The position numbers and the translations under genes are program-made. This document shows positions 1-29,048 of a stretch of DNA of 29,048 nucleotides, piece by piece; position 1 is the first letter of the stretch; each line of letters opens with the position of its first letter. This DNA is from a virus: IMG/VR virus record IMGVR_UViG_3300025082_000047, positions 1-29,048 of that record, one strand, 5' to 3'. A model generated the notes under the pieces. It had not been told where the DNA came from. It did not search any database and saw nothing but the letters and a program-made list of their open reading frames with translations.

Positions 1-2
1 TT

Positions 3-134
3 AGCTACCCAAGTGACCCATATTACAAAGGAGAGGAGTACAGACAGCTTTTCTACCCTGTAAGTAAAGAGCTTAGAGACCACATTCAAGAGGAAATCTT
101 AGCAGAATATCACAAAGTGTTAGCTGAAAAATAA
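3..134 (+). CDS. 3' end of an unknown phage-like gene (partial)
   Basis: The frame starting at base 3 is open from the window edge to a TAA at 132-134 and encodes the last 43 residues of a protein that begins upstream. The fragment is charged and mostly helical-looking, ending in EYHKVLAEK. It contains no motif I recognise, so no function is proposed. Its AGA/GAG-rich, CpG-poor codon use resembles the phage backbone rather than the cassette region that follows. It sits 41 bases upstream of the HTH-like gene and is probably co-transcribed with it. Confidence 0.6.
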   Translation, partial: SYPSDPYYKGEEYRQLFYPVSKELRDHIQEEILAEYHKVLAEK

Positions 135-139
135 ACAAA

Positions 140-153
140 GGGGCGAAAGCCCC
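140..153 (+). other. GNRA-capped RNA hairpin between genes
   Basis: GGGGC (140-144) pairs with GCCCC (149-153) around a GAAA tetraloop. No T-run follows, so it is not a standard intrinsic terminator. It lies just before the ribosome binding site of the gene at 176 and may protect mRNA ends or act with an antiterminator; this is inference. Confidence 0.5.
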
Positions 154-175
154 GCAACCCATTTAAAGGATTTAA

Positions 176-379
176 ATGAATAAAGAACAACTACAAACAG
201 CCTGCGACCTTCTAGGAGGCCAGGCAGCCACATCAAGGCTGTTGAATTTAAAAAGCCCCAGATACTTGAGAAAAGTAATCAATGAGGACGCTCCCATCCC
301 AGAGGGCTGGAGAGTGGAGCTCACAGAGATCATGGCCCAGAGAATCCAAAACCTAAACAGAGCAGTCAGATCTATATGA
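176..379 (+). CDS. Small HTH-like (Cro-type) DNA-binding protein
   Basis: A 67-residue protein preceded by an AAGGA-like ribosome binding site (AGGATTTAA before ATG). The N-terminal half, including LLGGQAATSRLLNLKSPRYL, has the spacing of a Cro/YdaS-like helix-turn-helix: a helix ending in GG, a turn with 'AATSRLL', then a recognition helix. 'PIPEGWRVELTEIMAQR' resembles the C-terminal arm of small phage repressors and of short proteins often found before terminase genes. Role inferred: regulator of adjacent phage genes. The gene has phage-backbone codon use and is the last such gene before the foreign region. Assignment is by pattern only; a non-regulatory packaging accessory cannot be excluded. 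Confidence 0.55.
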   Translation: MNKEQLQTACDLLGGQAATSRLLNLKSPRYLRKVINEDAPIPEGWRVELTEIMAQRIQNLNRAVRSI

Positions 380-418
380 TAACGTCCAAGTCTCTAAACA
401 AAACTTAAAAATATAGGA

Positions 419-727
419 ATGGATAACTTAAAAGACAAGAACAATGCATTATATACATTGTTAGCAAACGTTTATTTAGAAAACCAAGATAGGATTGAAA
501 ACCCACTTTGGCAAATAGTAGATGCCGAATTGCGAGAAACAAAGTACGTACACGACTTTGAAAGATATATACCTAAAGAATTTAAGTACGGTTGGAACGA
601 CTTAACAAACGAAACTAAAACCGCTTTGTTTATGGTAGCAAATGAAGCTGCCGAGAATGAAGATGCGAGAAACAAAGATGGGATTAAATGTTTGCTAACT
701 TTACGTGACTATATGCAGTCACTTTAA
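419..727 (+). CDS. Hypothetical protein at the left edge of the foreign region
   Basis: A 102-residue acidic protein with no recognised domain; the middle is rich in charged and aromatic residues (WQIVDAELRETKYVHDF, then FKYGWNDL). Its base composition, with many CpG dinucleotides, differs sharply from the phage genes on either side and matches the cassette genes that follow. No ribosome binding site is strong (TATAGGA, 4 bases before ATG). No attC-type box precedes it, although GATAAC occurs at 378-383, and the sequence between its stop and the first cassette lacks an AAC-type left arm. It may be a degraded first cassette, or foreign DNA acquired with the array. Function unknown. Confidence 0.6.
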   Translation: MDNLKDKNNALYTLLANVYLENQDRIENPLWQIVDAELRETKYVHDFERYIPKEFKYGWNDLTNETKTALFMVANEAAENEDARNKDGIKCLLTLRDYMQSL

Positions 728-737
728 ATCAAAATTT

Positions 738-761
738 ACAGAGATTGCATATAGTCTCTGT
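738..761 (+). other. Hairpin at the left junction of the cassette array
   Basis: ACAGAGA (738-744) is an exact inverted repeat of TCTCTGT (755-761), with a 10-base loop. The right arm ends at the G/TT cleavage point inferred for the first cassette (G760, TT761-762). It could be the right half of a remodelled recombination site or a weak terminator for the upstream gene. Confidence 0.5.
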
Positions 762-778
762 TATCGGCTGGAGGTCGT

Positions 779-1051
779 ATGAAAGAAAAAACACTAGATA
801 ATACCAATGTAGAAGAAGCAAAGAAAAAAGTTTCTGACATTCAAGTTTTCGGAAATGGGGATTTGTTTACGTTAATTTGTAAAGTTTCTTCAAAAGAGCA
901 AGGGTGGATGAAAAGCACAAAGGCTATGGAGACCCCAAAAGGTTGCGTGGTCCAAGTATCTACACAACAAGGTGACAATGTAGCTGAATCTATTTGCTTT
1001 GTTCCTGATGTGAAGATATTAGAAAACGAAAAAGGAAGATACTTAGGCTAA
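779..1051 (+). CDS. Cassette 1 protein, unknown function
   Basis: A 90-residue protein starting 5 bases after a good TGGAGG ribosome binding site, itself only a few bases inside the cassette boundary. It is probably a compact, single-domain soluble protein: 'DIQVFGNGDLFTLICKVSS' followed by 'GWMKSTKAMETPKGCVVQVSTQQ' looks like alternating beta strands, and there are no signal or membrane segments. I do not recognise a named family with confidence, though the pattern is reminiscent of small phage-borne hypothetical proteins. No promoter is seen inside the cassette, so expression would depend on upstream read-through. A stem-loop (1060-1087) and the attC follow its stop. Confidence 0.7.
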   Translation: MKEKTLDNTNVEEAKKKVSDIQVFGNGDLFTLICKVSSKEQGWMKSTKAMETPKGCVVQVSTQQGDNVAESICFVPDVKILENEKGRYLG

Positions 1052-1081
1052 CACTAAACATCGGTAAGGGGTAAAACTCTT

Positions 1082-1136
1082 GCCGATAACGCCTGAAGCT
1101 AAGCCCTGTTTTAATGGGGTTTAGGTTTTGTTATAG
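1082..1136 (+). repeat. attC-like site 1
   Basis: The left box GCCGATAAC (1082-1090) and right box GTTATAG (1130-1136) flank an inner imperfect palindrome, CTAAGCCC (1099-1106) against GGGGTTTAG (1116-1124). AACGCCTGAAG at the left has the position of an L'' box. The left box is an exact reverse complement of the start of its own cassette (760-768). Confidence 0.75.
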
Positions 1137-1179
1137 TGAGTTAAGAGAAGAAATACAAAATTAAACAACGGAGCATTAT

Positions 1180-1407
1180 ATGAAGGTTGAACTATTAAAA
1201 GACAATATAATTAAGAATATAGATACAGAAGATAATCTACTAGACTCTAGTAAATTAGAGTCAATATATGAAATCAGAAAATTAAAAGGTTTAGTAGAGT
1301 CACTAAATGAAGGGTTTATAGAAGTGGATAAAGTCAATAAACATGGTCAAGCATTTTCCTCTCAGTTTGAAATTTGGTTTAATAAAGATGAGTATAATTC
1401 ACTATAA
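1180..1407 (+). CDS. Cassette 2 protein, unknown function
   Basis: A 75-residue acidic protein, with GGAG about 6 bases before its ATG. It has an N-terminal half rich in Asp, Asn and Ile, a helix-like middle (SIYEIRKLKGLVESLNEGF) and a C-terminal strand-like segment ending FEIWFNKDEYNSL. No recognised domain. The stop codon TAA (1405-1407) lies inside the left box of the following attC-like site, a compact arrangement common in integron cassettes. Codon use is AT-rich with several CpGs elsewhere in the cassette and unlike the phage structural genes. Function unknown. Confidence 0.65.
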   Translation: MKVELLKDNIIKNIDTEDNLLDSSKLESIYEIRKLKGLVESLNEGFIEVDKVNKHGQAFSSQFEIWFNKDEYNSL

Positions 1408-1460
1408 CGCTTGAAGCCTTATTCTCGTTGCATAGCAATGGGATGAGGAAGTAGTTATAG
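1400..1460 (+). repeat. attC-like site 2
   Basis: CACTATAAC (1400-1408) pairs exactly with GTTATAGTG, found both at the start of its own cassette (1130-1138) and here at 1454-1462. The inner arms include CTCGTTGC against GCAATGGG. AACGCTTGAAG matches the L''-like block of sites 1 and 4. Confidence 0.8.
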
Positions 1461-1489
1461 TGAGTTAAGAAAGCTAAACAAGGATAACA

Positions 1490-1666
1490 ATGCAAAAATT
1501 TAATTATGTAAAATCTACAATATGCGGTGATTGGTTGAACAATGACGAAGTTGATACAGCCTGTGCTAGTAGGTTGCTTAGTATGTGTGAAGATTACGGC
1601 AATGATGGAAAGGAAGCAAAAGAGCTACTACAAATAGCTTTACGAAAATTGGAAATATACACATAA
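1490..1666 (+). CDS. Cassette 3 protein, 58 residues, unknown function
   Basis: A short ORF with ATG preceded by AAGGA at 5 bases' distance, ending TAA at 1664-1666. The product begins MQKFNYVKSTICGDWLNNDE and ends LLQIALRKLEIYT. It contains three cysteines and is probably a small helical protein; no family is recognised. It is the only reasonable ORF in the 279-base unit between attC-like sites 2 and 3, in the same orientation as the other cassette genes, with the stop 6 bases before the left attC box. These points support it as a real gene despite its size. Confidence 0.6.
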   Translation: MQKFNYVKSTICGDWLNNDEVDTACASRLLSMCEDYGNDGKEAKELLQIALRKLEIYT

Positions 1667-1671
1667 GTAAT

Positions 1672-1739
1672 TCACTATAACGGTTTGGCTATATGCTGAA
1701 CGTAATGAAATGGAGTATGGCATATAGCTAGTGTTATAT
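1672..1739 (+). repeat. attC-like site 3
   Basis: The left box TCACTATAAC (1672-1681) is the exact complement of its cassette start GTTATAGTGA (1454-1463). The right box is GTTATAT (1733-1739). The inner arms GCTATATGC (1688-1696) and GCATATAGC (1720-1728) are exact inverted repeats, giving the strongest stem of the set. Confidence 0.8.
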
Positions 1740-1770
1740 GCTTTTTATTAAATGATTAAAATAAATTAGA

Positions 1771-2028
1771 ATGGAATTTAAGAAACTTACAAAAGAAAAC
1801 TTACCAGAGCCAAATAAGTTAATTTGGATAAAGCGTAAAAAAGGAAGTATTTATTTAGGTTATCGAGAAGACAAACCGATTGCAACAAATAGAGATAGTA
1901 GTATAGATTGTTATTGGAGAGCTAACCCAAGTCATTCTATGTTGATGGCTGATTCAAGTGAGTTGCGTTTTAGACATAATTTTTCTGATGTAACTGTTGA
2001 ATCTTGGGCTGAATTAGATTTACCTTAA
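1771..2028 (+). CDS. Cassette 4 protein, unknown function
   Basis: An 85-residue basic protein. It begins with MEFKKLTKENLPEPNKLIWI and ends with DVTVESWAELDLP. The repeated Trp-Pro spacing and the 'P.P....W' opening recall short domains frequent in phage and integron hypothetical proteins (DUF551-like), but the match is too loose to name. No signal or membrane segment. There is no strong ribosome binding site (AAAATAAATTAGA before ATG). The stop is 2 bases from the left box of attC-like site 4. Codon use is foreign relative to the phage backbone. Confidence 0.65.
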   Translation: MEFKKLTKENLPEPNKLIWIKRKKGSIYLGYREDKPIATNRDSSIDCYWRANPSHSMLMADSSELRFRHNFSDVTVESWAELDLP

Positions 2029-2030
2029 TT

Positions 2031-2091
2031 GCATATAACGCTTGAGGGTTTACTTTTCGTTGCTTGCAATGGAGTAAATCCGTAGTTATCG
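2031..2091 (+). repeat. attC-like site 4
   Basis: The left box GCATATAAC (2031-2039) is an exact complement of the cassette start GTTATATGC (1733-1741). The right box is GTTATCG (2085-2091). The inner stem GGGTTTACT/AGTAAATCC continues into GTTGC/GCAAT near the tip, sharing the CGTTGC...GCAATGG core with site 2. Confidence 0.8.
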
Positions 2092-2128
2092 TCTGTGCGA
2101 TGAAACACCAAAACAAAAGGAATTAGTT

Positions 2129-2272
2129 ATGTCAGAAGTAACAAGAGTTAATGATGCAAGAACGAGCGATAAAGGTAAACTCACCGAGATAAAACAAGTG
2201 ATGGTTACTGAGTTTAAAATGCAAGAAATATTAAAGGGTGATGTGATATTACAACCAACAAGGGCGGTGTAG
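2129..2272 (+). CDS. Cassette 5 protein, 47 residues, unknown function
   Basis: ATG at 2129 and TAG at 2270-2272 encode 47 residues, beginning MSEVTRVNDARTSDKGKLTE and ending LKGDVILQPTRAV. It is the only substantial plus-strand ORF in the fifth unit. AAAGG lies about 8 bases before the ATG. No recognised domain. A longer ORF runs in antisense, but it spans the attC boundary at 2085 and has no matching start signals, so the plus-strand frame is preferred. Confidence 0.5.
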   Translation: MSEVTRVNDARTSDKGKLTEIKQVMVTEFKMQEILKGDVILQPTRAV

Positions 2273-2278
2273 AGCATT

Positions 2279-2325
2279 GATGATAACTACGATATATATT
2301 CACCTATCACTTAGATAGGTAGATA
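2279..2325 (+). repeat. Right-end attC-like site lacking a GTT box
   Basis: GATGATAAC (2279-2287) pairs with its cassette start GTTATCGTC (2085-2093) with one G-T wobble. A strong palindrome follows: ATATATTCACCTATC against GATAGGTAGATATAG. No GTT triplet follows where the right box should be, so the right half is truncated or was joined to phage DNA at a non-canonical site. Confidence 0.6.
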
Positions 2326-2345
2326 TAGCACACCAAATAAGGATA

Positions 2346-2362
2346 TATTGTGTCGTACAATA
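2346..2362 (+). promoter_or_regulatory. Operator-like inverted repeat before the terminase promoter
   Basis: TATTGT (2346-2351) and ACAATA (2357-2362) form a 6-5-6 dyad about 20 bases upstream of the -35-like hexamer at 2379. The spacing suits a repressor or activator site, possibly for the small HTH protein at 176; this partnership is inference. Confidence 0.35.
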
Positions 2363-2369
2363 CAAAACA

Positions 2370-2407
2370 GGGGGCTTTTTGCCTCCTTTACTTTTTTAAA
2401 CTATAAT
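2370..2407 (+). promoter_or_regulatory. Terminator-promoter element before the terminase operon
   Basis: The hairpin GGGGGC (2370-2375)/GCCTCC (2381-2386) is followed by six Ts (2392-2397) and then TATAAT (2402-2407). TTGCCT (2379-2384) stands exactly 17 bases upstream of TATAAT, a plausible sigma70 -35 buried in the hairpin. It would end transcription from the cassettes and restart it for the head genes. It is one of seven such elements in the late region. Confidence 0.6.
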
Positions 2408-2445
2408 TTAAAGATCTGAAATTATGCAATGGAGGGGCTTTGATT

Positions 2446-2964
2446 ATGCAATCAGAGGATAAGGAAAGACTGGAGAGGTTGGCATCAAAGCTGAGAGGTA
2501 AACAGAGAGCGTTTGCTGATAGTTATATGTCAAATGGAGAAAATGGCACTCAAGCGTGTAGGGATGCTGGATATAAAGGAAATCAAAAAACTTTAGGGGT
2601 CGTTGCTGTTGAGAACCTAGCAAAACCTAGCATAAGGGATTATATAGATGCTTTTAAGGAAATTGATGCTAAAAAATACCAGATCACTAGAGAGAGTTTA
2701 CTGGCTGATATTCAGATTGCCAAAGATTGTGCTTTAAATACATTCTATGAGACAAAAGCTGTGGGAGAGGATGAGAGAGTCCCCTTTGCACAATATCCAG
2801 CTTATTTAAAAGCGATTGAGATGCAAGCAAAAATGTTGGGACTCAATGAGCCAGAAAAGATTGATCTGACGACAAAAGGGGATAAGCTAGGGACAATTGA
2901 CATGGGCTCCCTGTCAGATGAGGCTTTAAAAGAGATTGCAAATGCTCCTCAGTCCCCAGACTAG
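2446..2964 (+). CDS. Terminase small subunit
   Basis: A 172-residue protein that would bind the packaging site and recruit the large subunit to start DNA packaging. Residues about 15-60 (GKQRAFADSYMSNGENGTQA, then CRDAGYKG and a following 'ENLAKPSIRDYI') are the signature of the Terminase_2 family: an HTH module in which T-Q-A-C/A-x-x-A-G-Y is followed by a second helix. The rest is helical oligomerisation and tail sequence. I chose ATG 2446 because GGAGG at 2431-2435 sits 10 bases away; an in-frame TTG at 2440 is too close. It overlaps the large terminase start by 23 bases, so the two are translationally coupled. It is the first gene after the 2370-2407 element. Confidence 0.88.
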   Translation: MQSEDKERLERLASKLRGKQRAFADSYMSNGENGTQACRDAGYKGNQKTLGVVAVENLAKPSIRDYIDAFKEIDAKKYQITRESLLADIQIAKDCALNTFYETKAVGEDERVPFAQYPAYLKAIEMQAKMLGLNEPEKIDLTTKGDKLGTIDMGSLSDEALKEIANAPQSPD

Positions 2965-4318
2965 GGCAAAGGTTGAGCTTTACAAGAGGCAAGATTTTAG
3001 CTCTTTAGGACTCAGCCCCAAACAGGAGGAGGCTCTCAGAGAGTTGCATCCCAAAAATACTGAGACAAGAGTTTTGACCTATGGAGGAGGAGCTGGAGGA
3101 GGTAAAAGCTGGTTTATCTGTGTTTGGGAGATCCTCAATGCTCTGGCCTATGCAAATACAAAACAATATATCTCAAGGAATGAACTCAAAAGGCTCATGT
3201 CCTCAACCTATGTGACATTTATGAAAGTGGCTCTGACTTTTGATCTGATCCAAGATCAACATTGGAAGTTAAACGGAAAATACAACTATATTGAGTTTTA
3301 TAATGGATCTAGGATTGATCTGGTAGATGTTTCTTTTCAGCCCAGAGATCCCATGTTTGAGAGATTTGGATCTATTGAGTACACCTGTGGAGCAAATGAG
3401 GAGGCTGGGGAGATTGATTTTGGGGCCTTTGATATTCTATTCACTAGGACAGGGAGACATCTCAACAGAGAGTTGGGGTTTTATCCAAAAAACCTAAACA
3501 CAGCAAACCCCAAAAAAAACTGGCTATATCAGTATTTTTACAAGCCATTTATGAGTGATACTCTTGAAAAGGGATATTATTTCATACAGGCTTTGATCCA
3601 TGACAACAAATTTATTGATCCAGAATATATCAAGAGTTTGGAAAATACAAAAGATGAGGTCAAAAAACAGAGATTACTCTATGGGAATTGGGAGTATGAT
3701 GATGATGATGCAATTCTGATCCCATACCAGAATATCATCAAAGCCTTTGAAAACACATCTGTCCAGCCAACTGGGAGGAGGTATATATCCTGTGATATTG
3801 CTATGGAGGGGGCTGACAAGATGGTGGCTGTGGTGTTTGATGGCTTAGTCCTAGAAAAGGTCTATACATGGGCCAAAACAAATGGCAAGGAAGTCATCCA
3901 GAAAATACAGGAGGTAGCTCTCAAATGGAATGTCCCTCAGTCAAATATTGTTTATGATGCCTCTGGTGTGGGTAATTATCTAGGGGGGTTTTTGGGAGGG
4001 GCTGTCTCATTCAGTGGGTCCTCATCTCCCAAAAATGGGCCAAATTATCAAAATTTAAGGGCTCAAGCCTTTTTTAGATTATCAGAAATGATCAATCAAG
4101 GGGAGATATACCTCAAAGATCAAGAGTTTAAAACTGAGATCTGTGAGGAGCTGGGAGTGATCAAATCAATGCTGGACACTCCAAAGTCCTCAATAATCTC
4201 AAAGGCTGAAATGAAAAAAACTCTGGGACACTCTCCAGATTATGCTGATGCTTTAAGTATGTTTATGGTGTATCATTTGTCTGAGGTTGCAAATAGCTTC
4301 CATTCAGATTGGTTTTAA
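2942..4318 (+). CDS. Terminase large subunit
   Basis: A 458-residue packaging motor with an N-terminal ATPase and a C-terminal nuclease. Walker A is GGGAGGGKS (residues 48-56). The acidic Walker B/catalytic region is probably IEYTCGANEEAGEI near 145-158. The RNase H-like nuclease has Asp285 (YISCDIAMEG), Asp339 (IVYDASGVG) and a late Asp in 'PDYADALSMF'. Length and order are normal for large terminases. ATG 2942 is chosen over an upstream TTG two codons earlier. The gene holds a single CpG between 3001 and its end, the most extreme example of the backbone's CpG poverty. The portal gene follows after 11 bases. Confidence 0.95.
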   Translation: MLLSPQTRAKVELYKRQDFSSLGLSPKQEEALRELHPKNTETRVLTYGGGAGGGKSWFICVWEILNALAYANTKQYISRNELKRLMSSTYVTFMKVALTFDLIQDQHWKLNGKYNYIEFYNGSRIDLVDVSFQPRDPMFERFGSIEYTCGANEEAGEIDFGAFDILFTRTGRHLNRELGFYPKNLNTANPKKNWLYQYFYKPFMSDTLEKGYYFIQALIHDNKFIDPEYIKSLENTKDEVKKQRLLYGNWEYDDDDAILIPYQNIIKAFENTSVQPTGRRYISCDIAMEGADKMVAVVFDGLVLEKVYTWAKTNGKEVIQKIQEVALKWNVPQSNIVYDASGVGNYLGGFLGGAVSFSGSSSPKNGPNYQNLRAQAFFRLSEMINQGEIYLKDQEFKTEICEELGVIKSMLDTPKSSIISKAEMKKTLGHSPDYADALSMFMVYHLSEVANSFHSDWF

Positions 4319-4329
4319 AAAGGAATTTT

Positions 4330-5772
4330 ATGACAGATCAAAACACAAATCCTCCAGCCTATCCAGCAAAAGAGAATAATGGCTCATGGATAGATCCAAA
4401 AACTGATGGGAACAGGTTTAAATTTTTGATTGACAGCTACACAGGAGGGGGAGGCTATAAGTCCAGCAAGTATTTAATCCCCCATGCAAGAGAAGTGCTG
4501 GATAAATTCAATCTCAGAAAGATCAAATCAAGGTATTCAAACAGCTTTAAAACTATCATTGACACTCATGTTGCTCCTATTTTTAAAGGGGATCCTGTCA
4601 AGTCTTATGGTGATTCTGTGAGTGAGTCTGAGATCAAGGCCTTTCAGCTTTTCCATGCTGATGCTGATAAATCTGGGACATCTTACAAGCAATTCATGAA
4701 AAAAACAGCCAGAGCATCCAAAATTTATGACTCCTCTTTTGTTGTTGTAGAACAGGCAAACAATGAGGGAGAGACATCTGATGCTGATTTGAGTGACAGG
4801 TCAAAGCTACCCTATACAATTTTGATAACTCCAGACAAGATTATTGATGTGTCAATCAATGGATCTGGAGATGTGGTCTTTTTCTCATGGGAGTCTATTG
4901 AGTATTCAACAGATGAGTCTGGTGGACTGGTTGAGCATACAATCAAAACAACATGGAGAACTGACAAATGGACTAGAGAAAAGGACTCAGAATTTGAGTC
5001 TGATGGGGAGAATGTGCTGGGATATGTCCCTGTTTTTCCATTATATCCTCAAGAGAATTTAGATCCATCAGCTGATCCTTTGCCTTATGGCATGAGCTGG
5101 AGTTTGGCTACAATCAATTATAGGAGATTCAATCTGGGGAGTATAATTGATGAGACAGCTGATGGGACAGCTTTTCCATTGATGACTATTATTGGCCCAG
5201 CTGACATCAAAAGTCTGACAACAGGTCACTCAAATGGCCTCAAATTGCCAACAGATTCAACAGCTCAATTTTTACAGCCAGATTATAGTTTTATTGACAA
5301 ACTTTACTCCACATTATACACTGGCCTTGAGCAAGAGATGTATCAAATATCTGGTGTAAACTTTATGAAAACAATGCCCCAGTCAGCTGACTCCAGAAGA
5401 CAGGAGATGGAGAGGCTTTATGAGACTCTGGGAGATACAAAGGCACAAATTGAGGCTCTGGATAGAAATATCATAAATACTTTTGCTGATTACATGGACA
5501 TTGATGTTGATTACTCTGTCAGCTACAATCAAAACTTTGGCATGGCTCTGATCAATGACGATCTCAAAGTATTTGAGACTTTTGTTGACTCTGGACAGGT
5601 ATCTGATGAGGTGACTGGGAAAATCATTAAAAGGATCATGGGGGCCATGATGACAGGGATGACTGATCAAGAGAAAACAACTCTGGAGGAGTCAGTTGAT
5701 CAACATCTCAAATTTTTGGCTGAGATCGGAGTCACTGAAAAGGATGAGGATCCAGAGGGAGCTGTTGAGTGA
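4330..5772 (+). CDS. Portal protein
   Basis: A 480-residue protein forming the dodecameric ring through which DNA enters the capsid. Its position after the large terminase, its length, and a C-terminal 'QSADSRRQEMERLYETLGDT' helix followed by an acidic tail fit SPP1/HK97-type portals. The central region (VPVFPLYPQENLDPSADPLP and the following 'SWSLATINYRRFNLGSIIDE') corresponds to the clip/stem of this fold. ATG 4330 has AAGGA 6 bases upstream; an in-frame TTG at 4309 lies inside the terminase gene and is not used. The stop overlaps the GTG start of the next gene, implying coupled translation. Confidence 0.87.
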   Translation: MTDQNTNPPAYPAKENNGSWIDPKTDGNRFKFLIDSYTGGGGYKSSKYLIPHAREVLDKFNLRKIKSRYSNSFKTIIDTHVAPIFKGDPVKSYGDSVSESEIKAFQLFHADADKSGTSYKQFMKKTARASKIYDSSFVVVEQANNEGETSDADLSDRSKLPYTILITPDKIIDVSINGSGDVVFFSWESIEYSTDESGGLVEHTIKTTWRTDKWTREKDSEFESDGENVLGYVPVFPLYPQENLDPSADPLPYGMSWSLATINYRRFNLGSIIDETADGTAFPLMTIIGPADIKSLTTGHSNGLKLPTDSTAQFLQPDYSFIDKLYSTLYTGLEQEMYQISGVNFMKTMPQSADSRRQEMERLYETLGDTKAQIEALDRNIINTFADYMDIDVDYSVSYNQNFGMALINDDLKVFETFVDSGQVSDEVTGKIIKRIMGAMMTGMTDQEKTTLEESVDQHLKFLAEIGVTEKDEDPEGAVE

Positions 5773-6515
5773 GTCAACTTGATGACAGGTTTGAAAAACT
5801 TTTAAAAGAGCTCAATAAAAGATTTGCCTCTGGTCAATCAATAAAGGTCATCCAGCAATGGCTGATCTCTGTTGATATTGATCAATGGTTGATCACAGAG
5901 CTCCTCTCTGTGTCTGGAGTGGGTAAAGAGTTTTTATTCAATCACACAGGGCTCTCAGCTGGAGTCTCCAGAGAGGAGAGGCCAAAGCTCACAAAAACTC
6001 TGATCATAAAAGAGGTTATCAAGAAAACCCAGAGGATCAGAAAAGACATCAAGAAAGTCAAAAGGGATCCCAGATCAAACTCTGTGATTGCTGGAGAAAA
6101 ACTCTCAAAAAAATTTAGGGATGCTCTGGCAAAGGAACCAACTCAAAAAGAGCTCAAAAAACTTATGACTCAAGAGATTGAGCTGGTTGAAAAAAAACTA
6201 TATCTCAAGCAAATCAATAAAATAGTGACAAACAGATCATCTCTTTACATTCAAACAGAATACAGATCTGTGGCAAATATCAAAATGAGGGATGAGAAAG
6301 CAAAAGATGGCTTTAAATACATTTTTATAAACAAGACAAAACATGGACACTCTGATGAGTGCTCTCCATTTGAGAGAAAGTTTTTTGACATTGACTCTGG
6401 TGTCCAGCTCCCTCCATACCATCCAAGATGCAAACACAGAGCAAGCTATTTGAAAACTTTGCCAGCCAGAGCAAGAGTCTCAACTCCTCCAGAAAGGACT
6501 GACATTGCCAAATAA
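5769..6515 (+). CDS. Minor head protein, Mu gpF-like
   Basis: A 248-residue head morphogenesis protein of the Mu F/SPP1 gp7 family, which associates with the portal during procapsid assembly. The C-terminal 55 residues carry the family signature: 'KTKHGHSDECSPFERKFF' then 'LPPYHPRCKHRASYL', with Cys and His residues spaced as in the family. The N-terminal part is helical and basic. It starts at GTG 5769, overlapping the portal stop, with AGAGGGAG about 8 bases upstream. It contains no CpG at all. A T-tract and promoter-like box follow its stop, so it ends this transcription unit. Confidence 0.82.
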   Translation: MSQLDDRFEKLLKELNKRFASGQSIKVIQQWLISVDIDQWLITELLSVSGVGKEFLFNHTGLSAGVSREERPKLTKTLIIKEVIKKTQRIRKDIKKVKRDPRSNSVIAGEKLSKKFRDALAKEPTQKELKKLMTQEIELVEKKLYLKQINKIVTNRSSLYIQTEYRSVANIKMRDEKAKDGFKYIFINKTKHGHSDECSPFERKFFDIDSGVQLPPYHPRCKHRASYLKTLPARARVSTPPERTDIAK

Positions 6516-6524
6516 CAAAATTTA

Positions 6525-6541
6525 TTTTTTTTTGCTATAAT
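6525..6541 (+). promoter_or_regulatory. T-tract plus extended -10 promoter before the scaffold gene
   Basis: Nine Ts (6525-6533) lead into TGCTATAAT, an extended -10 (TGn + TATAAT at 6536-6541). No convincing -35 is 17 bases upstream, as expected for an extended -10 promoter. A 74-base leader precedes the scaffold ATG. Confidence 0.6.
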
Positions 6542-6615
6542 ATAAACCGAACAGGCCCTATGGATGTTTTGCAATATCTTAGGCACACTTTTAAATACTT
6601 TGAGCGAGGTATTAA

Positions 6616-7272
6616 ATGGAACTAGAGCAACAGGTCAAGGAACTCACTGAAAAGCTAGAGACTCAATCTGAGTCAATAACGAAGCTAGAGAATAACAACA
6701 AAAGCCTTAAAGAGGAGTTAATTGTCTCCAGAGGCAAAACAGCTGATATTTTCAAAGCCTTTGAGATTGATCCATCTGATGAGAATCCAGTTGAGAAAAT
6801 AAAAAGCATAAAGACAAAGCTGTCTGATGTTGAGGGTGAGAGACAGAACACTTTGACTGAAAATGAAAAGCTACATCTGGAGATGGGGAGCATGAAAACC
6901 CAACTCAATGATTTTATAGCTAGGGATAAAAAGTTGAAAGATGACAATGACAATTTGAAACTTTCAAACAATTTGACAAAGCTGTTGACTGATAAGGGGG
7001 TGGGTGTTGAATACCATGATCTTTTGATGTCTGGGATCAAAAAGGATCTGACAAAGGATGAGGATGGCAATTTTTTCCATGCAAATGGAGAGACAAAGCT
7101 ATCTGTTGAGGACTTTGCTGGTAAATTTGTTGAGAAATATCCTCAGCTAGTAGCTAGAAATGTAGGCTCTGGATCTGGATCTGGTGGGCCATCTGGGACA
7201 AACCAAACCAAAACATATGACGAACTCATCTCAATGGGGCGTTATAGTGAAGCAAGAGCTTTAAATCAATAG
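6616..7272 (+). CDS. Capsid scaffolding protein
   Basis: A 218-residue protein whose residues 1-115 form an almost uninterrupted heptad-like coiled coil (LEQQVKELTEKLETQSESI and onward). A short globular region and a Ser-Gly linker (GSGSGSGGPSG, about 190-200) follow, then a conserved-looking tail ending YSEARALNQ. Coiled coil plus a small C-terminal capsid-binding tail, placed immediately before the major capsid gene, is the standard plan for phage scaffolds. No protease motif is visible, so it is probably an external scaffold removed or cleaved otherwise. ATG 6616 follows a 74-base leader. The capsid gene begins 9 bases after its stop. Confidence 0.8.
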   Translation: MELEQQVKELTEKLETQSESITKLENNNKSLKEELIVSRGKTADIFKAFEIDPSDENPVEKIKSIKTKLSDVEGERQNTLTENEKLHLEMGSMKTQLNDFIARDKKLKDDNDNLKLSNNLTKLLTDKGVGVEYHDLLMSGIKKDLTKDEDGNFFHANGETKLSVEDFAGKFVEKYPQLVARNVGSGSGSGGPSGTNQTKTYDELISMGRYSEARALNQ

Positions 7273-7281
7273 GAGTCTGAT

Positions 7282-8223
7282 ATGACTACAAAAGTTTTTA
7301 ATGATTTACCTCCATTCATCAAAAAGACTTTTCTTTTAGGTGACGAAAATACACAATTTGCACGCATCTGTGCTGGCCTTAATGGTATTTCAAGAGCAAC
7401 AGCTTTTAAGTATCAAATGGGTCAAGTTGTTGAGCTAGGCAACGGATCTGATCAGACAATCTCTGAGGATCAATCAATTGCTGGAGCAACAGCTGAGACT
7501 ATTGCAAGAAAACCAGAGTACAATTATGCTCAGATCTCTCAGCACAAAATAGATGTTTCTTATGCTAGAACATCTCAAACTGGTGGTCTGGTCAATATTG
7601 GGCCAGAGGGAGAGAGCCAGTCTCCTCTTGACTTTCAAATTGATGCAAAGCTCAAAATTGTGCAAAAAAACTGGGACTGGTCAGCAATCAATGGTGTTGC
7701 AGTTGAGTCAACAGCCTCAAATGTAGCTTACAAAATGGGTGGTATTTTCAACATCTGTGACACAGCTCAATATAATGACGCTACAAACAATGTGTTTGAT
7801 GCTGGAGCAGTTGCATTGACAACAGCAATGATCAACAGCTCACTGGCTACAATGTTCAACAAAGGTGTGAGTCTTTCAAAACCAGCTTTTTTGGTTAATC
7901 CAACAATGAAAGTGAAACTCTCAGAGCTTTATGGTCAAGCAGTTGACTCAATCAATGTGGGTGGTGTTGATATTACTACAATTCACACAGACTTTGGAGT
8001 TTACTCAGTTGTAATGGACACAAATGTCCCAGCTGACAGAGTTGGATTTGTTGATCTTGCTAAATGTAAGCCTGTGATCCTACCTGTGCCAAACAAAGGC
8101 ATGGACATTGTGGTTGAGGATCTTGGAAAAGGTGGAGCATCTGATGGAACTCAAATCTATGCTCAAATTGGTTTTGAGTTTGAGTCTGGCTTAGCTCATG
8201 GCTATCTTTTCAATATTGCTTAA
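7282..8223 (+). CDS. Major capsid protein, SU10 type
   Basis: A 313-residue shell protein of the HK97 fold, resembling the SU10 major capsid family. Indicators are the order of elements: an N-terminal arm, a 'GGIFNICDTAQYNDA' loop, 'NPTMKVKLSEL', and the C-terminal stretch DFGVYSVVMDTNVPADRVGF, 'PVPNKGMDIVVEDLGKGGASDGTQIYAQIG' ending 'ESGLAHGYLFNIA'. The ribosome binding site is AGGAG, 8 bases before ATG. The first 200 bases carry more CpG than the rest. A strong terminator follows the stop, isolating this highly expressed gene with the scaffold as a two-gene unit. Confidence 0.88.
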   Translation: MTTKVFNDLPPFIKKTFLLGDENTQFARICAGLNGISRATAFKYQMGQVVELGNGSDQTISEDQSIAGATAETIARKPEYNYAQISQHKIDVSYARTSQTGGLVNIGPEGESQSPLDFQIDAKLKIVQKNWDWSAINGVAVESTASNVAYKMGGIFNICDTAQYNDATNNVFDAGAVALTTAMINSSLATMFNKGVSLSKPAFLVNPTMKVKLSELYGQAVDSINVGGVDITTIHTDFGVYSVVMDTNVPADRVGFVDLAKCKPVILPVPNKGMDIVVEDLGKGGASDGTQIYAQIGFEFESGLAHGYLFNIA

Positions 8224-8244
8224 TAAAAACAGCTGATTTACTGA

Positions 8245-8269
8245 GGGGAGCAATTTGCTCCCCTTTTTT
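8245..8269 (+). terminator. Intrinsic terminator after the capsid gene
   Basis: GGGGAGCAA (8245-8253) is an exact inverted repeat of TTGCTCCCC (8255-8263), followed by six Ts. It lies 21 bases after the capsid stop. Confidence 0.85.
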
Positions 8270-8276
8270 GTATAAT
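8264..8276 (+). promoter_or_regulatory. -10 promoter box abutting the capsid terminator
   Basis: The terminator's T-run (8264-8269) runs into G and TATAAT (8271-8276). There is no matching -35 at 17 bases. It restarts transcription for the neck genes. Confidence 0.5.
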
Positions 8277-8302
8277 TTGAATAAATAAAAAGTGAGGTGT
8301 TT

Positions 8303-8596
8303 ATGTGGGTTTTTCCTGTTGCTGGTGTTTTAATGGTCAAGGGTCAAAGATTAGAGGCTACAAAAAAGGGTCTAGTTGTTAAAACTGAGGCTGAGGCCAA
8401 AGCTGTTGCTGAGGTTTTGTTTTTGGATCATACAAAGTATTCAATCAAAAAAGAGGCTGAGGCTCACTTTTTAAAGAGTGCTGAGAATAAAACAACAACT
8501 CAAATCAATCAAGAGCTTTTACAGAAAAGAATTGAGACTCAGAGAAAAAATGACTTAAAAGCTGAGGCTGAGGCAAAGGCAAAGGCAAAAAAATAA
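8303..8596 (+). CDS. Small Ala/Glu/Lys-rich head-associated protein
   Basis: A 97-residue protein of unknown function directly downstream of the capsid gene. The first 50 residues (MWVFPVAGVLMVKGQRLEAT onward) look like a small beta-alpha domain. The rest is charged helix ending in a low-complexity tail KAEAEAKAKAKK encoded by GAGGCT/AAGGCA repeats. Its position suggests a capsid decoration or head-tail joining accessory, by context only. I chose ATG 8303 (GAGG 5 bases upstream) over an in-frame GTG at 8297. The next gene begins 1 base after the stop. Confidence 0.6.
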   Translation: MWVFPVAGVLMVKGQRLEATKKGLVVKTEAEAKAVAEVLFLDHTKYSIKKEAEAHFLKSAENKTTTQINQELLQKRIETQRKNDLKAEAEAKAKAKK

Positions 8597-8597
8597 A

Positions 8598-9035
8598 ATG
8601 AGTCTTGCATCAATTGTCAAAAACTTTGATTTTGGGACTAGATCAGAAATTGAGAGGGGAGCCTCAGAGGGTCTCAGATTCTCTCTCAGAGTGATCAATC
8701 GGATAAATAAACAAAATCATAATTATAAGGACAGGACAGGGACATTGACAGCCTCTCATGGCTTTGAGGTCAGAGGTTTGTCTGGTCGTTTGTATAATTC
8801 GGCTTATTACTCCAGTTGGGTGCACGATGGGACAAAAGCTCACTGGATCGCTCCAGTAAAAGCAAAGGCTTTGAGCTGGGTGCAAGGTGGCCAAAGAAGA
8901 TTCTCAAAGGGTCACATGGTTTCTGGTATTACTCCTAGACTTTGGATGCAAAAAAACATAGATGACAATCTTGAAAACATGGAACATAATATTTTGAGAT
9001 CAATGGATAAATATATAATCAAAGGACACTCATGA
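8598..9035 (+). CDS. HK97 gp10-like neck/tail completion protein
   Basis: A 145-residue protein of the gp10/tail-completion type that lines the head-tail interface. The signature is the conserved strand and turn 'YNSAYYSSWVHDGTKAHWIAP' followed by 'KALSW' and a basic 'RRFSKGHMVSGITPRLWM' loop, matching the family's Y-A-x-x-V-E-x-G-T...P...K-A-L-x-W pattern. It overlaps the next gene by ATGA. It has a few more CpGs than its neighbours in its second half. Confidence 0.75.
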   Translation: MSLASIVKNFDFGTRSEIERGASEGLRFSLRVINRINKQNHNYKDRTGTLTASHGFEVRGLSGRLYNSAYYSSWVHDGTKAHWIAPVKAKALSWVQGGQRRFSKGHMVSGITPRLWMQKNIDDNLENMEHNILRSMDKYIIKGHS

Positions 9036-9436
9036 CAATTTTGGTAAAAGAGGACTTTGCTCCCAAAATCCAGACAACTATTGAGGAGGGGCCATATTTG
9101 GCCAGAGGGGATGCCAAATATAGACAACTCTGTGAGAAGTTTAGGATCCCAGAGGCCGACAGGAGGCCAGCAACTCCAGAGGGTGTGTCTGAGATCGTAA
9201 AAATGTATTTAGTGGTTTTTGTATCAAAGGAATACTCAAGGGATCGCATAGGATCTGGGATAAACGCCTCATTTGATGGTCAACAGATAGATCAGTGGAA
9301 AGGAATTTTTGATGCCTATGATAAAGAGGAGTATAAACTAGATCAAGAGTTGACTTATTTTAATTTTCAAAAAGATGAGGACAGGGGTGACATTGATGAG
9401 ACTCCAGATCACACTTTTGAGATTGAGAGAGGCTGA
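9032..9436 (+). CDS. Head-tail connector candidate, unknown family
   Basis: A 134-residue acidic protein encoded between a gp10-like gene and a tail-terminator-like gene, with 4-base and 1-base overlaps on either side. The N-terminal 60 residues contain 'EEGPYLARGDAKYRQLCEKF' and a helix-rich stretch; the C-terminus is strongly acidic (DEDRGDIDETPDHTFEIERG). No family is recognised. By gene order it should be a connector or head completion protein. The overlaps indicate coupled expression. Confidence 0.55.
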   Translation: MTILVKEDFAPKIQTTIEEGPYLARGDAKYRQLCEKFRIPEADRRPATPEGVSEIVKMYLVVFVSKEYSRDRIGSGINASFDGQQIDQWKGIFDAYDKEEYKLDQELTYFNFQKDEDRGDIDETPDHTFEIERG

Positions 9437-9870
9437 TGGGGACACTTGAACAGATATTTTTAAACATAGAGCAATTTGCAACAGATCAACTGGGATATAC
9501 ATTTGAGGAAAATGAACATCTCCCAGATGACTGGAAAAATTACCCTGTTGCTTTTCTCAGAGTAGAGACAGAGACTCCTATGGAGGAGCATCCATCTGGC
9601 TACATTGACACAGAGGTTGATTTTACTCTGGTTTTATTGGTAAAAGCCCCAGAGGGGACTCTGGAGTCAGATCAAAGGAATTACAGAAAGATCAAGCTGT
9701 TGCAAGAGGCCAGTGTTTTAAAAAAATTCATTGCTCAAAATTACCAGTGGGGATGTGAGGCTTTTGACACTGATCATGTTAAAACAACTTTTACATTCAC
9801 ATCAGATAACTCATGGATAGGATTCTTAAATTTTACATTTACGACAAATTACAGGGAAAAAAGACCCTAG
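9436..9870 (+). CDS. Tail terminator-like protein
   Basis: A 144-residue protein in the position of the tail terminator, just before the tube gene. Length and alternating strand pattern fit this class: 'VDFTLVLLVKAPEG' (central strand), a helix 'YRKIKLLQEASVLKKFIAQ', and a C-terminal strand pair 'TTFTFTSDNSWIGFLNFTFTTNYREK' typical of gpU/gp17-type terminators. This class caps the tail tube at the head-proximal end. Assignment rests on position and predicted fold, not on a diagnostic motif. Confidence 0.55.
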   Translation: MGTLEQIFLNIEQFATDQLGYTFEENEHLPDDWKNYPVAFLRVETETPMEEHPSGYIDTEVDFTLVLLVKAPEGTLESDQRNYRKIKLLQEASVLKKFIAQNYQWGCEAFDTDHVKTTFTFTSDNSWIGFLNFTFTTNYREKRP

Positions 9871-9883
9871 TTTTTTGTATGCT
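9852..9883 (+). promoter_or_regulatory. Weak terminator and degenerate promoter before the tail tube gene
   Basis: AGGG and CCCT form a short stem around 9852-9869, followed by six Ts (9871-9876), G and TATGCT. This is the same T6-G-TAT layout as the element after the capsid gene, but the -10 is poor. Confidence 0.35.
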
Positions 9884-9915
9884 TATTTAAACCAACAACA
9901 AAAAGGAGGTTGATC

Positions 9916-11502
9916 ATGTCATGTAATCAACCAGCAATTACAAAAAAGGTGCAATTTGGCATCAAAGAGCAAATTGATTGTGAGACTCCAGCAACAATCT
10001 CAACCTCAGATTTAGTCCCAGTTTATACTGATGCAAACATCTCATTTGATTTGCAAGTAAATGACAGGACAGGACTGGCATCCAGTACGCTCTCAAATGA
10101 GGCTGATGTGATGGGTCGCAAACTTGCATCAATTACAGCAAAGGCTGAATTGATTGGTTTAGTTGATGCCTCAACTCCTCCCCTAGAAAGACAATTTTAT
10201 ATCAACTCTGGTATGATTGAGACAGCTCTCAAAAAAGTGTCAATTGAGGCCTCAAATGTGGGTCAGATACCTTTTGGGATTGAGATCACAAATGGAGTGG
10301 GTGAGGGTATTCTCAGAGCTCCTGTTTTTGATGTTGATGGGGTTTTGTATTATGAGGGTGCTGATTTTTCTGATGCTGACTCAATCAAAGAGAAATCTGG
10401 TCAAGTTGATGCAACAGCAATCTCAAAAACAATCCAGAGAGCTCTGATCTCATCCATAACTGGAGGATCTTTGAGAGAGGATGAGCTTTTGATAGGCCCA
10501 AATGGTCAGATCAGAGCAATGAGATGCACAAAAAATGGAGACTCATATCTCTATTTTGAAATTGTGACAGGGACAGCATCAGATGGTGAAAAATTCACTA
10601 CCAGAAATAAATCCCTAACTTTAAAATCAAGCTCTGAGGATGTGCAACAGATCCCAGTTTTGAAAACCTCTTTAGTTTACAGACTTAGATCTGGTTTGAT
10701 TGTGACTGGATCAGTGTCAGCCTCAACAGGTGTCATGGGTGTTGAGTATGATGGATCTGAGGCTTTTGCCTATGTGGTGGGGTCAACTGGTTTCTCAGCA
10801 ACAGATGTGCTCAATACTGATCAAGCGACATGGACAGCAACAGCTGACTCAAAAGCTGGTGGTTTTGGATATAGTCCTATATCCTCAAATCAGAAAATTG
10901 CAACAGCTCACATCAATACTGATGGAGTAAAAAGAACAATCTGGAACTCAATGAGCTCTTTTACCATTGATGCTGAGGCCAACAACATTGCATTTATTAA
11001 CTTGACAACAACAGGCCCAATTTTAGAGGATGAGACAGGAGATGCTCCTCTCCTCCCAGAGGTTGATAATGATCTTGAGCCTGTGTCTTTTCAAAGTGCT
11101 GATATGTCATTTTTTGATAATGAGGGCAGTTTTTCACCTGTCTTAAAATCAGTGTCAATGGACATGGCAAACTCTGTGATTACTAGAGATGACGCAAACT
11201 CAAATACAGGGATTGCTGGGACTCTTATCACTTCACGCAATCCAAGTGGATCAATGAGTGTGGAGCAAGTCCCAGAGGCTCAGTGGGATTACTTAGGGAG
11301 ATACTTCTCTGGTAGGTTGGCTGGATCTCAGTGGAAATTTTCAAACAGCTGTGGGAATGTGGTCTGGGTTGTAGCTCCTCAAACTCAATACTCAAATGTC
11401 TCTCAAGCTGACACAGATGGGGTTTTGAATAACGAGATCTCTTATGGAATGAAAAAAGGGAAATTAGGAGATGATGAGCTTTATATCTCATATTTAGCTT
11501 AA
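9916..11502 (+). CDS. Major tail tube protein with long insert
   Basis: A 528-residue protein likely to polymerise into the tail tube. It starts at ATG 9916 after a near-perfect AAGGAGG, the strongest ribosome site in the window, as expected for an abundant protein. The C-terminal third, with 'DMSFFDNEGSFSPVLKSVSM' then 'NSNTGIAGTLITSRNPSGSMSVEQ', has the strand pattern and R-N-P-S-G-S motif of siphophage tube proteins. At 528 residues it is two to three times the usual size, so the middle (about 130-330) probably holds extra immunoglobulin-like domains; this part is Ser/Thr-rich. An in-frame TTG at 9910 overlaps the ribosome site and is rejected. Confidence 0.72.
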   Translation: MSCNQPAITKKVQFGIKEQIDCETPATISTSDLVPVYTDANISFDLQVNDRTGLASSTLSNEADVMGRKLASITAKAELIGLVDASTPPLERQFYINSGMIETALKKVSIEASNVGQIPFGIEITNGVGEGILRAPVFDVDGVLYYEGADFSDADSIKEKSGQVDATAISKTIQRALISSITGGSLREDELLIGPNGQIRAMRCTKNGDSYLYFEIVTGTASDGEKFTTRNKSLTLKSSSEDVQQIPVLKTSLVYRLRSGLIVTGSVSASTGVMGVEYDGSEAFAYVVGSTGFSATDVLNTDQATWTATADSKAGGFGYSPISSNQKIATAHINTDGVKRTIWNSMSSFTIDAEANNIAFINLTTTGPILEDETGDAPLLPEVDNDLEPVSFQSADMSFFDNEGSFSPVLKSVSMDMANSVITRDDANSNTGIAGTLITSRNPSGSMSVEQVPEAQWDYLGRYFSGRLAGSQWKFSNSCGNVVWVVAPQTQYSNVSQADTDGVLNNEISYGMKKGKLGDDELYISYLA

Positions 11503-11520
11503 TTTCGTATTTTTAAAATA

Positions 11521-11559
11521 AAGCCTCACAGATACCCTGTGGGGCTTTTTTGCTATATT
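11521..11559 (+). promoter_or_regulatory. Intrinsic terminator fused to an extended -10 promoter
   Basis: AAGCCTCACAG (11521-11531) pairs along all 11 positions (one G-T) with CTGTGGGGCTT (11537-11547). The T-run 11546-11551 leads into TGC and TATATT (11554-11559). It ends the tail tube transcript and restarts it 30 bases before the chaperone gene. Confidence 0.75.
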
Positions 11560-11588
11560 GGTAGCTCATCCAAACAAAAGGGAAAACA

Positions 11589-11954
11589 ATGCTAATATTA
11601 AGTAGAAAATCAGCAAATTTTGACATCTCACTCAAGAGAGACACAAAAGAAAACAAAGCTGTCTTTAAATGTAGGCCTTTGACAATCACAGAGAGAGCTA
11701 TCATCAATGATATGACAACTTACAGACAGGGGGGGATGCAATTAAACACATCAGCAAAAAGTCTATTTGCTTTTAAAACCTGTGTGATGGACTGGGAAAA
11801 CATCCAGACTGACTCTGGACAACTCTCATGCAAATTGGGGGTTGATGGGGTTGATCAAAGTCTGGTGGAGCTTTTTGACATTGATGACATCTCTGAGATT
11901 GCTGATGAGATAATCAAAAGATCAAAAATCTCTGGGGCTGACTCAAAAAACTGA
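11589..11954 (+). CDS. Tail assembly chaperone, short form (gpG-like)
   Basis: A 121-residue protein in the position of lambda gpG, between the tube and the tape measure. It helps keep the tape measure soluble and recruits tube subunits. The motif 'FKCRPLTITERAIINDMTTYR' and later 'LFDIDDISEIADEIIKRSKISG' resemble tail assembly chaperones. The last sense codons are TCA AAA AAC before TGA, forming a slippery A AAA AAC heptamer. A minority of ribosomes should shift to -1 and continue into the downstream frame, giving the long gpGT form. AATG start with AAGGGAAAAC upstream. Confidence 0.8.
   Translation: MLILSRKSANFDISLKRDTKENKAVFKCRPLTITERAIINDMTTYRQGGMQLNTSAKSLFAFKTCVMDWENIQTDSGQLSCKLGVDGVDQSLVELFDIDDISEIADEIIKRSKISGADSKN
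11945..11951 (+). promoter_or_regulatory. Programmed -1 ribosomal frameshift site
   Basis: A AAA AAC is in the zero-frame phasing required for -1 slippage, immediately before the TGA stop. Downstream, GATCTGG (11953-11959) is an exact inverted repeat of CCAGATC (11992-11998), and GGGAT/ATCCC (11985-11989/11996-12000) is an alternative stem; either could stimulate pausing. The -1 frame is closed by TGA at 11939-11941 upstream and open to 12301 downstream. Confidence 0.85.
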
Positions 11955-12301
11955 TCTGGCTTTTCTCAAAACAAAACAATGCTAGGGATGACCAGATCCC
12001 TTGCTTTGATTGTGCTGTGAAAACAAGGCCAGACAAAAAATGTGTTGAGTGTGCTGGGGTGGGTGAAATCATTTACAAGCCAGAGAGAGTCACAAATCTC
12101 CAAAGTTTAGCCTCTCAGACTTTTTGGGCCTATTACTCAGAAAATAAAACACTCCCAGACTCATGTGGTTTTTTGGATCATGTGGCAATTTTTGAGGATG
12201 TGATTATTTTGGGGAGTAGGGTCAAAAAATTCTATTCTGACAAAGACAAACAAGTCTCAGAGGATCTCAAAAGAATAAATAAAATGTCAAAAGGGGGTTG
12301 A
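11951..12301 (+). CDS. C-terminal extension of the frameshifted chaperone (gpT-like)
   Basis: This frame is read after -1 slippage at 11945-11951 and gives a roughly 237-residue fusion with the upstream gene. It begins LIWLFSKQNNARDDQIPCFDC and contains CxxC-x8-CxxC (CFDC...CVEC), probably a zinc-binding ribbon. The first CxxC lies before the only internal start candidate (GTG 12017), which has no ribosome binding site, so independent translation would destroy the motif. The later part is helical (ASQTFWAYYSENKT and 'KDKQVSEDLKRINKMS'). By analogy with lambda gpT it should bind the tape measure protein. Confidence 0.8.
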   Translation: MIWLFSKQNNARDDQIPCFDCAVKTRPDKKCVECAGVGEIIYKPERVTNLQSLASQTFWAYYSENKTLPDSCGFLDHVAIFEDVIILGSRVKKFYSDKDKQVSEDLKRINKMSKGG

Positions 12302-12333
12302 TCTTAAAAGGTCATCCTCTTTTTTGTTATAAT
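12289..12333 (+). promoter_or_regulatory. Terminator hairpin and extended -10 promoter before the tape measure gene
   Basis: An imperfect stem (12289-12303 with 12311-12324) overlaps the end of the gpT-like frame. Six Ts (12320-12325) run into TGT and TATAAT (12328-12333), a consensus extended -10. The tape measure ATG is 18 bases on. Confidence 0.65.
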
Positions 12334-12351
12334 TCAAAAAAAGAGGTAATC

Positions 12352-14724
12352 ATGGCAAGTAGAAAAGACAGCAAAGTTGTAATTGACATTGATGTGGATG
12401 TCAGTGGAACTGGTGAATTAAAAAAGCTAGACAAAGAGCTCAAGAGTGCTGAGAAAGAAGTCAGCAAACTGGGTGGATCACTCAAGAAAGCTGACAAAGA
12501 GTTTGATAAAAACAAAGAGTCTCTCAAACAACTTGATAAGGGTGTGGGGATGACAACAGCTGGCTTTTCTCAGATGGCCAGAGCTGTGGCAACATCCTCA
12601 GCCTCATTGCTGGCTGTGGCCTCTCCTATTGCTGGATTCGTGGCAGTTGGGGGAGTTGCAACAAAGGTGAGTCTGGACTGGGCTGGAGCTGTTGCTGAGA
12701 CATCCAAAGAGCTTGAGAATCTATCACTTTTAGCTGGGACAACAACAACAGAGATGCAACTCTGGGCTTTTGCTGGCAAGTCAGTTGGATTGACAACTGA
12801 AAAAATGGCTGATATTTTCAAAGATACCTCTGACAAAATGGGGGATTTTTTACAAAACAATGCTGGTCCAACAAAAGACTTTTTTGACAACATTGCAAGT
12901 CAAGTGGGAGTTACAGCTGAGGCTTTTAAAAACCTCTCTGGAGCTGAGTCTCTCCAGCTTTATGTCAAAACACTTGAGAAAGCAAACCTAACTCAGTCAG
13001 AAATGACTTTTTACATGGAGGCTATTGCATCAGATTCAACAGCTCTCCTCCCATTGCTCAAAAACAACTCAGCTGAGTTTGAGAGAATGTCAAAGATCTC
13101 AATCAATAACATAATGAGCCCAGAGGTCATCAAACTTGCAAAAGAATTTTCTCAAGACATGGCAGTTGTTGATTCAATATTTACAAATTTAAAAAATGTG
13201 AGTGCTGGGCCTCTGTTCAAAGAGTTAAATCCAGCCATTGATAAAATGATGGATGCCCTGTCAGATCCAGAGGTTTTGAGTGGCCTCACAAATGGACTGG
13301 GAGAGGTTGCAAGGGTCATGGGGATCATTGCATCAGATTCTATCACTTTTGCCACATGGATTGGAAAAGCTGTCATTGATGTGGCAACAACATCAAACCT
13401 AGAGAAACAAATTGAGCTAGATGAGAAAAGGCTGGAGCTTTTCCAAAAGGAGGGGGAGCTTTTACAAAAAATTAATGATCTGAGATCTGATGGGGCTCAG
13501 ATCGGTGGCAAAAACTCTGGGAAATTATCTCTGACTTTGGGTTTGTTGGATGACATACAGGGGAAAATGTTGAACCTTGATAATCAGATCCTAGAGAATG
13601 ACAATAAACTAGCTGGGATAATTGCAAAGGTTGAGAAAACTCCAGCAATCAAAACAGGTGTGACAGGTCAAACTCAATCTGACAGGGATGCAATTGAAAA
13701 GGCAAACAAAGAATCTCTAAAACTTGCAAAGGAAAAACTCGAGGCTGACAGGCTCAGACAGAAACAAATAGATCAAGAGATTCAAAGCAAATTAAAAATC
13801 CTAGAGCTTGACAAAGCCATTGCTGATGCTGAGTTTGAGCAAAGTAAAACCCAGACAGAGGTGTCTGGAGCAAAAGCTGAGTCTGAGTTTACTGAGAAAA
13901 GATCTCAAATAAAACCTCTCACAGCAATTGACTCCCAGTTTATCATTGAGCAGTCTGGAGCCATTGCTGAGCTGGAGGCTTTAAGACTTGAGGAAATTCA
14001 AGAGTTTGAACTGATGAGACTTGAGATCATTGAGGCCTCTGAGAGTGAGATCACAGCTGTCAAGGATAGACATCTATTAGAGAGAGAAACTCTCAAAATC
14101 CAGTCTGATCAAAAACTCTTAGAGTCAGAAAAAAAAGCCAGTCAAGAAATTGCCAAACAGGATGCAAAAATATTGAGGATGCAAGAGAAAGCGATCTCAA
14201 CCTCTTTGGGTAACATGGCCCATGTTTTTAAAGCTGGAGCTGAGGGAAATGAAAAACTAGCAACAGCTTATAAAATTACAGCATCAGCACAGGCCTTGAT
14301 GTCAACATATTTGGCTGTTAATAATGCAATGGCTCAAGTTCCTTATCCTTTAAATATTGCTGTGGCTGGGACTACTCTGGCAAGTGGTCTGGTGAATGTG
14401 GCCCAGATCAATGCTCAAAAGTTTGAAAATGGAGGAGTTGGGGGAGTTGTTGGGGGTAATTTTACAGGGGGATCAGTGGGTCCAGACAATACAACAGCAA
14501 TAGTCCGAACTGGGGAGATGGTTTTGAACTCCACACAACAGAGGACTCTTTTTGACATTGCAAATGGTCAAGGTGGGGGAGGTGTATCTGTCAATTATGC
14601 TCCAGTGATCAATGGGGGTGGGGATGTTGAGTCAATCAAAAGAGCCCTTTTTGATGACAGGGATGAGTTTGTCTCAGTCTTACAGGATGCAATGGCTGTG
14701 AGTGGTGAGCTGGGGAGCGTATAA
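12352..14724 (+). CDS. Tail tape measure protein
   Basis: A 790-residue protein that sets tail length and is threaded inside the tube. Residues 1-65 are a charged coiled coil (KKLDKELKSAEKEVSKLGGS). A hydrophobic Ala/Val-rich segment near 80-110 (SSASLLAVASPIAGFVAVGG) may insert in a membrane during DNA entry. Long helices fill 370-640. The C-terminus, 'FENGGVGGVVGGNFTGGSVGPDNTTAIVRTGEMVLN', is the glycine-rich end typical of siphophage tape measures. ATG 12352 has AAGAGG upstream. An upstream TTG at 12298 lies before the promoter box and is not used. At 1.5 Angstrom per residue, 790 residues suggest a tail of roughly 120 nm; this is an estimate. Confidence 0.9.
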   Translation: MASRKDSKVVIDIDVDVSGTGELKKLDKELKSAEKEVSKLGGSLKKADKEFDKNKESLKQLDKGVGMTTAGFSQMARAVATSSASLLAVASPIAGFVAVGGVATKVSLDWAGAVAETSKELENLSLLAGTTTTEMQLWAFAGKSVGLTTEKMADIFKDTSDKMGDFLQNNAGPTKDFFDNIASQVGVTAEAFKNLSGAESLQLYVKTLEKANLTQSEMTFYMEAIASDSTALLPLLKNNSAEFERMSKISINNIMSPEVIKLAKEFSQDMAVVDSIFTNLKNVSAGPLFKELNPAIDKMMDALSDPEVLSGLTNGLGEVARVMGIIASDSITFATWIGKAVIDVATTSNLEKQIELDEKRLELFQKEGELLQKINDLRSDGAQIGGKNSGKLSLTLGLLDDIQGKMLNLDNQILENDNKLAGIIAKVEKTPAIKTGVTGQTQSDRDAIEKANKESLKLAKEKLEADRLRQKQIDQEIQSKLKILELDKAIADAEFEQSKTQTEVSGAKAESEFTEKRSQIKPLTAIDSQFIIEQSGAIAELEALRLEEIQEFELMRLEIIEASESEITAVKDRHLLERETLKIQSDQKLLESEKKASQEIAKQDAKILRMQEKAISTSLGNMAHVFKAGAEGNEKLATAYKITASAQALMSTYLAVNNAMAQVPYPLNIAVAGTTLASGLVNVAQINAQKFENGGVGGVVGGNFTGGSVGPDNTTAIVRTGEMVLNSTQQRTLFDIANGQGGGGVSVNYAPVINGGGDVESIKRALFDDRDEFVSVLQDAMAVSGELGSV

Positions 14725-16151
14725 TGATTTTTAATGGCTTTGATGTATTGCTGAAAACTTTTTCAATAAATCCAGAGATAAACTCAACTCAATTTAAAGG
14801 GTCAAATGGTAGGACAAAACACAGAGTCAGATCAAACAATCCAGTAAACTGGGACTCAAATGTCACTTTTAATTTTCAAGATTATGACAAGGCTCTTGAA
14901 TTCACAGAGTCCCTCAAACCCTTGCAGTCCTATGACTTGCAGATTGATGCTGGAGATGTTGATTTTATAGCTCCAGAGATGACAAAAACAGGAGGAGTCA
15001 CAAAGGTATTTTTGAAAACACAGCCTAAAATCTCAGTTGATGGATTTAAAAGTGTTAATGTGGAAATGAGATTGACTCTGGATAAATCAAATGTCACCCC
15101 TCCAGAATCTTGCACTCCTTTTGATGGGGTTTATAAAAATTATTTTATAGGTAATGGAGTTGATAGTGGGGTTGATTTAGGTAGTACAGCATTTACTGAT
15201 GTTATAGCTTTACATGTTAAAATTAAGTTAAACTCTTCTTGGAATGGTTACGGAAATATATTCACTTATTGTGGATCTGAAAATGGGTCAATTTACTCAG
15301 TTCCTCCTTTTGAAATATATATTCTACCAAGTAGAAATTTAAGGGTTGCCTGTTACAATAGCAACCCAACTGACAACGCAAGTGGTAGAAAGTTTATAAA
15401 AACAAGTAATCTTATACCTTTAGATACAGAGGTTGAGATAACTTGCTCCTTGAACCTAACAAATCCAAGTAATCAAATAAAATTATTTATTAATGGTGTA
15501 ATGGCAACAGCTTTAACATCAGACAACGATAGTTTTTCTAGTGTTTACAGCTTAATCTCTCCAAGAGCTTTGTGTGGCATAGGATACAACTTAAATGGTT
15601 ATTATTCGGGGTTTAATGGCGAAATTCAAGATCTTTATTGGAGCACAAACCCTCTAGCAATAGACAAAGCTACTATCGTTCAATATGCTGATAGGTCAGA
15701 ACACTTCACGCGGAATTTTCCAGATGTTCCTCTGTCTGACTGGATAGGTGGGGCAGTACAGGGAGCAGTTGAGATTGAACCTCCAGTTGTTTGTGATGGG
15801 GTTGGATCTGGTGATTTTGATGGTTCGTTTATTTGGTCAATACCTTGGAAGTGGGAATATAATACAGGAGCATTGAGGGGTTCAGAATTTCATGAGACTT
15901 ATTCTGGGGGGCAGTCAATCACTGGAGATCTGGTGACAGGACACTCAGCAAAATTTTCATATATTTTGACCTATGAGGAGTATATTGAGATTTTAAAAAA
16001 TATCCTCTGGGGTGTGAGATATTCTGATTTTTTATGGGATGGAGAGATCTCTGTTTTTGCAAAAGGCTCCTCTGTGAGAATTACAAAGTTTAATTTTAAA
16101 TATACTGGGAAACGGATGTATTCTGTTGATCTAGTGATTGAGAGTGTTTGA
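14724..16151 (+). CDS. Distal tail protein with an inserted lectin-like domain
   Basis: A 475-residue protein at the position of the distal tail (Dit) gene, overlapping the tape measure stop by 1 base. Residues 1-130 and about 333-475 appear to form the backbone Dit-like fold, ending 'SVRITKFNFKYTGKRMYSVDLVIESV'. Between them is a 200-residue jelly-roll domain resembling LamG/concanavalin-like lectins: 'IALHVKIKLNSSWNGYGNIF' (strand pair), 'EVEITCSLNLTNPSNQIKLFINGV' (the classic hairpin with F-I-N-G), and 'GFNGEIQDLYWS'. That domain would bind surface glycans, adding receptor specificity to the tail tip. Its coding sequence differs in composition from both flanks. Confidence 0.7.
   Translation: MIFNGFDVLLKTFSINPEINSTQFKGSNGRTKHRVRSNNPVNWDSNVTFNFQDYDKALEFTESLKPLQSYDLQIDAGDVDFIAPEMTKTGGVTKVFLKTQPKISVDGFKSVNVEMRLTLDKSNVTPPESCTPFDGVYKNYFIGNGVDSGVDLGSTAFTDVIALHVKIKLNSSWNGYGNIFTYCGSENGSIYSVPPFEIYILPSRNLRVACYNSNPTDNASGRKFIKTSNLIPLDTEVEITCSLNLTNPSNQIKLFINGVMATALTSDNDSFSSVYSLISPRALCGIGYNLNGYYSGFNGEIQDLYWSTNPLAIDKATIVQYADRSEHFTRNFPDVPLSDWIGGAVQGAVEIEPPVVCDGVGSGDFDGSFIWSIPWKWEYNTGALRGSEFHETYSGGQSITGDLVTGHSAKFSYILTYEEYIEILKNILWGVRYSDFLWDGEISVFAKGSSVRITKFNFKYTGKRMYSVDLVIESV
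15118..15717 (+). other. Recently acquired LamG-like domain segment within the distal tail gene
   Basis: About 600 bases encode residues 132-332. They contain about eight CpGs, whereas the preceding 390 bases of the same gene contain none that I can find. Codons shift from GGG/CTC/AGG-type to AT-ending forms such as TTA, GTT and GAA. The edges fall at 'CTPFDG' and 'SEHFTRNFPD', close to domain boundaries, with the frame kept. Confidence 0.7.
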
Positions 16152-19100
16152 TGGGTTTAATAAAATACAGGGTTGACATTGATTTTGAAAAGCCATCAAT
16201 ATCAAACTCAACCTATGGAGTTTATAATGGAGTCATGAGGCTGGTGACAGGTGACGAGCCTTACAGCATCCCCTCTGGAGGTTTTGCAAAGGATGGGCTT
16301 TTAAAATCAAACAATGTGAGGAGCCCATCAAAATCCATCAATATACATGGAGGTGGGTTGATCAGCATGGCATCTGGTGGGAGTTTGTCAATCAGTAACA
16401 TGGATGACATCTCTGGATTTTTCTCAGAAAATCAACTTTTTCCATCCTATAAGTTTGTTAAAATCTATGAGATTACTCAAACAGGGGAGAGGCTTGATTT
16501 TTCTGGTATTATAACCACATACACTATCAGCCCATCAGAGATCTCATTCTCTTTGGGGAGTAGGTTTCAAAGAATACTCACAAAAACTCCATCAAAAAAA
16601 GCCTCCAGTCTGGCCTTTGGTATAATTGGGGACAATCAAAAAGCAAGCTCAAAAATCTCTTTTCCTGTCATTGCTGGGATCCATCAAGGTCTGGACTCAT
16701 CCAGATCATTCCCAACCTCTGTTTTTTCAGCCTCAACCTATGATAATATAAACCCATACTTATATGACAGGGCCTCAGCTGGCCAAAGCTCTGACTCTTT
16801 AAATTTGGGGAATTTAAGAGCTGACACTCTGGCTGATGACAGCATGAATGGGAAATTTTTGTATTTGTTATCTGGAGAGGGTGACTCTTTTGCTGTTGAG
16901 ATTGTTGGAAATAAAAAAAATACATTTTGGGATGATATAACAAATTTTAATGTGAAAACTCCATTTGAGACATACCTTTTGGGATTTAGCACAGAGAGAA
17001 AGTTTAATCTTTCAAATCAATATCCATCTGAGTCAAACACTGACATTGAGGGGTTTATTTATGAGGTGAATCAAACAGCTGGAGCCATTGATCCCCAGAC
17101 AGGTGTGAGTGTTTCATTTACTCCAGATTACCTCTCAGAGGATCCTCTCCCAGAGCCAGCCTCAAAATTTCCTCAGTGGAATATGCCCCAAAATCCTCAA
17201 CTAAATGAGGATAACAATGACAGCATAAATCCCTATGATCCTAAAATGGTTTATCCCTATGCTGAGAGATCCTCACAGGCTGTCATTTTAGATGTGCCAG
17301 CTGGAGGTGTTGAGTTGGAGCTGGGGGATGCAAGCATCTCAGAAATAACATCAATACAAAACATTACTGAGTTTGACTCCTATGCAACAACGACAGGGAA
17401 TAAAATCACTTTTCAAAAGGAGTGTATTGGTCCAGACTTCACAATTGAGATTTTTCAGCCAGTGGGATCTCCAGATGGATCATTTAATTCTCAAGGGATC
17501 TCAAGCTCAAAAGTGATAAACACATCAAACTCTCTGGAGGTGTGGGAGGACACGACTCTCATCAGTTTTAATCAGCCATCCATGAGACTCTCATCAACTT
17601 TGGCAAATTATACACCTTATGATTTTTATAAAGAGCCTAGAGTTTACTATAATCCAGCTGATGCAAACTCCAGATCTGGATATTATAGATTTATGCAAAT
17701 GCTCCCAAATGCTTTTTTTGAGTGGAATCACTGGTTGAGCCCAACATCTCCAGAGCCAGAGCCTCCCACATGGGGGCCTCAATTTGCAAACAACTCAGAT
17801 TATTTTTTGAATAATCCAGAGTGGATGTCTGGAGATATAAAAAAAGCAAGTCCCACAAATGTCTGGAGGAGATCGGTTGTTTGTACTCGGTTGAGTGACA
17901 TTGACAATGAGCCTCTGATCCAGTTGAGTCAAACATCCAGAGAGACATTCACTCAGACACAAAGGTTTGAGGTTTCTGACACAAAAAAAGTGATTGATTC
18001 ATTTAATGAGATCGGCCTGTCCTTTGGTATAGGTGGGTCAGTAATCTATGATCCCAGAAACAACAATTTTTACAATAAATCTTTTGCCAGTAGGGTGTTT
18101 GATCTGGATCTGTTTTTATCGGCAAATATTGTGATCACAGCAAAAACAAAGAGTAATAAAAAGAGCTTTCTTTTGTTTGATAGTGAGACAATTTACATGG
18201 GAGGCACAAAGACATTTGGCTGGTCAAACATTGAGAAAACCACACTCCCAGACACTCCAGAATCAGATGAAAATATCATGTTTAAACTGGATTATTTTTT
18301 TGGGGCTGGGAGACAGGTTGAGCTCAATGAGGCTCAATGGAATGCTGACAAGGACCACAATGTCAGCAAGCTCATAAAAATTGAGGATGTCATGTCAAAT
18401 TTGGAAAAATTGACAGATGTTGAGTTTCTTGAGTGCTCTGTGAGGTTTGAATTTAATATTGTTCCAGCCTTTGCTGACATTTGGGTTGAGTATGCAAATG
18501 GGAAAGCTCCCAGACTGACTCTGATCCATGAAATGAATTTACACAAATTACAATGGCAATTTATCAACAAACTTGACTCTGATGTGACTCTTAATGATAA
18601 CTCTTTAGATGTTGAGTATAGACTGGAGTGGACAGGTGTGTCTGATGTAGGTGGACAGGACTCTTTTCTGATTGATGTGGTAAAAGATACCCTTTTGACA
18701 TACGACAAAAGGCCATTGGGGGAGCTTGGAGCTGGCTGGGATGATTACAGGGGGATCCCATTGCTTGATGGATATATAAATCAGATCACATCAACTCAAA
18801 ACTTTTATAACTCTCTTTGTGCTCTGGGTGACTTTGCAATGTGGGTGGATGAGCATGATAAAATAAACATTAAAAAATGGACAAATGATCTGGGGTCTGG
18901 TGTGGTGTCTGACTTCACTCTCAGCCATGTTTTTGATGAGTCAAATATTGAGCAAGGGTCTTTAAATAAGGCACTCCAAAAGGCTACAAATGAGATTTAC
19001 AATCAAGTTTATATTACATTCAAGATCAGTGGATCTGAGGATGTGATTATCAACATTGATGGGACTCTTGAGGGGCCTTTTCCAGATGTCACTGATGACT

Positions 19101-19627
19101 GGCAGTCATTTGCTGAGGGTGTGACTGACTACAATAAGGCTAAAATGTGGTGGGAGAGGTTAGCTCAAGCTAATTTGAGAAGTCCAAACAATAAGATCTA
19201 TGAGAAATCAATTGAGTACATAAGAGATAGGGCTGGCATTGATCAATATATTGATTATGTGACCTCATGGCATACTTTTCAAAAGCTAGACATCCCTTTT
19301 TCTGTCCCTATGGCTGAGGGTGTTGAATATAACCTCATGGAGTTTTGTTCTTTTTCTGATGAGTGGATCACAGGTCAAACTTTGACAGGCTCTCCTGTCA
19401 CTTTCTATGGATGGATAACATCAATAAAACACGATTCAAACAACAATAATGTTAAATTGGTATTCACATCATACATTGATCCCAGAGAAATGTGTGTTTT
19501 GACCACAATTGATGAGGGGTTTGGAGATCAAAATCCATTTTATGACTCAGTTGATGAGGGGACTGGGGATCAAAACCCATACAATGATTTTATTGATCAG
19601 CAGTTTGATCTATCATGTAATTTTTAG
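16151..19627 (+). CDS. Large tail tip/baseplate hub protein
   Basis: An 1158-residue protein encoded between the distal tail and fibre genes, where the tail-associated hub protein normally lies. The N-terminal third is strand-rich (IKYRVDIDFEKPSISNSTYG; 'ISMASGGSLSISNMDDISGFFSEN'). The central part contains Pro/Trp-rich surface stretches (SPTSPEPEPPTWGPQFANN). Residues about 850-1120 (GYINQITSTQNFYNSLCALG and later 'VTFYGWITSIKHDSNNNNVKLVFTSY') recall the gp27-like hub fold seen in other tail-tip proteins. It ends with a two-copy acidic repeat. No peptidase motif is visible. ATG 16151 overlaps the previous stop by one base; an adjacent TTG at 16148 is not used. Confidence 0.65.
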   Translation: MGLIKYRVDIDFEKPSISNSTYGVYNGVMRLVTGDEPYSIPSGGFAKDGLLKSNNVRSPSKSINIHGGGLISMASGGSLSISNMDDISGFFSENQLFPSYKFVKIYEITQTGERLDFSGIITTYTISPSEISFSLGSRFQRILTKTPSKKASSLAFGIIGDNQKASSKISFPVIAGIHQGLDSSRSFPTSVFSASTYDNINPYLYDRASAGQSSDSLNLGNLRADTLADDSMNGKFLYLLSGEGDSFAVEIVGNKKNTFWDDITNFNVKTPFETYLLGFSTERKFNLSNQYPSESNTDIEGFIYEVNQTAGAIDPQTGVSVSFTPDYLSEDPLPEPASKFPQWNMPQNPQLNEDNNDSINPYDPKMVYPYAERSSQAVILDVPAGGVELELGDASISEITSIQNITEFDSYATTTGNKITFQKECIGPDFTIEIFQPVGSPDGSFNSQGISSSKVINTSNSLEVWEDTTLISFNQPSMRLSSTLANYTPYDFYKEPRVYYNPADANSRSGYYRFMQMLPNAFFEWNHWLSPTSPEPEPPTWGPQFANNSDYFLNNPEWMSGDIKKASPTNVWRRSVVCTRLSDIDNEPLIQLSQTSRETFTQTQRFEVSDTKKVIDSFNEIGLSFGIGGSVIYDPRNNNFYNKSFASRVFDLDLFLSANIVITAKTKSNKKSFLLFDSETIYMGGTKTFGWSNIEKTTLPDTPESDENIMFKLDYFFGAGRQVELNEAQWNADKDHNVSKLIKIEDVMSNLEKLTDVEFLECSVRFEFNIVPAFADIWVEYANGKAPRLTLIHEMNLHKLQWQFINKLDSDVTLNDNSLDVEYRLEWTGVSDVGGQDSFLIDVVKDTLLTYDKRPLGELGAGWDDYRGIPLLDGYINQITSTQNFYNSLCALGDFAMWVDEHDKINIKKWTNDLGSGVVSDFTLSHVFDESNIEQGSLNKALQKATNEIYNQVYITFKISGSEDVIINIDGTLEGPFPDVTDDWQSFAEGVTDYNKAKMWWERLAQANLRSPNNKIYEKSIEYIRDRAGIDQYIDYVTSWHTFQKLDIPFSVPMAEGVEYNLMEFCSFSDEWITGQTLTGSPVTFYGWITSIKHDSNNNNVKLVFTSYIDPREMCVLTTIDEGFGDQNPFYDSVDEGTGDQNPYNDFIDQQFDLSCNF
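19511..19594 (+). repeat. 42-base tandem repeat at the end of the tail tip gene
   Basis: Two in-frame copies (19511-19552 and 19553-19594) encode DEGFGDQNPFYDSV and DEGTGDQNPYNDFI. The acidic D-x-G-D-Q-N-P spacing could bind calcium or dock the fibre encoded next; this is inference. Confidence 0.7.
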
Positions 19628-19635
19628 AGGTATTT

Positions 19636-22476
19636 ATGACAATAGAGAATAAAAATGTGCAAGGGAGAGAGGGGCTAGAGGCTCAGCTCATAGCTAAATT
19701 GAGTGCTGGCCAACTGGGGAGAGCAACTGATTCAAAAAAGCTGATCCACAAATCCAGAGACATTGATGGGGGAACTGGTGATAATATAATCAGCAAATAT
19801 CCAGAGGAGTCTGAAATCCTCAGTTTGATTGCTCAAGCTGTGGGATCCTCATCCTATTGGTTAAATCCTGTCAATGATGTGCCAAGCCTCCCATCAAATG
19901 ATCCAATTGGGGCTGTCAGATTTGTGACATCTGAGGATCTACTTTATTTAAACACATCAAATGGATGGATTGAATTGATTGGATCTGGGGGAGGGACAGG
20001 AGGGTCTACTTTTGATTATTTGGGACTGATCCCCTCATCTGATGCTAATCTTTGCATTGAGTCTGGCTGGTATTCAACAAACACAGGGACAGATGTTGAT
20101 AATGTGCCTCCAGAGATATCAGATGTTTTGATAAATCAATCATGTTTTTTGAGGGTTTACAAATATCAGTCCAGCCCTGTTGCAACAGAGTACAGGCAAT
20201 CAGTCAAAGCTGGTGGGATTGAGTTTGAGAGAATAGGCACACAGGCTGGAGGCAATCCTCTATTTTGGAATGAATGGGAGAGTATAATTGATGAGGGGGA
20301 TCAAAGCCCATACATCTCAACCTCATCCAGATTCAGCGCCCCATCTGTAGGCTCTGGAGCTGGGTCAAATATTGATGGGACATGGGTGTATCAGACAATG
20401 CTCATGTCAGTCAATTCTGATCAGAAAAATGCTCCAGTCATGAGTGGAGACTGGGGAGTCACTGGGATTGATCAGTCAACAATTGATATCCCTATGGATG
20501 GTATTTATGAGATAAATGGACATTTTCCAGATATAACCTATTCAATAGTTACAGGTGGAGCAATCAACATAAATCAATCAATGATCATGGATGTTGACAA
20601 TGCTGTTGATCCCATTGAGTCAATTGAGCTGTCAACAAATGTCACATATTTAGATCAGCCAGATGGGGTTTTGATTGGGAATAGACTGGACAAAAATGCC
20701 TTTTCCAAAATAGTCAAATTATACAAAGGGGATGTTTTAAGCTTTAAATTGGGCCTACAAAATCCAGACTCATCAATCACTGGGGGGATTTATCAAACAG
20801 CAAATGAAAACTCCTCAATAAATGTGTTTAAAGTTGACTCAAAGGGCTCAAAAGGTGACAAGGGTGAGCAAGGTGAAAAGGGGGAAAAGGGTGACGCTGG
20901 AGGGTCTGGGACCACAACCTTTTATTTGGACTCAGTACAATCTGGTGAGCTCCCTCAATATGAGACTTTGGCTCTGGAGATACCAACAGGGCCAACAGCT
21001 ACAAAAACCCAAAACATAAACTCTGGAGCTGGTGAGGTTGAGATAGGAGCGTGGACATCTCCAGAGCTATCAGTTGTCAATACTTCTGAGTTCCCAGCTG
21101 GTGTTTATGAGTTTACCTCTTTTATGAGTTGTTCAAAATCCTCATCTACAAATACTTTGAAAATTCAGTGGTTTAAGAGATCAGCTGGAGGGGTTGAGAC
21201 ATTGCTGGCTGAGGCCTCATCAAATGATATAGACAGTCCAGTGCAATCTATCTATCAAATAGATTTAGCTCTGGGATCTCCAGTCTCTTTTTTACCAGAT
21301 GACAGATCTGTTTTTAAATATTTAATCTCAACAGCTGGCAACTCCAGAGATTTTACAATTTATTACGCATCTTTGACAGCTCCAGCATTTTGTCAAACGC
21401 CTATAAATATTATAGTTGATCAATATCTGGATAAATTGACAACAACTCCACAATCAGTCAATAGTGATGTAACTTTTGAGGAGCTTATAAGCCTCAAAAA
21501 AGGACTTGATATTTTGGGAGTCATGGCTGGAGGTTTTGCTCAAAAAGTCCCAGATAACTCATGGATTGGGCCTCAGACAGATCAAGGGGGGTGGTATTTA
21601 ACAAATGGAATAACTCCCAGCACTTTAAATTCTGGTATTCATTTACTTGATACAGGCCTTTTGATGACCTCTGGAGATGGATCTCAGTCATTTGGACAGG
21701 CTGGGTTTTTTGATGATTACGCTCAATTTAATCACATCAGAGGGGGGATGATTAGAGACTTTTTTAGACTTGGACTAAATGACATACAGCTCCAAATGGA
21801 TGGGGGTGGTGGGTTTATAATGAACTCAACAACATCCAACTGGTTTGATCAGCTAGGGAATACAATGCAAACAGATGCAAATGGGTATTTATTTGCTGGT
21901 GTGGGTGGTAAATACAGGTTTCAATCAGTCCCCTCTGATAATAGTCCAGCTTTTGCTGTGGGATTTAACTCATCAAATGAGCTGGTTTTGTTTCCTGTCC
22001 CATCTGGTGGAGGAGGAAGTGAAACACAGAGTATTCATTTTTCTAGGACATTCTCAAATCCTCCAAGTGGTAACCAGCAATTGCATCCAAATGGAGATTG
22101 GGATCCAAATCATCCAGCTTATGCCCTAGTGAGTTTAGCAAGTGGAAGCACTGGCAGTGGAGCCATGAGCTTCTCTGAGTTAAACACATCCTCAGCCTCT
22201 ACACTAACAATGAATGTGTTTAAAATAGTTGCTGGGACTCAATTGTCATCCAGACCAGACGATAATTCAGTCCCAGCTGGATCAGTCTCAGCTGGATCTT
22301 TTACAATTGCAATCCCATCAACTGGAGGAGTCACAAAATATAATGTATCTATCCCCATTGTTCCCTCTGGGGGAGGTGCTGGGGCCTCTCTGGGGGATCA
22401 GTTTGGTGTGGCTTTTAGTTCATATACAAACATAGGCTGTAATAGATTTGATTTATATTTAGAGATTGAAAGCTAA
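19636..22476 (+). CDS. Tail fibre with collagen-like stalk
   Basis: A 946-residue fibre or receptor-binding protein. The N-terminus (about 1-45, with 'SAGQLGRATDSKKLIHKSRD') has the look of fibre attachment domains. Residues 45-400 contain a lectin-like or beta-sandwich region (WVYQTMLMSVNSDQKNAPVM). Residues 404-424 are seven Gly-X-Y triplets, expected to form a collagen-type trimeric stalk. The rest includes Gly-rich strands and a terminal jelly-roll-like domain ending 'NIGCNRFDLYLEIES'. The start is ATG 19636 after AGAGG. It is the last large tail gene; a small protein gene follows after 12 bases. Confidence 0.75.
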   Translation: MTIENKNVQGREGLEAQLIAKLSAGQLGRATDSKKLIHKSRDIDGGTGDNIISKYPEESEILSLIAQAVGSSSYWLNPVNDVPSLPSNDPIGAVRFVTSEDLLYLNTSNGWIELIGSGGGTGGSTFDYLGLIPSSDANLCIESGWYSTNTGTDVDNVPPEISDVLINQSCFLRVYKYQSSPVATEYRQSVKAGGIEFERIGTQAGGNPLFWNEWESIIDEGDQSPYISTSSRFSAPSVGSGAGSNIDGTWVYQTMLMSVNSDQKNAPVMSGDWGVTGIDQSTIDIPMDGIYEINGHFPDITYSIVTGGAININQSMIMDVDNAVDPIESIELSTNVTYLDQPDGVLIGNRLDKNAFSKIVKLYKGDVLSFKLGLQNPDSSITGGIYQTANENSSINVFKVDSKGSKGDKGEQGEKGEKGDAGGSGTTTFYLDSVQSGELPQYETLALEIPTGPTATKTQNINSGAGEVEIGAWTSPELSVVNTSEFPAGVYEFTSFMSCSKSSSTNTLKIQWFKRSAGGVETLLAEASSNDIDSPVQSIYQIDLALGSPVSFLPDDRSVFKYLISTAGNSRDFTIYYASLTAPAFCQTPINIIVDQYLDKLTTTPQSVNSDVTFEELISLKKGLDILGVMAGGFAQKVPDNSWIGPQTDQGGWYLTNGITPSTLNSGIHLLDTGLLMTSGDGSQSFGQAGFFDDYAQFNHIRGGMIRDFFRLGLNDIQLQMDGGGGFIMNSTTSNWFDQLGNTMQTDANGYLFAGVGGKYRFQSVPSDNSPAFAVGFNSSNELVLFPVPSGGGGSETQSIHFSRTFSNPPSGNQQLHPNGDWDPNHPAYALVSLASGSTGSGAMSFSELNTSSASTLTMNVFKIVAGTQLSSRPDDNSVPAGSVSAGSFTIAIPSTGGVTKYNVSIPIVPSGGGAGASLGDQFGVAFSSYTNIGCNRFDLYLEIES
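20845..20907 (+). repeat. Collagen-like Gly-X-Y coding repeat
   Basis: Seven successive G-X-Y codon triplets (GSK, GDK, GEQ, GEK, GEK, GDA, GGS). Charged X and Y residues favour trimeric coiling without hydroxyproline. Confidence 0.85.
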
Positions 22477-22488
22477 AAGGAGATAAAA

Positions 22489-22815
22489 ATGGCAATTTAT
22501 GTAGATGAGAACATCCCAGCTGTGTCAAAAAAATGGAAAGATGTCACAAAACAAATATCTTTTGAGGGGCTCAAACTTGATGAGGCTCAAGGGGATATAA
22601 AAGTTATATCTGTTCATAGGCAAGTTGATCCCAGTACACTCAATCCAGTGCTGGATTCAAATGGAAATGAGATTTATAAAGGGTGTGCTGATGTAATTGA
22701 GGAGGATTTGATGTCTCAAATGGGTGTGGTGATTGATGGAATATCTGGGATGCAAGTTTTTGAATGGCTTGCAAAGTGGGTGGATTCAAAAAAACATTAT
22801 CAGGGAGAGTGCTGA
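22489..22815 (+). CDS. Small protein after the tail fibre, unknown function
   Basis: A 108-residue acidic protein beginning MAIYVDENIPAVSKKWKDVT and ending AKWVDSKKHYQGEC. AAAGGAG stands 7 bases before the ATG. No recognised domain, signal or membrane segment. Its position directly after the fibre suggests a fibre assembly chaperone or a small tip component, by context only. Its stop overlaps the next gene's ATG by one base. Confidence 0.6.
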   Translation: MAIYVDENIPAVSKKWKDVTKQISFEGLKLDEAQGDIKVISVHRQVDPSTLNPVLDSNGNEIYKGCADVIEEDLMSQMGVVIDGISGMQVFEWLAKWVDSKKHYQGEC

Positions 22816-23438
22816 TGGATTTTGTAATGAGTTTGCTGGAGAATTATGCTTTTGATACTGGGAGCGTGGGCCTTTTTCTTTTCTTTTTAAAGTTTTTCCA
22901 TGATAAGCAATTGAAAAAAGCTCAAGACTTTCAAGAGGATTTAATCAAGTTTATCAGAGAGGGCTCTCAAGACATAAAGCATGAGCAAGCTGTCAAAAAG
23001 ATAAATAAGGCCATAAAGAACGCAACAAAATTAATAGGACTTGAGATCAGATTTATTGAGCAAAATCAATCTCTGAGACAAAATCATGTTAATTTGGCTC
23101 ACAGCTTTAGATCAGTGTGGCAAAGGGAGTGGACTGAGATCATGGACACTCTTTATGGGGTGACATACAAAGGGAGGCCTCTCCAGAGTTACATCAATTC
23201 TATGAGCTCAGAGTGGGGAATCCAGAGGGAGCTCATTTTAGAGGATCTCAAAAAAACAATGTCAAACCAGCCCACACGGATCCAACAGCTGGAGAGCTAT
23301 TTGAGTTCATTCAGACATGAGCTGGAGCTGGGAGCTTTGCAATGGCTTGACACAGGTGTCAGCTATAAAGAGGCCCCAGTTGATAGGATTGAGGAGCAAG
23401 ATGTTTTAATCAAAGAGGATGCTGATCAACTTGGATAA
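22815..23438 (+). CDS. Predicted membrane-anchored coiled-coil protein
   Basis: A 207-residue protein with one hydrophobic stretch near the N-terminus (GSVGLFLFFLKFF, about 17-30) followed by a long charged helical body. It may be a single-pass or monotopic protein with a cytoplasmic coiled coil. Located between the tail fibre and a lipase, it could act in lysis as a holin-like or anchoring component, but it is longer than typical holins and has only one segment. ATG 22815 overlaps the upstream stop (TGATG); a longer TTG-started reading from 22764 is not supported by a ribosome site. Its end overlaps the lipase start by 20 bases. Confidence 0.55.
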   Translation: MDFVMSLLENYAFDTGSVGLFLFFLKFFHDKQLKKAQDFQEDLIKFIREGSQDIKHEQAVKKINKAIKNATKLIGLEIRFIEQNQSLRQNHVNLAHSFRSVWQREWTEIMDTLYGVTYKGRPLQSYINSMSSEWGIQRELILEDLKKTMSNQPTRIQQLESYLSSFRHELELGALQWLDTGVSYKEAPVDRIEEQDVLIKEDADQLG

Positions 23439-24108
23439 AACACAAATAATCAGAGGGGCTGTGGATTACAGCCTTTTTTCTTATGGTGACACTTTGCTCA
23501 GAGACACTATAAAATCAGACTCATCCAGCTCTGATCAATGGTGCTATGAGTTTGTCAATGTGGGTGGGGAGAAAATCCTCTATTTTGGAATTGCTGGGAC
23601 AAATGACATCAGTGATTTGATAAGGGATATAAATCTGATCCCAGTATATTGTGGGTTTGGGTTTTGTCACTTTGGATTTTTAAAAGGTGCAAAAAATATA
23701 TTGAGATTTATTGATCATGTTATTTTAAACGCTGTCCAGAATAAATATAAAATTGTCTTCACTGGTCACTCTTATGGGGGAGCAGTTGCTCAGATTGTCA
23801 CAGAAAAAATGTTAAGAAAATACCCAGAGGGGGAGTTTTTATGTGTGAGTTTTGGATCCCCTAGAGTCTGGACACGGATCTCAAAAATAAAAAGCTCACA
23901 TATTAGAGTTTTTAATGATGACGATCCAGTGACAAAGATCCCTCTGGTTTTTGGATTATACACTCACAAAGAGGAGCACAATGTTGAGCTGGAGACAAAA
24001 GGCTGGATTGATTTTAAAGATCACTCAATTTATAATTACAAAAAAATCATCAAAGGTGAAAAGAATGAAACAAGCAAGAATTACAAGGATAGCATCAAAC
24101 CCATCTGA
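23419..24108 (+). CDS. Class 3 lipase (alpha/beta hydrolase)
   Basis: A 229-residue esterase/lipase with all motifs of the class 3 lipase family. These are an oxyanion-loop strand 'YFGIAGTNDISDLIRD' (55-70), 'CHFGF' (83-87), the nucleophile elbow TGHSYGGA with Ser118, 'FGSPRV' (145-150), the acid in 'VFNDDDPVTKIP' (Asp169 likely) and the His in 'DHSIYNY' (His202). No signal peptide, so it would act in the cytoplasm or be released by lysis or carried in the virion. Likely substrates are membrane glycerolipids. It sits where lysis genes normally are, between a membrane-segment protein and a DUF5675-like protein, overlapping both. Lipases are uncommon in phages of this type. Confidence 0.82.
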   Translation: MLINLDKTQIIRGAVDYSLFSYGDTLLRDTIKSDSSSSDQWCYEFVNVGGEKILYFGIAGTNDISDLIRDINLIPVYCGFGFCHFGFLKGAKNILRFIDHVILNAVQNKYKIVFTGHSYGGAVAQIVTEKMLRKYPEGEFLCVSFGSPRVWTRISKIKSSHIRVFNDDDPVTKIPLVFGLYTHKEEHNVELETKGWIDFKDHSIYNYKKIIKGEKNETSKNYKDSIKPI

Positions 24109-24469
24109 GGGGACATTTGGAGCTATGACAATTGACTCAAAACCCATCTGTCTGACTTTAGAGCCATACTCCAGAGATAACGCCTCAAATGTGTCCTCTG
24201 TCCCAGCTGGCCAGTATTTGTGCAAAAGAGTCTCATCCCCAACTTATGGCAATGTATTTGAGATCACTAATATTCAGTATAGGTCATCTGTCCTCATTCA
24301 CTGGGGTAACAGAGATAAAAACACAGAGGGCTGTGTCCTTTTGGGTGAGGAGTTTGGAGAGCTGTCTGGAGACTGGGCTGTCTTGTCATCAAAAAAGGCT
24401 TTTAATGAATTTATGGGAGAGTTATCTGGACATGAGGAGTTTGTTTTAACCATCGTAGATGCTTATTAA
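24065..24469 (+). CDS. DUF5675-like protein
   Basis: A 134-residue protein matching the pattern of the DUF5675 family: 'EGTFGAMTIDSKPICLTLEP', then 'SSVPAGQYLCKRVSSPTYG', then 'SSVLIHWGNRDKNTEGCVLLGEE'. The conserved His-Trp-Gly-Asn and Gly-Cys resemble the H...G-C catalytic layout of YkuD L,D-transpeptidases, so action on peptidoglycan is possible, but this is inference. ATG 24065 has AAAGGTG upstream; it overlaps the lipase end by 44 bases, and a much longer reading from 23951 lies within the lipase frame and is rejected. It is the last gene of this transcription unit. Confidence 0.7.
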   Translation: MKQARITRIASNPSEGTFGAMTIDSKPICLTLEPYSRDNASNVSSVPAGQYLCKRVSSPTYGNVFEITNIQYRSSVLIHWGNRDKNTEGCVLLGEEFGELSGDWAVLSSKKAFNEFMGELSGHEEFVLTIVDAY

Positions 24470-24472
24470 TAC

Positions 24473-24501
24473 TTGCAATAGTGCAGTAGGTTTTTTATAA
24501 T
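24473..24501 (+). promoter_or_regulatory. Sigma70-type promoter before the HTH/AT-hook gene
   Basis: TTGCAA (24473-24478) and TATAAT (24496-24501) are separated by 17 bases, with six Ts (24491-24496) running into the -10. It resembles the other terminator-promoter elements and has the best -35. Confidence 0.7.
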
Positions 24502-24522
24502 TATTCTAAAAATGGGAGTAGT

Positions 24523-24777
24523 ATGGGAATAGGTATAAAAGACTTTTGCAAACAAAACCTCAATAAAAATGGTGAGCCTATGAAAAGGCAAGAGGTTGAG
24601 AGATACATAAAGGAGGGGAGGCTCAAGGCTGAAAAGATCTCTGGAGTGTGGGTCATTACAGGGCCAAAAGTAGGGGGCCAGAAAAAACCCAAACCCTTAA
24701 AATCTGGTAGGCCAAAAGGCTCAAGAGATAAAAACCCCAGATCAAGAAAACAGAAAAGCCCCCAGTCAGATGACTGA
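24523..24777 (+). CDS. Small DNA-binding protein: HTH_17-like fold plus AT-hook
   Basis: An 84-residue basic protein. Residues 19-48, 'MKRQEVERYIKEGRLKAEKI' and 'GVWVIT', follow the excisionase/MerR-type winged helix pattern (E-V-x-x-Y-I-K-E-G-R-L-K-A...W-x-I). The tail includes KSGRPKGSRDKNPRSRK, whose GRPKGSRDK core is an AT-hook or related minor-groove motif. Role inferred: transcription regulator or recombination accessory controlling the late/early switch. It has its own promoter and sits alone between the late operon and the convergent early operon. GGGAG lies about 5 bases before ATG. The terminator begins inside its last codons. Confidence 0.7.
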   Translation: MGIGIKDFCKQNLNKNGEPMKRQEVERYIKEGRLKAEKISGVWVITGPKVGGQKKPKPLKSGRPKGSRDKNPRSRKQKSPQSDD

Positions 24778-24789
24778 GGGCTTTCTTTT
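24755..24789 (+). terminator. Bidirectional intrinsic terminator between convergent operons
   Basis: A 14-base stem (24755-24768 with 24771-24784, AAAGCCC...GGGCTTT at its base, one internal mismatch) is followed on the plus strand by CTTTT and on the minus strand by TTTTCTGTTTTC. It would stop both the late transcript and the minus-strand operon. Confidence 0.85.
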
Positions 24790-24825
24790 GATCCAAACAA
24801 GCATGGGAGTGCTTGAAATCAAAAT

Positions 24826-24957
24826 CTAGCTTTTTTTATTCTCAATAAGCTCAAAGCATTGAAAAGTTTTTAATTGTCCTTTGACTATTGCTGAGTTCAT
24901 TGAGAATTTAATCTCTGATTTTTCAGTTTTGTGAAATTTAGGTATGGTTTGGGCCAT
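24826..24957 (-). CDS. 43-residue hypothetical protein, last gene of the early operon
   Basis: On the minus strand, ATG at 24957 to TAG at 24826 encodes MAQTIPKFHKTEKSEIKFSM followed by 23 more residues, ending ELIENKKS. GGAG stands 7 bases before the ATG, and the start lies just after the preceding gene's stop. Base composition and codon use match the surrounding phage genes. Basic, no recognised domain; function unknown. It is too short for many gene callers, so it may be missed elsewhere. Confidence 0.55.
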   Translation of the reverse strand: MAQTIPKFHKTEKSEIKFSMNSAIVKGQLKTFQCFELIENKKS

Positions 24958-24958
24958 G

Positions 24959-25246
24959 TTAAACTCCAAAGGGTTGACTGATAGGGGTTGACTCATCAAC
25001 AGGCTCAGACTCCTCCTCAGATGGCTCAGAGGCTTTTATTATTGCCTCAATTTCCTCAGCCTGTTCACTTTCTTTAATGTCAATCAAATCCAGAGTCTCA
25101 TTCATTGTCTTTGAGATGTCCAGACAGGCATGGCCCAGTTTAAAGTGTTTTTCTGAGATCCTCTCAAGTGCTTTTTTGCATCTTTCAGCTGTCTTTGTTA
25201 GTTGCTCAAAAACAGGATCAACTTTTGTCTCATTTAATTCATTCAT
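24959..25246 (-). CDS. Hypothetical acidic helical protein
   Basis: A 95-residue protein, helical over most of its length, with a basic N-terminal half (FEQLTKTAERCKKALERIS) and a highly acidic C-terminal third (EEIEAIIKASEPSEEESEPV). AAAGGG lies 7 bases before the ATG. The upstream gene overlaps by 8 bases, so the two are coupled. No family is recognised. The acidic tail may mimic DNA or mediate interaction; this is speculation. Confidence 0.6.
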   Translation of the reverse strand: MNELNETKVDPVFEQLTKTAERCKKALERISEKHFKLGHACLDISKTMNETLDLIDIKESEQAEEIEAIIKASEPSEEESEPVDESTPISQPFGV

Positions 25247-25571
25247 TTTTTTCCCTTTGTTTGGATTTAAAAGTCTCAGCCAGATCCATATCTGGAGAGA
25301 GGTTGAGCTGGTTTAAAAACCAGAGTGATTTATTACCAGAATTAAAATATATAAAACTCTCAAAAAACCTCTCTGGGAGATCTGTCTCAAAATTTACTTT
25401 TATTGCATGATAAATATCAGCTGACTCAAAAATGACTTTTAAAACTGATCCCCTCAATAGTCCACAATTATTTTTTAAACTATTACTGATATACTGGTCA
25501 ATAGTAAAAGCTAGGGCTTTGATAGTTGCAAGGGTCATGGGGTCAGACTCTAGTTTTTTTATTATGCTCAA
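25239..25571 (-). CDS. Hypothetical protein, early operon
   Basis: A 110-residue protein with no recognised domain; helical N-terminus (TLATIKALAFTIDQYISNSL) and a mixed middle. The longest reading starts at TTG 25571, which overlaps the upstream stop as TTGA, a coupling pattern also seen at 26667-26670. An ATG at 25538 is a possible later start, with a weak ribosome site. Confidence 0.55.
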   Translation of the reverse strand: MSIIKKLESDPMTLATIKALAFTIDQYISNSLKNNCGLLRGSVLKVIFESADIYHAIKVNFETDLPERFFESFIYFNSGNKSLWFLNQLNLSPDMDLAETFKSKQREKNE

Positions 25572-25744
25572 TCTGGATCCAAATTGTTAAAAGTTATGTC
25601 ATATTGTTTGAGGCAAGCATCAGCAAAATATTTGGATTGTTTGGCTTTTGCCTCCCCAGAGTTAAAATTTTTCACCTCTGTGTGTAAGTGGTCAACAAAG
25701 CGATCAATCCAAAATTTTTGCCTGTGTTTTTCTTTTTCAGTCAT
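25568..25744 (-). CDS. 58-residue hypothetical protein, early operon
   Basis: On the minus strand, ATG 25744 to TGA at 25568 encodes MTEKEKHRQKFWIDRFVDHL and a tail ending QYDITFNNLDPD. It overlaps the gene upstream by 8 bases and the one downstream by 4, filling the only gap in the operon. Basic N-terminus with aromatic residues; possibly helical. No recognised function, but the overlaps on both sides make it a convincing gene. Confidence 0.65.
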   Translation of the reverse strand: MTEKEKHRQKFWIDRFVDHLHTEVKNFNSGEAKAKQSKYFADACLKQYDITFNNLDPD

Positions 25745-26258
25745 TACCTAAATATACAGAAAATTTTTTAAAACTTTGGCTTATTTGATCCTTTGATGTC
25801 AACAGCTCAAAATTTGTGTGTCTGAGATATTCTTTTTGTTTGGGTGTGAGGCTGGCAAACTCTGAGTCAGTTTTGAGCTCAGCCTGTAAAATCATTTGAT
25901 AGGGGGTGTTTGGGATGTTGGCTCTGATCTCACAATCTGGCCTCCCAAAAAATTGCTTTTTCAGAAAACTTTTGAGCTCCTCATCAATGACAAGAGAGTC
26001 AGATATTAAAAACCTATACATTGATTGAGGGATGTGGTTTGTATCAAATCCCAAAAGCAAAGCCTCTTTATCAGCAAAGTTTTGGAGCCTCTCCTCTGGG
26101 ACAGATCCCCCTTTGTATTTTTTAGGATTTGCTTTTAGTTGAGATCTTTTCATGGGGGCTCTGGTCTTTTCTGGCTTCCTTTTTCTAGGAAACATCAGAT
26201 CTGGGCTGTCAATAAATTCACTCACAGCTCTCCCCCTTGATACTTTGGGGAGGCCCAT
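25737..26258 (-). CDS. Hypothetical basic protein, early operon
   Basis: A 173-residue protein with a basic N-terminal 55 residues (FPRKRKPEKTRAPMKRSQLK), probably nucleic acid-binding, and a mixed helical C-terminal part with 'SMYRFLISDSLVIDEELKSFLKKQFF' and 'FASLTPKQKEYLRHTNFELLT'. The R-S-x-L-K motif recalls the start of some phage HNH endonucleases, but no HNH motif follows, so I do not assign it. It overlaps its neighbours on both sides. Function unknown. Confidence 0.6.
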   Translation of the reverse strand: MGLPKVSRGRAVSEFIDSPDLMFPRKRKPEKTRAPMKRSQLKANPKKYKGGSVPEERLQNFADKEALLLGFDTNHIPQSMYRFLISDSLVIDEELKSFLKKQFFGRPDCEIRANIPNTPYQMILQAELKTDSEFASLTPKQKEYLRHTNFELLTSKDQISQSFKKFSVYLGND

Positions 26259-26428
26259 GATCTCAATCCATTGAAAAGCCTAAACAACAGGATCACACTC
26301 CAGAGGGCTCCCATCAGTGTGAAAAAATCTCTGGAGATGTCAATGAGATCATTTTGTTTTAAATACTCCATGAGTATAAAAACAGCCCTGTCTGAAATCC
26401 GTTTCATGTGAAACATTATCTCATCCAT
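26222..26428 (-). CDS. Small protein with one predicted membrane segment
   Basis: A 68-residue protein with a hydrophobic segment 'FFTLMGALWSVILLFRLFNGL' near residues 35-55, suggesting a small inner-membrane protein. Early phage proteins of this type include exclusion or host-interaction factors, but nothing here identifies it. The gene overlaps the upstream gene by 13 bases and the downstream gene by 37, larger overlaps than elsewhere in the operon. Confidence 0.5.
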   Translation of the reverse strand: MDEIMFHMKRISDRAVFILMEYLKQNDLIDISRDFFTLMGALWSVILLFRLFNGLRSWASPKYQGGEL

Positions 26429-26670
26429 GACAGCTCTCTCTTTATGTCATAGGTGAAACACTCCTCACAATAGTCATCAGAGTGGGGGATCTGAGCCCTT
26501 TTTGTGCTTACTTTTTTAGAGCAAAGTGTCCCAGTGCATCTCTTTTTTTTCTTGATAGCTGTCCCAGTTGGGAGTGGGCTGACATAACGATCCTTTTTTA
26601 TATGTCCATTCCATGATGGATGTGGGACTAGCTTTTTGCCAGTGTGGACTATTTTGTCGACTTTGTTCAA
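26416..26670 (-). CDS. Small cysteine-containing basic protein, possible zinc finger
   Basis: An 84-residue basic protein. C-terminal cysteines in 'RCTGTLCSKK' and 'DDYCEECFTY' could bind one zinc ion, resembling small phage zinc-ribbon proteins; this is a pattern call. The start is TTG 26670, supported by a strong GGAGGTGA just upstream and an overlap TTGA with the previous stop. The positively charged linker KKDRYVSP and KKKKR suggest nucleic acid contact. Confidence 0.6.
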   Translation of the reverse strand: MNKVDKIVHTGKKLVPHPSWNGHIKKDRYVSPLPTGTAIKKKKRCTGTLCSKKVSTKRAQIPHSDDYCEECFTYDIKRELSWMR

Positions 26671-26936
26671 TTGTCACCTCCACACATATCCAGCTCACTC
26701 TGGAGGCTCCAGATGGACTCTTTGATGTCCTGTTTATAGCTTTTGCCTCCAGATCTTTTGCCTAGAGCCCAGATCTTTTTAAAAGCGTGTGCTGGCCTTG
26801 ACTTTTGATTTAAAGCATCTTGGACCATGTAGCAATCAATCCAGACCTTTGTTTTTTTAAAAATAGGCTGTTGATTGTCATCAACTCCTGTCTCCTCTAG
26901 GGCATCAACCTCAATATGATATTTTGACTTTTTCAT
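26667..26936 (-). CDS. Hypothetical protein, early operon
   Basis: An 89-residue protein, N-terminal strands (KYHIEVDALEETG, 'FKKTKVWIDCYMVQDALN') followed by basic helices ending QSELDMCGGDN. GGGAG stands 7 bases before the ATG. No recognised family. Its last codons supply the ribosome site for the next gene, so the pair is coupled. Confidence 0.6.
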   Translation of the reverse strand: MKKSKYHIEVDALEETGVDDNQQPIFKKTKVWIDCYMVQDALNQKSRPAHAFKKIWALGKRSGGKSYKQDIKESIWSLQSELDMCGGDN

Positions 26937-26986
26937 TTATCACTCCCAAAAAGATCAATTACAAACAATAAATTTTTAATCATAAA

Positions 26987-28042
26987 TTAATCCTCAACAA
27001 AATCCAGAATTTTTTTAATGAGGATCTGAGCCTTTTTGAATTTATCAGAATACTCTGGAGATGTAAACTCATATCCATCTGGGAGGGTTTTGAGCTCCTC
27101 ACAAAAGTCAGAAAACTTCTCTGTCTCTCCTTTGTTGGCCTCAGCTTTTTCCATCCTTTGAAGCTCCAGAGATCTCTCATGTGCTTTTTGGACTCTCTCA
27201 TCCTCAATGGCTTTGAGTTTTGCCTCAGCCTTTTGTCTGGCCTCAGCCTCAGCTTTGAGATTCTCATCAGATCCAGCTGAGAGTTTTGCCTCAGCCTGTT
27301 CTTTGGCTTTTCTGTCAGCCTCAGCCTGTTTGTCAGCCTCAGCTTTTTCTTTTCTGAGCCTCTCAGCCTCCAGCCTGTTTTTCTCAGCCTCAGCTTTTAA
27401 CCTGTCATTTTCAGCCTTTTGATCAGCCTCCTGTTTTGCCTTGAGTTCAGCCTCTCGTTTTTCATTTGCTTTTTGGATGTTAAACTTTGACTCACAGCCC
27501 ATCAGATAGGCCTCCCACATCTCCTCTGATAACTCAGCCAGATCACTGGGGACATCAAAAACCTCAAACTCAGCCAGAGCCTCAGTTCTCTCAATTCTGA
27601 GCTTTGCTTTTGCCTCTCTCTCTATTTTATCAAAGTGATCAGCAAGGGCTTTGAGACTATCCTCTTTTTCATTTGAGACACTTGCATGAGCTTTGCCCCA
27701 GCCATCAACAAATTTCCCTCCATTGAGATACTCAGCTTTGAGCTCTTTTCTGGTTTTATCTGTTGAGTTCCTAAGCTTTCCATAAACTTTGGCCAGAGCT
27801 TTTGCCTCCTCACAAACCTCCTCAGAGATGGGTTTTGACATTAGTGTAATAAATTGAGGCTCCAGATCAATCAACTCTTTGATTTTTGGAGCAAAGGCAA
27901 CAGATACAATCTGAGCCTTTTCCTCTGTGAGGCCAAATTCTTTAGGTTTAAGAGCTAGGAGCTGAGGGAATTTTTTGAGATCCTCCTCAGTTGTTGCTGG
28001 GATGGGTTTTGTGATTACTTCTGGGGTGTTTTTTTTAGTCAT
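26987..28042 (-). CDS. Coiled-coil protein next to the recombinase, phage early gene
   Basis: A 351-residue protein. Residues 1-150 form a helical domain with 'LAKVYGKLRNSTDKTRKELK' and 'GGKFVDGWGKAHASVSNEKE', a pattern common in phage proteins encoded beside single-strand annealing proteins (DUF1351-like). Residues 185-305 are a long, nearly regular Ala/Glu/Lys coiled coil encoded by GCTGAGGCT-type repeats. A small C-terminal domain follows. It probably works with the ERF-like protein in recombination or replication; this is inferred from gene adjacency. Located 9 bases after the recombinase stop, with AGGA upstream of ATG. Confidence 0.65.
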   Translation of the reverse strand: MTKKNTPEVITKPIPATTEEDLKKFPQLLALKPKEFGLTEEKAQIVSVAFAPKIKELIDLEPQFITLMSKPISEEVCEEAKALAKVYGKLRNSTDKTRKELKAEYLNGGKFVDGWGKAHASVSNEKEDSLKALADHFDKIEREAKAKLRIERTEALAEFEVFDVPSDLAELSEEMWEAYLMGCESKFNIQKANEKREAELKAKQEADQKAENDRLKAEAEKNRLEAERLRKEKAEADKQAEADRKAKEQAEAKLSAGSDENLKAEAEARQKAEAKLKAIEDERVQKAHERSLELQRMEKAEANKGETEKFSDFCEELKTLPDGYEFTSPEYSDKFKKAQILIKKILDFVED

Positions 28043-28051
28043 TATATTATC

Positions 28052-28756
28052 CTAAACTTTGAGAAAATCATTTGATTGCTCTTGAGCAACTTTTAAAAGT
28101 GAAATTTGATCTGGAGTGATTAGATATTTTTGACACTTATCAAACATTGTCTCATCTCCCTCCAGTATTTTGTGACAGGCCTCCTCAATTTGCTGATCAT
28201 TCAAAGGTCCATTTTTCTCTTTGCCTTTTTGGATGTGATCCTCTAGGGCTTTTGCATCAGCCTCAGCCTTTTCTTTTTCAGCCCTCTCTTTTTGTTTATC
28301 CCTCTCAATGATCTCAGCATCAGTCAAAAATTTGGGTGAATTTCCATCTTGATCCTCCTCTGTGACTAAATTGAGGATTGAGGTGGCTTGATACCTCCTA
28401 TAATAGGATATTGAATTTCCAATACCTTGCAAGCCATTCATGTATTGAGCAATAAGCTCATTTTTCTTGACTTGGATAGTTGATACAAGCATCCCCCCAG
28501 ATACATGAGCCAAAATGGTTGTAAATGTCATTACATCCAAATCTGATGTTATCAACTGGTTGAGCATGAGCTCATTTTCGTTGAGAATAGGGGTGACTCT
28601 CAGCATTATCTGAGGGAGTCCAGCATATTTATATTTGACCTGTCCATCTTTGTTGACACTTTGATTGTCCTTTTCAATAGCTGGACAATTTTTTTGGAAA
28701 TTTAAAAAGGCTTTTAGAAATTCTGGTGTGATGTTGTTTTGTATATCAGTTTTCAT
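28052..28756 (-). CDS. ERF-family single-strand DNA annealing protein
   Basis: A 234-residue recombinase that anneals complementary single strands during phage recombination and replication. Signatures are 'YKYAGLPQIMLRVTPILNEN' (residues about 40-60) and 'GIGNSISYYRRYQATSILNL' followed by 'VTEEDQDGN', the hallmark Y-x-R-R-Y and acidic motif of the ERF superfamily. A charged coiled-coil linker and a small C-terminal domain follow. ATG 28756 is chosen because GAGG is 7 bases upstream; a longer reading to 28810 runs into the previous gene without a ribosome site. Overlaps the upstream gene by 11 bases. Confidence 0.87.
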   Translation of the reverse strand: MKTDIQNNITPEFLKAFLNFQKNCPAIEKDNQSVNKDGQVKYKYAGLPQIMLRVTPILNENELMLNQLITSDLDVMTFTTILAHVSGGMLVSTIQVKKNELIAQYMNGLQGIGNSISYYRRYQATSILNLVTEEDQDGNSPKFLTDAEIIERDKQKERAEKEKAEADAKALEDHIQKGKEKNGPLNDQQIEEACHKILEGDETMFDKCQKYLITPDQISLLKVAQEQSNDFLKV

Positions 28757-28970
28757 TTTCAACCTCACATCCCAGAGTCTCATCCAGAGAGAAAAAATCA
28801 CTCTGTTCAATGCTCATGATCAAATAAGGATTACCCATTGAATTTGGCTCAGCTGATAGTGTGATCCCCTCAGCTTTTAAAAAGGCCTCAATTTTTTCAA
28901 CTTTGGCCTGTCCTAGGTCAGAGGGGTATGTTATCCCAGTGCTCTGTCTAGTGTATTTTGATTCTGACAT
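28746..28970 (-). CDS. First gene of the early operon, unknown
   Basis: A 74-residue acidic protein beginning MSESKYTRQSTGITYPSDLG. No recognised domain; it lies immediately before the ERF gene and overlaps it, so it probably acts with it. ATG 28970 has GGAG 5 bases upstream; an alternative ATG at 28982 lacks a ribosome site. It is the first gene after the minus-strand promoter. Confidence 0.65.
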   Translation of the reverse strand: MSESKYTRQSTGITYPSDLGQAKVEKIEAFLKAEGITLSAEPNSMGNPYLIMSIEQSDFFSLDETLGCEVENEN

Positions 28971-29001
28971 ATTTGCTCCCATGCTTTTTGTCTGAGCCTC
29001 A

Positions 29002-29029
29002 ATTATAACTTTATCAAATAAGAAAGCAA
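29002..29029 (-). promoter_or_regulatory. Sigma70 promoter of the minus-strand early operon
   Basis: On the minus strand, TTGCTT and a perfect TATAAT are separated by 16 bases and lie about 32 bases before the first ATG. The sequence further upstream is very AT-rich (A/T tract to the window edge), as in strong early promoters. Confidence 0.7.
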
Positions 29030-29048
29030 GGTGTTTTTATATAAAAAA

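Follow-up and report, generated by a model that had tools for sequence, protein, structure and literature searches.

A phage locus next to the terminase genes that reads as six integron-type cassettes, each apparently headed by its attC site

In this study we ask what a row of small genes beside the terminase genes of a viral genome represents, where its units begin and end, and which way round they are built. The window, by which we mean the whole stretch of DNA analysed (29,048 nucleotides, IMG/VR record IMGVR_UViG_3300025082_000047), had been read in a first-pass annotation as carrying five single-ORF integron cassettes, each starting with bases complementary to its own terminal box. All five units were found again, and their reading as integron-type cassettes within a phage and next to terminase genes is borne out by box closure, by three copies of TCARGCGTTA and by covariance-model matches. 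A sixth unit had been missed at 384-699, where 460-469 pairs with 690-699 in 10/10 positions, and positions 384-2287 are thus a row of six cassettes adjoining the terminase genes. We put at roughly 0.8 the probability that the locus is a phage-borne, six-cassette array of integron type without an integrase, with attC first in each unit, moved by a recombinase acting in trans and carrying counter-defence cargo. Computation established what is reported below about the boxes and stems, about the polarity and edges of the units, and about their exchange between phages.

On the left the array adjoins ATGATAAC (376-383), which lies at the stop codon of a phage ORF (176-379); the same 8 bases, ATGATAAC, close the array on the right at 2280-2287, and the copy at 376-383 is likely to be the original insertion core. 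The small (2440-2964) and large (2936-4318) terminase genes, on the plus strand, are identified by PF03592 (E 1.5e-10), PF04466 (E 4.9e-9) and PHROGs terminase matches, and the cassette genes run head to tail in the same direction. Unit 0 (384-699) has its R box at 460-469 (GTTAGCAAAC) and its terminal box at 690-699 (GTTTGCTAAC). Its 102-aa ORF (419-727, plus strand) extends beyond the unit end into the following attC and contains the R box in a different frame, with no clear hairpin upstream. In the other units, all on the plus strand, an attC on the minus strand is followed by a gene: unit 1 (700-1090) consists of attC 700-768, a 90-aa gene (779-1051) for a homologue of Lockin and the terminal box GCCGATAAC (1082-1090); unit 2 (1091-1408) of attC 1091-1139, ORF 1180-1407 (75 aa) and terminal box 1399-1408; unit 3 (1409-1681) of attC 1409-1463, ORF 1490-1666 (58 aa) and terminal box 1672-1681; unit 4 (1682-2039) of attC 1682-1741, ORF 1771-2028 (85 aa) and terminal box 2031-2039; and unit 5 (2040-2287) of attC 2040-2093, ORF 2129-2272 (47 aa) and terminal box 2279-2287, which is the right end of the array. 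Elsewhere in the window, the phage late region holds an ORF with a lipase-like GHSYGGA motif (23419-24108).

The start boxes (at 460, 760, 1130, 1454, 1733 and 2085) are reverse complements of the ends of their own units over 9-10 bases, the last one in 8/9. The boxes are GTTATCGGC at 760 (pairing with 1082-1090), GTTATAGTGA at both 1130 (with 1399-1408) and 1454 (with 1672-1681), 10/10 in both cases, GTTATATGC at 1733 (with 2031-2039) and GTTATCGTC at 2085 (with 2279-2287, 8/9 plus one G-T pair). When the shared GTTA core is left out and the five units that have a neighbour are considered, 28/35 letters pair within units versus 14/35 between adjacent units. Among all 720 permutations the own-unit assignment is the best, with one tie (P = 2/720); the tie swaps units 2 and 3, because both carry the same box. 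This supports the proposal that the covariation comes from circular units which rebuild a full attC. Closures of at least 9 bp number 13 in the window against about 3 expected, six of them within 460-2039, and own closure was seen at 29 of 44 pattern sites, compared with 5.2% for boxes tried on other contigs. Taken by itself, own closure fits a hairpin that belongs to the preceding gene and one that belongs to the following gene equally well.

The rebuilt circular sites fold into an outer R stem of 9-10 bp and an inner L stem, and the complementary R''/R' and L''/L' boxes that characterise integron cassettes and CALINs are present at the sites of the window. The consensus TCARGCG^TTA occurs 3 times in the window where 0.02 would be expected, always on the minus strand and exactly at three junctions; on that strand TCAGGCGTTA stands at 1087-1096 and TCAAGCGTTA at 1405-1414 and again at 2036-2045. 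In classical plasmid cassettes the attC ends in CTCAAGCG^TTAG or CTCAGGCG^TTA in gene sense. The check proposed in the first-pass annotation, a search with attC covariance models, was run with a model (R3) built on 21 attC sites from other phages, the window sequence being left out. Its two matches above noise, 1674-1741 with E 3e-10 and 1086-1134 with E 0.004, lie on the minus strand, and it gave zero matches in 607 kb of control phage contigs. On the same strand 1400-1462 and 706-755 reached noise level only (E 7.7 and 9), the latter in unit 1, where closure is present and the L stem is long, and no score was obtained at the junction 2031-2093. A narrow aadA-type attC model did not single out the window sites, an Rfam search returned chance matches only, and a DNA pattern derived from the window sites attC2/attC4 had no match in viral contigs and three chance matches in coding sequence of genomes. 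Closure was the criterion by which the R stem was picked, so its perfect pairing adds no independent support; the L stem, which played no part in site selection, covaries as well in the family alignment, which takes in the window site.

Which gene does each attC belong to? It had been assumed that the gene comes first and the attC last, with unit limits at the GTT boxes. Both assumptions are overturned by the strand of the motif and of the model matches, by homology edges and by unit counts, and sequence comparisons place the cuts at the AAC boxes, at about 383, 699, 1090, 1408, 1681, 2039 and 2287. The model R3 matches are antisense to the genes in P12002L and other arrays as well. Unit 4 has homologues in two other viral contigs (a unit in L015, 94% identical in amino acids, and a gene in L016, 86%); along the DNA shared with L015, identity is 36% before the AAC, 88% in the attC upstream of the gene, 93% from the R box to the terminal AAC and 42% after it. 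A unit encoding 83 aa is identical in DNA across five contigs and four neighbourhoods, and the identity ends at AAC on both sides. Between the cultured Polaribacter phages P12002L (31310-32281) and P12002S (29806-30777) a block of 972 identical bp holds a methyltransferase unit, has its edges at AAC and lies between different neighbours on both sides. Units are thus met in different contexts with their edges at the core site. Because homology stops at AAC in all three comparisons, the mobile unit, as judged from sequence comparison, is the attC together with the following gene, from AAC to AAC, with the gene antisense to the attC. Read in attC polarity it is an ordinary cassette with its gene running backwards: each unit has one small gene, but not in attC sense, a trait that is typical of cassettes and not strictly defining.

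In array contigs we counted 105 attC-first units versus 5 attC-last, a count biased by pattern-selected sites, as both collection patterns contain AACG, though other units in the same contigs agree; for one attC type 33 of 34 resolvable units were attC-first. Orientation controls (plasmids and a Dechloromonas integron) gave 0 versus 4. P12002L (L017, at 29237-32281) and P12002S (L123) have shuffled methyltransferase cassettes, and an additional attC-model match lies at 38030-38095 of P12002L, beside methylase genes and antisense to them.

One cassette family, found by pattern, has the start codon and the first 31 codons inside the attC (L100-L119, for example L112:3274-3534 and, on the minus strand, L113:4691-4942). 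Its R box lies 93 bases downstream of the start codon, in frame, as codon 32. At this box a constant 31-residue N-terminus passes in frame into at least six different gene bodies, most of which have an end that covaries with the box. One coding attC with many bodies may be a trace of cassette assembly. For recent transfer, the idea that a gene is fused in frame to the leader of the previous unit was given up, since identical units bring their own leader.

The array contigs that were checked contain phage terminase, polymerase, helicase or reductase genes. The terminases nearest to those of the window come from phages of Bacteroides, Flavobacterium and Polaribacter (35-41% identity), and the Bacteroidota promoter motif is abundant in L016 but not in excess in the window itself; from these terminase relatives and the promoters of L016 a Bacteroidota host appears likely for the window phage. 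In L016, a 162-kb phage contig, a cassette array lies between the ClpP and deoxynucleotide kinase genes. An integron integrase was found neither in the window nor in 15 and 21 array-bearing or related records, where only distant tyrosine recombinases far below the cut-off appeared. With at least two attC sites and no integrase nearby the array is therefore a CALIN, and a recombinase supplied in trans would be the simplest reading. The contig of L110, which carries a cassette array, encodes a generic tyrosine recombinase of 277 aa (L127:1444-2277), far below the integron-integrase cut-off.

Other explanations have to be weighed against this one. If the units were classical cassettes, each a gene with its own attC behind it and with G^TT on the gene strand as the cut site, own closure would look the same, as it fits both models; the homology edges, the strands of the attC consensus and of the model matches, the ratio of 105:5 and the absence of any R' box after unit 5 in the window make this very improbable. 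We consider it just as improbable that the contig is a chimera with an array from a host chromosome: a metagenome contig is a source in which this might happen, but both array ends are clean on AAC, and numerous phage contigs as well as two cultured Polaribacter phages have similar arrays. The least probable view, which we regard as close to untenable, is that of an immobile set of ordinary phage genes separated by conserved RNA hairpins or terminators. In 12 of 14 phage sites the sense strand is the one that folds more stably (classical sites are mixed), as would be expected of RNA, yet the closure of 9-10 bp spans the whole gene, identical units with AAC edges are found in different neighbourhoods, and the exchange between P12002L and P12002S contradicts it.

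Somewhat more room, while still unlikely, is left for another single-strand system, an IS200/IS605-like HUH transposase or some other recombinase, which would move units that are integron-like in appearance only. Such a system would agree with the missing integrase in the records searched and with the gene strand being the more stable folding strand, and IS200/IS605 elements likewise use single-strand hairpins. However, no Y1 transposase was detected in the window or in 15 array records, and the units differ from IS200/IS605 in having an attC consensus with R and L boxes and in lining up different genes head to tail, each unit with a single hairpin; moreover, attC2 of P12002L was recombined under IntI1, according to Qi et al. 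2023 (PMC9892861).

What do the cassettes carry? The unit 1 protein matches Lockin (PDB 9p8l, a complex with 3'cADPR) over its full length (phmmer E 7.7e-22, residues 1-90), and its structure model (pLDDT 91) superposes on Lockin with a TM of 0.89, so that sequence and fold both place it with Lockin; it differs in being cargo of a recombination cassette. It is predicted to be a Thoeris counter-defence protein that probably acts as a 3'cADPR sponge. Relatives occur in 79 viral contigs and lack closure boxes in 36 of 37 examined (one exception), and DNA similarity to them spans the gene and not the hairpin, which fits a phage gene that was captured as a cassette. Family and similarity searches gave no functional match for units 0, 2, 3, 4 and 5 (only weak family matches for unit 0); no relatives of the unit 4 protein were found in genomes nor of units 0 and 2 in viral contigs, and no match to the cassette proteins came from tblastn against phage and plasmid records. 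Cassettes elsewhere encode N6/N4, C5 and MT-A70 DNA methyltransferases, Mom, an HD protein and RtcB. Together with the Lockin homologue these genes make counter-defence a likely theme of the cargo, at least in part. Genes of the Mom family of DNA modification, as cassettes or within array contigs, are seen at L132:9381-10061, L157:2982-3671 and L113:2529-3242, and the RtcB RNA ligase cassette (L140:949-2298) possibly mends RNA cut by host defence.

Cassettes in phages are already known, and the statement that they are rarely documented had to be given up: Qi et al. 2023 (PMC9892861) report integrons, CALINs or parts of them in 21 phages, including TJE1, PH101 and P12002L, with recombination of 5/6 phage attC sites with attI1, that of P12002L attC2 under IntI1 occurring on the bottom strand only. 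These CALINs share with our locus attC sites without integrase in virulent phages, and the P12002L sites, with their methyltransferase cassettes, fit the same attC model. The sections of that paper covered here note 'divergent directions' of the P12002L attC without further analysis and have no mention of antisense genes, coding attC or exchange with P12002S; our literature search, which was incomplete, turned up neither antisense arrays nor coding attC sites. Sedentary chromosomal and class 1 integron cassettes resemble the window units in their single small genes, R and L boxes, G^TT cut and own closure. In those cassettes the attC follows the gene (as checked on plasmid arrays), whereas here it precedes the gene and in some families includes the start codon.

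Under the integron-type reading each mobile unit would be an attC with one small gene behind it, and the cut would fall at the AAC end, which is G^TT on the minus strand. The layout reverses that of the usual cassette, the gene being antisense to its attC, so that the gene-sense strand would be the one that folds and recombines. The recombinase in trans would most likely be an integron integrase from a Bacteroidota host; it would excise and insert the units, and phages exchange them among themselves. The cassette genes are probably read from phage transcripts, and the unit 1 protein probably soaks up the Thoeris signal 3'cADPR. As a further reading, which we hold to be somewhat less likely than not, Bacteroidota phages may share a cassette pool of their own, attC-first and reversed relative to that of bacteria. 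In this pool translation would start within the attC, which in some cases also supplies the first 31 codons, and counter-defence genes would be traded by means of an integrase in trans. If so, the exact joining of a single coding attC, at its R box, to at least six gene bodies would document how new cassettes arise.

Our findings suggest that phages use integron recombination as one way to trade counter-defence genes unit by unit, and that a cassette can have its recombination site ahead of the gene. They also make two questions testable: how cassettes are born, given one coding attC with many gene bodies, and which integrase acts for phages of Bacteroidetes, the likely host phylum, in which IntegronFinder 2.0 (PMC9024848) found few integrons.
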